A DNA stretch of 64,000 nucleotides from Bacilli bacterium (lineage in GTDB: Bacteria > Bacillota_I > Bacilli_A > RF39 > UBA660), in NCBI GenBank assembly GCA_017434825.1, contig JAFSGC010000016.1:1-64000 (forward strand), given 5' to 3'. How positions within the stretch are numbered: the first letter of the stretch is position 1; each line of letters starts with the position of its first letter. The position numbers and the translations under genes were made by a program. Below, piece by piece: positions 1 to 64,000 of this stretch. The notes under the pieces are model-generated. The model was not told the origin of the DNA. It saw only the letters and a list, made by a program, of their open reading frames with translations, and did no database searches.

Positions 1-59
1 AAAATATTAGTAAATCTTTTTCAATCCCGAATAATGAAAATAATAGCTACGGAGGTAGA

Positions 60-2084
60 ATGAGAAATAAAGTATTAATAGCGCTTGCTGTAGCGATAGT
101 ATTTACAAGTAGTTTATTACTTGCGGTTTTAAATGGTCGTGGACAACTAGTAACAAATGAACTTTTAGATAATCCTCAGGGAATTGCTTTAATGGTTCAT
201 GATGGAACTCAGTACAATAAGGCTACATCAGTAAGTAACTCATTTAAATATGTATTAAATAGAACTTTAACCAAATGCGAAGGTGGAGGAGCTGTAGTAT
301 CGTATAATAGATCAACGGGAGTAATTGAATATAGTTTACCAACCGCTGATATGTGTTATGTATATTTAGATTTAGATACGACACCTCCAACAGTTACATC
401 TTTGGTATTAAATAGTGGGGAAACATATTCAACTACAAAAGCGGTTCCTGCAGTATTAACTTTTCCTTTGCCAGAGGATGACTGGGATGGATATTGTTTA
501 ACACTGGACTCTGATGGTTCGGATTGTACAAGCGGTAATAAATGGCAAACTTTAGGTACTAGTCCTATGTCTTTAACATTTAATTTTACAGTAGACGGTG
601 ATCAAACTGTTTATGCATTTATAAAAGACATCGCAGGCAATCTATCCGCCGCTATAAGTGATTCAATTATTGTTGATACGACCCCTCCAAGTATTCCAAC
701 ATATAGCGCGTATTACGCTTCTGGTGGAGCTGCATATACATCTGGAACATGGACTAATGCTTTAGTTTATACAGATATATCATCTAGTGATGCACTAAGT
801 GGATTAAATAGGATAGAATATAGATGGTCTACATCGACAACTTGGACCACATTAGGCTTTGAAATTTCTGCTTTACAAAATGGTAAGGGAACTGAATCGT
901 GGACATTACAAAATCGTGATCAGATTGCATATTTTAGAGCTTGTGATAATCTAGACAATTGCTCAAATGAATCGGCAGCTTTTAATATTAAATATGATGT
1001 AGACACGCCAAGCTTAACTTCAGCTGCAAGAAGTGGTTATAATTATGTTGCCTTTACAACATCGGATACAGGCGGAAGTGCAAGTCTAAAATATTGTATA
1101 AATACTAGCAGTACTGGAAGTGGCTGCTCGTGGACTGATACAACAGCGGGAACAATTACGACGACAGATATTATCCATGTTGGAGGAACATATTATGTTC
1201 ATGTCAAGGATGGAGCTGGAAATGTTGGTCATAGTAGCTCTTTTACAATGCCATATACTTTAGGCGGATATCTTATGACAAATGCGCCGGAGGGATTTAA
1301 AAATACTGCTCTAGCTGGAGAATTATACCGTTTTCGAGGAACAGCATCAGACAAGATATATAATCACGTTTGTTTTGGAACAACTGACAAATCAACGTGC
1401 ACTGGAAATACTGATGTTTATATGTACCGGATTATTGGTATGCAAAGTGATTATCAAGTAAAACTTATAAAAAAAGAAGCAATTAATGATGAACAAAAGT
1501 GGAACGGTGACAATTTAGTAAACACTTGGTGGGAAAATTGTCGACCATATGCACAAATTTCTGGGTCAGCATATTTAGGAAACTCAACATATATGCCAGC
1601 TGAATGGAAAGTCTTACTTTCATCGCATAAGTTTTATACAATGAATGATTCTGACTTTAAAGCTACTGCTTCTACAGCGAAAGTTTATGCTGCAGAAAGT
1701 GAAAGTGGCACTTACACGAGTACTGTAGGTCTTATGTACATTCATGATTATTTATATGCCTATAATGCGGATGTTTCTTGTGGTGAAGAACAGGATTATT
1801 CTACGTGTCGTAGTTCGTGGATTCATTTAGCCAATAACGATTCTGCGCCAATGAGATCATACGAATGGACTATGTCGAGAGCAGAAAGTATTGCTGAACT
1901 TGTCGGTTGGTTAGAGTGGGACGATGTTCACTATGCTTATTCTATTGCTGGGGACGGATACGTTGCAGGTGAAAAATATGACGAAATAAATACATATCGT
2001 CCAGTAATATATTTAAGAGCAGGAACTCAGTTTGTATCTGGAAGTGGTACAGCCGCTGATCCGTTTATTATAAGAACAGACTAA
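60..2084 (+). CDS. Large secreted/surface protein with Ig-like repeats
   Basis: A 674-residue exported protein. An N-terminal hydrophobic segment (about residues 4-24) follows a short basic start and looks like a signal peptide or anchor. Two to three Ig-like repeats follow, each opening with DTTPP or a variant (about residues 107, 207 and 317), then a C-terminal domain of about 270 residues rich in Tyr, Trp, Ser and Thr that ends in a GSGTAADPF-type motif. I know similar C-terminal domains only as uncharacterised surface proteins of gut Firmicutes, and no sortase signal is visible. GGAGG lies 4 bases before this ATG. The same frame stays open to the window edge, so an upstream start cannot be excluded. 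Another open frame ends at 63 in an ATGA overlap, so an upstream partner gene is possible. Role inferred: cell-surface interaction. Confidence 0.7.
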   Translation: MRNKVLIALAVAIVFTSSLLLAVLNGRGQLVTNELLDNPQGIALMVHDGTQYNKATSVSNSFKYVLNRTLTKCEGGGAVVSYNRSTGVIEYSLPTADMCYVYLDLDTTPPTVTSLVLNSGETYSTTKAVPAVLTFPLPEDDWDGYCLTLDSDGSDCTSGNKWQTLGTSPMSLTFNFTVDGDQTVYAFIKDIAGNLSAAISDSIIVDTTPPSIPTYSAYYASGGAAYTSGTWTNALVYTDISSSDALSGLNRIEYRWSTSTTWTTLGFEISALQNGKGTESWTLQNRDQIAYFRACDNLDNCSNESAAFNIKYDVDTPSLTSAARSGYNYVAFTTSDTGGSASLKYCINTSSTGSGCSWTDTTAGTITTTDIIHVGGTYYVHVKDGAGNVGHSSSFTMPYTLGGYLMTNAPEGFKNTALAGELYRFRGTASDKIYNHVCFGTTDKSTCTGNTDVYMYRIIGMQSDYQVKLIKKEAINDEQKWNGDNLVNTWWENCRPYAQISGSAYLGNSTYMPAEWKVLLSSHKFYTMNDSDFKATASTAKVYAAESESGTYTSTVGLMYIHDYLYAYNADVSCGEEQDYSTCRSSWIHLANNDSAPMRSYEWTMSRAESIAELVGWLEWDDVHYAYSIAGDGYVAGEKYDEINTYRPVIYLRAGTQFVSGSGTAADPFIIRTD

Positions 2085-2088
2085 TAAC

Positions 2089-2132
2089 TAGGCTTTATAG
2101 GCATAAAATGCTTGTGTAAGCCTATTTTTTTT
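2089..2132 (+). terminator. Rho-independent terminator after surface protein
   Basis: TAGGCTT (2089-2095) pairs with AAGCCTA (2118-2124), with a nested GCAT/ATGC hairpin inside, followed by a run of eight T. Confidence 0.8.
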
Positions 2133-2140
2133 GATACAAT
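2132..2140 (+). promoter_or_regulatory. Extended -10 promoter of rpsB
   Basis: TGATACAAT sits directly after the terminator T-run and matches TGnTANAAT. No good -35 is visible. The same arrangement recurs before the dGTPase gene at 61366. Confidence 0.45.
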
Positions 2141-2169
2141 ACTTTTGGCAATGAAATTGCAAATAAACA

Positions 2170-2230
2170 TTGATGTGGACTATGTTCCTCGAGTGCCCGA
2201 AGAGGGTGAGGATGTGGGGTGAAGCATCAA
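2170..2230 (+). promoter_or_regulatory. Putative S2 (rpsB) leader RNA structure
   Basis: A three-tier hairpin can be drawn: TTGATG (2170-2175) with CATCAA (2225-2230), TCCTC (2186-2190) with GAGGA (2208-2212), and CCC (2196-2198) with GGG (2204-2206). It lies about 30 bases before the rpsB start, and purine-rich GGGGTGAAG bases are left unpaired. Ribosomal protein genes are often controlled by leaders that mimic the rRNA binding site, so autogenous control by S2 is the likely role. That is inference from position and fold. Confidence 0.5.
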
Positions 2231-2258
2231 GGTGAAGTAACGAAGGAGGGAAAATTTT

Positions 2259-3215
2259 ATGGCCGTAGTTTCAATGAGTTATTTATTGGAAGCTGGAGTT
2301 CATTTTGGTCATCAAACAAAAAGATGGAATCCAAAAATGAAAGAGTATATTTTTAATTCAAGAGATGATATTTATATTATCGACCTTGAAAAAACTCAAA
2401 GTTTGTTAGAAGAAGCTTATAATGAAATTAAGACAATCGCTACAAACGGAGGAAAGTTCTTATTTGTAGGAACTAAAAAACAATCAGGAGAAGTATGTGT
2501 AGAAGAAGCTTTAAGAAGTAATTCTTACTATGTAACTGAAAGATGGTTAGGTGGTACTCTTACTAACTTTAGAACAATTAGAAGAAGAGTTAAAAGATTA
2601 GAAGAAATCGAAGAAATGGAAAAGAATGGTACTTTTGAAGTTCTTCCTAAAAAAGAAGTAATTGGTATTAAGAAAGAATATGAAAAATTAAACAAATTAC
2701 TTTGTGGTATTAGAGAAATGGCAAAATTACCTCAAGCTCTAATCGTTGTAGACCCTAAGAAAGAATACAATGCTATTTGTGAAGCTAGAAAATTACGTAT
2801 CCCAGTATTTGGTGTTGTAGACACTAATGGAGATCCAGATCTAGTTGATTATGTTATCCCTGGTAATGATGATGCTGTAAGAAGTATTAAAGTATTACTT
2901 GGAGTACTTACAAATGCTATTTGTGAAGCAAATGGTCTAGAAATGGTTGATTACGTTTCTGAAGATGATAAAAATAAAGCTAAAGAAAAAGCTTCTATGG
3001 AAGAAGTTATGAAAGATGACGCTAGCGTTAAAACTGCAAAAGCAGAAAAAGCTAACGATGTTTATACAGTAACTGATATCGTTGAAGAAGAAAGTGCTGA
3101 AGAAGTTGATTATTCTTCTAAAACTTTAGCAGAATTAAAAGCTATTGCAAAAGAAAAAGGCGTTAAAGGTTATTCTACAATGAAAAAAGAAGACCTTATT
3201 AATGCAGTAAAGTAG
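2259..3215 (+). CDS. rpsB: 30S ribosomal protein S2 with C-terminal extension
   Basis: Small-subunit ribosomal protein S2, needed for S1/mRNA docking on the 30S subunit. The core (residues 1 to about 230) is canonical, with the [13 protein letters not shown] and GTKKQ segments and the [21 protein letters not shown] segment. The protein is 318 residues against roughly 230-260 usual. The extra tail has an acidic/Lys-rich linker and then, at about residues 284-318, [17 protein letters not shown] and KKEDL, which match the Rho N-terminal/SAP-like helix-extended-loop pattern. GGAGGG precedes the ATG by 8 bases. tsf follows after 7 bases, so the two are co-transcribed. Confidence 0.97.
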
Positions 3216-3222
3216 GTATAAT

Positions 3223-4101
3223 ATGGAAATAACTGCTAGTTTAGTAAAAGATTTAAGAGAAGCTACAGGCGCTGGAATGATGGACTGTAAAAAGGCATTA
3301 AGCGAATGTAACGGAAATATGGATGAAGCTGTAAATTGGCTAAGAGAAAAAGGTATTGCTAAGTCTGCTAAAAAAGAAAGCAGAATTGCTGCTGAAGGAC
3401 TTGCTAATATCTATGTAGATGGTAACAATGCTGTTATCGTTGAAGTAAATAGTGAAACTGACTTCGTTAGTAAAAATGAAGAATTCAGAGCTATGATTGA
3501 CACCATTGGAAATTCAATTTTAACAAGTGAAGCAACAACATTAGAAGAAGTAAACGCTCTTCCTTGCGAAGAAGGAACAATTGCTGACTTAGTTATTGCT
3601 AAAACTGCTAAAATTGGTGAAAAACTATCATTAAGAAGATTTGAAAAAGTAACAAAAGCTGATAATGAAAGTTTTGGTTCATACATTCATATGGGCGGAA
3701 AAATTGCAGTATTAACAGTTATTAAAGATGCTTCAGAAGAAATTGCAAAAGAAGTTGCAATGCAAGCTGCTGCTATGAAACCTTTATATGTATTTGTTGA
3801 AGATGTACCTGCAGATGTACTAGACGCTGAAAGACAAGTTCAAAAAGAAATTGCTATCAACGAAGGTAAACCTGCTGAAATCGCTGAAAAAATGGTTGAA
3901 GGAAGAATTAAAAAGTATTACAAAGAAATTTGTCTTGCTGAACAACCATTCATCAAAGATGGCGATATATCTGTAAGTAAATACGTAGCTAACAATGGTG
4001 GAGAAATTAAATCTATGGTACGTTATGAAGTAGGCGAAGGTATGGAAAAAAGAAATGATAACTTTGCTGAAGAAGTAATGAACCAAGTTAACGGAAACTA
4101 A
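3223..4101 (+). CDS. tsf: Elongation factor Ts
   Basis: Nucleotide exchange factor that recycles EF-Tu-GDP to EF-Tu-GTP in the cytoplasm. It has the N-terminal UBA-like domain (LVKDLREATGAGMMDCKKAL) and the core motif EVNSETDFVSKNE, and at 292 residues it is full length. It follows rpsB by 7 bases and has a strong terminator behind it. The usual next gene, pyrH, is not here; membrane proteins separate tsf from frr. Confidence 0.97.
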   Translation: MEITASLVKDLREATGAGMMDCKKALSECNGNMDEAVNWLREKGIAKSAKKESRIAAEGLANIYVDGNNAVIVEVNSETDFVSKNEEFRAMIDTIGNSILTSEATTLEEVNALPCEEGTIADLVIAKTAKIGEKLSLRRFEKVTKADNESFGSYIHMGGKIAVLTVIKDASEEIAKEVAMQAAAMKPLYVFVEDVPADVLDAERQVQKEIAINEGKPAEIAEKMVEGRIKKYYKEICLAEQPFIKDGDISVSKYVANNGGEIKSMVRYEVGEGMEKRNDNFAEEVMNQVNGN

Positions 4102-4105
4102 TTAA

Positions 4106-4139
4106 AAAGACATTCTATTTGAAAAGAATGTCTTTTTTT
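4106..4139 (+). terminator. Terminator after tsf
   Basis: AAAGACATTC (4106-4115) pairs with GAATGTCTTT (4126-4135), and the T-run continues to 4139. Confidence 0.9.
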
Positions 4140-4159
4140 GTCGATTAAATTATTGGTAG

Positions 4160-4207
4160 CGGTTATAAAAAAATGACACTTAATTCATAAGAATTAAATG
4201 TCAACCG
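4160..4207 (+). other. Intergenic hairpin, possible terminator or small RNA
   Basis: CGGTT (4160-4164) pairs with AACCG (4203-4207). Inside it, TGACA and TTAATTC pair with GAATTAA and TGTCA around an ATAA loop, and ATTTTT follows. It stands behind a complete tsf terminator, so it is not needed to end tsf. It could be a second terminator or part of a small transcript. Confidence 0.45.
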
Positions 4208-4214
4208 ATTTTTA

Positions 4215-4258
4215 GGTAGGCATTCAACTCATCAAAACTGAATGCTTCCTTTTTTATT
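4215..4258 (+). terminator. Second hairpin with T-run
   Basis: GCATTCA (4220-4226) pairs with TGAATGC (4239-4245), followed by TTCC and then six T. It is a typical terminator shape about 110 bases downstream of the tsf terminator. Confidence 0.55.
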
Positions 4259-4270
4259 TTATGCAAGTTT

Positions 4271-4316
4271 ACCTTGACATATTCAAGATATCATAAAACT
4301 TGAGTATTATCAAGGT
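4271..4316. other. 46-bp imperfect dyad between tsf and membrane gene
   Basis: ACCTTGA (4271-4277) pairs with TCAAGGT (4310-4316), and the inner TCAAG (4283-4287) pairs with CTTGA (4299-4303). Both pairs share one centre near 4293. It lies upstream of the likely promoter of the next gene and could be an operator or a cruciform-type element. No function is known. Confidence 0.35.
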
Positions 4317-4364
4317 TATATTTGACATCCAAAAGGGAAGTATCTTTTTTTTAATAGTTAAATA

Positions 4365-4373
4365 TGTTAAAAT
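4365..4373 (+). promoter_or_regulatory. Possible extended -10 promoter
   Basis: TGTTAAAAT fits TGnTANAAT and would start transcription near 4380, only about 10 bases before the ATG at 4390. Confidence 0.3.
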
Positions 4374-4389
4374 TAAAATGGTGAACCGA

Positions 4390-5001
4390 ATGAAAAAGAA
4401 TAAAATATGGATATTTAAAAGTACTAGACAAATGACAGTATCAATTATATTATTTTGTTTATTTATGCTAGGTTTCATTTATTTTGGATCTAAGGATTAT
4501 AAAGTAAATAAAATAACTGATAGTGAAAAATTTGTTAGTGAACATAAAGAAGTAGTAGGAGATAATGTATTTACTTATATAAATGCAAGTGATGTTTATA
4601 CTTATATCAGAAGGCCAGATGTGTTAATCCTATTTGGTATTCGTAATAGTGACTGGGTAGGGTATTATGCCAATGTTTTAAATGAAGTTGCTAAAGAAAT
4701 TGGAATAACCCAAATCTATTATTATGACATAACTGATGATCGTAAGGATGGGAATGCAACTTATGAAAGTATAGTTTATTATTTAAAAGATTATGTTACA
4801 TATTTAGATGATGGAAAAATGAATTTGTATGGTCCAACTTTATTAATTAAGACTGATGGTGTTATTACTTATTTTGATGATGAAACTGCAGTAATTAAAG
4901 GCAGTGTTAGTGCGGCTGACTACTGGGATAATTATCAAACTAATCTAAAGAAAGAAACTTTAAAAGTTGCCCTACAAGATTATATGAAAGGGGTAAGCTA
5001 A
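4390..5001 (+). CDS. Membrane-anchored thioredoxin-fold-like protein without CXXC
   Basis: One N-terminal transmembrane helix (about residues 17-35) precedes an extracytoplasmic domain of about 165 residues. The run DVLILFGIRNSDW, later YYYDITDD, and the GPTLLIKTDGV segment with a Pro before the strand resemble the beta-alpha-beta pattern of thioredoxin folds, but the CXXC position reads NSDW. Redox activity is therefore unlikely and a binding or scaffold role is possible. The start is uncertain (in-frame ATG 4378 and GTG 4381 also exist); GGTG lies 6 bases before 4390. It overlaps the next gene by one base. Thioredoxin assignment is tentative. Confidence 0.6.
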   Translation: MKKNKIWIFKSTRQMTVSIILFCLFMLGFIYFGSKDYKVNKITDSEKFVSEHKEVVGDNVFTYINASDVYTYIRRPDVLILFGIRNSDWVGYYANVLNEVAKEIGITQIYYYDITDDRKDGNATYESIVYYLKDYVTYLDDGKMNLYGPTLLIKTDGVITYFDDETAVIKGSVSAADYWDNYQTNLKKETLKVALQDYMKGVS

Positions 5002-5741
5002 TGGAAAAACATGTAGGATTTAAAGCTAGTTTATTTGTAATTGTATTGCTTGTTTTTATTGTCGGTGGTTATATTTTAATGCAAAAGAGTGTTGTTTTAA
5101 AAGATAAAAAGCCAAATAACAAAACTCAAGAAAGTGAAACTGTTAAAGATATTCGATTAGACAGTACTAAGGAATATATTTACTATAGTGAGGTTGAACA
5201 TATTACTCATGAGCTAGATATAGAATATAAGAATATTACTTTGAATTTTAAAGATTCAAATGGTATAGCCAAAAAACTTAATGATGAAACAAAAACTTTG
5301 AAAGAATCATTACAATATGATAAAGAAAATGAAAATGCAGTTTATGACAACTTAGTTAGTGCAAAATATAAATTGTATAATACATATTATTTTGATAAAT
5401 ATATATCTTTAATAGTAGACTATTACAATTATGATTGCGAGAATTTAATTTCTTATTTATCTACTGAAACTTATGTATTTGATAAAGCTACAGGAAATTT
5501 AATTAGCGATGAAGAAATATTAAATAGTTTTGAGTTAACTAATGAAGATGTTATAAAAAAAGTAAAGAGTCATTTAGAAGATGAAGACGTTGCTAAAACA
5601 GAGGAAGATTTAGATATTGATGCTACAATCGATGGATTAAAAGATTTAGATTTATTTGTCGATAAAATCGGGCGTTTATCGTTATCTATCCTTGTAAAAA
5701 GTGACCAAAAAGATTATAATGAAATTATATTATTAAATTAA
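5001..5741 (+). CDS. Hypothetical membrane-anchored protein
   Basis: I do not recognise the family. It has 246 residues, a single N-terminal transmembrane helix (about residues 10-27), then a Lys/Asn/Glu-rich extracytoplasmic domain with no cysteine except one in the middle (YNYDCENLIS). It overlaps the previous stop codon (TAATG) with GGGG nearby, so it is translationally coupled to the thioredoxin-like protein. frr starts 10 bases after it. Its place inside a translation-factor operon suggests shared transcription rather than shared function. Confidence 0.6.
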   Translation: MEKHVGFKASLFVIVLLVFIVGGYILMQKSVVLKDKKPNNKTQESETVKDIRLDSTKEYIYYSEVEHITHELDIEYKNITLNFKDSNGIAKKLNDETKTLKESLQYDKENENAVYDNLVSAKYKLYNTYYFDKYISLIVDYYNYDCENLISYLSTETYVFDKATGNLISDEEILNSFELTNEDVIKKVKSHLEDEDVAKTEEDLDIDATIDGLKDLDLFVDKIGRLSLSILVKSDQKDYNEIILLN

Positions 5742-5751
5742 GGAGAAATTA

Positions 5752-6279
5752 ATGGATACTGAAACTAAAATGAAAAAAGCTCTAGAAAATGTTGTTCAAA
5801 GACTTACAACAATTAGAGCAGGACGTGCTAATCCAGCGTTAGTAAATGGGATTATGGTAGAATATTATGGGGTACCAACACCACTTCAAAGCTTGGCTAA
5901 TATTACAGCTCCTGAAGCTAGACAATTACTTATTAAACCTTTTGATCGTAGTTGTGTAAAAGATATCGAAAAAGCAATTCAAGAAGCAAATATTGGTATT
6001 AATCCAACGAATAATGGAGAAATGGTAATTTTAACAGTTCCAGAACTTACTGAAGATCGTCGTAGAGAATATGTTAAGTTAGCTAAGAATATTGGAGAAG
6101 AAGGTAAAGTTGCTTTAAGAAATATTCGTCAAGATGCAAAAGAAGAAATTACTGCTGCTAAATATCCTGAAGATGAAGAAAAATTATATATTGAAGATCT
6201 TCAAGAACAAATTGATAAATATAATAAATTAATTGATGAAGAAATCAAGAAAAAAGAAACAGAATTAATGGAATTATAA
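5752..6279 (+). CDS. frr: Ribosome recycling factor
   Basis: Splits post-termination 70S ribosomes together with EF-G. It has the N-terminal TTIRAGRANPALV motif, the central PEARQLLIKPFDRS segment, and the C-terminal TEDRRREYVKLAKNIGEE helix with VALRNIR. At 175 residues it is slightly shorter than the usual 185, the difference lying at the N-terminus. AAGGAG precedes the ATG. It ends by overlapping the next start (TAATG). Confidence 0.97.
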   Translation: MDTETKMKKALENVVQRLTTIRAGRANPALVNGIMVEYYGVPTPLQSLANITAPEARQLLIKPFDRSCVKDIEKAIQEANIGINPTNNGEMVILTVPELTEDRRREYVKLAKNIGEEGKVALRNIRQDAKEEITAAKYPEDEEKLYIEDLQEQIDKYNKLIDEEIKKKETELMEL

Positions 6280-6800
6280 TGGATAAATCAACAAAGATAT
6301 TTTGGTCTATAATAGCAGTAGCGGTTCTATTTATTATTTTAATCGCTGTAATCGGCGGAAGAGAAAAGAAAATAGATTATGATGTTTCAATGATGAATGA
6401 AGTAACTGTAAGTGACATATTAAATATGTTTGAAAGTAAAAAAACATATGTGTTATATGTTGGTCGTAAAGATTGTGAAGTATGTGTTAATATGATTCCA
6501 ACTTTAGCGGAGGCCCAAAAACAAAATAATTATATTACTCAATATTTAGATATTGAAAAAGTAGATCGTTCATCTGATGAATGGCTTGAATTAGTGGAAA
6601 AGCTTACTATGAAATCTACTCAAACAACAACCGAAGATGGAACTGGAGAAGAGATAACTGAAACGTATGGATATTTCTTACATAACTATGGATTTACTCC
6701 AACAATTGTGGTTATTAAAGAAGGAAAACAAACGGCTGGTTCTATCGGCGGATCTGATAAAGATACATTCATTAAATGGATATCAAATAAAGTAAATTAA
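6279..6800 (+). CDS. Membrane-anchored thioredoxin-like protein with CXXC
   Basis: One transmembrane helix (about residues 8-26) is followed by an extracytoplasmic thioredoxin-like domain. YVLYVGRKDCEVC gives the expected strand followed by the C66-x-x-C69 redox motif, and FTPTIVVIKEG gives the cis-Pro strand. It probably acts as a thiol-disulfide exchange protein outside the membrane. Of the three thioredoxin-like proteins in this area it alone keeps CXXC. It is coupled to frr by a one-base overlap and ends at a terminator. Confidence 0.75.
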   Translation: MDKSTKIFWSIIAVAVLFIILIAVIGGREKKIDYDVSMMNEVTVSDILNMFESKKTYVLYVGRKDCEVCVNMIPTLAEAQKQNNYITQYLDIEKVDRSSDEWLELVEKLTMKSTQTTTEDGTGEEITETYGYFLHNYGFTPTIVVIKEGKQTAGSIGGSDKDTFIKWISNKVN

Positions 6801-6829
6801 ATATCAATGTAACTATTGATATTTTTTTT
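6801..6829 (+). terminator. Terminator of frr operon
   Basis: ATATCAAT (6801-6808) pairs with ATTGATAT (6815-6822) around a 6-base loop, followed by eight T. Confidence 0.9.
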
Positions 6830-6836
6830 ATGGATT

Positions 6837-6845
6837 TGGTATTAT
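6837..6845 (+). promoter_or_regulatory. Extended -10 promoter
   Basis: TGGTATTAT would place the start site around 6852, just upstream of the AAGG and GTG used by the lipoprotein gene. Confidence 0.4.
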
Positions 6846-6867
6846 TAATATGAAAGAAGGTAGAAAT

Positions 6868-7647
6868 GTGAAAAAAATAGGCGCAATATTAATAATTATG
6901 ATGCTAGTTCTATGCGGGTGTGAGAAAAAAAGTTCAAATGTAGATAATAAACAAGAAATAGAAATTAAAAATGTTGAATTAACTGATGAAGAGCTAGTTA
7001 AAGTTTGGAATGTAATTAATGTTCTTTCTCAAGAAAAGGAATCTCTTAGTTATAATGATTTTACTAATCAAGAAAAAATCGGTTTTGCTTTAGATCTTTT
7101 GGCTATTGAAAATACGGATCCTGAAACTTATATTGTAAGCGACTATGAAAAATCAAAAGATGCTATGACAGATGTTATAAAAAGGTATTTTGGTCAAAAT
7201 GCCGAAATAGCCATGGAAGACTATATGTGTGAATATTGCGTTAATGAAGTTTTATATAACTATAATGTAGCAAAAGAGGAATTTGAATATGCATATCACG
7301 GACATGGATACTCTAGTTTAATGATTACAGATAATATTATTAGTACTAAACAAAAAGGAAATGAATATTTAATAGAAGTAGCAAGGTTATATGCGGGTCC
7401 AGAAAGTGATATCTATTTCGAAGATCCAACACAATTATTTAAAACTGCAACAGATGCTAAAAAAATGGAAAATATGGTGATGGACATCAAGGGAACAGAT
7501 TACTGTTCATATGATGCTGACACAGGTATGGAAACTTGTGATTTCTTAAAAGTTTTACAAGATAATCCATATGAATTTGCAATTTATACTTACACATTTA
7601 ATTTGGAAAATGAAAATTTAATTTTTAATAATTATAAATTAAATTGA
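6868..7647 (+). CDS. Hypothetical lipoprotein
   Basis: The N-terminus is a lipoprotein signal: basic residues, a hydrophobic run and the lipobox L-C-G-C, so the mature protein would be anchored through Cys on the outer face of the membrane. About 240 residues follow, acidic and Tyr-rich, with YMCEYCV and two further Cys late in the sequence (YCSYD, ETCDF). I do not recognise the domain. GTG 6868 has AAGG at suitable spacing; the in-frame ATG at 6850 lies at the predicted transcription start and has no Shine-Dalgarno site, so GTG is preferred. Confidence 0.7.
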   Translation: MKKIGAILIIMMLVLCGCEKKSSNVDNKQEIEIKNVELTDEELVKVWNVINVLSQEKESLSYNDFTNQEKIGFALDLLAIENTDPETYIVSDYEKSKDAMTDVIKRYFGQNAEIAMEDYMCEYCVNEVLYNYNVAKEEFEYAYHGHGYSSLMITDNIISTKQKGNEYLIEVARLYAGPESDIYFEDPTQLFKTATDAKKMENMVMDIKGTDYCSYDADTGMETCDFLKVLQDNPYEFAIYTYTFNLENENLIFNNYKLN

Positions 7648-7673
7648 AAAAACGACGATTATTCGTCGTTTTT
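7647..7673. terminator. Bidirectional terminator
   Basis: An A-run plus ACGACG (to 7657) pairs with CGTCGTTTTT (7664-7673). It serves the lipoprotein gene and the converging trmL gene. Confidence 0.9.
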
Positions 7674-8183
7674 CTATGCTTCTTCAATAAAGTGATTACT
7701 TTTATGTGGTTCATCAAAAAGTAGGTTAGGATAACCTTGTTGTCTTAATGCTTCATAAGTAACTATAGCTACACAATTTGAGAGATTTAAAGCTCTTACA
7801 TTCGCAGTCATTGGAATTCTCATACAATGTTCTAAATGCGGTTTTAGTAGCTCTGCAGGTATGCCTGTGCTTTCCTTCCCAAAAATAAAATATAAATTTT
7901 CATCTGTATTTGAATAATCAAATGAATCATGAGGTTTGTGACCATATCTAGTAAAGTAATAAAACGTTCCTTTATTTTTACTATAAAAGTCTTCGATGTT
8001 TTCATATACTTCATATTCGCATTTATCAATGTAGTTAACACCACATCTTTTAACGGTTTTATCATCTAATTTAAATCCTAATGGTTTAATTAAATGTAAT
8101 TTAGAACCACTTGCAATACATGTACGCATTATATTTCCTGTATTTTGTGGTATTTCCGGTTCAAATAAAACAATATTAATCAT
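7674..8183 (-). CDS. trmL: tRNA (cytidine(34)-2'-O)-methyltransferase
   Basis: SPOUT-family enzyme that 2'-O-methylates the wobble nucleotide of tRNA-Leu isoacceptors using SAM. It shows the family N-terminus (IVLFEPEIPQNTGNIMRTC), the FGKESTGIP loop and the C-terminal knot motif MRIPMTANVRALNLSN. ATG 8183 has GGAGGA 7 bases upstream; the longer reading from 8198 would translate through that site. It lies 26 bases downstream of a membrane protein gene on the same strand. Confidence 0.93.
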   Translation of the reverse strand: MINIVLFEPEIPQNTGNIMRTCIASGSKLHLIKPLGFKLDDKTVKRCGVNYIDKCEYEVYENIEDFYSKNKGTFYYFTRYGHKPHDSFDYSNTDENLYFIFGKESTGIPAELLKPHLEHCMRIPMTANVRALNLSNCVAIVTYEALRQQGYPNLLFDEPHKSNHFIEEA

Positions 8184-8209
8184 AATTCTTTCCTCCATTT
8201 AAAAAGCCA

Positions 8210-8752
8210 TTACTGGCTTATTTTTTCATATTCGTATTCTGTTAATAAATCTTTAAAATCATCAACATTGAAAACTTTATTATCTTCGATTATAACTTTT
8301 TCTAATTGATTGTTTTTAAAGTAGAGAATACAAGGTGCATTTTTGATTTGAGTAGTATTAAATGCATCATTTAATCTTGTATATATATCTTTATCTTCTA
8401 TTTCATCTGTAATATTTATATAATAGAATTCATCTTTAAGATTGTATTCATCAATAACATTTTTTAATTTCTTTTCTAATTTATATACATCCTCATCATT
8501 GTTGTAACTAATATATACAAAATATTCACTAGGTGATTCTTTTAATACTTGAACAATTTCAGTTAAATCTTTAATTTCGTATGTAACAGTCGATGTAGTA
8601 ACTAAATAACTGTTCATTAATTTTTCAGTTTGTTTTACATTATACCAACTTAGTATGTACCAAATGAGTAGAATAATTGCTATGAATATTAGTGCTCCAT
8701 ATATGTAATGTCTAATAGTAAAATACTTATCACTTTTATTCTTTTTTTGCAT
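8210..8752 (-). CDS. Membrane-anchored thioredoxin-fold-like protein without CXXC
   Basis: One transmembrane helix (about residues 13-31) is followed by a domain of about 140 residues. YFVYISYNNDEDVYKLEKKL, then FYYINITDE, then NAPCILYFKNN (a cis-Pro-like position) give a thioredoxin-like layout, but the CXXC site reads NNDED. It resembles the protein encoded at 4390 in architecture. A strong AAAGGAGGTGATG ribosome site precedes it, and trmL follows. A non-redox, binding role is inferred. Confidence 0.6.
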   Translation of the reverse strand: MQKKNKSDKYFTIRHYIYGALIFIAIILLIWYILSWYNVKQTEKLMNSYLVTTSTVTYEIKDLTEIVQVLKESPSEYFVYISYNNDEDVYKLEKKLKNVIDEYNLKDEFYYINITDEIEDKDIYTRLNDAFNTTQIKNAPCILYFKNNQLEKVIIEDNKVFNVDDFKDLLTEYEYEKISQ

Positions 8753-8819
8753 TATTCATCACCTCCTTTATTTTATCAAATTATTTATTTAAAGTAAATG
8801 TTAAACAAAATTGACAATG

Positions 8820-11096
8820 TTAATCAGTAGTTTCCTCTTGAATTTTAACTAAGACTTCACGAGGTTTCGAACCGTTTTGAGGTCCAATAATTCCGCGCGC
8901 TTCAAGCAGGTCAATAACTCTTGCTGCACGATTGTAACCAAATCTAAATCTTCTTTGGATAAGAGATGCGCTAATCTTTCCAGTTTGGATAGCAAATTCC
9001 ACAATTTCATCATACATTGGATCATCATCACCAGCTTCGCTATTAGAGCTTCCTGCAGAAGATGAGTGAACATCTTCGTTAGTAAATTCTTCGCTGTATT
9101 TAGCGGTTGCTTGAGTTTTACAATATTCTATTAACTTACTAATTTCGCCATCAGAGATAAAGCAACCTTGAATTCTTGTTGGAACGCTTTGGCCCATTGG
9201 AGCGTATAACATATCTCCTCGACCAAGTAGTTTTTCAGCACCAGCAGCATCTAGTATTGTTCTTGAGTCAATTGATGAAGAAACTGCAAATGCAATTCTT
9301 GATGGAATATTATTTTTAATAACACCGGTAATAATGTCTGTTGATGGTCTTTGAGTTGCTACAATTAGGTGAATACCAGCGGCTCTTGCCATTTGAGTAA
9401 TTCTCATAATTGAGTCTTGAACTTCTTTTGAAGCAACTAACATCAAGTCTGCAAGTTCATCGATGATTACTATAATATATGGCATTTTTGCCATTTTATT
9501 ATCAGGATGTTTTTTATTTTCTTTTTCTATCCATTCGTTATAACCTGCAATATTTTTAAATTCTTTTTCTGCAAATAATTCATAACGATTTTCCATTTCA
9601 CTAACAATTTTTTGAAGTTTAGCATTAGCTTTCTTAGGATCTGTAACTACTGGGCAAAGTAGGTGAGGAGTTCCGTTATAATTTGAAAGTTCAACCTTCT
9701 TAGGGTCTACTAGTACAAGTTTTACTTCATTAGGTTTATAACGCATTAAAATTGAAGCAATGATACTATTAATACAAACTGATTTACCAGAACCGGTAGA
9801 ACCTGCAACTAAAAGGTGCGGCATCTTAGTAAGGTCTGCTAAAATTGATTTACCCATTATGTCTTTTCCTAGGGCAACTAGGATTTTGTTATCACTCTTA
9901 GTACTTGCGGTGCTTTCTAATACTTCTCTAATACCAACACTAGCGATTTCACGATTTGGAATTTCAATACCAATTGTATTCTTACCAGGAATAGGTGCTT
10001 GAATTCTAACGTCTTTAGCAGCCATTGCTAAAGCTATCTCTTTATTTATATTAGTAATTCTATTTACTTTAGTTCCATTTGGTACTGTTATTTCATATTC
10101 AGTAACCGCAGGCCCAATATGAATTTCAACAACTTTACCTTTAATCTCAAAGTCATTTAAAACTCTTTCCAATGTTTCTTGATTACTTCTAATGAAAGCT
10201 TCTTCGCTATTAGTTTTATTTTTAGGAGTAGGAGTTAATAAATCAAATTTAGGTAATCTATAATTCGAAGTATCAATGTCTTCTTCTTTAACATCAGCAT
10301 CAAATGATTCTTGTTTGATAGCGGGCTCAGCGTTAATACTTTTAAGTTCATCAATACTAGTAATAACAATTTTATTATCTTTTTCTTTAACTGGTTCCGA
10401 AGAAGTATTTGCTCCAATCGGTTCAGCGTTTTTAATTCCTACTAATTCATCTCCCTCAACAATGTATTCTTTACGTTCACTGTCAGAAGAGGAACTGGTT
10501 CTTTTTCTCCTAAATACAGACGTTAATTTCTTAAATAAATCTGCAAATGTAATGTTAAATGCTAAAATAACTGCGAATAGACCAAGTACAATTAAAAATG
10601 CAATAGTACCAGCTTTACCAAAACAAGCAGCGCATAATCCAATAGCAATGGATCCTAAAGCGCCGCCCCCAATAACGATTGTGTTATCACCACTTGTAAG
10701 TAAGCCTCCATCGCTACTGATTGTACTGATTCTTTCCATATAATTTTCGTACGTAATATTAAATAATTCTTTAAAATCTTGCGTTTGATTTAAAAACTCA
10801 AAATGAGCTAACGTTAAAAGGATAGTAAGAATTAAATATACTCCAATAAGTCTTTGGGTAAAAAAATTAGGAAGTTTTCTTTTAAATAGACTATATCCGC
10901 CTAAATATACTAAAGCAATTAGGACTATAAACCAGTATTCACCGGCTAAGAACATCGCGAATTCTTCTATGAATAGACCGACAGGACCAAAGCATGCTAG
11001 ACCGCATATTCCTATTAATATTAGAATTAATCCAATAAATTCTACACTATATGAAAAACCTTCTTGGGTTTGTTTACTTTTCTTTTTCTTTGCCAT
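8820..11096 (-). CDS. ftsK: DNA translocase FtsK/SpoIIIE
   Basis: Septum-located ATP-driven DNA pump that clears chromosomes during division. Four transmembrane helices occupy about residues 16-190, followed by a linker of about 100 residues. The RecA-like motor has Walker A GSTGSGKS (K438) and Walker B VIIDEL (D546). A C-terminal winged-helix gamma domain (about residues 690-755) would read orienting DNA sites. At 758 residues it is the size of Bacillus SpoIIIE/SftA-type proteins. It is transcribed alone, divergently from queA. Confidence 0.96.
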   Translation of the reverse strand: MAKKKKSKQTQEGFSYSVEFIGLILILIGICGLACFGPVGLFIEEFAMFLAGEYWFIVLIALVYLGGYSLFKRKLPNFFTQRLIGVYLILTILLTLAHFEFLNQTQDFKELFNITYENYMERISTISSDGGLLTSGDNTIVIGGGALGSIAIGLCAACFGKAGTIAFLIVLGLFAVILAFNITFADLFKKLTSVFRRKRTSSSSDSERKEYIVEGDELVGIKNAEPIGANTSSEPVKEKDNKIVITSIDELKSINAEPAIKQESFDADVKEEDIDTSNYRLPKFDLLTPTPKNKTNSEEAFIRSNQETLERVLNDFEIKGKVVEIHIGPAVTEYEITVPNGTKVNRITNINKEIALAMAAKDVRIQAPIPGKNTIGIEIPNREIASVGIREVLESTASTKSDNKILVALGKDIMGKSILADLTKMPHLLVAGSTGSGKSVCINSIIASILMRYKPNEVKLVLVDPKKVELSNYNGTPHLLCPVVTDPKKANAKLQKIVSEMENRYELFAEKEFKNIAGYNEWIEKENKKHPDNKMAKMPYIIVIIDELADLMLVASKEVQDSIMRITQMARAAGIHLIVATQRPSTDIITGVIKNNIPSRIAFAVSSSIDSRTILDAAGAEKLLGRGDMLYAPMGQSVPTRIQGCFISDGEISKLIEYCKTQATAKYSEEFTNEDVHSSSAGSSNSEAGDDDPMYDEIVEFAIQTGKISASLIQRRFRFGYNRAARVIDLLEARGIIGPQNGSKPREVLVKIQEETTD

Positions 11097-11113
11097 ATAT
11101 CTTCACCATAACA

Positions 11114-11142
11114 ATTATATCTTAAAAAGACTCTATTTGCAA
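11114..11142 (-). promoter_or_regulatory. Promoter of ftsK
   Basis: On the minus strand, TTGCAA (11142-11137) and TATAAT (11119-11114) are 17 bases apart. Confidence 0.7.
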
Positions 11143-11163
11143 AGTTTTATTATGTAGAATTCC

Positions 11164-11192
11164 TAGACAAAATCAGTATTTTTCCTTATAAT
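11164..11192 (+). promoter_or_regulatory. Promoter of queA
   Basis: TAGACA (11164-11169) and TATAAT (11187-11192) are separated by 17 bases, 18 bases before the queA ATG and its GGAGGTGA site. Confidence 0.7.
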
Positions 11193-11210
11193 TATTGGAG
11201 GTGAGAAAAC

Positions 11211-12233
11211 ATGAATATTGAAGATTATAATTACAATTTACCTGAAGAATTAATAGCACAAACTCCAATTCAAAATCGTAGTGAATCTAAGTTACTTGTT
11301 ATGGATAAAATAAATGGAGATATTGAAGATAAAATTTTTAAAAATATTACAGAATATTTACAAAGTGGAGATGTATTAGTTTTAAATGATACTAAGGTAT
11401 TGCCTGCGAGAATTTTTGGGAATAAAATTGATACTAATGCACATATTGAACTTCTTTTATTAAAAAATATTGAAGGAGATATCTGGGAATGTCTATCAAG
11501 ACCTTTTAAAAGATTAAATGTGGGTACTAAAGTAAAGTTTGGTGAAGACTTAACTTGTGAAGTTATCGAAAAAAAAGAAGAGGGAATTATTCTCGTAAAA
11601 TTTTTCTATGATGGAATTTTTATTGAAATTATTGAAAGACTTGGACTTATGCCACTCCCACCATATATTCATGAATCTTTAGAAGACCAAACTAGATATC
11701 AAACTGTTTATGCTAAATATTTAGGAAGTGCCGCTGCCCCAACTGCCGGCTTACATTTTACCAATGAACTTTTAGAAGAATTACAAAACAAGGGAGTGGA
11801 AGTATTATATGTTACACTACACGTTGGACTGGGAACTTTTAGACCAGTTCAAGAAGAGGATATAACTAAACACGTAATGCATAGTGAACATTATAAAATG
11901 ACTAAAGAAGTTGCAGATAGACTTAATTTAGCAAAACAAGAAGGAAGAAATATTTATGCAGTGGGTACTACCTCTACAAGAACTTTAGAATCCATTATGA
12001 CCAAACATGGAAAATTTATAGAATGTGAAGATGATACTAGTATTTATATTTACCCAGGGTATGAATTCAAAGCAATTAATGGATTAATAACAAATTTCCA
12101 TTTACCAAAAAGTACACTATTAATGTTAGTAAGTGCATTTAGTTCACGTGAGAATATTTTAAATGCATATAAACATGCTATTGAAAATAAGTATCGCTTC
12201 TTTTCCTTTGGCGATGCAATGTTGATAAAATAA
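11211..12233 (+). CDS. queA: S-adenosylmethionine:tRNA ribosyltransferase-isomerase
   Basis: Transfers and isomerises the ribose of SAM onto preQ1 in tRNA to give epoxyqueuosine. At 340 residues it is full length, with the family N-terminus ([12 protein letters not shown]), [26 protein letters not shown] and the C-terminal [28 protein letters not shown] lies at good spacing. tgt, the enzyme of the preceding pathway step, lies about 550 bases downstream on the same strand, with one opposite-strand gene in between. Confidence 0.97.
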
Positions 12234-12262
12234 AAAACGATAGAATTAATTTCTATCGTTTT
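12234..12262. terminator. Bidirectional terminator
   Basis: AAAACGATAGAA (12234-12245) pairs with TTCTATCGTTTT (12251-12262). It lies between queA and the converging hypothetical gene. Confidence 0.88.
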
Positions 12263-12690
12263 ATTCTTTCTAGAGTCCATAGATCTTCGGGTACATCTTT
12301 AAGTACTCGATATAGTCTTTGTTCCAGTCTAATTAAATTAGGATCATATAGTTTAAAGTTAAGCATACATAAATCCCTAATTTCTTCCATTGTATTTCCA
12401 CTTTCATGAGCTTCTAAAAATAAAAGCTCTGGGTCGATCATTTTAATGTAAAAATATGCTTTTTCAGCGTGTGTTACTGCAGTATATCTTCCGTTTGAAG
12501 AAATCATTTTTTCAGCGGCAAAAGTCATCATTGATAAAAGACTAGAACTTTTTCCCGTGAAAAAGTATCTCCAGTATTCAACAGCTTCATCAAGTGCTTT
12601 CATTTTTTCTTCATCAATTGATGCAAAATCACTTTTCCAAACGTATCTATAAAACGATAAAATCGTTTCTTTCCTTGGTATTGTTTTCAT
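12253..12690 (-). CDS. Hypothetical cytoplasmic protein
   Basis: I do not recognise this 145-residue protein. It is predicted helical, has no signal peptide or membrane segment, and includes FYRYVWKS, EYWRYFFTG and a basic C-terminus (WTLERIKR). AAAGGGG precedes the ATG, and a good promoter lies upstream. Its last codons lie inside the shared terminator. It sits between the two queuosine genes on the opposite strand. Confidence 0.65.
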   Translation of the reverse strand: MKTIPRKETILSFYRYVWKSDFASIDEEKMKALDEAVEYWRYFFTGKSSSLLSMMTFAAEKMISSNGRYTAVTHAEKAYFYIKMIDPELLFLEAHESGNTMEEIRDLCMLNFKLYDPNLIRLEQRLYRVLKDVPEDLWTLERIKR

Positions 12691-12715
12691 AATTAACCCC
12701 TTTGTGCGGTTTCAT

Positions 12716-14199
<1,484 letters not shown>

Positions 14200-14210
<11 letters not shown>

Positions 14211-14580
14211 AATCTTTTTTTGTGTTTTTACCTACTGTAGCTCCCACTATGGTGGCAAATATTAAAGCTAAATAGTAAAAGATAGTGGCTATTGATATTG
14301 CACTATGGAAAAAGATTAGGGAAATAACAAATAGAATTGCTACTAGTATACCTCCAGTAATTAGGCCTTCAATAAGGCCTTTTTTGTGGGTAACTTTTCC
14401 TCTAGACAGTCCATAAATAAAAAATAATGCCAAGTTTATAATTAAAATGATTATTTTAGATAACGAAGAATTCATACCAATTAAATTAAATAATCCCATA
14501 ATAAATGAGACTAATACTTCCAAAAGGATAAAAATCCCAAAAGCCTTAATTAAGTTTAATGTTTTTTTAATAATTATCAC
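14200..14580 (-). CDS. TIGR04086-type four-helix membrane protein
   Basis: A 126-residue protein with about four transmembrane helices. GLSRGKVTHKKGLIEGLITGG between helices 2 and 3 matches the conserved loop of the TIGR04086/YrzE-type membrane family, whose function is unknown. In related Firmicutes this family is often found near tgt and yajC, which agrees with the position here. It converges on the pilin-like gene. Confidence 0.6.
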
Positions 14581-14644
14581 CTAATAATATTTATGAATTG
14601 ATTAAAAAAATATGTATTACAACATAATACAAATAGGTGATATT

Positions 14645-15289
14645 ATGGAACTATTTAGTACAATATATAGAACGATGTTCTTTTATTTTTTTATTACAAT
14701 CGCATACCGTTTAATGGGGAAAAGAGAAGTTGGACAGCTTGGAGTAATTGATTTGATCGTCTCAATCTTAATAGCGGAGATGGTCGCTATATCCATCGAA
14801 AATACCGAAGATCCTATGTATTTAACAATTCTTCCAGTGGGGTTATTAGTGCTACTTGAAATAGCGTTAGCTTTTATTTCTGTTAAGAATAAAAAAGTTA
14901 GAGTATTACTGCAAGGAAAACCATCTTTAATAATTAGTAATGGAACAATCAACTATCGAGAGATGATAAAACAAAGATATACATTGGATGATTTGCTTTT
15001 AGCGCTTAGACAAAAAGAAATAAAGGATATAAGTCAGGTAGAGTATGCCTTTTTAGAATCTAATGGTAAGCTTTCAATATTTAAATATAAACCTTTTAAA
15101 ATTCGTGGAAACTACCCAATGCCAGTAATATTAGATGGTAAAGTAGAGGAAAGCACTTTAAAATATTTGAAAAAAGATAACAAATGGTTAGAGGAAATAT
15201 TAGAAAGTCAAAAAGTAGAATTAAAAGATATTTTTTATGCGTTTTACAAAAAGAAAAAAATTTTTATCATAAAAAAAAGTGGAGCTTAA
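14645..15289 (+). CDS. DUF421 (YetF-type) membrane protein
   Basis: Three N-terminal transmembrane helices (within residues 1-75) carry the family signature YRLMGKREVGQLGVIDLIVSI. A cytoplasmic domain follows with KPSLIISNG and the characteristic DDLLLALRQKEIKDISQVEYAFLE run. DUF421 proteins (YetF, YdfS, YcaP) have no settled function; B. subtilis members are linked to spore or envelope properties. AGGTGA 4 bases before ATG 14645 supports this start over one 33 bases upstream. Its end overlaps the converging DUF1653 gene by 4 bases. Confidence 0.85.
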   Translation: MELFSTIYRTMFFYFFITIAYRLMGKREVGQLGVIDLIVSILIAEMVAISIENTEDPMYLTILPVGLLVLLEIALAFISVKNKKVRVLLQGKPSLIISNGTINYREMIKQRYTLDDLLLALRQKEIKDISQVEYAFLESNGKLSIFKYKPFKIRGNYPMPVILDGKVEESTLKYLKKDNKWLEEILESQKVELKDIFYAFYKKKKIFIIKKSGA

Positions 15290-15528
15290 TCCACTTCCAT
15301 AAAACGATATTCTTGATCTGCGTTTGGATATTTTTCAGTATCCACTTTAGATGCAAAATTATCATAAGGTCTAACATAAATTTTTCCATCATGATTAGAT
15401 TGATAAATTACTACCTTTAACATTTCACCGTTTTTGTCTAGTTCTTCGCTAGAGTAACCAATATGTAAAACTTTAAAAACATTACCTTTAAAATGTCTAT
15501 ATGTTTTATTTGGATATATTTCTCTCAT
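15286..15528 (-). CDS. DUF1653 domain protein
   Basis: An 80-residue protein made up of one DUF1653 domain: YRHFKGNVFKVLHIG, then VVIYQSNHDGKIYVRPYDNF. This small domain is common in bacteria and its function is unknown. AGGTGA 8 bases upstream supports ATG 15528; a GTG 12 bases further upstream is possible. Confidence 0.8.
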   Translation of the reverse strand: MREIYPNKTYRHFKGNVFKVLHIGYSSEELDKNGEMLKVVIYQSNHDGKIYVRPYDNFASKVDTEKYPNADQEYRFMEVD

Positions 15529-15620
15529 TTCTTTCTTCACCTAACAACATTATACATTTAATGCTTTAAAATATCTAGATTATATTGTATAATTATTGAT
15601 AGAAAGTAGGGTTGATACAT

Positions 15621-16610
15621 ATGAAAGCCTTATGTATAGGACGAAGTGATTATAATTTTTTCTCAAATGTAGATAATTTTGCTACCGAATCAAAAAAGCA
15701 AGTTCTTAGTGATGTTATCGAAGGTAGCGGAGGAACTGGAGTAACTGCAGCACATCTTTTAGGTAAATATGGAGCTGAGACATACTTGGGTTCTGTTGTT
15801 GGTGACGATACTTTTGGTAATCTAATTAAAAAAGAATTAGAAAGAAACGGTGTTCATACAGAATATATGGAGACTGGATTTGATAAAAGAACCTCTATAT
15901 CAATGATAATTACTAAAAAAGATACAAAAGATCAAATTATATACAATATTAATAAAGAAAAATTAGTGTTAAAGAAAAATGAATTTCAAATGTTACCTGA
16001 TTTGATATACAGCGATGGTTATGATTACGGTGCTACATTATCAGCATATAATAAGTTCTCTGATAAAATAACAATTCTTAATGCTAAAGAATGTACTCAA
16101 GAAATGGTTGAGCTTTGTAAATATCCAAAATATATTATTGCACCGCAAGAATTTGCAGAATGGGTAAGTGGTCAAAAAATTGATTTTGATAATTCAGGTT
16201 CACTAGTAACGGTATTTTCTGCATTGTTAAATAGATTTGTAAAAAAAGAAATTATTGTTACTTTAGGTAGCAAAGGAGCTTTATATATTTCTAATAATCA
16301 AATCAGAGTTATGCCAGGATTAGCATCAGAAGTAGTTGATACCACCGGTTCTGGAGATATCTTTGGAGGAGCTTTTGCATATGGTTTACTTCAAGGATAT
16401 GATTTAGAAAAGGCGATTACATTTGCTAATATTGCTGCAGGATTATCTGTTTCAAAAGTCGGAATTAAAGAATCTATTCCAGAGATAAATGAAGTTATGA
16501 ACTTATTTAATCAAAAGTATGCAGCCGTTCAAGAACAACCAGCAGCGCCAGCTCCTCAAGCTGATCCAAATGCACAACCTCCGGCAGGAACTCCTCCAGT
16601 AGCGCAATAA
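15621..16610 (+). CDS. PfkB-family carbohydrate kinase
   Basis: Ribokinase-fold sugar kinase. Motif 1 is GSGGTGVTAAHLLGKYGAE...GDDTFG near residues 35-62, and motif 2 is DTTGSGDIFGGAFAYGL near residue 240, whose GxGD contains the catalytic Asp. The substrate cannot be told from sequence; fructose, ribose or 2-keto-3-deoxygluconate are typical. The last 25 residues form an Ala/Pro/Gln-rich low-complexity tail that is unusual for this family. GTAGGG precedes ATG 15621. It is coupled by overlap to the Smr gene. Confidence 0.88.
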   Translation: MKALCIGRSDYNFFSNVDNFATESKKQVLSDVIEGSGGTGVTAAHLLGKYGAETYLGSVVGDDTFGNLIKKELERNGVHTEYMETGFDKRTSISMIITKKDTKDQIIYNINKEKLVLKKNEFQMLPDLIYSDGYDYGATLSAYNKFSDKITILNAKECTQEMVELCKYPKYIIAPQEFAEWVSGQKIDFDNSGSLVTVFSALLNRFVKKEIIVTLGSKGALYISNNQIRVMPGLASEVVDTTGSGDIFGGAFAYGLLQGYDLEKAITFANIAAGLSVSKVGIKESIPEINEVMNLFNQKYAAVQEQPAAPAPQADPNAQPPAGTPPVAQ

Positions 16611-16864
16611 TGGCAATTGTAACAAGTAAAACTCCAACATTAGATTTGCACGGAGAAATTGAGTCGATGGTAGAAGTATTAGTTTTGGAATTTATCAATG
16701 ATAATGTCAAAATGAGAAATGAAGTTGTGTTGATTGTTCATGGAAAAAGTACTAATATTTTAACTAAAGAGGTTCATCGAGTATTAAAAAGTAATAAAAA
16801 TGTCAAAGCTTTCAAATTAGACAATTGGAACCTAGGTCAAACCATAGTCGAATTGAAAATTTGA
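16610..16864 (+). CDS. Stand-alone Smr domain protein
   Basis: An 84-residue protein that is essentially one Smr domain: LDLHGE at the start and VVLIVHGKST in the middle. Smr domains (as at the C-terminus of MutS2) are nucleic-acid binding and often nucleases. The usual TGxG/HGxG loop reads HGKS. The start overlaps the kinase stop (TAATG). Confidence 0.8.
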   Translation: MAIVTSKTPTLDLHGEIESMVEVLVLEFINDNVKMRNEVVLIVHGKSTNILTKEVHRVLKSNKNVKAFKLDNWNLGQTIVELKI

Positions 16865-16888
16865 CTTTTTTTTATTTTAGCGTACAAT
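16861..16888 (+). promoter_or_regulatory. Promoter of CFI-box-like gene
   Basis: TTGACT (16861-16866) and TACAAT (16883-16888) have a 16-base spacer, starting at the last bases of the Smr gene. Confidence 0.5.
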
Positions 16889-16913
16889 ATATACCTAATT
16901 AAACGGAGGTTTT

Positions 16914-17555
16914 ATGGCAAGAGATTATGTAAGTGAATTTAAAGGTCATTGTTTGACTTGTAAAAAATATGAAATATCTAAAGGTGATTGGTCATGGTCT
17001 ACAGTAAGAGGATTCCGTTGTAAAAGACTTCAAAGACCAATGGCTTTTGATGAAAAGTGTTATCAATATGATTTTGACGCTGTTAGAGGCAACAGAATGA
17101 TTGAAGAAGCTGTGGATTGGCGAGTAAGAAGAGGATATGATCCTCGACCAGACTGTTATGTAGTAACTGCTATGTGTGAAATACTAGGATTACCTATGGA
17201 TCATGAATTTATTACTAATTTTAGAATATTAAGAGATGAACATATGATTAATTCTGAAGCTGGTAAATCACAAATTGCAGCATATGACAATTATGGTGAA
17301 CAATTAGCAGAACGTTTAAAAGCTAATTTTAATAATCCTGAAACAAAAGAATCTACTGAAAAAATGATTCGAACAGTATTGTTGCCATCATATGAACAAG
17401 TTAATGAATTAATTAAATTTGGTAATTTGGATATGGCTATGTATGTATACTTCCAAATGATGGGTATCTTATCTAGAAGATATGGAATTACTTATTCACC
17501 AGCATTAGAAGAGCAAAAAGAAGCGCACCAAGGATACGCAAAAGTATTAATATAA
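16914..17555 (+). CDS. Cys-rich protein with CFI-box-like domain
   Basis: The N-terminal 50 residues have a possible metal site (HCLTCKKY, FRCKRL, KCYQYDF). Residues about 80-110 (CYVVTAMCEILGLPMDHEFITNFRILRDEHM) resemble the CFI-box domain, which has the pattern C-x-x-T-A followed by L-x-x-x-R-x-x-R-D. The rest is helical. No catalytic function is assigned to such domains. CGGAGG precedes the start, and it has its own promoter and terminator, so it is monocistronic. Confidence 0.55.
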   Translation: MARDYVSEFKGHCLTCKKYEISKGDWSWSTVRGFRCKRLQRPMAFDEKCYQYDFDAVRGNRMIEEAVDWRVRRGYDPRPDCYVVTAMCEILGLPMDHEFITNFRILRDEHMINSEAGKSQIAAYDNYGEQLAERLKANFNNPETKESTEKMIRTVLLPSYEQVNELIKFGNLDMAMYVYFQMMGILSRRYGITYSPALEEQKEAHQGYAKVLI

Positions 17556-17578
17556 GATGCTTAAAAAGCATCTTTTTT
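17555..17578 (+). terminator. Terminator
   Basis: AGATGCTT (17555-17562) pairs with AAGCATCT (17566-17573) around a 3-base loop, with six T. Confidence 0.88.
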
Positions 17579-17586
17579 ATTTGTTC

Positions 17587-17616
17587 TTGACAAATATTTT
17601 GCTTAAGTAGTATAAT
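17587..17616 (+). promoter_or_regulatory. Distal promoter of the 17709 gene
   Basis: TTGACA (17587-17592) and TATAAT (17611-17616) are both perfect, with an 18-base spacer. It would give a leader of about 85 bases. Confidence 0.65.
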
Positions 17617-17653
17617 TTAATCCCATTGTGGAACACTATAATTAGACACTAAT

Positions 17654-17682
17654 TTGACATTTTGGGGCAAATGTGCTATACT
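17654..17682 (+). promoter_or_regulatory. Proximal promoter of the 17709 gene
   Basis: TTGACA (17654-17659) and TATACT (17677-17682) are 17 bases apart, with TGC before the -10. Together with the distal promoter this predicts high expression. Confidence 0.75.
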
Positions 17683-17708
17683 TATCGTAATTAAGGGGGT
17701 AAATAATT

Positions 17709-18128
17709 ATGAAAGGATACGTTTTAGATTACGTTAATGAAAACGAATTTAGAAAATTAGAAAGGGCTTTAAAGAAGTATAATATGATGGCTTTCAAGAA
17801 GTTAAACTTCGATTATTATCCATCTATTAGAAGTGGTAAATTCCTTGGTGAAATGGTTTCAAGTAACAAAAAGAATGGTACTGAAACATATGAATTAAAA
17901 TTACCAAGTGATAAACTTTTTGCTCAAATTCATGGTGAAGTTAAGTTAATTTATACAGTACATAAAAAAGAAGGTATTGCAATGCTTGAAACTTTAACAC
18001 CAGAAGATATCTTATTGGAAGGTCACAGAAGTGAATTAACAACTTATAAAGGTATTATGATTTCTAAAGAAAACGCATCAAAAGATATGTTCAAAATTGA
18101 TTTATTAAATATGATTCAAGGAAAATAA
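17709..18128 (+). CDS. Hypothetical small cytoplasmic protein, probably highly expressed
   Basis: A 139-residue protein I do not recognise. It is mixed alpha/beta in appearance, Lys-rich, and has no Cys, signal peptide or membrane helix. It includes a predicted strand-rich middle (ETYELKLPSDKLFAQIHGEVKLIYTVHKKEG). GGGGG lies 9 bases before the ATG. Two consensus-like promoters and a strong terminator suggest an abundant, monocistronic product. Confidence 0.7.
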   Translation: MKGYVLDYVNENEFRKLERALKKYNMMAFKKLNFDYYPSIRSGKFLGEMVSSNKKNGTETYELKLPSDKLFAQIHGEVKLIYTVHKKEGIAMLETLTPEDILLEGHRSELTTYKGIMISKENASKDMFKIDLLNMIQGK

Positions 18129-18149
18129 GACTCTAAGTCTTATTTTTTT
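18123..18149 (+). terminator. Terminator
   Basis: AAATAAGACT (18123-18132) pairs with AGTCTTATTT (18136-18145) around a 3-base loop, followed by T. It overlaps the stop codon. Confidence 0.88.
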
Positions 18150-18150
18150 G

Positions 18151-18179
18151 TTGATTTTTACCTGTAAATATAATATAAT
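18151..18179 (+). promoter_or_regulatory. Promoter of tRNA pair
   Basis: TTGATT (18151-18156) and TATAAT (18174-18179) are 17 bases apart, 20 bases before the first tRNA. Confidence 0.65.
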
Positions 18180-18199
18180 TACTTTGTCGCAATTGATAA

Positions 18200-18276
18200 G
18201 GGCCTCTAGCTCAGTTGGTTAGAGCACTCGGCTCATAACCGATCGGTCATAGGTTCGAGTCCTATGAGGCCCACCA
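18200..18276 (+). tRNA. tRNA-Ile2 (CAT anticodon, lysidine type)
   Basis: A complete 77-base cloverleaf with encoded CCA. The acceptor stem is GGGCCTC/GAGGCCC, the anticodon stem CTCGG/CCGAT with loop CTCATAA, and the T arm CATAG-GTTCGAG-CTATG-like. The CTCATAA loop and overall sequence match the minor isoleucine tRNA, whose C34 becomes lysidine through TilS. It lacks the three G:C pairs of initiator tRNA. Elongator tRNA-Met is the alternative reading. Confidence 0.85.
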
Positions 18277-18282
18277 GATATT

Positions 18283-18367
18283 GCGGGTGTGGCGGAACTG
18301 GTAGACGCGCTAGACTTAGGATCTAGTGGAGCAATCCGTGGGGGTTCGAGTCCCTTCACCCGCACCA
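18283..18367 (+). tRNA. tRNA-Leu (TAG anticodon)
   Basis: An 85-base class II tRNA with a long variable arm and encoded CCA. The acceptor stem is GCGGGTG/CACCCGC, the anticodon stem CTAGA/TCTAG with loop CTTAGGA. It is transcribed with the preceding tRNA. Confidence 0.95.
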
Positions 18368-18379
18368 ATTAATAAAATT

Positions 18380-18402
18380 CAGGAAGAAATTCCTGTTTTT
18401 TT
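18380..18402 (+). terminator. Terminator of tRNA pair
   Basis: CAGGAA (18380-18385) pairs with TTCCTG (18390-18395) around GAAA, followed by seven T. Confidence 0.85.
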
Positions 18403-18406
18403 ATTG

Positions 18407-18436
18407 TTGACTATAATTGAATGCATATGCTATAAT
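18407..18436 (+). promoter_or_regulatory. Promoter of His-leader attenuator operon
   Basis: TTGACT (18407-18412) and TATAAT (18431-18436) have an 18-base spacer, with TGC directly before the -10 (extended). The predicted start is near 18443, about 20 bases before the leader-peptide ATG. Confidence 0.7.
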
Positions 18437-18463
18437 CCCAGTAATTGAAAGGAAGCGATTGTT

Positions 18464-18526
18464 ATGTTTAGAAATTTAGTTGCAAGACATCATCATAATA
18501 ATTGGCGCTTGTTAATACGACATTAA
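18464..18526 (+). CDS. 20-residue His-rich leader peptide
   Basis: A short reading frame: MFRNLVAR, then HHH (codons 9-11, all CAT), then NNWRLLIRH and TAA. GGAAG lies 8 bases before the ATG, and a good promoter lies just upstream. Four of 20 codons are His. Position, size and the downstream alternating hairpins match the leader peptide of a ribosome-mediated attenuator, as in the enterobacterial his operon. The peptide itself probably has no other role. Stalling at the CAT codons would report uncharged tRNA-His. Confidence 0.75.
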   Translation: MFRNLVARHHHNNWRLLIRH

Positions 18527-18627
18527 AATTGTTGTAGATACAAGTGCTATTTGTGGTGCTTGTATCTAGTAAATTTAAATATATATTAAAAATGCTATAC
18601 AAGTACTACTTGTGTAGCATTTTTTTA
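18482..18627 (+). promoter_or_regulatory. Six-segment transcription attenuator (his-type architecture)
   Basis: Six alternately complementary segments: A GCAAG (18482-18486), B CTTGT (18508-18512), C TAGATACAAG (18535-18544), D CTTGTATCTA (18559-18568), E AATGCTATACAAG (18591-18603) and F CTTGTGTAGCATT (18609-18621), then T to 18626. C:D is a perfect 10-bp stem; E:F is a 13-bp terminator with one G-U pair. B:C (5 bp) and D:E (7 bp, CTTGTAT with ATACAAG) are the alternatives. A ribosome halted at the His codons covers A, which frees B for C and D for E and prevents the terminator. A ribosome that reaches the stop codon covers B and restores C:D and E:F. Confidence 0.75.
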
Positions 18628-18656
18628 TTAAATAATTTAGAAAGAGGAGATAATTT

Positions 18657-18902
18657 ATGGAAAAAATAAAAAATGGAATAGTATTTAGTGATGATATAAA
18701 AAGGATTTTTAGTGGTGTAAATGCATTTGATTATAGTTATGCATGTAAGCCCAATGATAGTGTGATAGAGGATGTAAGAAAAGATTTTAAGTTAGATGCT
18801 GATAAAATCTTTAATGGTAATGTTACAATTATTTCCGAAGATGAAATGATGGGCGTTAATAACTTAATTGGTGGTGAATATCCCCATCGTAACTTTAGAT
18901 AA
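18657..18902 (+). CDS. Phosphoribosyltransferase-like protein, N-terminal part (zero frame)
   Basis: This frame encodes 81 residues, of which the first 76 (to GGEYP) join logically to the +1 frame that follows; the last five (HRNFR) are then out of register. AGGAGA precedes the ATG. The shift point is CCC CAT at 18882-18887: re-pairing of tRNA-Pro one base forward on CCC (18883-18885) puts the ribosome into the downstream frame, giving a 294-residue protein. Either this is a programmed +1 frameshift, or the gene is broken, or the fourth C is a sequence error. The first reading is favoured by the His A-site codon and the His leader, but it is unproven. Confidence 0.6.
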   Translation: MEKIKNGIVFSDDIKRIFSGVNAFDYSYACKPNDSVIEDVRKDFKLDADKIFNGNVTIISEDEMMGVNNLIGGEYPHRNFR

Positions 18903-19542
18903 AATATATGTAAAACCTGACGAAAAAAATATCTTTTTCTTAGATTGTACAAGAGTATCTGGAAGTAATAAGATAATCTCTCGTAAAAAAGAAAGTTTAA
19001 ATATGCAAATTATTCGAGTTTCTAATTCGTTAAACGGGAACGAAATAATTCTTGCTGACGACGTGGTTTTTTCAGGTAATGTCTTAAAAAATATAATAAA
19101 TAGATTCAGCATTCGCGGAATAACTGTTGTTGGTATTATTTCTTCAATTTGTTCATCTGAAGCATATGAATATTTTAATCGAAATTTAAAATATGGCTTA
19201 AGAACAAAGTTTATAATGTCCGAAGATGTAATTGACCAAATTTGTGAACGAGATTTTTACTTTGGCGTTGCAGGTTCGGGAATCATGATTAATAGTGAAG
19301 AGGGATTATGTAAAGCTCCATATTTTAAACCATATGGAGATTCATGTGAAAGAGCATCTATTCCTAAAGAATATGAAAATTATTTTTCAACAGGGTGCTT
19401 AGAAAGAAGTCTATATTTATGGGATGATGTTGATAACACCAGAGGAAGTTCCACAAAAATTAGTGAACTACCAGAAAGAATAATAAATACAAAAAGTGAA
19501 GATGAAGTAGTAAAAACATTAAGAAGGGAGTTAAGAAGATAA
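18868..19542 (+). CDS. Phosphoribosyltransferase-like protein, main part (+1 frame)
   Basis: Carries a type I phosphoribosyltransferase PRPP-binding motif, EIILADDVVFSGNVLKNI, with the paired Asp at about residues 134-135 of the joined protein. It continues to a conserved-looking C-terminal part (GVAGSGIMINSEEG, APYFKPYGDSCERASIP, CLERSLYLW). The base acceptor cannot be told. This frame has no convincing start of its own: TTG 18868 and GTG 18871/18874 lack a good Shine-Dalgarno site. Translation therefore most likely enters from the upstream frame at CCC-CAT. The stop overlaps the SLOG gene start (TAATG). Confidence 0.7.
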   Translation: MVVNIPIVTLDKIYVKPDEKNIFFLDCTRVSGSNKIISRKKESLNMQIIRVSNSLNGNEIILADDVVFSGNVLKNIINRFSIRGITVVGIISSICSSEAYEYFNRNLKYGLRTKFIMSEDVIDQICERDFYFGVAGSGIMINSEEGLCKAPYFKPYGDSCERASIPKEYENYFSTGCLERSLYLWDDVDNTRGSSTKISELPERIINTKSEDEVVKTLRRELRR

Positions 19543-20075
19543 TGAAAAAACTACAAATAGGAGTAATGGGGTCTGCTGCAGACTTAAACTTTAGTGATGA
19601 AGCTTTAAATTTTGCGAAAGAAATTGGAAAGTGTATAGCAAAATCAGAAAATATTTTAGTGTATGGGGCTGAGAAAGAGTATACTTCGCTGTCAACGGAA
19701 GCTGCTAAAGTAGCTTCTAAAAATGGAGGTATTACAGTAGGCGTTGCTGGAGGAAAAGATAAGAAAATATATGGGAAATATCGTCCTACTATCTTAATAA
19801 ATTCAGGATTAGAAATAGGTGGAGGAAGAGAATTTAACTTAGTACTTTCTTGTGATGTGATTATTGCGATATCTGGAGGTAGTGGCACATTAACAGAAAT
19901 GGCAATTGCTTATCAAGCAGGAATTCCAATTGTGGTAATTGATAAATTTGGCGGTTGGGCAAATAAACTATCAAATGAATACATAGATGATCGAAAAAGA
20001 TTAAAATGTATAAGTGCAAACACTCCACAAGAAGCAGTTAATAAAGCAATTGAATTAGCAAATCAAAAAAAATAA
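19542..20075 (+). CDS. SLOG/LOG-like (TIGR00725-type) nucleotide-binding protein
   Basis: A Rossmann-like protein of 177 residues with the SLOG superfamily hallmarks: IGVMGSAAD at the start, a GGGREFNLVLSCDVIIAISGGSGTLTEMAIAYQAG core, in which GGxGTxxE binds a nucleotide phosphate, and PIVVID. Relatives include LOG phosphoribohydrolases, which cut ribose-5-phosphate from nucleotide monophosphates. Coupling by overlap to a PRPP-type transferase suggests that the two act on the same nucleotide. That link is inference. Confidence 0.8.
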   Translation: MKKLQIGVMGSAADLNFSDEALNFAKEIGKCIAKSENILVYGAEKEYTSLSTEAAKVASKNGGITVGVAGGKDKKIYGKYRPTILINSGLEIGGGREFNLVLSCDVIIAISGGSGTLTEMAIAYQAGIPIVVIDKFGGWANKLSNEYIDDRKRLKCISANTPQEAVNKAIELANQKK

Positions 20076-20082
20076 AATATTA

Positions 20083-20091
20083 TGCTATAAT
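20083..20091 (+). promoter_or_regulatory. Extended -10 promoter of ABC-F gene
   Basis: TGCTATAAT is a perfect extended -10 in the short gap after the SLOG gene. No terminator lies in this gap, so read-through from the attenuator-controlled operon is also expected. Confidence 0.55.
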
Positions 20092-20118
20092 AAACTTTGT
20101 TAGATTGAGGTTTATACT

Positions 20119-21990
20119 ATGGAATATAAAATAATAAATGGAGCAATATCCTTTGGAACTAATACGATAATTGAAGAAATAAATTTTGAAATTAAAAATA
20201 ATGATAAAATTGCAATTGTTGGTCGAAATGGTAGTGGAAAAACATCTTTGTTAAAAGCGATAGTAGATAATGAAATGCTAGAAACTGGTCTTGGAGAGGA
20301 AAACCTTTCTGTTATCAAAATTGGTAGCCCAACGATAGGGTATCAAACTCAGCATGCATTTTCAGATTTAACTGCCACTTTGGAAGAAGAAATTCTAAAA
20401 GTTTATAAACCAATCACTGATTTAAAAAAGAAAATTGAAAAATTAGAAAAGACCTTAACAATAGATACTTCGGACAAAGTTCTTAATGAGTATACAGATA
20501 GCTTAGATAAATTTAAACTTATCGGCGGTTATACTTATCAAAAAGAATATGAGTTGGCCCTTATGAAGTTTGGATTTACCAAAGAAGATAAATGTAAAAA
20601 ATTATCAGAATTTTCCGGAGGTCAAAGAACCAAAATATCATTTTTAAAACTGATTCTAAGTAAGCCAGATATTTTACTTTTAGATGAACCTACAAATCAT
20701 TTAGATATGCATACAGTAGAGTGGCTTGAAGAATATTTAAGTGATTATCCAAAATCTTTAGTGGTGGTATCTCATGACCGAATGTTCTTAGATAAAGTAG
20801 TAAATAAAATCTATGAGATAGAGTATGCATCTCTTACAAAATATAAAGGTAGTTATACTTCGTACGAAAAGCAAAAGAAGATGAATTTTGAAAAACAATT
20901 AAAAGACTATGAATATCAGCAAAAAGAAATAAAAAGATTAAAAGATATAGCAGAAAGATTTAAATATAAACCTAGTAAAGCCTCAATGGCAATGTCTAAA
21001 TTAAGAAAAATAGAACAAATGCAAATTGTGGATAAACCACAGAAAAGTGATACAAAAACTTTTAATTCAAAGATTAAAGTTAATAGCGAAAGTGGTAATA
21101 CAGTTTTAACGGTAAGAGATTTAGAAATTGGATATGATAGCGTATTATCAAAGGTGTCTTTTGAACTTTTTAAAGGACAAAAAATAGCAATCATCGGAGA
21201 AAATGGTAAGGGTAAATCAACTTTAATAAAAACTCTAATGGGAATAATCCCTAAAATAAGTGGTAAGTTTACTTATGGCTATAATGTTCAAAAAGAATAC
21301 TTTGATCAGCAAATAGAATTTATTAATGAAGAAAATACTATTTATGAAGAATATGAACAAACTTTTCCTGGAACTGAATCGGTACAAATTAGAAAAAATC
21401 TTGGTGCCTTTCTATTTACGGGGGAAGATGTATTTAAAAAGATAAACACTCTTTCTGGAGGAGAAAAAGTAAGACTAGGTTTATGTAAGATACTACGTAA
21501 AGAACCAAACCTATTACTTTTAGATGAACCAACGAATCATTTAGATATTTTAGGAAAAGAGAACTTGGAAGAAATATTAAATAATTACGATGGCAGTGTA
21601 TTGCTTGTTTCTCATGATCGTTATTTTATAAATAGGGTTGCTGATTCGCTTTTAATATTCGAAGAAGATAAAGTAATATATTTTAATGGTAAATACCAAG
21701 AATATATTGATAAGAAAAGTAAAGAGGTTCATGTTATAGAGAAAAAGGAAACTATTAAAAAGAAAAAACAACCACAAGAACAAAGAAATATTAAAGCTCA
21801 AATAAGAAGTGTTGAGAAAGAAATCAATAAGATAGAAGAAAAAATAACAGAAATAAAAAATATGATGCTTGATGAAAAAATATATTCAGACTATCTTAAA
21901 ATGAATGAACTTCAAGACCAAATAAAATTATTTGAATATGAGCTTGAAAATAAAATGGTAGAGTGGGAAAAATTAAGTGATGATTTATAG
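20119..21990 (+). CDS. ABC-F family ATPase
   Basis: A soluble protein of 623 residues with two ABC domains and no membrane segment, of the ribosome-associated ABC-F group. Domain 1 has Walker A GRNGSGKT (about residue 35), signature FSGGQ and Walker B LLLDEPTNHLD. The linker carries the paired helices expected for reaching the tRNA E/P site. Domain 2 has GENGKGKS, LSGGEK and LLLDEPTNHLD. A coiled-coil C-terminal tail of about 80 residues resembles Uup/YdiF. Housekeeping translation roles and antibiotic protection are both found in this family. GAGG precedes the ATG. Confidence 0.92.
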   Translation: MEYKIINGAISFGTNTIIEEINFEIKNNDKIAIVGRNGSGKTSLLKAIVDNEMLETGLGEENLSVIKIGSPTIGYQTQHAFSDLTATLEEEILKVYKPITDLKKKIEKLEKTLTIDTSDKVLNEYTDSLDKFKLIGGYTYQKEYELALMKFGFTKEDKCKKLSEFSGGQRTKISFLKLILSKPDILLLDEPTNHLDMHTVEWLEEYLSDYPKSLVVVSHDRMFLDKVVNKIYEIEYASLTKYKGSYTSYEKQKKMNFEKQLKDYEYQQKEIKRLKDIAERFKYKPSKASMAMSKLRKIEQMQIVDKPQKSDTKTFNSKIKVNSESGNTVLTVRDLEIGYDSVLSKVSFELFKGQKIAIIGENGKGKSTLIKTLMGIIPKISGKFTYGYNVQKEYFDQQIEFINEENTIYEEYEQTFPGTESVQIRKNLGAFLFTGEDVFKKINTLSGGEKVRLGLCKILRKEPNLLLLDEPTNHLDILGKENLEEILNNYDGSVLLVSHDRYFINRVADSLLIFEEDKVIYFNGKYQEYIDKKSKEVHVIEKKETIKKKKQPQEQRNIKAQIRSVEKEINKIEEKITEIKNMMLDEKIYSDYLKMNELQDQIKLFEYELENKMVEWEKLSDDL

Positions 21991-21999
21991 GAGAAATAA

Positions 22000-22671
22000 A
22001 TGAAAAATATAGATGAAACAGTAAAATCAAGACATTCAGTTCGAAGATATAAGGAAGATGCAATTCCTAAAAAATTAGTAGATAATTTAAATAAGATTAT
22101 TGATAATTATAATAAGGAATCTGGATTAAACATTCAGTTAAAGACTGAGGATAAAGATACATTTGCAAGTTACAAACTACATTATGGAAAGATATATGAT
22201 TGTGCAAATTATATTGCATTAATTGGTAATAAAAAAGAAAAGCATCTTGAAGAAATAGTTGGTTATTATGGCCAAAAAATAGTTTTAGAGGCTCAAGAAA
22301 TGGGTTTAAATACTTGTTGGGTAGGAGCAGGATATAGTAAAAGTGCTTTAAATGTAAAAGTGCTTCCGGGGCAAAAAATAGTCTGTGTGATTGCTATTGG
22401 ATATGGACTTCATAATGGTAAACCAAGACCTAGCAAAACATATGATGATGTATCGGTTACTAAAGATGCTCCAGATTGGTACAAAAAAGGCATTGAATAT
22501 GCATTACTTGCTCCGACCGCAATTAATCAACAAAAATTTAAGTTTGAGTTATTAGAAAATAATATTGTATCTGTAAAAGCAGGTATTGGACCTTTTTCAA
22601 AAGTTGATTTAGGTATTGTAAAATATCATTTTGAACTTGGAGCTGGAACTTCAAACTTTACATGGAAATAA
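22000..22671 (+). CDS. Nitroreductase-family protein
   Basis: A flavin-type nitroreductase fold of 223 residues. The N-terminal SRHSVRRYKEDAIPKKLV binds FMN phosphate in the family, and GQKIVLEAQEMGLNTCWVGAGYSK is the conserved central helix. The substrate is unknown. AGGAG precedes the start. It follows the ABC-F gene by 9 bases and ends the transcription unit. Confidence 0.85.
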   Translation: MKNIDETVKSRHSVRRYKEDAIPKKLVDNLNKIIDNYNKESGLNIQLKTEDKDTFASYKLHYGKIYDCANYIALIGNKKEKHLEEIVGYYGQKIVLEAQEMGLNTCWVGAGYSKSALNVKVLPGQKIVCVIAIGYGLHNGKPRPSKTYDDVSVTKDAPDWYKKGIEYALLAPTAINQQKFKFELLENNIVSVKAGIGPFSKVDLGIVKYHFELGAGTSNFTWK

Positions 22672-22673
22672 AG

Positions 22674-22693
22674 CAAGCGTTAAGCTTGTTTTT
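22674..22693 (+). terminator. Terminator of PRTase-SLOG-ABC-F-nitroreductase unit
   Basis: CAAGC (22674-22678) pairs with GCTTG (22684-22688), followed by five T and a further CTTTT. Confidence 0.65.
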
Positions 22694-22785
22694 CTTTTAA
22701 ATAAAAGTGTCTATTTTGCATAAATTTGATACAAGATAAGCTCATTTATGGTATATTTAATAAGTAATCATGATATGGAGTTAAA

Positions 22786-23181
22786 ATGAAAGTATTAAGC
22801 ATCAAAGAACCATTTGCAAGTTTAATTAAAGATGGTAAAAAGAAAATTGAAACTCGAAGTTGGAAAACAAATTATCGAGGTGAAATATATATTCATGCTA
22901 GCTTAACTAAACAAAAGTTAGATGAAAGAATCAAAATATTAAATGAGATGATTGAACCTAAACCGGGCTATGTCCTTTGTAAAGCAAACTTAGTAGACTG
23001 TATTTATATGGATGAAGATTATATTAATGAAATAAAAAAAACCGAAGAATATTTATATGGTCATTATGAAGTTGGTAGGTATGCATGGGTACTTAAAGAT
23101 GTTGTGATTATTAATCCCTTTTTAGTCAAGGGAAAATTAGGTATATGGAATTTAGAAAAGGAAGGTAAACAAGATGAATGA
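22786..23181 (+). CDS. ASCH domain protein
   Basis: A 131-residue ASCH/PUA-like fold: IKEPFASLIKDGKKKIETRSWKTNYRGEIYIHAS at the N-terminus and a late YAWVLKDV strand are typical. ASCH domains bind RNA, and some act as amidohydrolases on modified nucleosides. TGGAG precedes the ATG. Its end overlaps the tex start by 8 bases, so the pair is translationally coupled. Confidence 0.85.
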   Translation: MKVLSIKEPFASLIKDGKKKIETRSWKTNYRGEIYIHASLTKQKLDERIKILNEMIEPKPGYVLCKANLVDCIYMDEDYINEIKKTEEYLYGHYEVGRYAWVLKDVVIINPFLVKGKLGIWNLEKEGKQDE

Positions 23182-25327
23182 GAATATCATTAAAGATATA
23201 TGTAATAATTTAAATATTAAAGAAAGTGGCGTAGTAGCGGTTCTAAAACTTTTAGAGGAAGGAAATACAATCCCTTTTATTGCTAGATATCGTAAAGAAG
23301 CTACAGGAGCTTTAGATGAAGAACAAATTAGAAAAATAAATGAAGTATATGAATACGAAGTAAATTTATTAAAAAGAAAAGAAGATGTAATTAGACTTAT
23401 TGAAGAAAAAGGTTTAATGACCGACGAACTTAAAGCAAAAATTATGGAATGCAAGAAACTAGTAGAAGTTGAAGACTTATATCGTCCATATAAAGAAAAG
23501 AAAAAGACTAAAGCGACAGATGCAATTAATAATGGTTTAGAACCTCTTGCTAAGATGATAATGTCTTTTCCTACTGCAGGTGATTTAGAATCCCTAACAA
23601 GAAAATTTATTAATGATAAAGTAAAAGATATGGCATCAGCAATCGAAGGCGCAGGTTATATTATTGCCGAATATATTTCAGATAATGCATATTATCGTAA
23701 ATGGATAAGAAGTTATTTTTATAAAAATGGAGTAATGGTTTGTAAAAAGAAAAAAGATGCTGAAGATGAAAAGAAAACATATGAAATGTATTATGATTAT
23801 TCAGAAAATATTAAGGAAATAAAATCGCATCGTACTCTTGCAATAAATCGTGCTGAAAAAGAAAAGGTATTAACTGTAAGTATAAATGTTAATGAAAATG
23901 AAATTTTAGATTTCTTAAAATCAAAAATTATTAAAAATAAAGAAAGCTTTGTTGTAGAAATAGTTGAAAATGCAATTAAAGATTCATATAAAAGACTTAT
24001 TAGTCCAAGTGTAGAACGTGAAGTTCGTAGTGAACTATCAGAAACAGCCGAAGTAGCTGCAATTGAAAACTTTGCTAAAAACTTAGAAAGTTTATTAATG
24101 AGCCCTCCGATGAAAGGAAAGATGGTTTTAGGCCTAGACCCAGCATTTAGAACGGGATGTAAATTAGCAGTTCTAAATCCTGTTGGCAAAGTGGAGTTAA
24201 TTGAAAAAATTTATCCACATGAACCTGTAAAAAAATATGATGAAGCTAAGAAAAAAACTATTGATATCATTAACAAATACAATATCGATATAGTGGCAAT
24301 TGGTAATGGTACAGCATCAAGAGAAAGCGAAAGATTTGTAATTGATGTTATCAAAAGCTTAGAAAGAAAAGTGGAATATATTATTGTTAGTGAAGCTGGA
24401 GCGAGTGTATATAGTGCATCAAAACTTGCTATCGAAGAATTCCCTGATTTACATGTAGAAGAAAGAAGTGCAGTAAGCATTGGAAGAAGACTTCAAGACC
24501 CTTTAGCAGAACTTGTTAAAATAGATCCTGAAAGCATAGGTGTAGGATTATATCAACATGATGTATCTGATAAGAAACTATCGGAGTCATTAGATTTCGT
24601 AGTAACTAAAGCGGTAAACAGTGTAGGAGTTAACATTAATACGGCAAGTCCTTCTTTATTAAAATATATTTCTGGAATTACTAAGAAAAATATTGATAAG
24701 ATAATTAATTTCCGTGAAGAAAAAGGTAAAATTACATCAAGAGCACAAATTAAGAAAGAAAAATTACTTGGAGATAAAACTTTTGAACAAGCAATTGGCT
24801 TTATGCGAATTTTAGATGGAGAAAACGTATTTGATAGAACTGATATTCACCCAGAAAGTTATACAGTAGCAAGTAAGCTATTATCTACTTTAAATTTATC
24901 TGAACAAGATATAGGGACTGAAAAAATAGTAGAAGTATTATCTAATCAAGATGCAGTTAAACTTGCAGAAACTCTAGGTAGTGATAAATATACAGTTGAA
25001 GATATTATAAAATCACTTCAAAAACCAAATCGTGACCCTCGTGATGAAATGCCAAAACCATTATTAAAAAGTGACATTTTAGAAGCGAAAGATTTAAAAG
25101 TAGGAATGAAACTTCAAGGAACAGTGCGTAATGTAATCGATTTCGGAGCATTTATAGATATTGGACTACATAATGATGGTTTAGTTCATATTTCTAAGAT
25201 GTGTGACAAATATATAAAACATCCAAGTGAAATATTAAGCGTCGGAGATATTATTGATTGCTACGTAATTGACGTAAATTTAGAAAAAGAGAAAGTATCT
25301 CTATCGCTTTTAAATCCGATGGAGTAA
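23174..25327 (+). CDS. tex: Tex-family RNA-binding transcription accessory protein
   Basis: A 717-residue cytoplasmic protein linked to transcription and RNA handling. The N-terminal helical region has NTIPFIARYRKEATGALDEEQIR, the central YqgF-like domain has GLDPAFRTGCKLAVL, the helix-hairpin-helix part has VNINTASPSLLKYISGI, and a C-terminal S1 domain starts near residue 640 (VGMKLQGTVRNVIDFGAFIDIG). All expected domains are present. GGAAGG precedes the ATG inside the ASCH gene. Confidence 0.95.
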   Translation: MNENIIKDICNNLNIKESGVVAVLKLLEEGNTIPFIARYRKEATGALDEEQIRKINEVYEYEVNLLKRKEDVIRLIEEKGLMTDELKAKIMECKKLVEVEDLYRPYKEKKKTKATDAINNGLEPLAKMIMSFPTAGDLESLTRKFINDKVKDMASAIEGAGYIIAEYISDNAYYRKWIRSYFYKNGVMVCKKKKDAEDEKKTYEMYYDYSENIKEIKSHRTLAINRAEKEKVLTVSINVNENEILDFLKSKIIKNKESFVVEIVENAIKDSYKRLISPSVEREVRSELSETAEVAAIENFAKNLESLLMSPPMKGKMVLGLDPAFRTGCKLAVLNPVGKVELIEKIYPHEPVKKYDEAKKKTIDIINKYNIDIVAIGNGTASRESERFVIDVIKSLERKVEYIIVSEAGASVYSASKLAIEEFPDLHVEERSAVSIGRRLQDPLAELVKIDPESIGVGLYQHDVSDKKLSESLDFVVTKAVNSVGVNINTASPSLLKYISGITKKNIDKIINFREEKGKITSRAQIKKEKLLGDKTFEQAIGFMRILDGENVFDRTDIHPESYTVASKLLSTLNLSEQDIGTEKIVEVLSNQDAVKLAETLGSDKYTVEDIIKSLQKPNRDPRDEMPKPLLKSDILEAKDLKVGMKLQGTVRNVIDFGAFIDIGLHNDGLVHISKMCDKYIKHPSEILSVGDIIDCYVIDVNLEKEKVSLSLLNPME

Positions 25328-25353
25328 AATATAATTAAATGGATGTGAGGTAA

Positions 25354-27294
25354 ATGAAAAAAATAAGTTTATTAGTAGTATACTTCTTAAGTTTTATCTA
25401 CATGGAATTTTTATATCGAATCTTAGTAATGGATAAAGTATTTAGATTATCAAATATTAACATGCTTTTATTTTTGATTTTCTTTGCTTTATTCTTCTTT
25501 ATGATTTCAAAACTGTTTAAAGAAAAAGAAAATAAAATTATTTTCTATACATCGATGTCAATTATTGGACTTTGGTTTTCTGCTCAATTTGTAGTTAAAT
25601 CCTTCTTTGATTTTTATATTTCTTTTTCTGTTTTACAAATTGCTGACCAAGTTGGTGATTTTTTGAGTATTGCAGTGGTAGAAACTGCCAAAAGACTTTG
25701 GGGGGTAGCACTCATATACATTCCTGTAATACTTGCTATCATCTTTAGAAAAAGAATTTCTTTTAAACAAAGTGGCTGGAAAAAAACTTTAATTATAGCA
25801 TTATGTACAATATTAAGTTATGGCATATATTATGTAGGATTAAATATTGGTAAGAGTGAAGATTACAGTGCATATGATTTATACCATTCGGTTAATAATC
25901 CTTCATTAAATGTAGAAAAAGTTGGTGTTCTTAACACTTTTGTAGTAGATACTTATCGTGCTATCTTTGGCTTTGAGGAAAAACTAGTATTAAACGTTGG
26001 GAAACCTGCGGTAAAAGATCCACTTCCTGAAGAAATTGTTTATAACTTTAATAATTTAGATATTGATTTTGAAAATTTAAAAAATAATACCAATGATCAA
26101 ACAATTAAAACGATGACTGAATATTTTGAAAGTGAATCGGGTACACTACAAAATGAATATACAGGAATATTTGAAGGCAAAAACTTAATAATGGTTATGG
26201 CGGAAAGCTTTAATGAAATTGCAGTTAGAAAAGATACAACTCCAACACTATATAAATTAGTAAATAGTGGATTTGTATTTGATAACTTCTATAGCCCTAC
26301 AATTTATAGTACTATTGGAGGAGAATTCCAATATTTAACTGGATTATATGCAAACTTCTCATCGCTTTCTCAATTCAGAAGTGGTAAAAATTCCTTCCCA
26401 ATGGGAGTTGCTTCAATGTTCCAAGAAAAAGGATATAATACATTTGCATATCATAATAATTCTTATGTATTCCAAGATCGAAATGTATATTTAAATCGCT
26501 TAGGATTTGATAATTATAAAGGATGCTATAATGGTTTAGAAAAACTAATGAACTGTGGACAATGGCCACAAAGTGATGTAGAAATGATAGACGTTACATA
26601 TACAGATTTTATTAATTCTGAAGAACCTTTTATGGTGTTCTATGCATCGGTTTCAGGTCATGCGGGTTATTCTTGGGGAGGAAATGCGGCTTCAAGAAAA
26701 CATCGTGCAGAAATCGAAAGCTTAAATTTAGGTTATACAGAACCAGTGCTAGCTTATTTAGCGGCACAAATGGAACTTGACCGAGCACTAGAACAATTAA
26801 TTACGAAGCTCGAAGAATCTGGACAACTTGAAAATACAGTAATAGCTCTTGTAGGAGACCATTATCCTTATGCGTTAACTGTAGATGAAGTTAATACTGC
26901 AGCAACATATCAAAAAGATGGAACAGTAGAAATAAATCGTAGTAATTTCATTTTATGGAATTCTGAAATGGAAACAAAACATATTGAAAAAGTTGGTAGC
27001 CAAATAGATGTATTGCCAACAATATATAATGCATTTGGTCTTGAATATGATTCAAGATTAATTATTGGTAAAGATATTTTATCAACAGAACCAGGACTTG
27101 CAATGTTTGGTGATAATTCTTGGGTATCTGATTATGGAACATATTTTGCTTCATCAGGTAATTTTAAAGCTAAAAAAGAAGTTGAAGAAGATTATGTAAA
27201 AACAATGAATCAAATTGTTCGAAATAAAATAACAATGAGTAAGTACATTATGGATAAAAATTATTATAAGACTGCGTGGGATTATATTAAATGA
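25354..27294 (+). CDS. LTA synthase-like membrane sulfatase
   Basis: About five transmembrane helices (residues 1-170) carry an extracellular sulfatase-fold domain, as in lipoteichoic acid synthases, which transfer glycerol phosphate from phosphatidylglycerol. Metal-site residue E284 (MVMAESFNE) and the nucleophile candidate T320 (STIGGEF) are present, and GDHYPYAL gives the late Asp-His pair. At 646 residues it fits LtaS-type proteins. Whether it makes LTA or transfers phosphoglycerol elsewhere cannot be told. Its stop overlaps the next start (ATGA). Confidence 0.88.
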   Translation: MKKISLLVVYFLSFIYMEFLYRILVMDKVFRLSNINMLLFLIFFALFFFMISKLFKEKENKIIFYTSMSIIGLWFSAQFVVKSFFDFYISFSVLQIADQVGDFLSIAVVETAKRLWGVALIYIPVILAIIFRKRISFKQSGWKKTLIIALCTILSYGIYYVGLNIGKSEDYSAYDLYHSVNNPSLNVEKVGVLNTFVVDTYRAIFGFEEKLVLNVGKPAVKDPLPEEIVYNFNNLDIDFENLKNNTNDQTIKTMTEYFESESGTLQNEYTGIFEGKNLIMVMAESFNEIAVRKDTTPTLYKLVNSGFVFDNFYSPTIYSTIGGEFQYLTGLYANFSSLSQFRSGKNSFPMGVASMFQEKGYNTFAYHNNSYVFQDRNVYLNRLGFDNYKGCYNGLEKLMNCGQWPQSDVEMIDVTYTDFINSEEPFMVFYASVSGHAGYSWGGNAASRKHRAEIESLNLGYTEPVLAYLAAQMELDRALEQLITKLEESGQLENTVIALVGDHYPYALTVDEVNTAATYQKDGTVEINRSNFILWNSEMETKHIEKVGSQIDVLPTIYNAFGLEYDSRLIIGKDILSTEPGLAMFGDNSWVSDYGTYFASSGNFKAKKEVEEDYVKTMNQIVRNKITMSKYIMDKNYYKTAWDYIK

Positions 27295-28988
27295 GTGGAA
27301 TAGTTGGACAAATAAATAAATCTGATAATCTAAAAGAAATGCTTAAATTGTTGCGTCATCGAGGTAAATTTATATCAACATATAATGATGAATTTATTAG
27401 TCTAGCTAAATGCACTTTAAAAAAAGAAGATATTTATGAAAATGGAAATTATATTATTATTTACGATGGCAACATCGAATGTAAGAATAAAGTTCCTGAA
27501 GAATATCTACTTAATCTATATAAAAAATATAAAGAAGATGCTTTTAGTAAAATAAAAGGATCTTTTTCTATTTGTATTTATAATAAAAAAGAAGAGTGTA
27601 TTATCTTAGCTCGAGATAAATTTGGAAGAAAGCCTCTGTATTATACAAAAGATAATTTTATATTTGCATCTGAAGTAAAATGCATTTTAGAAAACTTAGA
27701 TTATGAGTTAAATGAAAATATCTTAATAGATTATTTTACTTATCTACACAATCCATATGAAGAAACAATTTTTAAGGGAATTTACAAAGTACCAAGTGGT
27801 AGTTATATAATTTATAAAAATAATTCTATCGAAGTTAAAAAATATTATGAATTTGAATTTAAAAATTTAATATACGATGAAGAAGAATTAAAAGATAAAA
27901 TAAAAAACAACTTAGAGAAGAATTTTAAACACAACAAAGAGACTGCATCATTTTTATCCAGTGGAATAGATTCTTCATTAATTGTTACATTAAGTAAGCC
28001 TAAAGATACATATACTATTGGTTACGATGAAAGCAGTTATAGTGAAACTTATCATACTGGTAGTTTATGTAATTATTTAAATATTAATAATAATGTAAAA
28101 ATAGTCAATTACAAAGAATTCCTTAAAAGGATTAAAGAAGTTCAATATCAAATGGATGAGCCGTGTCTTGACCCTGCGGCAGTTGCATTATCGTTTGCTC
28201 CAAAGATGGTTAAAGAAAACTATAAGTATATTTATTCTGGCGAGGGTTCAGATGAACTATTCGCAGGATACAATACTTATTTAGATATGGTTAAATATCG
28301 TAAATACACTATGTATCCCAAATGTTTTAAGAAACTTATTTGTAATATATGTAGAATGCTTCCTGAAATTAAAGGGGTAAATTTTTTGTTAAGAAGATTT
28401 TCTGACACAAAAGAATATTATGTAGGAGTATCAAAAATATTTAATGAAAGAACCTTAAAAAAACTTGTAAATAGTAAAAAGAAAATTGATGTTAGAAAAA
28501 ATAACTATTTTATTAAAGACGATTATGATGATATTGAAAGTCTTCAGATAGTTGATATCAATTACTGGCTTAGCGCTGAAATAAACGCAACAGAAAGACT
28601 ATGTGCATATGATGGTATTGAGGTCATCACGCCTTTTTTAAATGATGAGTTAGTGCAAATAGCCTCGAGTGTTCCATCGTCATATAAAGTTTGTAATGGT
28701 GTAAGTAAATCGATATTAAGAGAGGTAGCTAAAGATATATTGCCAAGTGACTTCTCTCAAATAAAAAAACTAGGCTTTCCTGTACCAATAAAAACATGGT
28801 TAAAAACACCAGAATATTATAATGAATTTTTAAATGTTTTTAATAGTGAGAATGCTCTCAAACTTTTTAATCATAAAATGCTTCTTAAGATGTTAAATGA
28901 TACTTATGAGTCAAGAAAAGATTGGTCTAAACAAGTGTATGCTATATATAGTTTTTTAGTTTGGTATGAATGCTTTTTTACAAAATAA
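27291..28988 (+). CDS. AsnB-like protein with inactive glutaminase site
   Basis: Two-domain layout of glutamine-dependent asparagine synthases, 565 residues. The N-terminal Ntn-hydrolase domain starts MSGIVG, whereas active enzymes start MCGIVG with Cys as nucleophile, so this one has Ser2. The usual RLAIID and NGEIYN motifs are also degraded, although RDKFGRKPLYYT remains. The synthase domain keeps the PP-loop (SSGIDSSL) and SGEGSDELFAGY. It may use ammonia or amidate/adenylate another acceptor. Some AsnB paralogues amidate cell-wall precursors, and the overlap with the LTA-synthase-like gene supports an envelope role. Both are inference. Confidence 0.85.
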   Translation: MSGIVGQINKSDNLKEMLKLLRHRGKFISTYNDEFISLAKCTLKKEDIYENGNYIIIYDGNIECKNKVPEEYLLNLYKKYKEDAFSKIKGSFSICIYNKKEECIILARDKFGRKPLYYTKDNFIFASEVKCILENLDYELNENILIDYFTYLHNPYEETIFKGIYKVPSGSYIIYKNNSIEVKKYYEFEFKNLIYDEEELKDKIKNNLEKNFKHNKETASFLSSGIDSSLIVTLSKPKDTYTIGYDESSYSETYHTGSLCNYLNINNNVKIVNYKEFLKRIKEVQYQMDEPCLDPAAVALSFAPKMVKENYKYIYSGEGSDELFAGYNTYLDMVKYRKYTMYPKCFKKLICNICRMLPEIKGVNFLLRRFSDTKEYYVGVSKIFNERTLKKLVNSKKKIDVRKNNYFIKDDYDDIESLQIVDINYWLSAEINATERLCAYDGIEVITPFLNDELVQIASSVPSSYKVCNGVSKSILREVAKDILPSDFSQIKKLGFPVPIKTWLKTPEYYNEFLNVFNSENALKLFNHKMLLKMLNDTYESRKDWSKQVYAIYSFLVWYECFFTK

Positions 28989-29014
28989 ACCTCTTTAAAA
29001 TAAAGGGGTTTTTT
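28988..29014 (+). terminator. Terminator
   Basis: AACCTCTTTA (28988-28997) pairs with TAAAGGGGTT (29001-29010), with one G-T pair, followed by six T. Confidence 0.85.
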
Positions 29015-29039
29015 AGTATAATAAATTAGGTAGGTAGAT

Positions 29040-29447
29040 ATGAAATTAAAGAATTATTTAGATAATACATATTATGTTGTAGCAGGTAGTTATTTTACCT
29101 TGTGTTTGGTGCTATCCACATTAATAGTTATATTACGTGTTAATACATTATATTTATGTTTAGGAATTGGATTTATTGCACTGATTACACTAATGATGTT
29201 TTTCTTTTACTGTCGTAATTATGAATTTGATCGTAGATCTTTTGTAGTTAGAGTAGGAATCTTTAAGAAAAGATATCTATATAAAAATATTAAAAAAAGC
29301 TTTATAACTGAGAATCATCGTATGTCATATGCCACAAGTAAAAAAAGAATTGCAATTGTTTTTAAAAATAAAAAAGAAATATGGATAAGTCCAGAGAAGA
29401 TGGATGAAGCTTTATTAAAGCTAATAAATAATACAGGAGGAAAATAA
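29040..29447 (+). CDS. Two-helix membrane protein with bacterial PH-like domain (SunI type)
   Basis: A 135-residue protein with two transmembrane helices (about residues 14-33 and 39-58), then a PH-like domain: YEFDRRSFVVRVGIFKKRYLYKNIKKSFITEN and IWISPEKMDEALLKL. This is the layout of the bPH_6/SunI group; SunI gives immunity to sublancin, but most members have no assigned role. No bacteriocin gene is visible nearby. rmuC follows after one base. Confidence 0.7.
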   Translation: MKLKNYLDNTYYVVAGSYFTLCLVLSTLIVILRVNTLYLCLGIGFIALITLMMFFFYCRNYEFDRRSFVVRVGIFKKRYLYKNIKKSFITENHRMSYATSKKRIAIVFKNKKEIWISPEKMDEALLKLINNTGGK

Positions 29448-29448
29448 A

Positions 29449-30516
29449 ATGCTAGAGTATATTATAATTGGTTTATTATTGGTGGTTATTATTTTGCTAA
29501 TTATTTTAGCAACAAAGAAAAATAATAATACGGAAATTATTGAAAAATTAGGTAAGTTTGAGACTAATATTACTAAAGAAATTGGAGAGTTTAAATTCAC
29601 TTTTGCCCGTGATTTAAATGGAGACTTTGAAAAATTAAGTGAGAATATTGAAAGAAAACTTTCATATATTAATGATACTGTTAATGAAAGATTAGATAAA
29701 AACTTTGAAAAGAGTAACAAAACATTTATGAATGTCTTAGAAAGATTATCTAAAATAGATGAAGCTCAAAAGAAGATAGATGATTTATCTGGAGATATTA
29801 TTTCATTGCAAAGTGTTTTAACTGATAAAAAAACTAGAGGTACTTTCGGAGAAGTTAATCTTGAATATATTTTAAATAATGCTTTTGGTTCAAGTTCTAA
29901 TGGAATATATAAATCTCAATACAAATTTGAAAATGGGTATATTGTAGATGCATTATTGTTTGCACCAGCTCCGCTTGGAACCATTTCTATTGATAGCAAA
30001 TTTCCTTTAGAAAACTACCAAAGAATGACAGACAGAAGTAAAACTAAAGAAGAAAGATTAATGGCAGAAAAATTATTTGTTGCTGATGTAAAAAAACATA
30101 TTAATGATATTAAAGACAAATATATTGTTCCTGGAGTAACTTCGGATGAAGCAATTATGTTCTTGCCTGCAGAAGCAATATTCGCAGAAATTAATGCATA
30201 TCATCCAGAGCTTATTACATATGCTTATAACAATAATGTTTGGATTACTGGACCAACTACATTAATATCAACATTATCTACTATATCAATGATTATTAAA
30301 AATATTGAAAGAGATAAATATGCTAAAGTAATTCATGAAGAATTAAATAAACTTAGCATTGAATTTACTAGATATAAAGATCGTTGGGATAAACTTTCTA
30401 AAAATATTAAAGCCGTTAACAATTCAGTTGATGAAATTACTACAACAACTGATAAAATATCAAAAAGGTTTGATTCTATTAATCGTGTAGATATAAAGGA
30501 GATTGAAACAAAATAA
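29449..30516 (+). CDS. rmuC: RmuC-family protein
   Basis: An N-terminal transmembrane helix (residues 2-22), a coiled coil (about 25-130) and an RmuC nuclease-like domain with RGTFGEVNLEYIL, VDALLF, IDSKFPLENY and FLPAEAIFAEI. RmuC proteins limit DNA inversions and are presumed nucleases acting on recombination structures. 355 residues is normal for a Gram-positive member. AGGAGG precedes the ATG, and its stop overlaps the next gene. Confidence 0.93.
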   Translation: MLEYIIIGLLLVVIILLIILATKKNNNTEIIEKLGKFETNITKEIGEFKFTFARDLNGDFEKLSENIERKLSYINDTVNERLDKNFEKSNKTFMNVLERLSKIDEAQKKIDDLSGDIISLQSVLTDKKTRGTFGEVNLEYILNNAFGSSSNGIYKSQYKFENGYIVDALLFAPAPLGTISIDSKFPLENYQRMTDRSKTKEERLMAEKLFVADVKKHINDIKDKYIVPGVTSDEAIMFLPAEAIFAEINAYHPELITYAYNNNVWITGPTTLISTLSTISMIIKNIERDKYAKVIHEELNKLSIEFTRYKDRWDKLSKNIKAVNNSVDEITTTTDKISKRFDSINRVDIKEIETK

Positions 30517-31352
30517 TGAAAAAAGATAGTTTGTTTGTAACTTTTATAAAAGGTTTTATTATTGGTTTAGGAATTATCTTCCCAATTAGCGCTAGTGTAC
30601 TTGCTATAGTTATGGGAATCTATAAAAGAATTTTAAATGTTATTAATAATTTCTTTAAATGCTTTAAGAAAGAATGGAAATTTATTGCTTGCCTAGGTCT
30701 AGGCGTTGTTGTCTCATGCTTAGTAAGTTGTTTAGCATTAAACTTTACATTGAAAAAATTTCCAATCGCAACATTGCTTTTCTTCGTTGGTTTGATTATT
30801 GGTGGTATTCCAATGTTATTTGAAAAAACTAAAAAAGATTATCGTTTTAGTAATGTTATTTTTACTGTTTTAGGAATAGCTATTTTAATTGGTATATCAT
30901 TTGCTAGTGGAGGCAAAGGTGCAGTTATTACTACTGATATCACAGGCTTACTTACTTTATTAGGAGTGGGTATTGTTGGAGCTGGTAGTATGATTGTTCC
31001 AGGTGTTAGTGGTTCTGTTATGTTAGTAATTTTAGGCTTTTATGAACCTTTATTAGAAATTATTTCATCTTTAGTCAAATTTCAAAATCTAAGTACTAAT
31101 ATTTTAATTGTCGGAGTATTTGGAGTAGGAATGTTAATTGGAGTAGTTTTATTTTCAAAAATTATGGAATATTTCTTGGATAAATTTGAAAGAAAAACAT
31201 ACTTTGCAATTATTGGCTTTGTAAGTGCATCAGTCATTAATGTAGTAATTTCCTTATTTGGTTATACATTTAATTTAATTGAATTTATAGTAGGTATTAT
31301 TTTATTTGCGGTGGGTTTTGTTATATCATTTAAATATTTAAAAGAGGAGTAA
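30516..31352 (+). CDS. popT: DUF368 membrane protein, polyprenyl-phosphate transporter PopT type
   Basis: A 278-residue protein with about eight transmembrane helices. The hallmark IVPGVSGSVMLVILGFYEPLLEII is intact in the second half. The equivalent first-half repeat reads FPISASVLAIVMGIYKRIL, so it has lost the PGVSGG core. DUF368 proteins were shown to bring undecaprenyl phosphate back to the inner leaflet for cell-wall synthesis. It is coupled to rmuC by a one-base overlap. Confidence 0.85.
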   Translation: MKKDSLFVTFIKGFIIGLGIIFPISASVLAIVMGIYKRILNVINNFFKCFKKEWKFIACLGLGVVVSCLVSCLALNFTLKKFPIATLLFFVGLIIGGIPMLFEKTKKDYRFSNVIFTVLGIAILIGISFASGGKGAVITTDITGLLTLLGVGIVGAGSMIVPGVSGSVMLVILGFYEPLLEIISSLVKFQNLSTNILIVGVFGVGMLIGVVLFSKIMEYFLDKFERKTYFAIIGFVSASVINVVISLFGYTFNLIEFIVGIILFAVGFVISFKYLKEE

Positions 31353-31353
31353 T

Positions 31354-31971
31354 ATGGAAATATATTTAATTTGTAACAACTTATTTGAAAATAATTTAAC
31401 TTATGCTGATAAACAAGATATTGAAAAAAAGAAAATGACAAGACCACTTTCCGTTGAAGGTGAAACATTAGCTAGAGATCTATCTTTAAAAGAGGAATTT
31501 AATGATGTAAATTTGATTTATTCTTCGATGTTTGCATCATCTTTATCATCTGCAAAGTATTTGGCAGAACGTTTAAATAAAAATATTTTAGTAGATGAAG
31601 ACTTAAATGATTGTAAAGTTGGAGATTTACGTAATAAGAGTTTGAAGATGGTAAAATTTATGCAAAACCATGACTTCAATATAAAGTTAAATAATGGTGA
31701 ATCCCTCGAAGAAGTAGGCGCTAGAATTGAAAAAGTAATAAACAAGATAATTTATTTAAGCACCAATCGTAAGGTAGCAGTTTTTACCCATAAAAGAACA
31801 ATGCTAGGTTATTTAATTAGACATGGGAATCCAGGATATAATCTTGATGATAACTTAGTAGTCGAATTTGATGAAAAAGTTGTATACAATGAATCTGAAA
31901 AAGATTGTGATATTGTTAAAATAATTTACAAAGATAAAAAAGTTGTTGATATGGAAGTAATCGATTTATAG
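31354..31971 (+). CDS. Histidine-phosphatase-fold protein lacking the RHG motif
   Basis: A phosphoglycerate-mutase-like fold of 205 residues: YSSMFASSLSSAKYLAERL, NNGESLEEVGARI and VAVFTHKRTM occupy the family positions. The first strand should end in RHG, with the His that forms the phosphoenzyme, but it reads MEIYLICNNLFENN. Catalysis by the usual mechanism is therefore not expected, and it is probably a pseudoenzyme. It follows popT by one base. Confidence 0.75.
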   Translation: MEIYLICNNLFENNLTYADKQDIEKKKMTRPLSVEGETLARDLSLKEEFNDVNLIYSSMFASSLSSAKYLAERLNKNILVDEDLNDCKVGDLRNKSLKMVKFMQNHDFNIKLNNGESLEEVGARIEKVINKIIYLSTNRKVAVFTHKRTMLGYLIRHGNPGYNLDDNLVVEFDEKVVYNESEKDCDIVKIIYKDKKVVDMEVIDL

Positions 31972-31982
31972 AAAGGAATAAT

Positions 31983-32090
31983 ATGAGTAAATCTGATAAG
32001 AAAAATATAATATTAAGTATAGTATTTTCAATTTCAATGGTTATGTTTGGTATTGCCATTGCTAAAGTTGTAGTAGAGTTTATCGCTTAA
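31983..32090 (+). CDS. 35-residue single-pass membrane peptide
   Basis: A small frame with AAAGGA 5 bases before the ATG. A basic head (SKSDKKN) is followed by one hydrophobic helix from about residue 9 to 33 and a stop. It fits exactly between two operon genes and reads like a real small membrane protein, possibly a regulator of a neighbouring membrane enzyme. No homology is known to me. Confidence 0.55.
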   Translation: MSKSDKKNIILSIVFSISMVMFGIAIAKVVVEFIA

Positions 32091-32105
32091 GGATAAAATG
32101 TAGTA

Positions 32106-33116
32106 ATGAAAAAAGTAGATTATAAATTAGATACATTACGAGTTTTATCAATGTTTTTAGTAATTGTCATTCATGTGGCCAATTATTATTGTCGTGCATT
32201 TAGTCAGATTAGTTCATTATCATATTTTGGAGCGGTTATATTTAATGCTATTGCTAGAGTAAGTGTTCCCATATTCTTTATGATAAGTGGAGCGCTTTTA
32301 TTAAGTAAAGAATATGATGAGAAAAAGAACTTTCAAAGAATTAAAAAAATGATTATAACTTTAACTATCTTTACAATAGTATATTTGTTATGGGATAAGT
32401 TTTATATGCATAAAGAATTTACTAATTATATTGGTTTACTAACAAGCCCTGAACGTAGTATGTTGTGGTTTATGTATGCTATTATTGCTATTTATATAGC
32501 TTTACCTTTTATTAAATGTATGACCGATAATATGAATGAAAAGTTAGATAAAAGTTTTATAGTATTGTGGATGCTATTTAATGGTGTAGTATATTTATTA
32601 AATTTATTTGTAGATTTAGATGTAAAATATTTAGTTCCGATATTAAGCGGTACATATTATTTAGGATATTTTATTGCAGGTTATTTAATTTATAAATATA
32701 AAGATGTTATTGCAAGTAAGAAAAATAATATCTTATGGATTATTGTTCTTGTGTTATCACTTACTGCTACAATTGGATTTACATATGTTAGATCATTAGA
32801 TTTCAATAGATATTATGATAATTTTTTAGCGTATCGTAGCATTTTTGTTATTCTTAGTTCATTGAGTATCTTTTTGTTAATTTATTTTAATTTACCAAAT
32901 AAAAAAATTAAACTAGTAAGTTTTGTATCGCCTTATTCATTTGGAGTGTACTTAGTTCATGGTATTATATTAAACTTTTTAATGGAAGATATCTTGTCTT
33001 ATATCAAGATTAATTCATTTATAGGGATTCCGATATGTGTTATAATTTTATCGATATTTAGTGTTATAGTGGTAGCTTTATTAAAGAAAGTTCCAGTATT
33101 AAAAAAATATATTTAA
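32106..33116 (+). CDS. Acyltransferase 3 family membrane protein
   Basis: About ten transmembrane helices over 336 residues. The N-terminal RVLSMFLVIVIHVANYY contains the family His, and VSVPIFFMISGALLL is the second signature. Members O-acetylate or otherwise acylate cell-surface sugars and peptidoglycan. Together with the LTA-synthase-like and PopT genes this suggests envelope modification. The substrate is unknown. Confidence 0.85.
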   Translation: MKKVDYKLDTLRVLSMFLVIVIHVANYYCRAFSQISSLSYFGAVIFNAIARVSVPIFFMISGALLLSKEYDEKKNFQRIKKMIITLTIFTIVYLLWDKFYMHKEFTNYIGLLTSPERSMLWFMYAIIAIYIALPFIKCMTDNMNEKLDKSFIVLWMLFNGVVYLLNLFVDLDVKYLVPILSGTYYLGYFIAGYLIYKYKDVIASKKNNILWIIVLVLSLTATIGFTYVRSLDFNRYYDNFLAYRSIFVILSSLSIFLLIYFNLPNKKIKLVSFVSPYSFGVYLVHGIILNFLMEDILSYIKINSFIGIPICVIILSIFSVIVVALLKKVPVLKKYI

Positions 33117-33128
33117 GGAGTAGTAATT

Positions 33129-33689
33129 ATGGAAGAAAAAGTAACAATTGGTATTAGTAATCGTCATATTCATTTAACAAAAGAAGTGTATGATATGCTT
33201 TTTGATGAACCTTTAGAATTAGATCGACCATTAAATCAACCCGGAGAATTTGCCTCAAAACAAAAACTAACTATTTGTAATGGGGAAAAGGAAATCTCAG
33301 GAGTTAGAGTATTAGGCCCATTTAGAAATTATAATCAAGTAGAAATTTCGCGTAAGGATGCATTGTCGCTTAAAATAAATCCTCCGGTTCGTGCAAGTGG
33401 TGATTTACAAGGCGCACTTCCAATCGTACTAAAAACAGATAAGGCTGCAGTTTTGGTAAATGCGTGTATTTTAGCTCAAAGACATGTTCATATGAGTCCA
33501 CTTAAAGCTCAAGCACTTGGTGTTGTAGATAAGCAAAGAGTACAAATTAAAATAATTGGTGATAGATCAGGAATTATTGATGCATATGTAAAAATAAGTG
33601 ATAATGGTTATTATGAAGCTCACGTTGATACTGATGATGCATGTGCATTTTTATTAGACTCTGAAGCAGAAGGGACTTTAATTATATGA
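33129..33689 (+). CDS. pduL: Phosphate propanoyltransferase
   Basis: PduL-type phosphotransacylase, which exchanges CoA and phosphate on short acyl groups (acetyl or propionyl) and so links acetyl-CoA to acetyl phosphate. It has the paired zinc His motifs SNRHIHLT and AQRHVHMSP, and the RASGDLQGALPI middle. 186 residues fits a free-standing enzyme, and there is no microcompartment targeting sequence or shell gene. AAGGAG precedes the ATG. It overlaps dus by four bases. Confidence 0.93.
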   Translation: MEEKVTIGISNRHIHLTKEVYDMLFDEPLELDRPLNQPGEFASKQKLTICNGEKEISGVRVLGPFRNYNQVEISRKDALSLKINPPVRASGDLQGALPIVLKTDKAAVLVNACILAQRHVHMSPLKAQALGVVDKQRVQIKIIGDRSGIIDAYVKISDNGYYEAHVDTDDACAFLLDSEAEGTLII

Positions 33690-34666
33690 GTTTCTTTATC
33701 GGGGGAGTAGAAATTAAAAATCCAATTATCGTAGCTCCAATGGCGGGAATTTCTAACAAAACTTTTAGAATGATCTGCAAAGAATATGGAGCTTCTTTAG
33801 TTGTGGGCGAAATGGTTTCAGACAAAGCGATTTTGTTTGGCAATGAAAAGACAATTAAACTTTTAGAAATGGATGAAAAAGAGCGTCCTATTTCACAACA
33901 AATATTTGGAAGTGATTTAGATAGCTTCGTAACCGCAGCAAAAAAAGTGTATGAAATTATGCATCCTGATATCATTGATATAAATATGGGATGTCCTGTT
34001 CCGAAAGTAGCTATCAAAAATCAGGCAGGAAGTGCACTTTTAAAAAATCCTGACAAAATATATGAAATCGTTAGTAGTGTAGTGGAGGCTGTTCCTGTCC
34101 CTGTAACAGTTAAGATTAGAGCTGGTTGGGATGAAAAAAGTATTAATTGTGTTGAGGTGGCTAAAATTTGTGAAAAAGCCGGAGCAAGTGCTATTACATT
34201 ACACGCTCGAACTAGAGCTCAAGGCTATTCCGGTAAAGCCAATTGGAATTTAATCAAGGATGTAGTAGAGGCTGTTAATATTCCGGTTATAGGTAATGGG
34301 GATGTTGTATCATGCTACGATGCTAAAAGAATGCTCGAGGAAACTGGTTGTGCAGGGGTTATGATAGGTAGGGGCTTACTTGGAAATCCATGGCTAGTAA
34401 GAGATTGTGTTGATTATTTGGAAAAAGGTACCGAACCATTAGAGGTAACAAATAAAGAAAGAATTCAAATGATGAAACTTCACTTAAATAACTTAGTGGA
34501 AGAAAAGGGCGAGGGTTCAGCGGTTTTAGAAATTCGTACTCATTTTTTATATTATTTAAAAGGAATGCCCGGAAATGCCTCAGTTAAAAATGATATTTGT
34601 AAAGCTAAAACAAAAGCTGAAATAGAGAGTATATTAGATAATTACTATTTACAAATCACGGAGTAA
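33686..34666 (+). CDS. dusB: tRNA-dihydrouridine synthase
   Basis: FMN-dependent reduction of uridines in the tRNA D-loop. It has VAPMAGISNKTFR, the catalytic Cys loop NMGCPVPKV, KIRAGWD, ITLHARTRAQGYSGKANW and GNGDV, ending with the FMN-binding GVMIGRGLLGNPW. 326 residues matches DusB. It is coupled to pduL (ATGA) and is 3 bases before addB. Confidence 0.94.
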   Translation: MSFFIGGVEIKNPIIVAPMAGISNKTFRMICKEYGASLVVGEMVSDKAILFGNEKTIKLLEMDEKERPISQQIFGSDLDSFVTAAKKVYEIMHPDIIDINMGCPVPKVAIKNQAGSALLKNPDKIYEIVSSVVEAVPVPVTVKIRAGWDEKSINCVEVAKICEKAGASAITLHARTRAQGYSGKANWNLIKDVVEAVNIPVIGNGDVVSCYDAKRMLEETGCAGVMIGRGLLGNPWLVRDCVDYLEKGTEPLEVTNKERIQMMKLHLNNLVEEKGEGSAVLEIRTHFLYYLKGMPGNASVKNDICKAKTKAEIESILDNYYLQITE

Positions 34667-34669
34667 TTT

Positions 34670-37042
34670 ATGATAGATAAAGTGCAAGATAATACAATAA
34701 TAATTTGTGAATTAGATTATAGAAAAAAACTTTTGAAAGAACTATCTAATCAAAAGCTTTTTTTAAATGTTAAATTTTTTAGCAAAAAGGAGTTTTTTAA
34801 AAAATATTTATTTTCATTTGATGAGAAAACAATACTATATCTAGTTAGAGAACATAACTTAAAAGTAGATATTGCCAAGATGTGGTTAAACAATTTGTAT
34901 TTCATTGATGAACAAAAAGAATATAAGTCTGTAAAGTTACAAAAGTTGGTAAATTTAAAAAAAGAATTAACTCAAAAAAATTTGTTAATTTATGATAATA
35001 AATTTAAGGAAAATGTTAGTCAATATAAAATACTTGTATTGGGATATGAATATTTAGAATCTTACGAAGAAGAAATCTTTAACACTTTAAATGCCTCTAT
35101 ACTAGATAATGAAGTTACATATAATCATACTGATGTTTTTGAGTTTGCTTCTATGGAAGAAGAAGTAGTATATATAGCTAAAAATATTTGTAAATTAATT
35201 AATAATGGAATAGATATTAATCAAATAAAACTAGCTAATGTAAGCGAAGATTATTACAATACATTAACAAGAATATTTAAATTTTATAATATTCCAGTGA
35301 AAGTTCCTTATTCAAATACATTATATAGTAATTTGATAACTCAAAAATTTTTAGAAAATTACAATAGTGATATCAAATTAGCGATTGAAACAATTAAAGA
35401 TCGAGATAGTAAAATTGTAAATAAGATTATTGATATTTGTAATAAATACGTCTTTGTAAATGATTATAATGAAGTAAAAGATTTAATAATTCATGATTTA
35501 AAAAATACCAAATTGAGTAATTTTAATTTAAAAAATTATATTGAAGTCGTAGAATATAATTATCCCTTTGATGATGAATATGTCTTTTTAATGAATTTTA
35601 ACACTGGAAGTATTCCCAAGTTATTAAAGGATGAAAGTTATATAACAGATAACATTAAATTAGAAATAAATGCTAAAAGTGTTACTGAAATTAATAAAAC
35701 AATTAAAAGTTACACTATTAATAAAATCAAGTCAATTAAAAATCTTATTATTACATATAAATTAAAATCAGACAAAAGTGAATTCTACCCATCGTTTTTA
35801 ATTAATGAATTAAATCTTGAGGTAAAAAAAGAAAAAATGGATATTTTAAATAGTTATTCAGTAATTAAAGATAAAATAGATTATGCTAGAAAAATAGATG
35901 ATTATTTAAAATATGGTAATTTAGAGGATTCTTATTACATTTACAAAAATACTTTTAAAGATATTAATTATGGTACTTATAATAATAGTTTCAAAGAAAT
36001 AGATAAAACTTTATTGAAAGAGTATTTAAATAATCGTTTAGTATTATCATATTCTTCATTAAATAATTATAATAAATGTGCATTTAGATACTATATAGCT
36101 AATGTATTAAAACTCGACAAATATGAAGAAAATTTTGAGGCTTTTATTGGTTCAATTTTTCATGATGTGTTAGAAAAATGTTTTATTTATAATCTAAATG
36201 TTACTGATGAAATAAATGAATATATTAAGCAAAGCAATAAAGTTTTAACAATAAAGGAAAGATTCTTTGTTAATAAAGTTATTAGTGATATTAACTATGT
36301 TATAGAGGTTTTAAAAGAGCAAAATAAACATATTAGTTTAGATAAAGCTTTATATGAAAAAAATATTTCTATTGATAAAAGTAAAGATGATATGCAAATA
36401 GAATTTATTGGGTTTGTTGATAAAATATTATATAAAGAAACAAGTAACAATACTTTAGTATCAATAATTGACTATAAAACCGGTTTTATTGATATTGAAC
36501 TTAAATATGTTCCATACGGTTTAAGTTTGCAATTACCAATATATTTATATTTAGTTAAGAAGTCTAATTTATTTGTTAATCCAAAATTCGTAGGATTTTA
36601 TCTTCAGTATATATTAGATAAAGATATTACAAGAAATACAAGTAAAAGTTTTGATGCTCAAAAGAAAGATAATTTAAAATTAATGGGATACTCTATAAAT
36701 GATTCTGATTACTTAGAAAAATTTGATGATACATATGTAAATAGTGAATTAATAAAAGGAATGAAAACTAAAAATGATGGTAGTTTTTCTAGCTATTCAA
36801 AAGTGCTAAGCGAAGAGCAAATGAATAATTTAATCGAAGCAACTGAAAAGAATGTTGATGAAGCTATTGAAAATATCATTAATGGTAAATTTGATATAAA
36901 TCCTAAGAAGATAGGGTACTTTAATGATGTAGGCTGCAAGTATTGTAAATTTAAAGATTTGTGTTTCAAAAAGGAAGATGATTATCAAATTCTTGAAGAT
37001 ATTGATGATCTAGATTTTTTAGGAGGTGAAGAAGATGCCTAA
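34670..37042 (+). CDS. addB: AddB-like nuclease subunit without Walker A
   Basis: Second subunit of the AddAB (RecBCD-like) double-strand-break resection enzyme. The C-terminal nuclease domain shows SYSSLNNYNKC, GSIFHDVLE, FIGFVDKIL and SIIDYKTG, and the four cluster cysteines C470, C756, C759 and C765 are positioned for 4Fe-4S. The N-terminal helicase-like part lacks a GxxGxGKS loop, and the protein is 790 residues against roughly 1150 in Bacillus. Helicase activity is therefore expected to come from AddA alone. It overlaps addA. Confidence 0.85.
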   Translation: MIDKVQDNTIIICELDYRKKLLKELSNQKLFLNVKFFSKKEFFKKYLFSFDEKTILYLVREHNLKVDIAKMWLNNLYFIDEQKEYKSVKLQKLVNLKKELTQKNLLIYDNKFKENVSQYKILVLGYEYLESYEEEIFNTLNASILDNEVTYNHTDVFEFASMEEEVVYIAKNICKLINNGIDINQIKLANVSEDYYNTLTRIFKFYNIPVKVPYSNTLYSNLITQKFLENYNSDIKLAIETIKDRDSKIVNKIIDICNKYVFVNDYNEVKDLIIHDLKNTKLSNFNLKNYIEVVEYNYPFDDEYVFLMNFNTGSIPKLLKDESYITDNIKLEINAKSVTEINKTIKSYTINKIKSIKNLIITYKLKSDKSEFYPSFLINELNLEVKKEKMDILNSYSVIKDKIDYARKIDDYLKYGNLEDSYYIYKNTFKDINYGTYNNSFKEIDKTLLKEYLNNRLVLSYSSLNNYNKCAFRYYIANVLKLDKYEENFEAFIGSIFHDVLEKCFIYNLNVTDEINEYIKQSNKVLTIKERFFVNKVISDINYVIEVLKEQNKHISLDKALYEKNISIDKSKDDMQIEFIGFVDKILYKETSNNTLVSIIDYKTGFIDIELKYVPYGLSLQLPIYLYLVKKSNLFVNPKFVGFYLQYILDKDITRNTSKSFDAQKKDNLKLMGYSINDSDYLEKFDDTYVNSELIKGMKTKNDGSFSSYSKVLSEEQMNNLIEATEKNVDEAIENIINGKFDINPKKIGYFNDVGCKYCKFKDLCFKKEDDYQILEDIDDLDFLGGEEDA

Positions 37043-40000
37043 ATGGACAGAAGAGCAACTCCAAGCTATTGAGAAAAATGGAACTAACATAATAGTATCC
37101 GCGGGTGCGGGTTCAGGTAAAACTGCAGTATTAACCGAAAGAGTAATTCATAAATTAAAATCTGGAATAAAGATTAATGAACTTTTAATTTTAACTTTTA
37201 CAAATGCCGCTGCAGGTGAAATGAAAGATAGAATAAGAAAGAAAATTTCTGAACATGATGATTTAAAAGACAATCTCGATTACCTAGATAGTAGTTATAT
37301 CACAACATTTGATTCATTCACATTGTCTTTAGTAAAAAAGTATCATTATATTTTAAATGTTTCTCCAACACTTAGTATTGTTGATAGTGGAATTATTAAT
37401 CTATTAAAAGAAGAGGCTTTAGATAGAGTATTCGAAGAATTTTATGAACAAAACGATGAACAATTTCTAAAGTTAATTAATGATTTCTGTGTAAAAAATG
37501 ATAAGGCATTAAAAGCCTCTGTTAAAAAAATAATTTCATCTTTAGAACTTAAAAGTGACATAGATAAATACTTAGATAACTATGTTGCAAACTATTTTAT
37601 TTCCTCAAAAATTGAAGAATATTTTCAAGAATATTTGGATTTAATTAAAGATGAAATCAAAGATATTGAGACAGCTTTATACCTAATAAGCGATAGTGAG
37701 TATTATGACTATTATGAACAAATGTCTAAGGCTTTAGAACCTCTTATTAAAGCTAGGGACTATGATGAAGTAAAAAAGGCTATCTTAGTTACTTTACCAC
37801 GAAGACCAAGAGGTAGCGATGATGTTAAGGAATATAAAGATCAAATTGACTTGGCGTTAAAGAATTTAAAAGAGTATACAAGGTTTGAAAATGAAACTGA
37901 AATATATGAAACTTTTAATACTTCACAAACTTACATTGAAGCAATAATAAGAATTATAAAAAAACATAATCAGTTAATAAAAGAATATAAAAAGACAAAT
38001 GATTTATATGAGTTTACTGATATTGAACTTATGGCCATTAGTCTTTTAAAAAATAATCCTGATATATGTGACGAGTTAAAAAATTTCTATAAAGAAATAA
38101 TGGTAGATGAATATCAAGATACAAATGACCTCCAAGAAGAATTCATTAGTTTAATTCAAAATGATAATGTCTATATGGTTGGTGATATTAAACAATCTAT
38201 TTATGGATTTAGAAATGCTAATCCGAGTATTTTTAAGAATAAATATGACAAATATTCAAATCTTGATGGAGGAATAAAAATAGACTTGCTTAAAAATTTC
38301 CGTTCAAGAGACGAAGTTTTAAATGGTATAAATCATATTTTTAATTTAATAATGGATGACACTTTAGGAGGCGCTAGCTATAAAGAAAGCCATCAAATGG
38401 TATTTGGTAACACTTCGTATGAAGAGAATAAAAATCATAATCAGAATTATGACTTAGAGGTATATAATTATTCTCATGAAGATAATACCTATACTAAAGA
38501 AGAGATTGAAGCTTTTATTATTGGAAATGATATAAAAAATAAAATTAATTCAGGATATGAAGTTATAGATAAGGCTTCGGGAAAATTGAGAGCCAGTCGA
38601 TACGATGATTTTTGTATTATTATGGATAGGGGAAGTGCTTTTCCTACTTATAAAAAAATATTTGAATATTTACAGATTCCTTTGATTATTTATGAAGATA
38701 AACGTTTAACAAATGAAACTGATATTATGTTAATTAACAATATTATTAATATGATTCTTAAAATAAAAGATCGGATTTTTGATCAGGAGTTTAGATATTC
38801 CTTTGTCAGTATCGCTAGGTCATATTTATTTGAGTATTCTGATAATGATATTCTTAAAACAATAAAAGATAAAGCATATTTTAAAACAGATATTTATGCA
38901 ATTTGCGAAAAGATAAGTGGAAAGCTCGAGGTAATTAATAATTATGAATTATTAAATTTAATTATTGATGAATTTAAATTTTATGAGAGGGCTATTAAAG
39001 TAGGTAATGTTGATGATACAATTGTTAGAATCGATAACTTACTATCCATTGCTAGTAATCTGGCTAGTATTGGATATACTCCATATATGTTTAAAGAATA
39101 TATTACACAAATGATTAATAGTGATAATGAAATATCTTATAAAGTTATTACATCTGCATCTTTAAGTGTTAAGATAATGAATATTCATAAATCAAAAGGG
39201 CTCGAATTCCCAGTTTGCTACTTTTCTGGATATCACAAAGCGTTTAACACGAGCGATATTAAAGAAAGATTTGTTTATGATAATAAATATGGAATAATAA
39301 CTCCATTCTTTAAAGAGGGGATAGGTTCCATGATTTTAAAAGACTTACTTAAAAATAAGTATACTATTGATAACATTTCTGAAAGAATAAGACTTTTTTA
39401 TGTAGCGGTAACTCGAGCTAAAGAAAAAATGATTATTGTAAGTTCGCTAGATGATGAGAGTCAAATGAAAGCTAGCGGTGTAGTAGATTACTCTATTCGT
39501 AGGAAATATAACTCATTTTTAAGTATTTTAAATTCTATCAAAGGAAATTTAAAGGATTATACTAAAAATATTGATTTAAAAGAACTTGATTTAACAAAAG
39601 ATTATTTGTTTAGCAATAAACTTGAGGATAATTTAAATAAAACTAGTGAAACTATTAGTTATAGTTCAATTGAGATTTTAAATGAAGAATTAAATGAAAA
39701 ACACGCTTCAAAAACAATTAATGAGATTATTTCCAAAGAAACTGGCGAGACTTTAAAATATGGAACTATGATGCACGAAGTGTTTGAAAATGCAGACTTT
39801 TTAAATATTTCACAAGATAATCCACATTATGAGAAATTAGTTAATTTTACTAAAAGACTAAATATTACTGAAAATACGAAATTGTATAAAGAACATGAAT
39901 TTATATATGAGAAAGATAATATTCAGTATCATGGAATAATTGACTTAGTTTTAGTCGAGGAAGAAGTAATCAAAATAGTAGATTATAAATTGAAGAATAT

Positions 40001-40133
40001 TGAGGATGAAAAATATAAAGATCAATTAAAAGTTTATTATGATTATCTGTATTTATTAACTAATAAACCTATAAAGACATATTTATATTCAATAATTGAG
40101 GATAATTTAAAAGAAATTAAACTTGAAAATTAA
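37035..40133 (+). CDS. addA: AddA helicase-nuclease
   Basis: UvrD-like helicase and nuclease that unwinds and resects broken DNA. Walker A is AGAGSGKT (residues 23-30), Walker B region VDEYQDTN, followed by VGDIKQSIYGFRNANP, FRSRDEV, SVKIMNIHKSKGLEFP and RLFYVAVTRAK. The C-terminal nuclease shows YHGIIDLVL and VDYKLKN. 1032 residues is shorter than the usual 1200 or so. AGGAGGTG 6 bases before ATG 37035 fixes the start; a GTG at 37026 lies within that site. Confidence 0.95.
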   Translation: MPKWTEEQLQAIEKNGTNIIVSAGAGSGKTAVLTERVIHKLKSGIKINELLILTFTNAAAGEMKDRIRKKISEHDDLKDNLDYLDSSYITTFDSFTLSLVKKYHYILNVSPTLSIVDSGIINLLKEEALDRVFEEFYEQNDEQFLKLINDFCVKNDKALKASVKKIISSLELKSDIDKYLDNYVANYFISSKIEEYFQEYLDLIKDEIKDIETALYLISDSEYYDYYEQMSKALEPLIKARDYDEVKKAILVTLPRRPRGSDDVKEYKDQIDLALKNLKEYTRFENETEIYETFNTSQTYIEAIIRIIKKHNQLIKEYKKTNDLYEFTDIELMAISLLKNNPDICDELKNFYKEIMVDEYQDTNDLQEEFISLIQNDNVYMVGDIKQSIYGFRNANPSIFKNKYDKYSNLDGGIKIDLLKNFRSRDEVLNGINHIFNLIMDDTLGGASYKESHQMVFGNTSYEENKNHNQNYDLEVYNYSHEDNTYTKEEIEAFIIGNDIKNKINSGYEVIDKASGKLRASRYDDFCIIMDRGSAFPTYKKIFEYLQIPLIIYEDKRLTNETDIMLINNIINMILKIKDRIFDQEFRYSFVSIARSYLFEYSDNDILKTIKDKAYFKTDIYAICEKISGKLEVINNYELLNLIIDEFKFYERAIKVGNVDDTIVRIDNLLSIASNLASIGYTPYMFKEYITQMINSDNEISYKVITSASLSVKIMNIHKSKGLEFPVCYFSGYHKAFNTSDIKERFVYDNKYGIITPFFKEGIGSMILKDLLKNKYTIDNISERIRLFYVAVTRAKEKMIIVSSLDDESQMKASGVVDYSIRRKYNSFLSILNSIKGNLKDYTKNIDLKELDLTKDYLFSNKLEDNLNKTSETISYSSIEILNEELNEKHASKTINEIISKETGETLKYGTMMHEVFENADFLNISQDNPHYEKLVNFTKRLNITENTKLYKEHEFIYEKDNIQYHGIIDLVLVEEEVIKIVDYKLKNIEDEKYKDQLKVYYDYLYLLTNKPIKTYLYSIIEDNLKEIKLEN

Positions 40134-40150
40134 ATTTTTCAAGTTTTTTT
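40121..40150 (+). terminator. Terminator of addAB
   Basis: ACTTGAAAA (40121-40129) pairs with TTTTCAAGT (40136-40144), followed by a T-run. It overlaps the addA stop. Confidence 0.85.
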
Positions 40151-40207
40151 ATTGAAAAAAAGGAAATTGAAACTTTTTCCGGTATATATAAGATGAAAGG
40201 AGGATAG

Positions 40208-41083
40208 ATGTTATACTTAAAAGATCAATTTGCAACTAAAATATTTACTGAATGCCGTGAATTTGTTAAAGAATTTTTAAGTGTATTACTTGCTATTGAT
40301 AAAAAAGAATTAGAATCTAATTTAATTTTAGAAGATATTCGAGTTGGAGAAAGTGCTGAAATTAAGAAAAGCATTACGGATGCTTTATATTCTACCGATG
40401 ATGGAATTTATAATATAGAAATTAATTATAATAGGTATAAAGGGTTGGAAATAAAAAACGTAACGTATATTTGTCATTTGATTTTAAGACAAGCTGTAAA
40501 AGGACAAGATTATAAAAAATTAAAACCTATAACTCAAATTAATATTAATAGTTATGATTATTTTAATAAAAAGGAATTTGTCTATATTAGTAAATTATTA
40601 GAAACAAAGCATCATTTAGTAAGGAGTAATCTAATTCAAATTATTGATATTAATTTAAATTATTTACTAGATAAAGAGTTTAATAAACTACATGAGCGTT
40701 TAGAAAAATTGATGTATATTTTTGTATGTGGGAATATGGACAAGGTAAGAGAAATAAGCAAAGGAGATTCTGTGATGGAAGAAGTAAGAGCCCGAATGGA
40801 AACGTTTGCCGAGGAGTTTGATAGCTTGCTATTTTATGATCGTGAGGCCCTGTTAAAAGAAGCCGATATGGCTGAGGCTCGTGAAATTGGCTATAATGAA
40901 GGATTTAGTGAAGGTCTAGAGCATGGCATAGAACAAGGCATAGAGCAAGGAATCCAAAAAGGTATTAACCAGGGCTTTGAAAGTGGAAAAGTTCAAGGAA
41001 AACAAATTGCACAGAAAAGTATAGCCAAAAAGCTTATAGAACATGGTATGAGCGAAGAAGAAGTTAACAAAATAATTGAATAA
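40208..41083 (+). CDS. Rpn/PD-(D/E)XK nuclease-family protein
   Basis: A 291-residue member of the Rpn (PDDEXK transposase-like) family. The N-terminal half has FVKEFLSVLL and ALYSTDDGIYNIEINYN, where Asp and Glu take the nuclease positions and the usual ExQ reads EIN. The C-terminus has a run of short Gly repeats (GxxxGIEQGIEQGIQKG) typical of these proteins. Rpn proteins promote RecA-independent recombination in E. coli, and such genes move often. GGAGG precedes the ATG. No terminal repeats were seen around it. Confidence 0.8.
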   Translation: MLYLKDQFATKIFTECREFVKEFLSVLLAIDKKELESNLILEDIRVGESAEIKKSITDALYSTDDGIYNIEINYNRYKGLEIKNVTYICHLILRQAVKGQDYKKLKPITQININSYDYFNKKEFVYISKLLETKHHLVRSNLIQIIDINLNYLLDKEFNKLHERLEKLMYIFVCGNMDKVREISKGDSVMEEVRARMETFAEEFDSLLFYDREALLKEADMAEAREIGYNEGFSEGLEHGIEQGIEQGIQKGINQGFESGKVQGKQIAQKSIAKKLIEHGMSEEEVNKIIE

Positions 41084-41097
41084 ATGTTAAAAAATAA

Positions 41098-41123
41098 AAA
41101 AACGTATTAATTAATACGTTTTT
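41098..41123. terminator. Bidirectional terminator (perfect palindrome)
   Basis: A 26-base perfect palindrome, five A then CGTATTAA / TTAATACG then five T, between converging genes. Confidence 0.85.
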
Positions 41124-41628
41124 AAATGTCTAAAATTAAGTCGTTTTCTTGAAGTATCGCTTGTAATTCATAAGTTTTTATGTATGATGTTTTATTGTCG
41201 TAATGTAAAGTAATATATTCACTTTCAATTGTGGCGTATAAACTATCACGATCTTTTTCTTTAATAGATTTCATAATATTTTCAACTGCTTCATCACTAA
41301 TTTTCATTTCGTATACTAGATTGTATCCTTTTAAAGGATCAAATGTATAATACCAATCTAAGTAATAGGTAAATAATATATTATCTTCAGTTATATGTAG
41401 ATAATAATAGTTATCTTGGTTAACTCTTTTAAATAAAGCGTTTTTTTCCATAAATAAATCTTTTTGGGGAATTATTCCATATTCAACTTTTAAAATGTTA
41501 TTAGCGTTATATAGTTTATCAAAATGCTTTTTTTGATTTGTTCTATAGATATATGCTCCTAAAATAAGAGCAGTAATTAGAATAACTCCGAAAACAATAA
41601 ATATTGGACCTCTTTTTTTCTTTGGCAT
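41122..41628 (-). CDS. Hypothetical membrane-anchored protein next to murC
   Basis: I do not recognise this 168-residue protein. A basic head (MPKKKRG) and one transmembrane helix (about residues 8-28) precede an extracytoplasmic domain rich in Tyr and aromatic residues (NYYYLHITEDN, YYLDWYYTFD). There is no Cys. It begins 10 bases after the murC stop with a Shine-Dalgarno site (GGAG) and so shares its operon, which may point to a cell-wall role. Confidence 0.65.
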   Translation of the reverse strand: MPKKKRGPIFIVFGVILITALILGAYIYRTNQKKHFDKLYNANNILKVEYGIIPQKDLFMEKNALFKRVNQDNYYYLHITEDNILFTYYLDWYYTFDPLKGYNLVYEMKISDEAVENIMKSIKEKDRDSLYATIESEYITLHYDNKTSYIKTYELQAILQENDLILDI

Positions 41629-41638
41629 AATTATCTCC

Positions 41639-42997
41639 TTAATTTGCTAGTTTCTTAGCTACCTCGTTAATTGGACCTGCGCCTACAGTGATAATTAAAT
41701 CGTTTTCTTTAACGTTTTCTTTTATATATTCTTCGATTTTTTCAAATGAGTTTATATAAATAACATTATCGTTGCCATTTTCTTTAATAAGATTTACTAA
41801 ATCTTCTTCGTGAACATTATAAATATTTTCTTCACGAGCGGCAAATATTTCTGCTATAACTACATGGTCAAATTGTGCTAAGACTTTACCAAAATCCTCT
41901 AAATGATCTTTAGTACGAGAATAGGTATGTGCTTGGAATATTGCCCAGTTTTCATTATGTTTAGTTTTCTTAACTGATTCATAAGTTGTTTGGATTTCAC
42001 TTGGATGATGTGCATAGTCATCATATACTGGACAGTTATTATATGAACCAAGTAGTTCAAATCGTCTACCAACACCACGATATTCTTTCAATGCTTTTTT
42101 TATTGGTTCTAAATCAGAAATGTATTGGTTAGATAAAGCGATAGCGGCTAAAGAGTTATATACATTGTGTTTTCCACTTACGCTTAATTCAATTCTAGTT
42201 TTAAACTCGTTATTAATATATAAATCATATCTAGCGTGACCAGATTCATTAAACTCAATATTTTTAGCCATATAATTCGCGGAATTTTCTAATCCATAAG
42301 AAATTTTCTTTTCTTTATCTTTACATGCTAATAGAGTATTTTCATCATCCGCATTAATAACTAAGATTCCATTTTCTGGAAGTAGTTTAGTATATCGATT
42401 AAATGATTTAATAATATTTTCTAAATTATGAAAGTAATCCAAATGGTCGTTATCTATATTTAAAATAATTTCAGCAGTAGGGAAGAAGTCTAAGAAACTA
42501 TCTACATATTCACATGCTTCTGCAATGAAATATTCTTTTCCCCCGATATAATCGTTGCCAGCAATCTTAGGAAGAATGGCTCCAATTTGAATTGTTGGAT
42601 TCATTTCTGCTTCTAAGAAGATAGAACTTACCATACCACTTGTAGTGCTTTTTCCATGCGTTCCGCTGATGCATAAAACATTTTTATAATTTTTCATCAT
42701 TAGTCCAAAGAAAACGCTTCTTTCATATAATTCTTTATTTAACTTTTTAGCGTATGCTAATTCTTCGTTGTCATCTTTTATTGCAGCTGTATAAATTACA
42801 ATGTCAGCATTTTCAACATTTTCTAAGTTATAAGAGTAGCTAATTTTCACTCCTTTAGATATTAATCTTTTTGTTAGTTCACTTTCTTTGGCGTCGTAGC
42901 CAGTTATTTGACAATTATATGATAAAAGAATGTCTGCGATTCCACTCATAGAAACGCCTCCGATACCTATCATATGTATTTTTTTGCTTGAAAACAT
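41639..42997 (-). CDS. murC: UDP-N-acetylmuramate--L-alanine ligase
   Basis: Adds the first amino acid of the peptidoglycan stem peptide in the cytoplasm, using ATP. The N-terminal MIGIGGVSMSGIADIL binds UDP, CISGTHGKSTTSGMV is the ATP loop, and NIDNDHLDYF and YDDYAHHPSEI are Mur-ligase signatures. At 452 residues it is full length. GAGGTGA precedes the ATG, with a clear promoter upstream. Confidence 0.97.
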   Translation of the reverse strand: MFSSKKIHMIGIGGVSMSGIADILLSYNCQITGYDAKESELTKRLISKGVKISYSYNLENVENADIVIYTAAIKDDNEELAYAKKLNKELYERSVFFGLMMKNYKNVLCISGTHGKSTTSGMVSSIFLEAEMNPTIQIGAILPKIAGNDYIGGKEYFIAEACEYVDSFLDFFPTAEIILNIDNDHLDYFHNLENIIKSFNRYTKLLPENGILVINADDENTLLACKDKEKKISYGLENSANYMAKNIEFNESGHARYDLYINNEFKTRIELSVSGKHNVYNSLAAIALSNQYISDLEPIKKALKEYRGVGRRFELLGSYNNCPVYDDYAHHPSEIQTTYESVKKTKHNENWAIFQAHTYSRTKDHLEDFGKVLAQFDHVVIAEIFAAREENIYNVHEEDLVNLIKENGNDNVIYINSFEKIEEYIKENVKENDLIITVGAGPINEVAKKLAN

Positions 42998-43021
42998 AAT
43001 TCACCTCATTAATTTATTTAT

Positions 43022-43050
43022 ATTATAACTAACTTTATTTAGAAGTGCAA
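43022..43050 (-). promoter_or_regulatory. Promoter of murC
   Basis: On the minus strand, TTGCAC (43050-43045) and TATAAT (43027-43022) are 17 bases apart. Confidence 0.65.
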
Positions 43051-43115
43051 TAACTCCCAAGAATAGACAATTAATTAACTTTTTTTATATAAAACTTTTA
43101 ATTTGATATTTTTTT

Positions 43116-43124
43116 TGTTATACT
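43116..43124 (+). promoter_or_regulatory. Extended -10 directly before the camelysin-like gene
   Basis: TGTTATACT ends 9 bases before the ATG, so transcription should begin at or within about 3 bases of the start codon. Confidence 0.5.
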
Positions 43125-43133
43125 TATTTTGAT

Positions 43134-43736
43134 ATGAAAGATAAGAGGAATTTATTTTTAATTACAGTATCTATAGTTATGCTGATAAGCTTATTAGCAA
43201 TGTTTTCATTTGCATATTTTTCTGCAGATACGGACATTCAAAATACATTGCCATTAAATGTTGTCATCGAAGAAGGGACTTCAATGACACTTACTGCGGT
43301 AGGGCAAGATGCAGCAACAATCAATGTTTCTGGAAGTAGTATGTTAACAGATAAGGCCGGTACAGTTGCTGGAAGTTCATCTCCTAAGATTGCTCTTACA
43401 TTAGAAAGTAAGGTAAAAGCCAAGTGTACGTATGATATTGCCTGGGTTTGGGATACTGATTCTGATAACTATTCATTATCAACTGGAGCTACAAAAGAAT
43501 TTACAATATCTGGTACAGATGGTACAAATACTTTGGCAGAAACTCAAATTTCAAACTATTCAACAGGGCTTAAATTAGGGACTTATGAAATAACTAATAG
43601 TTCTACGAGTACAACTCAAACTTGGAACTTTACTGTTAATTTCTATAATCTAAATGTAGTTCAAGATAAACATGCTGATGCAACATACAAAGGAAAAATT
43701 GCAATTCAAAATGCTGAGTGTGCCGCAACAGTATAA
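43134..43736 (+). CDS. Camelysin/TasA-like secreted protein
   Basis: A 200-residue exported protein. The N-terminal basic head and hydrophobic run end in FSFAYFSA, the kind of junction used by SipW-type signal peptidases on camelysin and TasA. The mature part is a beta-rich Ser/Thr domain with two Cys about 95 residues apart (AKCTYDI, NAECAAT) that could form a disulfide. A matrix fibre or surface role is inferred from the family. No Shine-Dalgarno site is visible. No sipW gene is in the window. Confidence 0.65.
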   Translation: MKDKRNLFLITVSIVMLISLLAMFSFAYFSADTDIQNTLPLNVVIEEGTSMTLTAVGQDAATINVSGSSMLTDKAGTVAGSSSPKIALTLESKVKAKCTYDIAWVWDTDSDNYSLSTGATKEFTISGTDGTNTLAETQISNYSTGLKLGTYEITNSSTSTTQTWNFTVNFYNLNVVQDKHADATYKGKIAIQNAECAATV

Positions 43737-43739
43737 CAC

Positions 43740-43768
43740 TTGTATTTTAAAAAAAGATGTATTATAAT
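43740..43768 (+). promoter_or_regulatory. Promoter of ileS T-box transcript
   Basis: TTGTAT (43740-43745) and TATAAT (43763-43768) are 17 bases apart. Confidence 0.6.
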
Positions 43769-43774
43769 ATGACT

Positions 43775-44003
43775 AATCTTTTAAAGATTATGAACAAGAC
43801 GAAACTATTAGGAAGTTTTGAAAGAGAGCCAAGTAAGGTGAAAGTTGGCAAATGAAATAGTAGTTTGGATCACTTGGGAATTGCTTATTTGAATAAAATA
43901 GAATAGGACGAATAACTCGCGTTAAGAGGTTAAAGTGTATGACAAGTTCATAAACTAAGGTGGTACCACGGATAATGTCCGCCCTTAGATTTATGGACTT
44001 TTT
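43775..44003 (+). promoter_or_regulatory. T-box leader, isoleucine specific
   Basis: The conserved T-box AAGGTGGTACCACGG lies at 43957-43971, with TGGT as the bulge that pairs with the uncharged tRNA end. The specifier codon reads ATC (43869-43871), within GGATCACTTGGG, matching tRNA-Ile. The competing terminator pairs AAGT, CATAAA and TAAGG with CCTTA, TTTATG and ACTT, followed by a T-run. Uncharged tRNA-Ile should stabilise the antiterminator and switch on ileS. Confidence 0.95.
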
Positions 44004-44024
44004 TTATTTTAAGGAGGAGAAAGA

Positions 44025-47000
44025 ATGAAAAATTTTAAGGAATTAGACAAAAGACCCGTAAGTGAGGTCGAAACATCGATTTCTGAATCATGGAAAAGTA
44101 TCAATGCAATGCACGATGCTCAAAATAAGAAAAATGAAAATAATGAAACTTTCGTTTTCTATGATGGCCCGGCATTTGCTAATGGGTTTCCAGGATTACA
44201 CCATATGGTATCAAAAAATCTTAAAGACTGTGTTACAAAGTATCATGTAATGAACGGTAAGAAGGTTATAAGAAAGATTGGATGGGATACTCATGGTCTT
44301 CCGATTGAAAACCATGTAGAAAAGAAATTGGGAATTTCATCTAAGAAAGAAATCGAAGCTTTAGGTATTGAAAAATTTAATGAAGAATGTCGTAAGAGTG
44401 TTAGAGCTAATGAAGATGCATTTACAAATTTAACTTCAAAAATGGGACAATTCTTTGATGTAGAAAATCCATATTTAACATATAAAAATGATTATATTGA
44501 AACTGAATGGTGGATTTTAAAAGAAATGTTTGAAAAAGATATGTTCTATGAAGGAACTAGAGTAGTACCATACTGTCCTCATTGTGGAACAGGATTAGCT
44601 ACTCACGAAGTTGCTCAAAACTATCAAACTGATACTGCAATTACAGTATATGTACCATTTAAGAAAAAAGATGAAAATGTATATTTCTTAGTTTGGACAA
44701 CAACTCCATGGACGTTAATTGCTAACGTAGCTCTTTGTGTAAATCCAAATGAAGACTATGCATTAGTTGAATCTAAAGGAACTAAGTTTATTTTAGCGTC
44801 TGCATTAGTAGAAAAAGTTTTAGGGGAAGAGGCTACTGTTCTAGAAACCTACAAAGGTAAAGATTTAGAATATCAAGAATATGAACAATTACTTCCATCT
44901 TTCGAAGTAGATAAAAAAGCTTTCTTTGTTACTTGTGATAATTATGTAACTATGGAGGATGGAACTGGTATCGTACATATTGCACCAGCCTTTGGTGAAG
45001 ATGATGCTAATATTGGTAAAAATTATGATTTACCATATTTAAATCCAGTAGGAAAAGATGGTTGCTATACCGCTGGACTTTGGGAAGGTAAATTTGTTCA
45101 TGATGTAAATGAAGAAATTGTAACTTACTTAAAAGAAAATGATAAATTATTTAAAAAACAAAAACTAGCTCATGAATATCCTCATTGTTGGAGATGTGAT
45201 ACAGCATTAATTTATTATTCAATGCCAAGTTATTACATAAGAGTTAGTCAAATGACTGATGATTTAGTTAAAGCTAATGAAAAAGTAAATTGGTATCCAG
45301 CTTATGTTGGTGAAAAAAGATTTGCTAATTGGCTTGCAAATGCAAGAGACTGGAATGTATCACGTTCTCGTTATTGGGGAAGTCCAATTCCTTACTGGAA
45401 GTGTGAATGCGGTCATGCCCATATGGTAGGATCAATAGAGGAATTAAAGAATTTGGCTATCGAAGAAATTGGCGAAGATTTTGACTTACATAAACCATAT
45501 ATTGATAATGTTCACTTAACTTGTGAAAAATGTGGCAAAAAAATGACTCGTATTCCAGATGTTTTAGACTGTTGGTTTGACTCTGGAGCTATGCCATTTG
45601 CTCAATATCATTATCCATTTGAAAATAAAGAATTATGGGAAGAACAATTTCCTGCAGACTTCATTTGTGAAGGTATTGACCAAACTCGTGGTTGGTTCTA
45701 TACATTAATGGTAATTTCAACTTTTGTTAAAGGTTGTTCACCGTTTAAGAATGTTTTAGTAAATGACTTATTACTTGATGCAAATGGTAAGAAAATGAGT
45801 AAGAGTCGCGGTAATATCGTTGAACCGTTTAGCACAATCGAAGAATATGGTGCTGATACAGTAAGATTCTACTTACCATATGTTTCACCAGTATGGACTC
45901 CGCTTAAATTTGATATGGAAGGATTAAAAGAAGTATATTCTAAATTTTTCAATCCTCTTAAAAATACTTATAGTTTCTTTGCGATGTATGCCAATATTGA
46001 TAAAATAGATACTAACGAATGTAGTGTTCCATATGAAAATCGTGAAGAAATTGATAAATGGTTAATTTCAAAATATAATAAACTAGTTAAAAATGTTCGT
46101 GCTTCATTTGAGGAATATGATTTAAATAAAGTTGTTCATTTCCTAGCATCATTTGTTTCAGAAGATCTATCTAACTGGTATATCAGAAGAAATAGAAATA
46201 GATTCTGGGGAAGTGAATTAGATTCATCTAAGAAAAGTGTATATATAACTACATACGAAGTATTAGTTGGTTTATCTAAATTAATTGCTCCAGTGGTACC
46301 ATTTGTTTCAGAAGAATTATATCGCAATTTGACTGGAGAAGAATCAGTTCATTTAGCAGATTATCCATCATATGATGAAAATTTAATTAATGAACATATA
46401 GAAGAAAGAATGGACTTAGTAAGAAACTTAATTTCTATTGGACGTTACGTACGTGAAGAAAATAAGATAAAAGTTCGTCAACCACTTCCAGAAGCTTTAG
46501 TAGATGGTAAAAATAAAGAACTTCTTAATGATTTAACTAATTTAGTTATGGAAGAATTAAATGTTAAGAAAGTAACTTTTGCAGAAGATTTAAATACCTA
46601 TATGACATTTACAATTAAACCTAATTTTAAAGAAGTAGGTAAAGTATTTGGTAAAAATATGGGTGAATATCAAAAGAAATTATTAGAATTATCTCCAGAA
46701 GAAATCTCTTTACTTCAAAATGGAGAAAACATTAAGATGAATGTTGCGGATACTGAATATGATATTACACCAGATATGGTTGAAATTAGATATAATGCAA
46801 AAGAAGGATTTAATGTTGGTATGGAAAATGGCGCATTTATAATCCTTGATACAAGAATTACTGAAGAACTTAAAATGGAAGGTAATGCTCGTGAGTTTGT
46901 ATCAAAAGTTCAACAATTACGTAAAGATAATGGTTTTGACATCGCTGATCGTATAGTAACGACATATAATGCAGATGAAGAATTTGCAAAAGCAATCGAA

Positions 47001-47120
47001 GCTAATATCGATTATGTAAAAAATGAAACATTAACAGTTGAGTTAATAAAAGATGAAAGTCTTGAAAAAAACCTAACTTTAAATGATTACAGCGTAGGTA
47101 TTAAATTAGAAAGAAAATAG
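44025..47120 (+). CDS. ileS: Isoleucyl-tRNA synthetase, type 2, with GLHH signature
   Basis: Charges tRNA-Ile and edits valine. Length (1031) and sequence (KKVIRKIGWDTHGLPIE, TWWENxF-free long middle, DSGAMPFAQYHYPFEN) fit the eukaryote-like IleRS2 class. The class I signature after FANGFP reads GLHH instead of HxGH, with the His and Gly positions exchanged. KMSKS is intact (GKKMSKSRGN), and CP1 editing-domain residues (WTTTPWTL) are present. IleRS2 is naturally mupirocin tolerant, and GXHH variants have been reported as extremely resistant. AAGGAGG precedes the ATG; control is by the T-box. Confidence 0.96.
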   Translation: MKNFKELDKRPVSEVETSISESWKSINAMHDAQNKKNENNETFVFYDGPAFANGFPGLHHMVSKNLKDCVTKYHVMNGKKVIRKIGWDTHGLPIENHVEKKLGISSKKEIEALGIEKFNEECRKSVRANEDAFTNLTSKMGQFFDVENPYLTYKNDYIETEWWILKEMFEKDMFYEGTRVVPYCPHCGTGLATHEVAQNYQTDTAITVYVPFKKKDENVYFLVWTTTPWTLIANVALCVNPNEDYALVESKGTKFILASALVEKVLGEEATVLETYKGKDLEYQEYEQLLPSFEVDKKAFFVTCDNYVTMEDGTGIVHIAPAFGEDDANIGKNYDLPYLNPVGKDGCYTAGLWEGKFVHDVNEEIVTYLKENDKLFKKQKLAHEYPHCWRCDTALIYYSMPSYYIRVSQMTDDLVKANEKVNWYPAYVGEKRFANWLANARDWNVSRSRYWGSPIPYWKCECGHAHMVGSIEELKNLAIEEIGEDFDLHKPYIDNVHLTCEKCGKKMTRIPDVLDCWFDSGAMPFAQYHYPFENKELWEEQFPADFICEGIDQTRGWFYTLMVISTFVKGCSPFKNVLVNDLLLDANGKKMSKSRGNIVEPFSTIEEYGADTVRFYLPYVSPVWTPLKFDMEGLKEVYSKFFNPLKNTYSFFAMYANIDKIDTNECSVPYENREEIDKWLISKYNKLVKNVRASFEEYDLNKVVHFLASFVSEDLSNWYIRRNRNRFWGSELDSSKKSVYITTYEVLVGLSKLIAPVVPFVSEELYRNLTGEESVHLADYPSYDENLINEHIEERMDLVRNLISIGRYVREENKIKVRQPLPEALVDGKNKELLNDLTNLVMEELNVKKVTFAEDLNTYMTFTIKPNFKEVGKVFGKNMGEYQKKLLELSPEEISLLQNGENIKMNVADTEYDITPDMVEIRYNAKEGFNVGMENGAFIILDTRITEELKMEGNAREFVSKVQQLRKDNGFDIADRIVTTYNADEEFAKAIEANIDYVKNETLTVELIKDESLEKNLTLNDYSVGIKLERK

Positions 47121-47146
47121 TTGTCAAACTTTGTCAAAAACAAGAA

Positions 47147-47173
47147 AAATGTATTATTAAATACATTTTTTTG
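47147..47173 (+). terminator. Terminator after ileS
   Basis: AAATGTATT (47147-47155) pairs with AATACATTT (47160-47168), with a T-run. Confidence 0.85.
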
Positions 47174-47201
47174 TTAGAATGAAACTAGGAGAGTGATAAT
47201 A

Positions 47202-47930
47202 ATGATAGAGGGAGGAAGCCCAATACATATCAATGCAAAAGAAGGGGAAATAGCTCCAATTGTTTTGATGCCTGGAGATCCGCTTCGTGCAAAATATATA
47301 GCCGATAATTTTTTGAATAATGTTAAAGAAGTTTGTAATTTAAGAAATATGTTAGGTTTTACTGGAACCTACAAAGGTGTAAAAGTATCGGTTGTTGGTT
47401 CTGGCATGGGAATGCCGAGTATGGGGATTTATTCATGGGAATTGTTTAAATATTATAATGTTCAAAAAATAATTCGTATTGGCACATGTGGAGTTGTAAG
47501 TCCTGAAGTTAAAATTCCAGAGCTAATACTGGCAACTAGTGCATATAGCGAGTCAAATTTTGCGTATACATATAATGAATGTAACGAACGTATTATGTAT
47601 CCGTCTAAAGAGTTAAATGATAAACTAATTTCTTCTGCAAATGAACAAGGAATTAAAATGCATATTGGAGATATTACTACAATGGATGTATTTGGTCCTT
47701 ATGCAAATCACGATAATCTTTTAAAACGTCTGCCTAAAGACTTAAATATTATTGGTGAAGAAATGGAGGCATTTGCACTTTTCTTTATTGCTAGAGAATT
47801 TAAAAGGCAGGCGGCTTGTGTCTTGTCTGCAGTTGATTCTCCTTTTAGTGATATTATACTGAGTTCAGAAGAAAGGCAAACCGGACTAAATGATATGATA
47901 AAAACTGCTCTTGAAGCAATAATAAAATAA
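47202..47930 (+). CDS. deoD: Purine-nucleoside phosphorylase
   Basis: Hexameric-type phosphorylase that splits purine (deoxy)nucleosides with phosphate for salvage. It shows the start TPHINA-like SPIHINA, then MPGDPLRAKYIA, VVGSGMGMPSMGIY, IRIGTCG, and GEEMEAFALF with the nucleoside-binding Glu. 242 residues is normal. AGGAGAG 8 bases upstream supports ATG 47202 over GTG 47193. It is monocistronic between two terminators. Confidence 0.95.
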   Translation: MIEGGSPIHINAKEGEIAPIVLMPGDPLRAKYIADNFLNNVKEVCNLRNMLGFTGTYKGVKVSVVGSGMGMPSMGIYSWELFKYYNVQKIIRIGTCGVVSPEVKIPELILATSAYSESNFAYTYNECNERIMYPSKELNDKLISSANEQGIKMHIGDITTMDVFGPYANHDNLLKRLPKDLNIIGEEMEAFALFFIAREFKRQAACVLSAVDSPFSDIILSSEERQTGLNDMIKTALEAIIK

Positions 47931-47954
47931 AAAACTCCTTTAAGGAGTTTTTTT
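47929..47954. terminator. Bidirectional terminator
   Basis: AAAACTCC (47931-47938) pairs with GGAGTTTT (47944-47951), with A- and T-runs on the two sides. Confidence 0.88.
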
Positions 47955-47960
47955 GTGAAA

Positions 47961-49316
47961 TTAAACATTAAATTTGTTTATGATTTGAACTATAAAATCT
48001 CTTAAATCATTTACATCTTTTTGAGTGTGAGCTTCACAACGAAGCGTTATATTTGGTCCGGTGTTACTTGCTCTAACATATGCCCAGCCGTCAGTAAACA
48101 TAATTCTTAATCCGTCAATTTCCATATATTGGTATTTAAGCTTAATGCATAGATTTTTTATAGATTCAATGACTTGATATTTTTTGTTGTCGGGAGAAGA
48201 AAATTTTTCCTCTGGGGTATTAAAGTAAGTAGGGACTGTAGCTACTAACTCACTTAATTTTTTATCAGTTTTACTTAATAATTCAATAAGTCTTAAAGCA
48301 GAGTACATCGCACTTTCAGTGCTGAAAAGTCTATCATTAAATGAAATGTGACCTACATATTGAAATCCGTATGGAATATTTTCTCTAATAACTTTCTCTT
48401 GTGTATAGCTTGTTCCAGTTCTGCAAATTATCGGCGTTCCGCCTAGTTTTAAAACCTCATCTTTAAAATTGTCTGAACATTTAGCGTCGTATAAAAATTT
48501 CTTTTCTTTAACTTTATCAAATATGTCTCTTAGTACTAAAATGCTAAATACTTCAATTGAAACCATTTTCCCATTTTCATCGATAATACCTATGCGATCT
48601 CCGTCTCCGTCAAAGCCAATTCCTACATCGGCATTACATTCTAAAACTTTTTGTTTTAGCTGTGTTAAGTTATTTTCAATTGTAGGATCGGGGTGGTGAT
48701 TAGGAAAATTCCCATCACTTTCTTCATTAATAATAATTAAATCAACGTTTGCTTTTTCAAAAATATGTCGAGCTATTGTAGCAGGAACTCCATTCGCAGG
48801 GTCTAAAACTACTTTAATCTTTTTAGATCCCAATTCAAGTGTATCAAGTACATAATTAGTATATTTATCTTTTATACTTTCGTTTTTGACAGTTCCATTT
48901 CCTCTAATAAATATACCACGATTTATATATTCTTTAAAATCTTGAATCATTTCTCCTCGAGCGTTGGAATAATGATCAAAAGAAAATTTAAAACCATTTT
49001 CATCTCTTGGGTTATGTGAAGCTGTTATCATAACTCCAAAAAGATTATTAATGTGTCTTGCAAAATAATTCATAGGAGTAGTAGTTAATCCATAATCAAT
49101 AATATCGATTCCCGTTTCTAATAACCCTTTGATAAGATTTTTATGTAAACTTGGAGAAGAAAGTCGATTATCTCGTGATACTACACAAGTAGTTTGATTA
49201 AACTTTTCCTGAATGTATGACCCATAACCTAAACCTATTTTATACGCCACATCTTCATTGATATCCTCAGGGTATTTTCCTCTTATATCATATGCTCGAA
49301 ATATTTTATCTTTCAT
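47961..49316 (-). CDS. Phosphohexomutase (phosphomannomutase/phosphoglucomutase)
   Basis: Alpha-D-phosphohexomutase superfamily enzyme that moves phosphate between C1 and C6 of glucose or mannose for sugar-nucleotide supply. It has RAYDIRGKYPEDI, the phosphoserine loop TASHNPRDENGFK, the metal loop GFDGDGDRIGIID and the late phosphate-binding RASNTGPNITLR. The PMM/PGM dual type is likely from the RAYDIRG start; specificity is not certain. GAGG 6 bases upstream supports ATG 49316. Confidence 0.92.
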   Translation of the reverse strand: MKDKIFRAYDIRGKYPEDINEDVAYKIGLGYGSYIQEKFNQTTCVVSRDNRLSSPSLHKNLIKGLLETGIDIIDYGLTTTPMNYFARHINNLFGVMITASHNPRDENGFKFSFDHYSNARGEMIQDFKEYINRGIFIRGNGTVKNESIKDKYTNYVLDTLELGSKKIKVVLDPANGVPATIARHIFEKANVDLIIINEESDGNFPNHHPDPTIENNLTQLKQKVLECNADVGIGFDGDGDRIGIIDENGKMVSIEVFSILVLRDIFDKVKEKKFLYDAKCSDNFKDEVLKLGGTPIICRTGTSYTQEKVIRENIPYGFQYVGHISFNDRLFSTESAMYSALRLIELLSKTDKKLSELVATVPTYFNTPEEKFSSPDNKKYQVIESIKNLCIKLKYQYMEIDGLRIMFTDGWAYVRASNTGPNITLRCEAHTQKDVNDLRDFIVQIINKFNV

Positions 49317-49378
49317 ATACAACCTCGCTTATTATAATATTAACATAAAAAGACTTAAAATATAACTACTTTTAAAAG

Positions 49379-49407
49379 TGGACATTAAGTAGATTAAGAG
49401 CTATAAT
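49379..49407 (+). promoter_or_regulatory. Promoter of hypothetical gene
   Basis: TGGACA (49379-49384) and TATAAT (49402-49407) are 17 bases apart. Confidence 0.6.
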
Positions 49408-49437
49408 ACATATCGCTTATAAAAAGGTGGGATTTAG

Positions 49438-49998
49438 ATGAAATTTGCATGGCCCGAAGCTGATTTAAGTAATATAATTAAAAAATTTTCTTATCGTGGG
49501 ACTAGTTTTCATATTGAATATTTTGATGGTTCTGTATCTGATTATTATTGTTCTGATCCAAATCATGCAAATGAAGTAAAGTCTTTAATGTATTCTCAAG
49601 CTGGGCAAAGGCAGGAGATAATGCAAAATAAAGATTATAAAGTTGGAAGAACTATGCTTCTTTTTACAGAACTTGTTTCAGGGTTGGGAGTACATTTTAG
49701 TATAAAATCCGAAGATGATTTGATGACATTTCTTTATAGCCTGTTAATTGCATTTAATTTATTGGTATTGTCTCACGGAGCAAAAGTTGAAAGGGAACTA
49801 GAAAAATTTAAACTTTTCTTTGAGATGTATGATCATTTAGATGAGGTTAATAAAAGTTCCTTTATGAAAGCAATTGAATTTGAAAATATTTATCAAAAAA
49901 ATTTGGACATTCATACAGTCGATGATTTTTCCTTTGCGGATATTAAAGTTTTACATAGAAAATTACAAGAAAAATATCAATTGCAAACAAAAAGCTAA
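49438..49998 (+). CDS. Hypothetical protein, possibly membrane associated
   Basis: I do not recognise this 186-residue protein. The first 70 residues look like a small strand-rich domain (GTSFHIEYFDGSVSDYYCSD). A hydrophobic stretch at about 98-112 (FLYSLLIAFNLLVLS) could be a membrane or core helix, followed by a charged helical C-terminus. AAGGTGGG precedes the ATG. It has its own promoter and a strong convergent terminator. Confidence 0.65.
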   Translation: MKFAWPEADLSNIIKKFSYRGTSFHIEYFDGSVSDYYCSDPNHANEVKSLMYSQAGQRQEIMQNKDYKVGRTMLLFTELVSGLGVHFSIKSEDDLMTFLYSLLIAFNLLVLSHGAKVERELEKFKLFFEMYDHLDEVNKSSFMKAIEFENIYQKNLDIHTVDDFSFADIKVLHRKLQEKYQLQTKS

Positions 49999-50018
49999 AC
50001 CATTTTGGTTTAGCTTTT
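49990..50018. terminator. Bidirectional terminator
   Basis: AAAAGCTAAACC (49990-50001) pairs perfectly with GGTTTAGCTTTT (50007-50018). Confidence 0.9.
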
Positions 50019-50618
50019 ATATTTTTTTACTTCGTATTTATATCCCTTGGTATCTACTGTGACTTTTTCAATAGTTAATGGTTCTTTTAGCATTCCGTTT
50101 GTCATATCAGAATATTCTAAATCAGCTTGTTCAATACTTTCGATAACATCCATACCCTCGATTACTTCACCAAATCCGGCATACATATTATCTAACGAAG
50201 ATTTTGCGCTATCATTAAGAACGATGAAAAATTGAGAGCCAGCTGAATTATAATCATCAGCTCTTGCCATTGATATTACACCTTTAGTATGTGATAAATC
50301 ATTGTTAACACCATTTACAGGAAATTCCCCTTTAATAGTATATCCTGGGCCTCCGGTGCCTGTTGCAGTTGGGTCGCCGCCTTGAAGCACAAAGCCTTTC
50401 ACCAATCTATGCATTGTATTATTGTCATAGAATCCATCTTCAATTAGATTAACAAAATTGGCAACTGTGTTAAAAGCTTTATCCGGGTACAGTTCGATAA
50501 CAACATCTCCGTAGTTTTTAATTGTCATGGTAACAATCGGATTTTCTTCAGGCATTTCTTTACCACAACCAGTAACAAGTAGTAGTGTAGCTACTAAAAA
50601 TAAAAATATTTTTTTCAT
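50010..50618 (-). CDS. Cyclophilin-type peptidyl-prolyl isomerase lipoprotein
   Basis: A lipoprotein signal (LLLVTGC) anchors a cyclophilin domain on the outer face of the membrane, where it can help proteins fold. Cyclophilin signatures are clear: ANFVNLIEDGFYDNNTMHRLVKGFVLQGGD, then GGPGYTIKGEF, GVISMARAD, SAGSQFFIVL and YAGFGEVIEGMDV. The catalytic Arg (MHR) and the Phe and Gln of SQFF are kept. 202 residues. Confidence 0.93.
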   Translation of the reverse strand: MKKIFLFLVATLLLVTGCGKEMPEENPIVTMTIKNYGDVVIELYPDKAFNTVANFVNLIEDGFYDNNTMHRLVKGFVLQGGDPTATGTGGPGYTIKGEFPVNGVNNDLSHTKGVISMARADDYNSAGSQFFIVLNDSAKSSLDNMYAGFGEVIEGMDVIESIEQADLEYSDMTNGMLKEPLTIEKVTVDTKGYKYEVKKYKS

Positions 50619-50732
50619 TTATATATCCTTTCTATAAATAATTATTATAGTTATTTAAATATTTGTCAAATGAAATATTGCCTGATGATAATATTTTGTG
50701 TTATTATAGGTTATAGAATAGTAGGGTGTATT

Positions 50733-53276
50733 ATGAGTAAGTTAGAAAATTTAAGAAATAAGGTAAGGGCTAACACGTTTGTTGTAGTCGGTTTCATCGT
50801 GGTTATGCTTTTGGCGTTAATTGCTACGTTTACTTTCAGTGATGAAATTTTAAAGGGCGATGAGGATTTATATGTTGAACCAACCCCGTCGCAAATAGGT
50901 ACGCTAAAAAATGCCAAAATATTTGTTGGTGACAGTGAATATGAAGGAAACGTAAAATTAAGCGAAGAAGTAGAAAAAATAGCTAATACAAAAGATAAGT
51001 TTTTAGTTTCTGTCTCTGTAGAGGGGAAAGAAAGTAAAAAAACCAAAAAACCAATGTATATAACTGTTATTATGGACTCCTCAGGATCAATGGAAGATTG
51101 TACTAAGTATAATGGTCGTAGATGTTCTGAAACAAAATGGGATGCTGCAAAAGCCAGTGTTAAAACTTTCGCTAATGAAATGTTAACTAATGCAGAAAAT
51201 GTAAAAATTGCATTAATAACTTTTGCTGAAGGTGCGACAGTAAAATATGATTATGATAATCCAATATCTACAAGCAATGTTAATAATATTAATTTTGGTA
51301 GTGCTGTCGGAGGAACAAATTTACACGCTGGGTTATTAAAAGCTCAACAATTATTTCAAAATACAGAAATGCCTGATAATGCAGTAAAGATTGTATTAAT
51401 ATTAAGTGATGGTCAACCAACATATTATGTATATAATAATCGTAACGTAAGAAGTTATGGAAATACTACATCATTAGTTACTTATAATAACACTATAGCA
51501 GCCGCAAAATCATTACAACAAACTGCTGAAGTTTTCTCAATTGGATATGCGCTTTCTGATGAAGCTGCTGGTTCTGAATTAAATGGAAAAACTGCTCCGG
51601 AAATACTTCAAGAAGTTTCAACTCCGGATACAGGTTCATTAACTCATTACTTATCATCAGATTTATCATCACTTCCTGAAGTATTTAATAGTATGACTGA
51701 AGAAATAGCTACTCAACCGGCAGGTACAGATGCTAAGACACTAAGTTCAGTTGGCCAATTCTTTACTTTCGTTGAAGCGCAGGAGGGAGCAGTCACATAC
51801 AATGAAAATATCGATGAAGTACGTTGTGATATTGGAACAATTACTTCAGAAGCAAAGGGCTGTAGTTACGTTGTAAAGATGGAATATGATACAGTAGATA
51901 ACAGACAAGACGGTGAGTGGTATCCACTTACTGGAGATGCTGATTCTGGTACAACTTTAGAGTATATTGACATTGACGGTAACTCTAATTCATTATCATT
52001 AAAAAATACTGTTGAAGTTTTTGCTGTAAGAAGTAAATATGATTATGAAATAAATTATTATAAAGAAAGTATTGCTGAAGAAAATTTAATTGAAAGACAA
52101 ACTGGTAATGATTATGCTGGTACTATAATTAAGGCTGATACTGCAAAATATTTACCTGATGGTTATAAATTAGTTAGCAGTATTTCTGAAATTAGTTTAT
52201 CTGCTGAAGAAAATGAAATAAATATTGTTTATGAAAAAGATGAAACTAAAACTAAAAGATTAAGTTATACAGTTGAATATTATCAAGATAACGTAAAGAT
52301 TTCTGAAGATATATATACATTTGATGTATGGATTAATGATTCGGATATTATTTATAATCAAAATGTTGATATTAGTAATGACCGTTATCCAGGTTATAAA
52401 TTAGGAAATGTATCCCCAGAAAGTGTTACATCTGAGATTAAAAATGGGGAAGTAATAAAAATATATTACGTTAAAGATGAAGCTAAAACAAAATCTTTAA
52501 ATTATAAAATTAATTTTTACCAAGGCTCAGAATTTGTTGAAAATAAAAATGTTGAAAACGAAGTTTGGGTAAATGAAATGGAAGTAAGTGCGGACTTAGT
52601 TAATTTATATAAAAACAAATATGTAGGTTATAAATTAGCAGATGAAGAAAGTATACCGAAGAAAATAGCAGATGGTGAAATTGTTAATTTATACTATATA
52701 AAAGATGAAACACAAACTAAAGAATTAAATTATACAGTTGAATATTATGTAGATGGTAGTTTAGAATCTACTGAACCTATAGAAAATGTTGTGTGGATTA
52801 ATGATCTTGATACATTAGAAGTTAATAACTTAGCAAATGTTGAAACTAAATATAAAGGTTATAAATTAGCAAATTCAAACTACAAAGAAATCCCTGAGGT
52901 AGTTAATACAGGAGATGTAATTAAGTTATATTATGAAAAATTGTATTTTGAATATAAAGTTGAATACTATTATGACGGTGTACTAGATTCTGATAAAACC
53001 GAAACTCATACAGCACAATACAAAACTATTATTGATACATATCGTGATAAAGCTTATGATAATTACGAATTCGATAAAGTAGAAAACACTCCTCTTGAAA
53101 TTGATGTTGAAGGTAATGTAATCAAAGTATATTATTTAACTGGTGAACCGGTTATAATTGTTAAGCCTCCACATACAGGAGTTAAAGAGAATATCTTAAT
53201 AATAGCTAGAGTTATAATAATTTCGTTAACAGCGGGATTTGCTTGCTTAGTGTTAAAAGGAGAGAAGAGAAAATAA
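50733..53276 (+). CDS. VWA-domain surface adhesin with variant sortase signal
   Basis: An 847-residue cell-surface protein. An N-terminal signal/anchor helix (about residues 18-38) is followed by a von Willebrand A domain with an intact MIDAS start (D115-x-S117-x-S119), then five MucBP-like repeats, and a C-terminal KPPHTG followed by a hydrophobic helix and KGEKRK. The last part has the layout of a sortase signal with PPHTG in place of LPxTG. A binding role for a host or mucus ligand is likely. AGGGTG 5 bases before ATG 50733 supports this start; an in-frame ATG at 50670 exists. Confidence 0.85.
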   Translation: MSKLENLRNKVRANTFVVVGFIVVMLLALIATFTFSDEILKGDEDLYVEPTPSQIGTLKNAKIFVGDSEYEGNVKLSEEVEKIANTKDKFLVSVSVEGKESKKTKKPMYITVIMDSSGSMEDCTKYNGRRCSETKWDAAKASVKTFANEMLTNAENVKIALITFAEGATVKYDYDNPISTSNVNNINFGSAVGGTNLHAGLLKAQQLFQNTEMPDNAVKIVLILSDGQPTYYVYNNRNVRSYGNTTSLVTYNNTIAAAKSLQQTAEVFSIGYALSDEAAGSELNGKTAPEILQEVSTPDTGSLTHYLSSDLSSLPEVFNSMTEEIATQPAGTDAKTLSSVGQFFTFVEAQEGAVTYNENIDEVRCDIGTITSEAKGCSYVVKMEYDTVDNRQDGEWYPLTGDADSGTTLEYIDIDGNSNSLSLKNTVEVFAVRSKYDYEINYYKESIAEENLIERQTGNDYAGTIIKADTAKYLPDGYKLVSSISEISLSAEENEINIVYEKDETKTKRLSYTVEYYQDNVKISEDIYTFDVWINDSDIIYNQNVDISNDRYPGYKLGNVSPESVTSEIKNGEVIKIYYVKDEAKTKSLNYKINFYQGSEFVENKNVENEVWVNEMEVSADLVNLYKNKYVGYKLADEESIPKKIADGEIVNLYYIKDETQTKELNYTVEYYVDGSLESTEPIENVVWINDLDTLEVNNLANVETKYKGYKLANSNYKEIPEVVNTGDVIKLYYEKLYFEYKVEYYYDGVLDSDKTETHTAQYKTIIDTYRDKAYDNYEFDKVENTPLEIDVEGNVIKVYYLTGEPVIIVKPPHTGVKENILIIARVIIISLTAGFACLVLKGEKRK
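52038..53137 (+). repeat. Five MucBP-like repeats within the VWA adhesin
   Basis: Repeat units begin at about 52038, 52260, 52497, 52725 and 52947, spaced 222-237 bases. Each opens with a strand like LNYTVEYY or FEYKVEYY, has GYKL in the middle, and ends with VIKLYY or similar plus a charged linker (KDETQTK type). Sequences have diverged, so recent duplication is not implied. Confidence 0.75.
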
Positions 53277-53290
53277 TCTCTTCTTTTTTT
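53263..53290 (+). terminator. Terminator after adhesin
   Basis: AGAAGAGA (53263-53270) pairs with TCTCTTCT (53277-53284), then a T-run. Confidence 0.85.
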
Positions 53291-53362
53291 ATGGCATAAA
53301 ACTTGACTCCAAGCCTATATTTTAATATAATAAAAGTACTTATTTAAAGAAAAGGGAATTTA

Positions 53363-53953
53363 ATGGACCATTATTTTACTAATAATCAAAATTTAAAAAG
53401 TGAGATTAAGACACTTTCATATTCCTATTTAGGAAATGATTTTGCTTTTTTAAGTGATAACGGAGTTTTTAGTAAAGAACATATTGATTATGGCAGTAAA
53501 TTGCTACTTGAAACTTTTTTGAAAAATCACCATGAATCGGGAAAATTTTTAGATGTAGGTTGTGGATATGGATTTATGGGAATTGTTCTTGCTAAAGTGT
53601 TACAAGCAAATGTAACGATGATAGATGTTAATAAAAGAGCGTTACATTTAACAAAAAGAAATCTTGATGAAAATAAATTAAATGCAGAAGTATTTGAAAG
53701 TAACGGATATGAAAATGTTACTGATAAATATGATGTAATTATAACTAATCCTCCGGTCCGAGCGGGAAAACAAGTGCTACTTGATATCTTAATTGGAGCT
53801 AAGGAACATTTAAATAAAAATGGGGAACTTTGGTATGTCCTTAGAAAGGACCATGGCGCCAAAAGTATGGAAAAGGTATTAAATGAACACTACAAGGTAG
53901 AGACAGTAGAAAAGAGTAAAGGGTTTTATATTTTTTGCTGCAAAATCTATTGA
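53363..53953 (+). CDS. ybxB: RsmC-like SAM-dependent methyltransferase
   Basis: A class I methyltransferase of 196 residues. FLDVGCGYGFMGIVLAK is the SAM loop, and VIITNPPVRAGK is the NPP(F/Y/V) motif of N-methyltransferases acting on nucleic acid bases, as in RsmC. The same gene sits directly before rpoB in Bacillus (ybxB), so both position and sequence agree. The target, probably a 16S rRNA guanine, is inferred. Confidence 0.85.
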   Translation: MDHYFTNNQNLKSEIKTLSYSYLGNDFAFLSDNGVFSKEHIDYGSKLLLETFLKNHHESGKFLDVGCGYGFMGIVLAKVLQANVTMIDVNKRALHLTKRNLDENKLNAEVFESNGYENVTDKYDVIITNPPVRAGKQVLLDILIGAKEHLNKNGELWYVLRKDHGAKSMEKVLNEHYKVETVEKSKGFYIFCCKIY

Positions 53954-53979
53954 CACATTTGTTGATTCTTTGGTAGAAT
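53950..53979 (+). promoter_or_regulatory. Promoter of rpoBC
   Basis: TTGACA (53950-53955) overlaps the stop of ybxB. TAGAAT (53974-53979) follows after 18 bases with TGG before it (extended -10). Confidence 0.7.
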
Positions 53980-54052
53980 TATAAATTGCTGACGTGTTTA
54001 TTTTTATATAAGAAGAAAATAGTCTAAAAAAATTTGATGATGGGGTGAGATC

Positions 54053-57000
54053 GTGGCTTATAAGAAAGAAAAATTCGGGGACTATCGCGAAAGAAGAAGC
54101 TTTGCAAAAAGCAAAAACACACTAGAACTTGCCGACTTACTAGAAATTCAAAAGAAGAGTTACCAAAACTTTTTGGAAAATGGAATCAAGGAAACCTTTG
54201 AGGATCTTTTTCCAGTTGAAAGTTTTACTGGTAATATTTCTTTAGAATTTGGTGAATATTCATTTGATGCACCAAGATACTCTATTAAGGAAGCAAAAGA
54301 AAGAATGGTTAACTATGCTGCACCTTTAAAGGTTGAAGCTAGATTATTCATTCATGAAACTGGAGAAGTTAAGGAACAAACTATCTTCTTGGGAGATATG
54401 CCATTAATGACAGATGCAGGAACATTTATCATTAACGGTGCAGAAAGAGTTATTGTTTCTCAACTTGTTCGAAGCCCTTCTGTATATTTCAAAAGAGAAA
54501 TAGACAAGAATGGTCGTAGAATTATTGGGGGAGAAATCATTCCTAACAAAGGTACATGGTTAGAATATGAAACAGACGCTAAAGATGTTATCTATGTTAG
54601 AATTGACCGTACTAGAAAAGTTACAGTTACAACATTCTTAAGAGCATTAGGTTTATCTACAGATGAAGAAATTATTGAATTATTTGGAGATAATCAATAT
54701 ATTAAGAATACTCTAGAAAAAGATGCTACAAATAACACTGATGAAGCATTACTAGAAATTTATGAAAAACTAAGACCAGGAGAACCTGCTACATTAGACA
54801 GTTCAAAGAACCAATTAATTACTCGTTTCTTTGATCGTTTCCGTTATGATTTAGCAAAAGTTGGTCGTTACAAATTTAACAAAAAGTTAAATATTAGCGA
54901 AAGAATTTTAGGTTGTACTTTAGCTGAAGATATTAAAGTAGGAAAAGAAGTTTATGCTAAGAAAGGTGATGTAATTACTAAACCTTTATTAGAAAGCTTA
55001 AAACCTATTTTTGCTGAAGGCTTTAATCTAAAAGAAACTACTATTAATGAAGAATTAGATGATTATAAGAAGATTCAAACATTAAAAGTATATGACAAAT
55101 TAGATGGTAAGACTGTATTAAATTTAATTGGTACTGATAGTACTGTTGAAGAAAAAAGACTTACTATTCCTGATATTTATGCATCACTTTCATACTATAT
55201 TGGATTACATTTCAATATTGGTAATGAAGATGAAATTGACCATTTAGGTAATCGTCGTGTTAGACAAGTTGGAGAACTTATTGAAAACCAATTTAGAACT
55301 GGTATGGCGAGAATGGAAAGAGTAATTAGAGAAAGAATGACAACTCAAGAAATTGAGACTGTTACTCCTAAAACTTTAATTAACATTCGTCCAGTAACTG
55401 CAATCTTAAAAGAATTCTTTGGCTCAAGTCAGTTATCAAAATTCATGGACCAAGTTAACCCAATTGCAGAACTTACAGATAAGAGAAGATTATCATCTCT
55501 AGGACCTGGTGGACTTTCTCGTGAACGTGCTGGTATGGAAGTACGTGACGTTAACTCATCTCACTATGGTCGTATTTGTCCGATTGAATCACCAGAAGGA
55601 CAAAACATTGGTCTTATCACATCACTTGCTGGATACGCTAAAATTAATGATTATGGTTTCATAATGACTCCATATCATAAAGTAATTGATGGTGTAGTTC
55701 AAAAAGATGTAATTTATATGACTGCTGATGAAGAAGCAGATTTCTATATTTCTCAAGCTACAGTAGCTTTAGATGATGATATGCGTATCGTTGAAGACGA
55801 AGTAATCGTTCGTATTAACGGCGATAACGTTCGTGTAAAAAGAGATCAAGTTGACTTTGTTGACGTAGCTCCAAGCCAAGTTGTATCTGTTACAACAAGT
55901 TGTATTCCGTTCCTAGAATTTGACGACGCCAGAAGAACACTAATGGGTGCCAACATGCAACGTCAAGCTGTACCTCTATTAGTTTCTGAAGCTCCAATCG
56001 TAGGAACTGGTGTAGAACATATTGCTGCTGCATCTTCAGGAAGCTGTGTAGTAGCAAAAGCAGATGGTGTAGTTGAATATGCCGATGCTAAGAAGATTGT
56101 TATTAAAGTTGCTAATAGTAAGGATACTTATTACTTAGCTAACTTCGAAAGATCAAATGCTTCAACTTGTGTAAATCATCGTCCAGTTGTTAGAGCTGGT
56201 GATAAAGTACACAAAGGTCAAGTTATTGCTGACGGTCCTTCATGTAATGGTGGAGAACTTGCTTTAGGCAAGAACATGACAGTTGCATTCATGACTTTTG
56301 AAGGTTATAACTACGAAGATGCTGTAATCTTAAATGAAAGATTAGTAAAAGATGATGTTTATACATCACTTCATATATCACATTACGACATTGAATGTCG
56401 TGATACAAAACTAGGTCCTGAAGAAATTACAAGAGATATTCCAAATATTGGTGAAGATGCTCGTAAGAACCTAGATGCTGAAGGTATTGTAAGAATTGGT
56501 ACTGAAGTACACGAAGGAGATATCCTAGTTGGTAAAGTTACTCCAAAAGGTGTTCAAGAACTTACTTCAGAAGAAAAATTATTACATGCAATCTTTGGTG
56601 AAAAAACTCGTGAAGTTAGAGATACATCATTACGTGTAGAACACGGAGCTGATGGTATCGTTCATGATATTAAGATATATACAAAAGAAAATTCTGATGA
56701 ACTTCCTGCGGGAGTATCAAAAGTAATTAGAGTATATATTATTCAAAAGAGAAAAATCCAAGTCGGAGATAAGATGTCAGGTCGACATGGTAACAAAGGT
56801 GTTATCTCTCTAGTATTACCAGAAGAAGATATGCCTTACATGCCAGATGGTCGTCCAGTAGACATCATGTTAAACCCACTTGGGGTTCCATCTCGTATGA
56901 ACATTGGACAAATTCTTGAAATCCACTTAGGTATGGCAGGAAAACAATTAGGCGTTCATTATGCAACTCCAGTATTCGATTCTGCTACTTGGTCAGATAT

Positions 57001-57655
57001 TCAAGAAGAAATGGCGGAAGCTGGTATGAGCCCAGATGGTAAGATGATCTTACATGATGGACGTACTGGTGAAGCATTCGATCATCCAGTATCAGTTGGT
57101 GTTATGTACATGATTAAGTTACACCACATGGTTGATGATAAATTACATGCTAGAGCAACAGGTCCTTATTCACTTGTTACTCAACAACCTTTAGGAGGTA
57201 AAGCACAATTTGGTGGTCAACGTTTCGGAGAAATGGAAGTTTGGGCACTATATGCATACGGTGCTGCGCATGTATTACAAGAAATTTTAACTGTTAAAGC
57301 AGACGACATTGTTGGACGTGTTAAAGTATATGAAGCTCTTGTTAAAGGTAAATTAGTTAACCAAGCAGGGGTTCCAGAAAGCTTTAGAGTACTTGTTAAA
57401 GAATTCCAAGCATTAGGCTTAGATGTTCAAGTATTAAATAACGACGATGAAATCGTAGAATTTAAAGATATAGAAGAAAGCGACGAAAATGAAGGCGCTT
57501 TAAGAATTGATGAAATTGATTTAACTAAGGATATGGAACCTTCAGAACCTGAAAATGTTCCTGACCCAGTTGAAGACGAAGAAGAGGAAGAAGTCGATTT
57601 TGACGACTTAGAATTCCCAGATGTTTTAGATATTGATGAGGAAGGTGACCTATAA
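54053..57655 (+). CDS. rpoB: RNA polymerase beta subunit
   Basis: Catalytic beta subunit, 1200 residues, starting at GTG with GGGGTGA upstream. All landmark regions are there, including [38 protein letters not shown]-type [14 protein letters not shown] and [10 protein letters not shown]. The rifampicin pocket reads [20 protein letters not shown]: relative to E. coli, position 513 is Lys and position 526 is Asp, both known resistance substitutions. The C-terminus is a long acidic tail. It overlaps rpoC by one base. Confidence 0.98.
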
Positions 57656-60600
57656 TGATAGATGTAAGTAACTTTAAAGGTATTAGAGTATCTATTGCCT
57701 CACCAGAAAAGATTAGAAGTTGGTCTTATGGTGAAGTTAAGAAACCTGAAACTATCAATTATCGTACATTAAAACCAGAAAGAGATGGTTTATTCTGCGA
57801 AAAGATTTTCGGGCCATCAAAAGACTTCGAATGTAGTTGTGGTAAATACAAAAGACTAAGATATAAAAATATTATTTGTGATCGTTGTGGCGTTGAAGTT
57901 ACACTTTCAAAAGTAAGAAGAGAGAGAATGGGGCACATTGAACTTGCTGCTCCTTGCTCTCATATCTGGTTCTTTAAAGGTGTTCCATCAAAAATGGGAC
58001 TAGTTCTAGATATGTCTCCAAGAGACCTAGAAGAAGTACTATATTTCGTAAGTTATGTAGTAATTGACCCAGGAAAAGCTCCTCTAGAAGCTAAACAAAC
58101 TATTTCTGACAAAGAATATCGTAATCTATATGAAAAATATGGAAATACATTCAAAGTTGGAATGGGTGCTGAAGCTATTAGAGAATTACTTTCTCAAGTT
58201 GATTTAGAAAAAGAAGTTGAAGATGTTCGTAAAGAACTTGAAGATACAACTGGACAAAAGAGAATTCGTCTTGTTAAGAGATTAGATTGCTTAGTATCTT
58301 TCTTAGAAAGTGGCAATCGTCCTGAATGGATGGTTCTAGAAGTGCTTCCAGTTATACCTCCAGAACTTCGTCCAATGATTCAACTAGATGGTGGTAGATT
58401 TGCTACTTCAGACTTAAATGACTTATATAGAAGAATTATTAATAGAAATAATCGTTTGAAGAAATTACTTGAACTTGGAGCTCCATCAATTATCGTTCAA
58501 AACGAAAAGAGAATGCTTCAAGAAGCAGTAGACTCTTTACTTGATAATGGTCGTCGTGGAAGAAGTATTACTTCTGCATCAAATAGACCATTAAAGAGTT
58601 TATCTTCAATGTTAAAAGGTAAACAAGGTCGTTTCAGACAAAACTTACTTGGTAAACGTGTAGACTACTCTGGTCGTTCAGTTATCGTAGTAGGTCCATT
58701 CTTAAAAATGTATGAATGTGGTTTACCAAAAGAAATGGCTCTTGAACTATTCAAACCGCATGTTATTCATGGAATAGTTGAAAGAGGCTTAGCACACAAC
58801 ATTAAAGGTGCTAAAAAATTAATCGAAACTAGAGACGAATGTGTATGGGACATTGTTGAAGATGTTATCACTGAACATCCAGTAATGCTTAACCGTGCTC
58901 CAACTCTTCATAGACTTGGTATTCAAGCATTCGAACCAAAATTAATTGGTGGAAAAGCAATTAGACTGCATCCACTTGTATGTGCAGCATTCAACGCCGA
59001 CTTCGACGGAGACCAAATGGCTGTACACGTACCTTTATCAGAAGAAGCTAAAGCTGAAGCAAGACTTCTTATGTTAGGTGCAAATAACATCCTAAACCCT
59101 AAAGATGGAAAACCAATCGTTACTCCATCACAAGACATGGTATTGGGTAACTGTTATTTAACAATGGAAGAAGCAGGACTTCCTGGCGAAGGTAGAGTAT
59201 TTAAAGATCCAAATGAAGCTTTAATGGCTTATGAAAGAAGAGAAATAACTCTACATACAAGAATTGCACTTCCTGCTAGTTCTTTCAAACATAAATTATT
59301 TACTGAAGAACAACAAGATAAATATTTAGTAACTACTGTAGGTAAGATTAAGTTTAATGAAATTTTACCAGATACATTCCCATTTATTAATGATGGTTCT
59401 AAGGATAATATCGAAGGTATCACACCAATGAAATATTTCTTAGAAAAGGGTACTAATATTCCTGAAGCAATTAAAGAAATGCCAGTGGTAAATCCGCTTA
59501 TTAAGTCAAACTTAAAATCATTAATTGCTCAAGTGTTCAAAAGATATCGTACAACTGAAACTTCAATTATGCTTGATAAATTAAAAGATCAAGGTTTCAA
59601 ATATTCAACAATCGCTGGTATTACAGTATCTTATGCAGATATTAAGACTAGTGAAAGAAAACAAGAAATTGTTGATGAAGCAAAAGCAAATGTTGAAAAG
59701 ATTAATAAACAATTCAAAAAAGGTTTAATTACTGAAAGTGAAAGATATCAAGAAGTTATTTCTAACTGGGCTGCTGCAACTGATAAAGTTAAAGCAGAAC
59801 TTAAACAAATCAGTTTAAATGACTATCAAAATCCAATTTTCATGATGATGAACTCAGGTGCTCGTGGGGAAATTTCAAACTTTACCCAACTTGCAGGTAT
59901 GCGTGGACTTATGGCAAAACCAAATGGTGAAACAGTAGAAATCCCAATTACATCATCATTCATGGACGGACTTACAGTATCAGAATTCTTCTTATCAACT
60001 CACGGTTCTCGAAAAGGTGCTGCCGATACAGCTCTTAAAACTGCCGATTCAGGTTACTTAACAAGAAGACTTGTAGACGTTGCTCAAGACATTATTGTTA
60101 AAGACTATGACTGTGGATCTATTCAAGGTGTAGTAGTTCAAGACTTATTGAATGATAAAGACGGATCTGTTATTGAACCATTAGAAGAAAGAATTTTAGG
60201 AAGATTTGCTGCTAAGAAAATCGTTGATCCTGAAAGTAAAGCTGTTATTTGTGAAGCTGGCGAAATGATTACTGAAAATACTTGTTCAAAAATCAAAAAA
60301 GCTGGTATTACAAAAGTTGAAATCAGAAGTGCACTTACATGTAAATCAGATGGTGGCGTATGTCAAAAATGTTATGGACGTAACCTTGCTACTGGTAACT
60401 TAGTAGAAACTGGAGAAGCAGTTGGTGTTATGGCTGCTCAATCAGTTGGTGAACCAGGTACACAGCTTACAATGCGTACATTCCATACCGGTGGTGTAGC
60501 ATCTGCTGAAGACATCACTCAAGGTCTTCCAAGAGTTGAAGAATTATTCGAAGCAAGAACACCAAAATATAAAGCTACTATTGCTGAAATTTCTGGAAAA

Positions 60601-61329
60601 GTAACTAACATTACTGAAAATAATTTAAAATATACAATCACTGTTGAAAATGAAGCTGGTGTAAGAGATCATGTTACAAATTACAACATGAAATTACGTG
60701 TAGCTGTTGGTGATGAAGTAAATGCAGGAGATAAATTAACTGAAGGTGTTATTGCACCTAAAGAATTACTTGCAGTTACAGACCCACTTACTGCACAAGA
60801 ATACATCTTAAAAGAAATTCAAAGTGTATATAAACTTCAAGGTGTTGATATCAATGACAAACACATTGAAATTATCGTTAAGAGAATGATTAATAAGATG
60901 AAGATTGTTGATCCTGGAGATACAGACTTTGTTGAAGGTTTAACAGTATCACTTAGAACATTCACTGAAGGTAATAAACCAGTATTATTGAGTGGTGGAG
61001 TTCCTGCTAAAGGTAACCCAATTATGCTTGGTATTACTAAGTCATCACTTGAAACCGATTCATTTTTATCTGCTGCATCATTCCAAGAAACTACAAGAGT
61101 TCTTACAGATGCTGCTATTAAAGGTAAGATTGACCCATTAAAAGGATTAAAAGAAAATGTTATTATCGGTAAATTAATCCCTGCAGGTACAGGTGCAAAA
61201 GAATATGCTAACATTGATATTGAACTTGAAAAACAATTTTTAGTAAATGATGCTGCTGAAACTTTAGAAGAATCTTTAATGGAAGAAAATTCTAACGAAG
61301 AAGTAGCTCAAAACGAAACTGAAGAATAA
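57655..61329 (+). CDS. rpoC: RNA polymerase beta' subunit
   Basis: 1224 residues. The N-terminal zinc site is [19 protein letters not shown], the active-site loop [12 protein letters not shown] carries the three Asp that hold the catalytic Mg, and a second zinc site is seen in [13 protein letters not shown]. The trigger-loop/bridge-helix area ([23 protein letters not shown]) is intact. An acidic tail ends the protein. It is translated by overlap with rpoB (TAATG), and a terminator follows. Confidence 0.98.
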
Positions 61330-61352
61330 GCCTTTACACAAAGGCTTTTTTC
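61328..61352 (+). terminator. Terminator of rpoBC
   Basis: AAGCCTTT (61328-61335) pairs with AAAGGCTT (61340-61347) around ACAC, then T. Confidence 0.9.
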
Positions 61353-61365
61353 TTTGCAATAAATT

Positions 61366-61374
61366 TGATACAAT
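61366..61374 (+). promoter_or_regulatory. Extended -10 promoter of dGTPase gene
   Basis: TGATACAAT, identical to the element before rpsB, 24 bases before the ATG. Confidence 0.45.
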
Positions 61375-61398
61375 AGTTTGTATAAAGGAAGGTACATT

Positions 61399-62529
61399 AT
61401 GAACGATAAGATTTATGAAAACATGCAAAAACATGGAACTGATTTAGGATTCTATGCAACTAAAGATAAAGATGCTATTTATTTAAAACCATATAATCCA
61501 GATATTAGAACTCCATTTTTTAGAGACATCGATAAGATTATTTATTCACTTGCATATGTAAGATATATGGATAAAACCCAAGTATTTACTGTAGTAGAAA
61601 ATGATCATATTCAAAAAAGAATGATTCATGTTCAGTATGTATCGAAGATAGCTAGAACAATAGGAAGAGCCTTAAGACTTAATGAAGATTTGATTGAGGC
61701 AGCAGCGCTAGGACACGACTTAGGTCATACCCCATATGGTCATGAAGGCGAAAAAGTTTTAGATAAGATTTCTCGTGAACTAGGAGAAGGAAACTTCATG
61801 CATAACATTAATAGTGTAAGAAATGTTATGTTTATTGAAAATTATGGTAATGGTAATAATGTGTCGTTACAGGTTTTAGATGCAATCATGTGCCATAATG
61901 GTGAAATGGTATCAAATGAATATCATCCTAAGAAAAAAACTCAAGAAGATTTTTTAAATGAATATTATGCTTCATATCAAGACAGAGAAGTTGCTAAATA
62001 TTTAAGACCAATGACTTTGGAAGGCTGTGTAGTAAGAATTAGTGATATTATAGCTTACCTAGGAAGAGATATCGAAGATGGTATTAGGGTCGGACTTCTT
62101 ACTTATGAAGATGTTCCTAAAGAAATTCGTGAAGTATTAGGAACCACGAATTCAGAAATAGTCAATACTATTATTTGTGATATTATTGCTAATAGTATTG
62201 ATGTACCTTATATTAAAATGAGTGATGAAGTATTTAATGCGGTAAAAGCGTTAAAGAAATTTAATTATGAAAATATTTATTATAAATGTTTAGATGATCA
62301 AAAAAGGGATTATATTGAATTTAAATTTCGCTGTGTAGTAAATAGTTATATGAAAGATTTAGTAGAACACAATACTGATAGTATTATTTATACATCGTAT
62401 TTAGACAACATGAGTGACGAATATAAAGAAAATAGTAATGCTCGTATTGTACTTGACTATGTATCAGGAATGACTGATGAATATTTTAACGAGCAATTTG
62501 ATAAATTAAACATAAAAATAGTAGAATAG
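61399..62529 (+). CDS. dGTP triphosphohydrolase-like HD protein
   Basis: A 376-residue HD-domain enzyme. RMIHVQYVSKIARTIGRALRLNEDL and ALGHDLGHTPYGHEGEKVL, with H106-D107 as the metal pair, are the dNTPase signature, as is the later DIIAYLGRDIEDG. Such enzymes cut dNTPs to nucleoside and triphosphate to control the dNTP pool. Substrate preference is not readable from sequence. GGAAGG 7 bases upstream supports ATG 61399. Confidence 0.9.
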   Translation: MNDKIYENMQKHGTDLGFYATKDKDAIYLKPYNPDIRTPFFRDIDKIIYSLAYVRYMDKTQVFTVVENDHIQKRMIHVQYVSKIARTIGRALRLNEDLIEAAALGHDLGHTPYGHEGEKVLDKISRELGEGNFMHNINSVRNVMFIENYGNGNNVSLQVLDAIMCHNGEMVSNEYHPKKKTQEDFLNEYYASYQDREVAKYLRPMTLEGCVVRISDIIAYLGRDIEDGIRVGLLTYEDVPKEIREVLGTTNSEIVNTIICDIIANSIDVPYIKMSDEVFNAVKALKKFNYENIYYKCLDDQKRDYIEFKFRCVVNSYMKDLVEHNTDSIIYTSYLDNMSDEYKENSNARIVLDYVSGMTDEYFNEQFDKLNIKIVE

Positions 62530-62553
62530 ACAATAATAAAAAAGAGGTGAATT

Positions 62554-63819
62554 ATGGAGTATAAAAACATCGATTGTAAATCATATAATATCCATACAAT
62601 CAAAACAAATCGTTTTAAAACCACCAAAATAGAAGTGGTTTTTCGTAGTAGGGTTGATAAAGAAACAATTGCCATAAATTCTTTTTTAGCAGCAATGCTT
62701 AATGAGTCATCAAAAAAATATCCTACTCGAAGAAAACTTGCTATCAAAAGTGAAGACTTATATAAAACGTATTATTATGCATTTGCTAATAAAGTTGGTG
62801 ATTGTTTAAATACAATTTTTACAGTTAATTTTATTAATCCAGAATTTATATCTGAAGATGATTACTTAAAAAATGTTATTGAGTTTTTATTTGAAATGAT
62901 TAGTAATCCTAATGTGGAAAATGAAGAGTTTGACATAAATACCTTTAATATAGTTAAAAATAATATTTTACTAGATATTGAAAGTATCGAAGAGAATGCT
63001 GAAAAAAAAGCAATTAATAGTGCTCTTTTAGCAATGGATGAAGAAAGTATTAGTTCACTCAATATCTTAGGAACTAAAGAGTCTGTAGAAAAGATTACTC
63101 CAGAAAAACTATATCAAGCATACTTGAATTTAATTAATAATTCTTTAGTAGATATCTTTGTAATTGGTAATACAAATATGGATAATATCGTCAAATATAT
63201 CAAAAAGTATTATCAAAATCGTAAAATAAGAACTGGTAAGATTAACTACTATATAGAAAACAACTTACGTAAAAAAGTTAATGAGAAAGAAGAACAATCT
63301 TCATTTCTACAATCTCAACTTGTATGCTTGTATAATTTAGATAATTTAACTAAAGATGAAAAAGAGATAACGTTTCATTTATTAAACTATATTCTAGGAA
63401 GTGGTGGACTAAGTAGTAAATTATATCGCTATATTCGTGAAGAAAATAGTTACTGTTATCGAATTGCAAGCATGTATTTTAAATATGATAATTTACTTTG
63501 TATAGCGTCGTCTTTAGCTAAAGAAAATATTAAACATACTGTTAAATTAATTAATAAAGCTATTGAGGAAATGAAAAGCGGAGACTTTACTGAAGAGGAT
63601 ATTAAAGATGCTAAACAAAATCTCTTGTTATCACTGAATGTAAATAAGAATAATCCTAATTCCATACTAGCTAATTATCAATTTAAATATTTCTTAGGGA
63701 ATTATACTATCGAAGAAAAGATTGAATTAATTGAAAAAATAACCAAAGAAGATATTATTTCTTTAGCCAAAAAGATTAAAGAAAATACAGTATATGTATT
63801 AAGCGAGGAAGAAAAATGA
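62554..63819 (+). CDS. M16-family peptidase-like protein, inactive type (YmfF-like)
   Basis: A 421-residue M16 fold without the HxxEH zinc motif; the corresponding N-terminal region reads AINSFLAAMLNESSKKYPTR. Later family features (YILGSGGLSSKLYRYIREENSYCYRIAS) are present. In Firmicutes such an inactive partner is paired with an active M16 protease, and that gene follows with an ATGA overlap. AGAGGTGA precedes the ATG. Confidence 0.85.
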   Translation: MEYKNIDCKSYNIHTIKTNRFKTTKIEVVFRSRVDKETIAINSFLAAMLNESSKKYPTRRKLAIKSEDLYKTYYYAFANKVGDCLNTIFTVNFINPEFISEDDYLKNVIEFLFEMISNPNVENEEFDINTFNIVKNNILLDIESIEENAEKKAINSALLAMDEESISSLNILGTKESVEKITPEKLYQAYLNLINNSLVDIFVIGNTNMDNIVKYIKKYYQNRKIRTGKINYYIENNLRKKVNEKEEQSSFLQSQLVCLYNLDNLTKDEKEITFHLLNYILGSGGLSSKLYRYIREENSYCYRIASMYFKYDNLLCIASSLAKENIKHTVKLINKAIEEMKSGDFTEEDIKDAKQNLLLSLNVNKNNPNSILANYQFKYFLGNYTIEEKIELIEKITKEDIISLAKKIKENTVYVLSEEEK

Positions 63820-64000
63820 AAGAGATAAAGATAAAAGGTGCTGGAGAAGTAATTTATGAACATACCACAAAAAATGGATTAAAGGTATATGTATGGCCAT
63901 ATAATCTAAGTGAAGAAGTTAATTTAACTTTAACAGTTAAATATGGAAGTATTCATACAAAGTTTAAAAGTAATGGTAAAGAAATTACTGTTCCGGATGG
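63816..64000 (+). CDS. M16-family zinc peptidase, 5' part (YmfH-like)
   Basis: The first 61 residues are visible, and the gene runs off the window. TKNGLKVYVWPYN and VKYGSIHTKFK with VPDG are the standard approach to the HFLEH zinc motif of YmfH-type proteins, expected just beyond the edge. GAGGAAG precedes the ATG, which overlaps the stop of the inactive partner. Confidence 0.85.
   Translation, partial: MKEIKIKGAGEVIYEHTTKNGLKVYVWPYNLSEEVNLTLTVKYGSIHTKFKSNGKEITVPD

Follow-up and report, generated by a model that had tools for sequence, protein, structure and literature searches.

What signal opens an operon whose first gene is split between two reading frames, and which lies behind a short ORF with a run of histidine codons? 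Here, we describe such a locus in a 64,000-nt stretch of DNA from a Bacilli bacterium (RF39; UBA660; assembly GCA_017434825.1, contig JAFSGC010000016.1, positions 1-64,000), the whole of which is called the window below. A sequence-only reading had described the locus as a His-type ribosome-mediated attenuator before a PRTase-SLOG operon, a description that stands but had passed over the conserved +1 split of the first gene and the His-free proteins of the operon. We propose, with a probability of roughly 0.78, a two-layer His-starvation switch in which transcription attenuation would be followed by slippage at a hungry CAT codon to give a His-free PRTase. The promoter and the 20-codon leader with its CAT run are present as that reading had claimed, and the regulatory region is made up as follows:

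18407-18436, + strand: sigma-70-like promoter, TTGACT-18 nt-TATAAT, matching 11 of 12 consensus positions, with a TG upstream
18448-18455, + strand: Shine-Dalgarno sequence AAAGGAAG of the leader ORF, assigned by sequence; similar elements precede other leaders
18464-18526, + strand: leader peptide ORF MFRNLVARHHHNNWRLLIRH of 20 codons, assigned by sequence and aligned relatives
18488-18496, + strand: CAT-CAT-CAT (CATCATCAT), putative His sensing codons; related leaders have His or Arg runs
18505-18512, + strand: segment B (GCGCTTGT), predicted to pair with C under starvation and to be masked by a ribosome at the leader stop
18516-18536, + strand: inner stem TACGAC (18516-18521) with GTTGTA (18531-18536), which lengthens B:C
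18537-18547, + strand: segment C (GATACAAGTGC), partner of B or D
18556-18566, + strand: segment D (GTGCTTGTATC), partner of C (OFF) or E (ON)
18589-18626, + strand: E:F intrinsic terminator (18589-18603 with 18609-18623) and T-run
18589-18606 and 18609-18623, + strand: segments E and F; positions 18597-18606 of E also pair with D

An 81-aa ORF, an overlapping PRTase ORF in another frame, and a SLOG/LDcluster4 gene follow 3' of the attenuator in this order. Genes for tRNA-Met and tRNA-Leu lie immediately 5' of it (18200-18395), followed by a terminator (18380-18395).

The leader RNA folds at -60.6 kcal/mol, compared with -29.7 +/- 3.5 kcal/mol for dinucleotide shuffles (z -8.8; 0 of 200). In the window's leader, the first CAT lies 17 nt from the start of B, and the end of B lies 12 nt from the start of the stop codon, a spacing at which a ribosome at the stop would mask B and a ribosome at the His run would leave B free. 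Relatives with short leaders have the stop within or just 3' of B (within B in loci L021 and L022). With the ribosome placed on the first His codon, simulated folding of the RNA just 3' of it gave B:C in most relatives and D:E in many; with the ribosome on the stop codon, it gave C:D and E:F in nearly all. Segments D and E, delimited by hand, pair better with their own partners than with those of other sequences, at -13.1 versus -10.6 kcal/mol for 52 sequences and -12.6 versus -9.3 kcal/mol for 15 representatives (0 of 5000 permutations each), and RNAalifold selected B:C and D:E unprompted in the wider family. The antiterminator and terminator helices are mutually exclusive and conserved with covariation. 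An alignment of relatives, which the sequence-only reading had proposed as a check, retains the His codons and both pairing sets with compensatory change. Six alternating segments had been claimed, of which B to F are present and conserved in relatives; A (GCAAG, 18482-18486) was not seen in the aligned relatives and, on this sequence comparison, is not a conserved part of the attenuator. The terminator and its T-run, given earlier as a 13-bp hairpin, are present at 18589-18626 with a stem longer than 13 bp. In some sequences, that of the window among them, C:D and E:F are the preferred helices of the free RNA even when folding begins from the starved position; the ON state in the window must then depend on folding order, as is also the case for classical attenuators.

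Judged by its sequence, the leader RNA is a ribosome-mediated His attenuator, in which a short ORF carries a run of codons for the amino acid of the pathway that it appears to control. With ample His-tRNA, the ribosome would reach the leader stop and mask B, C:D and the E:F terminator would form, and transcription would stop. With scarce His-tRNA, the ribosome would stall at the CAT run, allowing B:C and then D:E to form, no terminator would arise, and PRTase-SLOG would be transcribed. Loci L016, L024, L032, L033 and L034 have PRTase-SLOG-hisS in one operon, and read-through in several relatives would thus transcribe all three genes.

Scanning the order yielded four PRTase genes of clear homology. 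GTDB genomes, searched with the joined PRTase, yielded 23 loci, nearly all labelled as uncultured Bacilli or Clostridia bins. Four of these duplicate the order-scan genes, and the PRTase set comprises 24 loci including the window. A leader peptide, CAT run and alternating RNA helices stand upstream of 23 of the 24 operons, and every one of these leaders has two or more His codons side by side; the exception is L035, where hisS precedes PRTase-SLOG. The leader RNA of L025, L028 and L030 is quite different (ELHHHRRSL or similar), yet the helix order is unchanged. What the 23 leaders have in common is the His run and not the C-terminal LLIRH. Searches with the PRTase protein gave no matches in viral contigs, phages or plasmids.

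The RNA is not confined to this operon. Of 385 genomes of the order, 35 have it according to a covariance model; its usual place is before hisS or another His gene, and most copies do not precede a PRTase. In a class-wide sample, no further copies were found beyond this RNA family at E 0.001. Weak covariance-model matches at L105 and L110 look like chance and were set aside. Targets of the His version include hisS (many copies, with HHH runs in the leaders), hisG (L043 and L052, both above the curated cut-off), a His racemase-like gene, and M20 deacylase and GNAT genes. The racemase-like gene, at L059, matches the histidine racemase CntK at 8e-33, yet falls below its cut-off. Nine copies have Arg-codon runs (RRR) in place of His codons (L064, L065, L100, L101, L102, L106, L107, L108 and L109); L109 heads an operon with an ArgRS-like sequence (argS) that was recognised by eye, and the others mostly precede M20 and GNAT genes. 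With His versions before His genes and Arg versions before argS or Arg-poor genes, the leader codon goes with the downstream gene. This correspondence, with hisS, hisG and the CntK-like gene on one side and the argS operon and Arg-poor genes on the other, supports the His-type attenuator reading. At L108, the Arg attenuator stands before two ORFs, the first of which has a single Arg in 301 residues. Upstream of hisS at L068 and L069 there is a different His-containing leader-like ORF (MKNNYIKEWVARYHHVFFRHLRLN at L068); in these genomes the PRTase operon carries the main attenuator.

HisD is absent from the organism's own genome and from nine related genomes and was found in 13 of 14 control genomes, so the organism and these nine relatives are probably His auxotrophs. 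The single hisG genes of L043 and L052 stand alone under a His attenuator, in genomes without HisD. The organism's own hisS lies elsewhere (G000:C19) behind a leader that looks T-box-like by eye and scores below the Rfam threshold.

Known leaders differ from this one in their targets. The enterobacterial his leader is de-repressed by uncharged tRNA-His, an established mechanism. Like that leader (RF00514), the RNA described here combines a His-codon run in a short ORF with alternating helices and an intrinsic terminator, but it has only two to four adjacent His codons, has Arg-codon sister versions, and, in organisms that are probably His auxotrophs, stands before PRTase-SLOG, hisS and scavenging genes rather than before a biosynthetic operon. 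An Rfam search gave no match of RF00514 to this region of the window, even at E up to 10, and no match of the T-box (RF00230) at 18400-18700. The same search finds a T-box at 43781-43989 (100 bits), which stands before an isoleucyl-tRNA synthetase-like gene (44025-47120), and T-boxes and leader-peptide attenuators therefore coexist in this genome. Other Rfam matches at a permissive threshold were chance-level families and were discarded, among them a match to rli43 (E 0.003) far below its gathering score.

The sequence-only reading had regarded a His attenuator in a Gram-positive genome as unusual. As a class it is not new, because a 2022 report (PMC9413887) already presents candidate His attenuators upstream of his operons in the B. 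cereus group, five Eubacteriales and six Erysipelotrichales. These are likewise low-GC Gram-positive leaders rich in His (3-5 His codons in a row) with a terminator and an antiterminator. The present RNA differs from them in lineage and in targets, and biosynthesis (HisD) is apparently absent here. The surprise is thus in the targets and the second control layer, and not in the Gram-positive host. As far as we found, the RNA family, its PRTase-SLOG and hisS targets, its Arg-codon sisters, and the +1 shift at the only His codon of a gene all appear undescribed.

The proteins under this control are themselves strongly depleted of histidine, which further supports the His-type reading. Both the PRTase and the SLOG protein of the window have zero histidines. 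At a background His content of about 1.4%, 22 PRTases have 4 His in 6686 residues (about 92 expected), the SLOG proteins that could be parsed have 0 in 2501 residues (about 35 expected), and attenuated HisRS have 3 in 6499 residues (about 90 expected), with 13 of 15 wholly His-free; the last count leaves out L062, a broken hisS. The organism's own HisRS, behind the T-box-like leader, has 8 His and another HisRS has 4, and the HisRS of L035 is His-free without any leader. M20 proteins have 2-4 Arg under RRR leaders versus 9 under HHH leaders (p = 0.0005), and the reverse difference in their His content has the expected direction but is not significant (p = 0.16). Some background proteins are also without His, part of them being attenuated HisRS themselves. 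Because binomial probabilities count related sequences as independent, they exaggerate the significance; more weight lies in the recurrence of the depletion in unrelated protein families. According to PMC4209129, enzymes required when an amino acid runs short tend to avoid that amino acid, and PRTase, SLOG and HisRS share this tendency. Compared with the bias presented there, the avoidance here is nearly complete (0 His in a HisRS of about 430 aa) and reaches a synthetase and nucleotide enzymes.

The second layer concerns the first gene of the operon, which is read as follows:

18657-18902, + strand: zero-frame ORF of 81 aa, with its sole His codon at codon 77; the truncated product if no shift occurs
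18870-18877, + strand: SD-like element GGTGGTGA just 5' of the slippery site, with a 17-nt anti-SD duplex of -10.8 kcal/mol
18882-18887, + strand: putative +1 slippery site CCC-CAT, with the Pro codon in the P site and the His codon in the A site
18657-19542, + strand: predicted frameshifted PRTase of 294 aa with zero histidines, from the joined frames and the fold of an in-frame relative
19542-20075, + strand: SLOG/LDcluster4 (TIGR00725-like) protein of 177 aa with zero histidines

The sequence CCCCAT is invariant in 20 of the 24 loci, and the PRTase is split there at the same codon (XXX-CCC-CAT), continuing in the +1 frame with PIV(S/T)LD or PIISLD. In L021, L022, L025 and L035 the corresponding stretch is in one frame, with CCA or CCT and no CCCCAT. 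The fused product aligns through the junction with these natural single-ORF relatives, the same one-base offset joins two conserved halves in 20 assemblies (45-70% identity to the window), and the PRTase tree requires at least two changes between split and unsplit genes. CCC is seldom used for Pro, with 7 of the 390 Pro codons of window genes, and C follows none of these seven. The 17 nt before the slip pair with the anti-Shine-Dalgarno at a mean of -8.8 kcal/mol versus -2.1 elsewhere in the genes, and the duplex of the window is better than at every control position in its gene. This pairing is found in most but not all loci, as L028 and L030 have no clear SD-like element and those of L017 and L019 are weak. 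Programmed +1 frameshifting at CCC-CAT is thus strongly supported at the level of sequence.

A His codon directly follows CCC in all 20 frameshift loci and is the only one of the zero-frame ORF in 19 of them, so a His-starved ribosome would pause at one place. There, peptidyl-tRNA-Pro would slip from CCC to the overlapping CCC while CAT stands in the A site, aided by the SD-like element; a slip would bypass the CAT codon and yield a His-free PRTase, and no slip would yield a short truncated product. In prfB (RF2), an SD-like element, UAU, a slippery CUU and a slow A-site codon lead to a one-base forward slip. The layout is similar here, with CCC as the slippery codon, and several loci read AGGAGG-UAU-CCC-CAU with the same spacing; the A site, however, holds a His sense codon and not a stop, and the signal would be charged tRNA-His rather than RF2. 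Hungry-codon frameshifting, studied by Gallant and others under laboratory starvation, reportedly consists of a slip when the A-site codon lacks charged tRNA, and the slip proposed here is the same. The Ty1 frameshift uses a rare-tRNA sense codon, and we know of no starvation gating for it.

How far the shift depends on His supply is the point on which the readings divide. A natural, starvation-specific hungry-codon frameshift, which would make full PRTase only with uncharged tRNA-His behind a transcription gate set by the same signal and with His-purged proteins, is in our view somewhat favoured, and we think it the most economical reading. A 2016 review knew of no natural starvation-specific trans-frame product (PMC5009743), none was found in the open-access literature by title and abstract, and the combination of an attenuator with a frameshift at a gene's only His codon seems to have no natural example. 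A less likely but substantial alternative keeps the attenuator as described and makes the +1 shift constitutive, or responsive to, for example, tRNA-Pro modification or proline supply, with CAT a by-product of the Ile codon. A slip before Ile forces an A-site CAT (C + ATT/ATC), and the in-frame relatives have this invariant Ile too, so conservation of CAT is not independent proof of His sensing. CCC sites can also slip without a His codon, since shifts at CCC_UGA have been reported for Listeria phages and for E. coli pheL (PMC5009743). Two points speak for the hungry codon, though neither is decisive: in 19 of 20 loci the zero frame has no His codon besides this CAT, in proteins from which His has otherwise been purged, and a purely constitutive split would make an enzyme at high cost. 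L021, L022 and L025 keep the attenuator but have lost or never had the frameshift, so the second layer is dispensable.

The remaining explanations fare worse. Two proteins from overlapping genes, with the PRTase ORF initiated independently and no frameshifting, would fit the ATG, GTG or TTG found 3-7 codons 5' of the slip in the PRTase frame at 16 of 20 loci, where the SD-like element could serve as a ribosome binding site. We consider this improbable: these starts are mostly GTG or TTG at inconsistent positions, whereas CCCCAT is invariant; L028, L030, L033 and L034 have no start codon in that frame between the last stop and the slip; L021, L022 and L025 are natural single-ORF fusions; and the aligned model ranges, such as 7..272, place the N-terminal part within the PRTase fold. 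Even less probable is a leader that acts through nascent-peptide arrest, or through drug or metabolite binding, rather than His-tRNA supply. LLIRH-stop is nearly invariant in the main subtype, but nine loci end differently (L021, L022, L025, L028, L030, L053, L056, L057 and L063), B and the inner stem account for the DNA at LLIRH, RRR leaders accompany argS and Arg-poor genes, and the products are His-depleted; arrest by LLIRH was considered and rejected. A degraded gene or assembly artefact is scarcely credible when 20 assemblies share the codon at which the frame is offset by one base and preserve the sequence on both sides of it, even though all loci come from assemblies, mostly metagenome bins, and L035 has an apparent break elsewhere in the gene.

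By its predicted fold and a PRPP-loop-like motif (ADDVVFSG), the product of the first gene is a type I PRTase. Its Pfam Pribosyltran match (E 2.9e-4) falls below the gathering score. Structures were predicted for the single-ORF relative L022 (pLDDT 91) and for unmodified ORF fragments of other loci; PRTases or other proteins of the PRTase fold account for nearly all of the highest-ranked structural matches (best Z 8.9, rmsd 4.4, 153 aligned), and the L022 model matches type I PRTases across the frameshift junction. PDB profile matches to designed PPR proteins were judged spurious. The only PADLOC match to a defence system was a weak one of SLOG to STALD ThsA. Lone hisG genes in this regulon hint that the His-starvation response involves PRPP-based chemistry, in which they and the PRTases may make or process a PRPP-derived nucleotide.

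If the two-layer switch holds, this gut bacterium would turn on an almost His-free gene set only on exhaustion of His, and the locus would be a conserved and directly testable candidate for natural starvation frameshifting, a process studied in the laboratory for decades, with an internal logic of transcription gate, slippage at a sole His codon, and His-free products. It would also tie an uncharacterised PRTase-SLOG pair to histidyl-tRNA supply and, in gut Bacilli with reduced genomes, broaden the reach of leader-peptide attenuation to include scavenging genes and aminoacyl-tRNA synthetases. The His and Arg versions of one RNA scaffold, over His-poor and Arg-poor genes, are a clean natural experiment.

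Directly 3' of the operon in the window is a gene for an ABC-F protein (20119-21990), whose best NCBIfam match is OptrA, far below cut-off. Elsewhere, L103 (G250:C1:59953-60085) is a weak R1 match (E 3.5e-4) before an ABC-F gene, and its leader (MYTNKTIMYTC) is possibly that of a drug-responsive attenuator.

Follow-up and report, generated by a model that had tools for sequence, protein, structure and literature searches.

A conserved +1 frame break at a Pro-His codon pair beneath a histidine leader: a candidate natural hungry-codon frameshift in Bacillota

Why should a gene be broken between two reading frames exactly where a proline codon meets a histidine codon, behind a leader that itself encodes a run of histidines? 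The locus that raises this question lies in the window, a 64,000-nucleotide stretch (G+C 0.296) of a Bacilli bacterium, one of a group of gut bacteria with small genomes, whose genome was assembled as 1.07 Mb in 20 contigs; all features of the locus are on the plus strand. The zero frame of a PRTase gene (18657..18902) opens with ATG at 18657 and runs for 81 codons, ending in PHRNFR and a TAA stop at 18900-18902. A preliminary description had this frame reaching CCC at 18882-18884, followed by CAT, and stopping at 18902, and these coordinates match exactly; its further statement, that the remainder of the gene with the PRPP motif lies in the +1 frame and yields 294 residues, is borne out by translation. 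The +1 frame (18886..19542, TAA at 19540-19542) encodes the PRPP-loop-like motif ILADDVVFSG, and the length of the trans-frame product, 294 aa, is computed from the sequence, its presence in cells being inferred. Around the shift site (18882..18887) the zero frame reads TAT CCC CAT, with Pro CCC (18882-18884) as the P-site and His CAT (18885-18887) as the A-site codon, and the new frame reads CCC-ATC. Re-pairing of tRNA-Pro on CCC at 18883-18885, as had been proposed, is possible on the CCCC run at 18882-18885. The 46 large ORFs of the window (18,960 codons) use CCC for 12 of their 503 Pro codons; just one in-frame CCC has a C after it, in CCC-CAA, and none precedes CAT or CAC. The stop of the PRTase gene is overlapped by a SLOG (LDcluster4) partner gene (19542..20075; PF18306), which encodes 177 aa without a single His. 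Downstream of the SLOG gene lies an ABC-F gene (20119-21990) whose nearest relative is OptrA and which scores 454.6 bits against a cut-off of 380 with a ribosomal-protection-like ABC-F model; a related leader, L108, likewise precedes an ABC-F. The window also contains a T-box leader at 43781-43989 (100.2 bits).

A first search of 291 family genomes matched seven. In five of these besides the window the two halves of the gene lie in different frames, and G033 holds an N-terminal remnant only. A profile of the six joined proteins, run against genome contigs, found 27 loci, 24 in Bacillota and three in CPR, which makes 25 Bacillota loci with the window included. At 21 of the 25 the gene runs into CCC-CAT and continues in the +1 frame; at the other four (L025, L026, L029 and L039) the frame is continuous at the shift place. 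An identical CCC-CAT +1 break in 21 of 25 Bacillota homologues is far beyond chance. The system is sparse: searched class-wide, the six-row profile matched in only two of 395 genomes. A single-sequence scan of genome contigs gave no result, nor did searches of viral contigs or of phages and plasmids. L039 (1799-2735), which has no shift at CCC-CAT, carries a separate frame break after TRM; it has no His leader, and a hisS-like gene lies immediately upstream. Because this second break, downstream of the site, is unexplained, L039 was excluded from the codon tables.

The leader peptide of the window locus, MFRNLVARHHHNNWRLLIRH (18464..18526), contains the His run CAT CAT CAT from 18488, and the A-site codon of the break is His as in the leader, in agreement with the preliminary description. 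A His-run leader precedes 24 of the 25 loci, all but L039. In the window, attenuator strand 1 (GCGCTTGT, 18505..18512) lies within the leader ORF directly 3′ of the His run, and is followed by strand 2 (ACAAGTGC, 18540..18547), a possible partner of either strand 1 or strand 3, by strand 3 (GGTGCTTGTATC, 18555..18566), whose possible partners are strand 2 and the 5′ terminator arm, and by an intrinsic terminator hairpin with a T run (18591..18626). An alignment of 21 leaders (L029, L032, L034 and L039 omitted) contains covariation in the terminator, where 97.1% of cells are paired and four pairs changed on both sides. Helix 1:2, paired in 100% of cells, is nearly invariant, as are most of its individual pairs; the alternative pairings, 2:3 possible in 90% of cells and 3:4 in 89%, have no significant covariation behind them. 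A short His-run ORF with alternative hairpins and then an intrinsic terminator behind it satisfies the usual description of a ribosome-mediated attenuator.

At the shift site itself, the Pro codon is CCC in all 21 shifted loci, as against zero to two CCC in each of six other Pro columns; the corresponding codon in the intact L025, L026 and L029 is CCA, CCA and CCT, respectively. A programmed +1 shift calls for a shift-prone P-site codon that can be re-paired in the new frame, and CCC followed by C meets this in 21 of 21. The A-site codon is CAT in all 21, so that the hungry-codon criterion, an A site fixed to the starved amino acid, is met, with other reasons for the fixation not excluded. The Ile codon that follows is ATT in 18 loci and ATC in three, never ATA, whereas each of 18 other Ile columns contains 4-14 ATA; on the tree no change between ATA and ATY falls at the site, compared with 3-8 per other Ile column, and three T/C changes fall at the site's own Ile codon. 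We read the absence of ATA at this overlapping codon as a sign that the zero-frame A-site codon was kept as His, with no drift to Gln. The missing ATA could instead be due to a requirement for an AUY codon that is read quickly once the frame has changed.

A search for tRNA genes in genome G000 (93% complete) returned 30 matches, with one tRNA-Pro (UGG) and one tRNA-His (GUG) among them. Gamper et al. (PMC4519876) report that in E. coli the pairing of tRNA-Pro(UGG) with CCC is weak and that this tRNA is naturally prone to +1 shifts on CCC-CG. The window also carries an SD-like stretch 5′ of the site (GGTGGTGA, 18870..18877), with a predicted pairing of -9.2 kcal/mol to an assumed anti-SD. Calculated with an assumed anti-SD, pairing 5′ of the site reaches -6 kcal/mol or lower in 17 of 21 loci versus 9.1% of random 21-mers drawn from the same genes, and -8 kcal/mol or lower in 11 of 21 versus 1.9%. 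L018, L022, L032 and L034 have only a weak element or none. An AGG-TAY-CCC spacing, as in prfB, occurs in five loci (L030, L031, L033, L035 and L036), and in the others the element is more distant, weak or absent.

The products of the locus are almost devoid of the amino acid encoded at the break. The 21 joined PRTase proteins contain two His in 6343 residues (0.03%, next to 7.05% Asn, 4.71% Tyr and 7.14% Asp), and the 195 neighbouring ORFs, 19 of them His-free, contain 1002 in 69,586, a baseline of 1.44%. Apart from the site's own codon, only one His codon is present in the 21 zero frames (L036, residue 73), and the three intact homologues have two His in 931 residues. SLOG partners longer than 150 aa, from 24 loci, hold four His in 4276 aa. 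In eight of the 25 loci the pair is followed by hisS as a third gene, recognized by N-terminal sequence and BLAST cluster; the seven full hisS genes have no His at all, the hisS neighbour of L016 being cut at 117 aa. Two CPR relatives, too, have SLOGs without His, and the CPR PRTase L042 has none either, so that His avoidance is not exclusive to leader-bearing loci. Two SLOG genes are damaged: that of L019 (near 6870-7440) is broken by an in-frame TGA after 27 aa, and that of L111 (minus strand) has a frame break and stands without a PRTase.

These data bear on the explanation that best survives beside our own, namely that the +1 shift is constitutive, or tuned by something else such as the state of tRNA-Pro, and sets a fixed ratio of stub to enzyme, His being merely a by-product of the Ile codon placed after the fourth C. 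We consider this unlikely, though a genuine contender. In its favour are the SD-like element of 17 loci, five of them with the prfB-like spacing, the weak pairing of tRNA-Pro(UGG) with CCC, sufficient for some slippage (PMC4519876), and the 5% reported for CCC-AGG-C in E. coli (PMC7022156). A by-product, however, does not account for the lack of ATA, said to place Gln in the A site, in 21 loci, for the position of an almost His-free gene behind a His leader, or for zero frames that, L036 apart, have no His codon but that of the site.

Do the two frames encode one protein? The predicted fold of the intact homologue L029 is a single domain that includes the N-terminal strand (mean pLDDT 94.4, pTM 0.90). 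Its top structural matches are type I PRTases, modest in quality; the best, 4z1o_B, has a VIA Z of 8.4 and an rmsd of 4.8 over 157 residues, with a best Foldseek E of 1.3e-3. Together with the ADD-(V/I)-FSG PRPP loop, conserved in six aligned rows, these matches meet the criterion for a type I PRTase fold, the Z being modest. In the PRPP-loop motif, the fold matches and weak matches to PF00156 and PF24390 the protein resembles HPRT/HGXPRT and PRTase-CE, but it stays below both curated cut-offs (P0001: PF24390 19.6 versus 27 bits, PF00156 20.0 versus 26.3 bits) and differs from them in being paired with a SLOG and often with hisS. The SLOG partner is above the PF18306 gathering cut-off (101.2 versus 26.3 bits). 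A search of the PDB by sequence found no match, PADLOC returned for PRTase and SLOG only matches at E > 0.006, and 'PRTase-CE' was not found by name in the papers searched. The specificity of the enzyme cannot be read from its fold matches, which are to purine PRTases, and the reaction is inferred only.

It could be argued that the halves are two separate genes, the +1 ORF being started by re-initiation or coupling and the parts assembling or acting apart, given that an ATG, GTG or TTG occurs in the +1 frame shortly before the site in 17 of 21 loci and an SD-like sequence lies in the overlap. But four of the 21 have no such start and only five have ATG, L025, L026 and L029 encode one chain with the N-terminal strand inside the predicted fold, and nothing in a split gene would call for CCC-CAY in all members. 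We find this very improbable and reject it as a general mechanism.

To what regulon the locus belongs is indicated by its leader. A leader covariance model, R1, found 36 places in 32 of 283 family genomes. The following gene, identified by its sequence, is PRTase in six and a PRTase remnant in one; hisS is first in 11 and second in one; hisG follows in two, an uncharacterised protein without a family match in four, a broken SLOG without PRTase in one, other genes in nine, and the contig end in one. Two leader-borne hisS pass the TIGR00442 cut-off and both hisG (L084:783-1475 and L114:1148-1726) pass that of TIGR00070. The occurrence of the same element ahead of other His genes, hisS and hisG, is a further mark of an attenuator, and since the leader is common to hisS and hisG, a role of the PRTase in His supply or in survival of His starvation is likely. 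Profiles for HisG and HisD had no match in six of six carrier genomes, and they missed the B. subtilis control genome too; the genomes searched for HisD, all without a match, did not include G125 and G202, the carriers of leader-borne hisG.

Histidine-racemase-like genes (CntK/HisR, below cut-off) lie under or near a His leader at L113:2745-3521 and L099:1633-2439. A protein of about 485 aa follows the His leader in L086, L090, L091 and L104; that of L090, the one of the four that was scanned, had no Pfam or NCBIfam match, and it is possible that the protein is a His-acquisition enzyme. The leader model also picks up related attenuators with an Arg run in place of His, for example MKHYSINLRRRTRRRLGMK, ahead of M20 deacylase genes in L103 (near 995), L105 (973), L106 (981) and L107 (2415, minus strand); the full-length deacylases that were counted (L103, L105 and L106) have only 3-4 Arg but 3-7 His. 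This suggests that the attenuator is modular, that its control codons can be exchanged and that the residue which is sensed is avoided.

The clustering of His, Asn and Tyr NAU codons (CAT CAT CAT AAT AAT in the leader, TAT CCC CAT at the site) might also mean that what leader and site respond to is queuosine, or some other aspect of how NAU codons are decoded, and not charged tRNA-His. Yet the product avoids only His, and not Asn, Tyr or Asp, the leader stands ahead of hisS and hisG, and its Asn codons are replaced in some cases (L031 and L032), and we reject this explanation as highly improbable.

How old the break is, and whether the gene behind it is still maintained, can be read from the tree and from selection. 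The 25 Bacillota loci form one supported clade, and shifted loci are found on both sides of its deepest fork; little weight was put on the three CPR rows, whose branches are long. The four unshifted rows occupy three separate positions in the tree, so that at least three changes are needed. The preliminary description had held that relatives with one intact frame would refute it. Such relatives exist, four in 25, and to that extent count against it, but they are scattered inside the shifted clade, which fits an old shift, lost at times. Another of its refuting outcomes, a decayed downstream frame, is seen in none of the 21 shifted loci, and the four-C run that it wished to see checked recurs in all of them, each separately assembled. 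We computed dN/dS with our own script (Nei-Gojobori) for nine pairs, eight shifted and one unshifted (L025/L026), and obtained 0.19-0.45 before the site and 0.11-0.28 after it. Judged by these sequence comparisons, the gene is under purifying selection after the shift and is not decaying. Sequencing or assembly error, or decay to a pseudogene, is scarcely credible and is rejected. In its favour one can cite that C runs often suffer artefactual differences of a single base, that the genome of the window was assembled as 20 contigs and that truncated relatives exist (L009, an N-terminal remnant); against it, the same break stands in 21 separate assemblies and is followed by low dN/dS in the nine pairs. 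A one-site break conserved across lineages, with both frames under selection, fulfils the definition of programmed +1 frameshifting, and we have very little doubt that the break is programmed.

We propose that full-length type I PRTase would be made only through a programmed +1 frameshift at CCC-CAU. The P-site tRNA would be tRNA-Pro(UGG), with its weak pairing to CCC; slow filling of the His A-site codon would allow it to move forward by one base and pair with the overlapping CCC, after which AUY (Ile) would be the next codon decoded. With plentiful His-tRNA, CAU would be read and the ribosome would stop about six codons later, leaving an 81-aa stub. The internal SD-like sequence may assist in most loci. 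In the leader, by an equally inferred stall logic, a ribosome halted at the first His codons would let strand 1 pair with strand 2, so that strand 3 would disarm the terminator, and a ribosome at the leader stop would cover strand 1 and let the terminator form. When charged tRNA-His is low, RNA polymerase would thus pass first and ribosomes would then finish the enzyme, which amounts to two His sensors in series. We judge it quite likely that a hungry-codon +1 programmed frameshift operates beneath the His attenuator in this way. That His limitation raises the shift is inferred, and the 'double His gate' of the preliminary description, for which there are no data on the response to His limitation, is still an inference, independently supported by the A-site CAY being kept, the product being almost His-free, the leader being common to hisS and hisG, and hisS being in the cluster. 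The second gate appears dispensable in some lineages, since four of the 25 loci are without the break and three of these (not L039) keep the His leader.

The closest precedent for the site is prfB (release factor 2), which likewise shifts to +1, has an SD-like element immediately 5′ of the codon where the shift occurs and is a gene that tests the supply of its own A-site decoder. It differs in having UGA in the A site and CUU in the P site where we find His and CCC, and the SD-like element is missing in some of our members; the quantity sensed here would be charged tRNA-His. By definition the locus is not of prfB type: not all members have the SD-like element at 3 nt before the shift codon, and the A site is invariably CAT and not the stop UGA. 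For a long time hungry-codon frameshifting has been a matter of laboratory experiments, and a survey of frame transitions was reportedly made by Antonov et al. in 2013. The cases of Gallant and colleagues and of yeast Ty1, as described in the review by Atkins et al. (2016, PMC5009743), share with ours a slow A-site sense codon that promotes P-site slippage, but they concern experimental starvation or a constitutive device of a mobile element. The same review allows that trans-frame proteins with a starvation-specific function are possible and states that 'no examples are known'. Our literature search for natural starvation-specific hungry-codon products found none, most subscription papers being outside its scope. 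Listeria phage tsh and E. coli pheL (both CCC_UGA) have P-site CCC in a low-GC or leader context but a stop codon in the A site, and no amino-acid control of a downstream enzyme is described there (PMC5009743).

The attenuator is of a known kind, for Naville and Gautheret (2010, PMC2965389) describe His leaders ahead of the Bacillus genes hisZ and hisS*. Those leaders, too, place a short His-run ORF and a terminator before a histidyl-tRNA synthetase paralogue; here the element also stands before a frameshifted PRTase-SLOG pair, and homology of the leader RNAs is not implied.

With some reserve, we favour the wider reading that this is a natural hungry-codon switch which reads charged tRNA-His directly, forms the second step of a gate whose first is the His attenuator, and turns on a starvation module free of His (PRTase, SLOG and in many cases a HisRS that also has no His) in organisms apparently without His biosynthesis. 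The locus is a conserved candidate for a natural hungry-codon frameshift that brings its own natural controls, 21 shifted and four unshifted genes. If the reading is true, leader attenuation would be joined by a sensor of amino acids that acts in translation. The locus also draws attention to a PRTase-SLOG pair, so far uncharacterised, within the His regulon of bacteria whose genomes gave no match to HisG or HisD.

Follow-up and report, generated by a model that had tools for sequence, protein, structure and literature searches.

A histidine attenuator and a conserved candidate +1 frameshift site at a PRTase-SLOG gene pair of uncultured Bacilli

Introduction

Why should the gene for a PRTase-like protein be written in two reading frames, directly behind a leader peptide that contains histidine codons? 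The gene lies in the window analysed here, a stretch of 64,000 nucleotides from contig JAFSGC010000016.1 of an uncultured member of the Bacilli, and a SLOG gene follows it. We argue that the PRTase and the SLOG are probably a two-gene output gated twice by charged tRNA-His, once by attenuation and once by hungry-codon +1 frameshifting. As read from the sequences, the argument has six parts: the leader, its alternative hairpins, a conserved shift site with a Shine-Dalgarno (SD)-like stretch, an unsplit homologue that serves as control, histidine-poor proteins, and histidine-related co-regulated genes. What we infer is that the shift takes place, that it depends on tRNA-His, and which roles the enzymes have.

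For decades, reporters have served to study hungry-codon frameshifting. The field's main review (Atkins 2016) describes a starvation-specific trans-frame product as conceivable, with no example known (PMC5009743). The present locus is a concrete, conserved candidate for such a product, and because a natural in-frame control is also available, the question becomes directly testable. If the reading is true, the locus combines two sensors of one amino acid, an attenuator and, on top of it, a recoding element.

The gene pair

The features of the PRTase and SLOG genes in the window are as follows.

18407-18436, plus strand: promoter-like site TTGACT-18-TATAAT with a preceding TG (11 of 12 consensus matches; a consensus match only)
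18657-18902, plus strand: ORF1, PRTase residues 1-76 in the 0 frame, stop codon TAA at 18900-18902
18868-19542, plus strand: ORF2 of the split PRTase, overlapping ORF1 by 35 bases
18657-19542, plus strand: full PRTase of 294 residues in the +1 shift reading (18657-18884, then 18886-19542), without histidine, colinear with the unsplit 305-residue homologue G905
19542-20075, plus strand: SLOG (LDcluster4 / TIGR00725-like), 177 residues, without histidine

The PRTase-like coding sequence, the SLOG, an ABC-F gene and a TM1586-type nitroreductase are consecutive (18657-22671), and the first-pass annotation had joined all four in one transcription unit. It also supposed that, of PRTase and SLOG, one would form an N-glycosidic bond to ribose phosphate and its partner would cleave it. 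The annotation's pairing of PRTase and SLOG is borne out: the genes overlap by one base (stop codon TAA at 19540-19542, start codon ATG at 19542), and they are adjacent or overlapping in all 17 PRTase loci. There is indeed no terminator-like site on the plus strand from 18657 to 22670. The larger unit, however, is not kept in relatives. Neither ABC-F nor nitroreductase follows the SLOG in any of the nine further named loci whose downstream neighbour can be seen; the neighbours there are hisS (three, one broken), proS (two), ileS, others, or genes on the opposite strand. Being missing in relatives and of ordinary histidine content (7 of 623 residues in ABC-F, 5 of 223 in the nitroreductase), these two were dropped as unit members. 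The window ABC-F scores above the general ribo_prot_ABC_F cut-off and below that for OptrA.

The two genes are separated by a few bases in one locus (L107). In another (L021) the SLOG carries an in-frame stop, TAA.

The 294-residue "fusion" annotated earlier survives as the product of a +1 shift and not as one open frame. It does not come out as a known nucleobase salvage enzyme: its PF00156 score in Pfam, 20.0 bits, lies under the gathering score of 26.3, and no close resemblance to any solved PRTase was found. All 10 aligned members match PF00156 (best 4.3e-7), and for ORF2 alone a structure model (pLDDT 62.6) has PRTases as its best, weak Foldseek matches (E 0.03). Other families gave distant, weak PRTase-like matches (E about 1e-4 or worse), which were left out. 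Searches of phage, plasmid and viral contigs found no relatives of the PRTase, and PADLOC assigned it to no defence family, with only a 13-bit STALD match for the SLOG. The window SLOG scores 101 bits against PF18306 (cut-off about 26) and 92 bits against TIGR00725, below the cut-off of 107. LOG phosphoribohydrolases, which hydrolyse nucleoside monophosphates, have the motif GGxGTxxE; the A4 SLOG, putatively of this type, has GGSGTLTE.

The histidine leader

The earlier proposal of His-type control is strongly supported by a leader with His codons and an attenuator upstream of the PRTase.

18464-18526, plus strand: leader peptide MFRNLVARHHHNNWRLLIRH, His codons at 18488-18496 and 18521-18523; an equivalent leader precedes 17 of 17 PRTase loci
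18505-18522, plus strand: attenuator segment B (GCGCTTG..TACGACA), within the leader ORF; pairs with C in 11 of 11 folds with B free
18530-18568, plus strand: segments C and D, GATACAAGTGC...GTGCTTGTATC, a hairpin once the ribosome is at the leader stop (11 of 11 "after stop" folds)
18588-18627, plus strand: intrinsic terminator, segments E and F followed by a T run; forms its hairpin in all 11 "after stop" folds

The leader ORFs are short, have an SD, and contain four to six His each (11 of 11). Folding gives two mutually exclusive structures, C:D together with the terminator in one state and B:C in the other, each in 11 of 11 sequences; the antiterminator D:E has the lowest energy with B free in only five of the 11 and not in the other six. 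In an alignment of 37 leaders, nine pairs across the B:C and terminator helices show compensatory types, and the terminator region has a minimum free energy below -8 kcal/mol in every one. No leader matched Rfam at the gathering threshold, and sub-threshold matches fell far under the cut-offs. The leader is a new sequence family in uncultured Bacilli.

At this first gate, ample charged His-tRNA would let the leader peptide be completed, so that the C:D hairpin and then the terminator E:F form. A ribosome stalled at the His codons would instead allow B:C to form and D to pair with E, and transcription would continue.

Leader-peptide attenuators for histidine are described in Firmicutes for hisS* and hisZ in Bacillus, and for his operons in the B. 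cereus group, Eubacteriales and Erysipelotrichales (PMC2965389, PMC9413887). Those accounts share with the present leader a His-codon ORF, an antiterminator/terminator pair and the control of an extra HisRS. The differences are that this leader family is new, that it controls PRTase-SLOG, GNAT, peptidase and HisG genes in host genomes where no HisD was found, and that it is here coupled with a second, translational gate.

The +1 shift site

How, then, is the PRTase read across its two frames? They are connected only via a +1 change at TAT CCC CAT.

18870-18877, plus strand: SD-like stretch GGTGGTGA, 4 nt 5' of the slippery codon; anti-SD duplex -10.3 kcal/mol against a background mean of -2.8
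18882-18887, plus strand: +1 shift site CCC CAT, with slippery CCC-C and the His codon CAT at the A site; unchanged in all 16 split homologues

CCC CAT stands at the same place in all 16 split PRTases, which are 45-97% identical. The SD-like duplex averages -9.0 kcal/mol over these sites against a background of -2.5, a value reached in none of 20,000 resamples; neither this figure nor the 16 of 16 represents independent trials, because the sites share descent. The duplex is -6.8 or stronger at 15 of the 16 sites, and almost no such signal is present at the remaining one, L024 (-3.9). CCC is an uncommon choice, at 4.4% of the proline codons counted over the window and 10 loci, and three other invariant proline columns of the PRTase use mainly CCA or CCT. 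Likewise, a C precedes the +1-frame CCC in 16 of 16, and C makes up 5.7% of third positions. The shift signals are gone in the one homologue whose frame is continuous (G905, n=1), which reads TAT CCA ATT and lacks both the extra C and an SD-like signal (-3.3).

At this second gate, CAT would be the decisive codon: it is the sole histidine codon of the PRTase message, and it follows the slippery CCC-C with the SD-like stretch upstream. With His-tRNA present, CAT would be read and a stop reached a few codons on, giving an 81-residue fragment in the window. With the A site empty, tRNA-Pro would slip by +1, Ile-tRNA would enter and the full PRTase would be made; the +1 frame is without histidine codons, and the histidine-free SLOG comes after it. 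Slippage of tRNA-Pro UGG on CCC-C beside an empty A site is described in PMC4519876. No tRNA-Pro GGG is among the tRNAs listed (at least 30 entries, in a list also without Cys or Trp).

Perhaps the shift is constitutive, setting a fixed ratio of short to full product, with CAT incidental and histidine sensed by the attenuator only. The histidine codon could be a by-product, because CAT partly follows from CCCC and the conserved +1-frame isoleucine (AT[TC]), and according to the same source CCC-C with the UGG tRNA and an SD is able to shift without starvation (PMC4519876). This reading leaves the joint occurrence of a His attenuator and His-free products as a coincidence. The isoleucine, and hence CAT, is never replaced in the 16 loci, which is weak evidence against it because the unsplit homologue keeps Ile there too. 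We consider a constitutive shift unlikely.

Separate or coupled initiation, in which ORF1 and ORF2 are distinct proteins and ORF2 begins at a GTG, TTG or ATG in the 35-base overlap, appears still less probable. In 13 of 16 loci an in-frame start candidate does occur within the overlap or close to it, and L027 has a GTG spaced behind a good SD in the +1 frame. In general, however, the candidates differ in place and codon and lack an SD (mean best SD -2.2, against -7.8 for ORF1 starts and -8.4 for SLOG starts), and three of the 16 loci have none. Ahead of the PRPP-binding motif ORF2 alone would have about 60 residues, where nucleobase PRTases have some 100 or more. Separate initiation also leaves the conservation of CCC-C unexplained, and the unsplit homologue is colinear across the junction. 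Gene decay or a homopolymer artefact of assembly, for which one could cite the remnant leader loci (L093, L097, L100) and the TAA in the L021 SLOG, is already contradicted by the recurrence of the shift in separately assembled loci, 16 in all, where residues are conserved to either side of it, and can virtually be set aside.

Hungry-codon +1 shifting remains our preferred reading, and several known systems resemble it. As in prfB, an SD-like stretch lies about 3 nt 5' of the slippery codon, a slow A site would be followed by +1 re-pairing, the enzyme would be made in the downstream frame, and the signals are missing where the frame is continuous, as PMC12421855 describes for that gene. The PRTase site differs in having a sense His codon instead of UGA in the A site and CCC-C instead of CUU-U as slip codon, and its signal would be charged tRNA-His, whereas prfB responds to its own product. 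Because the A-site codon is CAT in 16 of 16 and not a stop, the site would work like prfB without being a member of that class. As in hungry-codon frameshifting (Gallant; E. coli tRNA-Pro UGG on CCC-C), a P-site slip would take place beside an A site starved of aminoacyl-tRNA; the known cases, by contrast, are reporters, errors or incidental.

The regulon and its purpose

The same leader also stands upstream of a second HisRS (HisRS2), HisG, GNATs, peptidases and a His-racemase-like gene. The leader pattern matched in 32 of 386 genomes: eight with PRTase-SLOG, two with PRTase-SLOG remnants, seven with HisRS2 first, one with a HisRS2 fragment, two with HisG, four with a GNAT first, two with an M20 gene first, three with an unnamed protein plus S66, two by chance, and one at a contig end. 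L093, L097 and L100 are clear remnants among the leader loci. L085 and L095 match the pattern without a His leader and were excluded from the leader count.

What would such a set of genes be for? We think that the output would protect translation when histidyl-tRNA charging fails. One candidate purpose within the double gate, to which we give a little under an even chance, is a plain response of histidine auxotrophs to starvation, in which PRTase-SLOG would serve salvage or act as a brake on metabolism. HisD was not found in any of the 21 genomes searched, and HisG, M20 peptidases and the His-racemase-like gene stand under the leader. Against this, no histidine transporter was recognised behind the leaders, which instead precede a spare HisRS, GNATs and S66 MccF-like peptidases. 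The gene content suggests that a HisRS blocked by an inhibitor would fit the regulon at least as well, and the role of PRTase-SLOG is perhaps immunity to such inhibitors.

The GNAT and S66 MccF-like types disarm microcin C, an inhibitor of aspartyl-tRNA synthetase. The likeness to microcin C immunity (MccE GNAT, MccF S66 peptidase, MccG S51 peptidase) lies in the GNAT and S66 MccF-like genes behind the same leader, to which a third, unnamed protein of S51-like look, judged by eye, may be added; the leader differs in reporting tRNA-His and not tRNA-Asp, and PRTase-SLOG is without counterpart there. Tentatively, then, the histidine-attenuated regulon of His-free proteins may shield uncultured gut Bacilli from natural HisRS inhibitors: a spare HisRS would stand in, GNATs and S66/S51-like peptidases would act on the aminoacyl part, and PRTase-SLOG would be a new immunity class acting on the nucleotide part, with a PRTase whose programmed frameshift would be the first known to gauge tRNA charging by way of a hungry sense codon. 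An immunity role for the regulon would hint at HisRS-targeting antibiotics that are still to be discovered in the gut.

Histidine content of the controlled proteins

Almost all of the PRTase, SLOG, second HisRS and HisG proteins are without histidine, apparently as if shaped for production when histidine runs out; they would make an unusually clean case of shaping for one missing amino acid. The window PRTase and SLOG contain none, and 16 of 17 PRTases and 14 of 15 SLOGs counted are histidine-free. The exception is L089, with one histidine in the PRTase and two in the SLOG. All 10 intact leader-controlled HisRS2 proteins, read from ATG, are histidine-free as well, against 2-12 histidines in housekeeping HisRS. 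The L135 HisRS2, the same gene as L084, has zero histidines from its ATG; a count of one arises because the start was taken at an upstream GTG, from which the frame runs through the leader hairpins.

Organization of the locus

The source of the window (contig C15) is a draft genome of 1.07 Mb, and its relatives are Bacilli assembled from metagenomes, with 'Lapin' samples (which we read as rabbit), sheep rumen, sheep ileum and others named in their record titles. The genes in the window are arranged as follows.

Upstream of the promoter-like site: two tRNA genes
18407-18436, + strand: promoter-like site
Next: leader ORF of 20 codons with three consecutive His codons, then a hairpin region and terminator
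18657-18902, + strand: PRTase ORF1
18868-19542, + strand: PRTase ORF2, in the frame one base ahead of ORF1
19542-20075, + strand: SLOG, overlapping PRTase ORF2 by one base
20119-21990: ABC-F, after SLOG
22000-22671: TM1586-type nitroreductase, after ABC-F

The next + strand terminator-like site lies at 22670; the ABC-F and nitroreductase genes adjoin the PRTase-SLOG unit but are apparently not members of it. The ABC-F protein is OptrA-like, with 632 bits (OptrA cut-off 1450) and 454.6 against the general ribosomal-protection ABC-F model (cut-off 380). At 43781-47120 a T-box leader precedes the isoleucyl-tRNA synthetase gene, so the window genome also uses this usual Firmicutes control.

A conserved +1 shift site

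The frame change within PRTase is very probably programmed. A search of the order found split relatives in three genomes (G281, G158 and G195), all split alike, and these are among the ten named-genome loci that came from the genome scan. In the window and all ten loci (11/11), ORF1 ends in ...CCC CAT NNN NNN NNN NGA TAA, with the remainder in the +1 frame. Five more loci, found via the leader, bring the CCC CAT site to 16/16, the 0-frame stop following after 6 codons in four of them and after 12 in the fifth (L088). This conservation spans pairwise protein identities of 45-97% (median 55%). Over the window and the ten loci together, 79 of 1,808 proline codons (4.4%) are CCC, and among the four invariant proline columns CCC is used without exception just at the shift site. 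The isoleucine read next in the +1 frame is ATT in 13 cases, ATC in 3 and ATA in 0, unlike most other invariant isoleucines of PRTase, where ATA is common.

One homologue, found in a profile search, provides a natural control. Among 348 family genomes the search gave 8 clear PRTases, one remnant (G025) and 4 genomes with weak matches only. Seven of the 8 are split; the other, in G905, is one continuous frame of 305 residues, colinear through the junction. Its junction reads TAT CCA ATT ATT, with a common proline codon, no extra C and no SD-like pairing (-3.3), while SLOG and, by eye, the His leader (MLKQINRQHHHNNLHL) are retained. A continuous, colinear frame lacking the shift signals argues that the fused protein is the functional product and that the signals accompany the shift.

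An SD-like element also marks the site. Pairing within the 15 bases before CCC with the anti-SD tail averages -9.0 kcal/mol, versus -2.5 elsewhere in the same genes, and reaches -6.8 kcal/mol or lower at 15/16 sites. None of 20,000 resampled sets was as strong, a figure that is not a strict probability because the sites are related. The element appears to serve no start codon, since the mean best SD is -7.8 at ORF1 starts and -8.4 at SLOG starts but -2.2 at +1-frame start candidates, which three loci lack altogether; the sole exception is a well-spaced +1-frame GTG in L027. In the prfB cassette, as a passage of PMC12421855 describes it, the slippery CTTT lies three nucleotides downstream of a consensus near AGGGGG; in PRTase the SD-like stretch precedes CCC, as in the AGG AGG TAT CCC CAT of L107.

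Histidine-free products and a proposed mechanism

The fused PRTase lacks histidine in 15/16 loci, as does that of G905, and SLOG lacks it in 14/15 (five truncated where the locus ends; L021 excluded for its in-frame stop). At a background of 1.51%, about 6.9 histidines would be expected per PRTase-SLOG pair, giving P(0) of 0.001 per locus; the joint weight over loci is lowered by relatedness, and histidine is likewise missing from 3/25 background proteins 260-340 residues long. In the window, the PRTase-SLOG message thus has a single histidine codon, the CAT of the shift site, and the shift bypasses it. The neighboring ABC-F and nitroreductase contain 7 and 5 histidines.

Among the 30 tRNAs listed for the window genome, a list that may be incomplete, tRNA-Pro occurs only as UGG and tRNA-His only as GUG. 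Slow shifting of tRNA-Pro UGG on CCC was reportedly studied by Gamper and colleagues. According to passages of PMC4519876, this tRNA reads CCC weakly, and a slow P-site shift beside an empty A site matters when nutrient starvation depletes aminoacyl-tRNAs. Together with the tRNA listing, this leads us to propose that attenuation and hungry-codon +1 frameshifting would both read charged tRNA-His; a response of the frame change itself to tRNA-His is likely. The portion of the Atkins 2016 review concerned (PMC5009743) states that no starvation-specific hungry-codon product was known, and no later one appeared in the titles, abstracts and passages of the open-licence papers searched. The words phosphoribosyl and histidine are absent from the main text of a reading-frame transition survey of 1,106 prokaryotic genomes (PMC3711429).

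The leader and its regulon

A leader peptide with 4-6 histidines and an LLIRH ending lies upstream in 11/11 loci. Folding gave competing helices: C:D plus a terminator after the leader stop in 11/11 and, with B free, B:C in 11/11, with the D:E antiterminator as the minimum in 5/11. Across 37 distinct leaders, the consensus helices include 9 compensatory-type pairs, with 96.9% of cells paired; the leader has no match at Rfam thresholds. According to earlier work, a HisRS paralogue and hisZ are preceded by His leaders in Bacillus (PMC2965389), and B. cereus, Eubacteriales and Erysipelotrichales also have His attenuators (PMC9413887).

Allowing one mismatch, the leader motif occurs in 32/386 family genomes and 24/150 genera; a reversed control pattern matched in no row of the search. 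Matches in L085 and L095 were rejected as chance, leaving 30. The genes behind them were named partly via family models and several by likeness to model-scanned ones.

Genes following the 30 leaders
PRTase-SLOG: 8, including the window
PRTase-SLOG remnants: 2
HisRS2 (second, leader-controlled histidyl-tRNA synthetase): 7
HisRS2 fragment: 1
HisG: 2 (TIGR00070, 131 and 113 bits, cut-off 75.75)
GNAT first: 4, then M20 peptidase in three and a His-racemase-like protein (CntK 114 bits, cut-off 300) in one
M20 first: 2
Nameless protein and S66 peptidase: 3, HisRS2 next in one of three
Contig end: 1

HisRS2 also directly follows PRTase-SLOG in three named loci, one copy being broken. hisS scored above cut-off in 11/11 carriers searched, two having a housekeeping and a linked copy; in G804 (L019) the sole full HisRS found is, by eye, the other, PRK12420-like sort. 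Intact HisRS2, read from ATG, contains no histidine in 10/10 cases, versus 2-12 in 10 housekeeping HisRS. Its copies in L020, L021 and L084 have ARGQNYYTG or ARGQYYYTG in place of the VRGLDYY of most housekeeping copies, which we take to be a histidine-binding motif, so the binding site may be changed.

Both HisG proteins (L103 1650-2228, L104 690-1382, - strand) are histidine-free, and HisD was not found in those genomes; M20 has 3 histidines and the racemase-like protein 1. Behind the His leader in L083, L086 and L132-L134, an unassigned protein of 453-494 residues with 0-2 histidines precedes the MccF-like S66 peptidase; it has no family match in Pfam or NCBIfam and looks S51-like by eye. 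For the L132 S66 peptidase, matches reach 1e-67 with MccF-like structures and 5e-39 with MccF. In L093, L097, L100, L019 and L021 the leader precedes remnants or broken genes (HisRS2 fragments, a SLOG C-terminus, a PRTase N-terminus, SLOG with an in-frame TAA), which suggests that the modules are often gained and lost.

Starvation or immunity

A plain response to histidine starvation is a possible purpose of the regulon, because HisD was not found in 21/21 genomes searched, by an imperfect test that detected it in 13/14 known genomes and missed B. subtilis. However, no histidine transporter was recognised behind the leaders, and taken together the spare HisRS, the GNAT and the S66 peptidase look like an immunity set against antibiotics of the aminoacyl-nucleotide type. 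Microcin C, according to parts of PMC9239234, is disarmed by GNAT (MccE2), S66 (MccF) and S51 (MccG) enzymes; the leader regulon likewise has a GNAT and an S66 peptidase. By this analogy we infer that the regulon may confer such immunity, in which PRTase and SLOG would act on the nucleotide part.

A uracil-permease-like gene (by eye) lies >400 bases beyond one HisRS2. In L008 (931-3045, - strand), a 705-residue protein has a PRTase-like part that matches the C-terminal half of the window-type PRTase, along with parts that by eye resemble a nucleotidyltransferase and an acetyltransferase, and a radical-SAM-like gene adjoins it.
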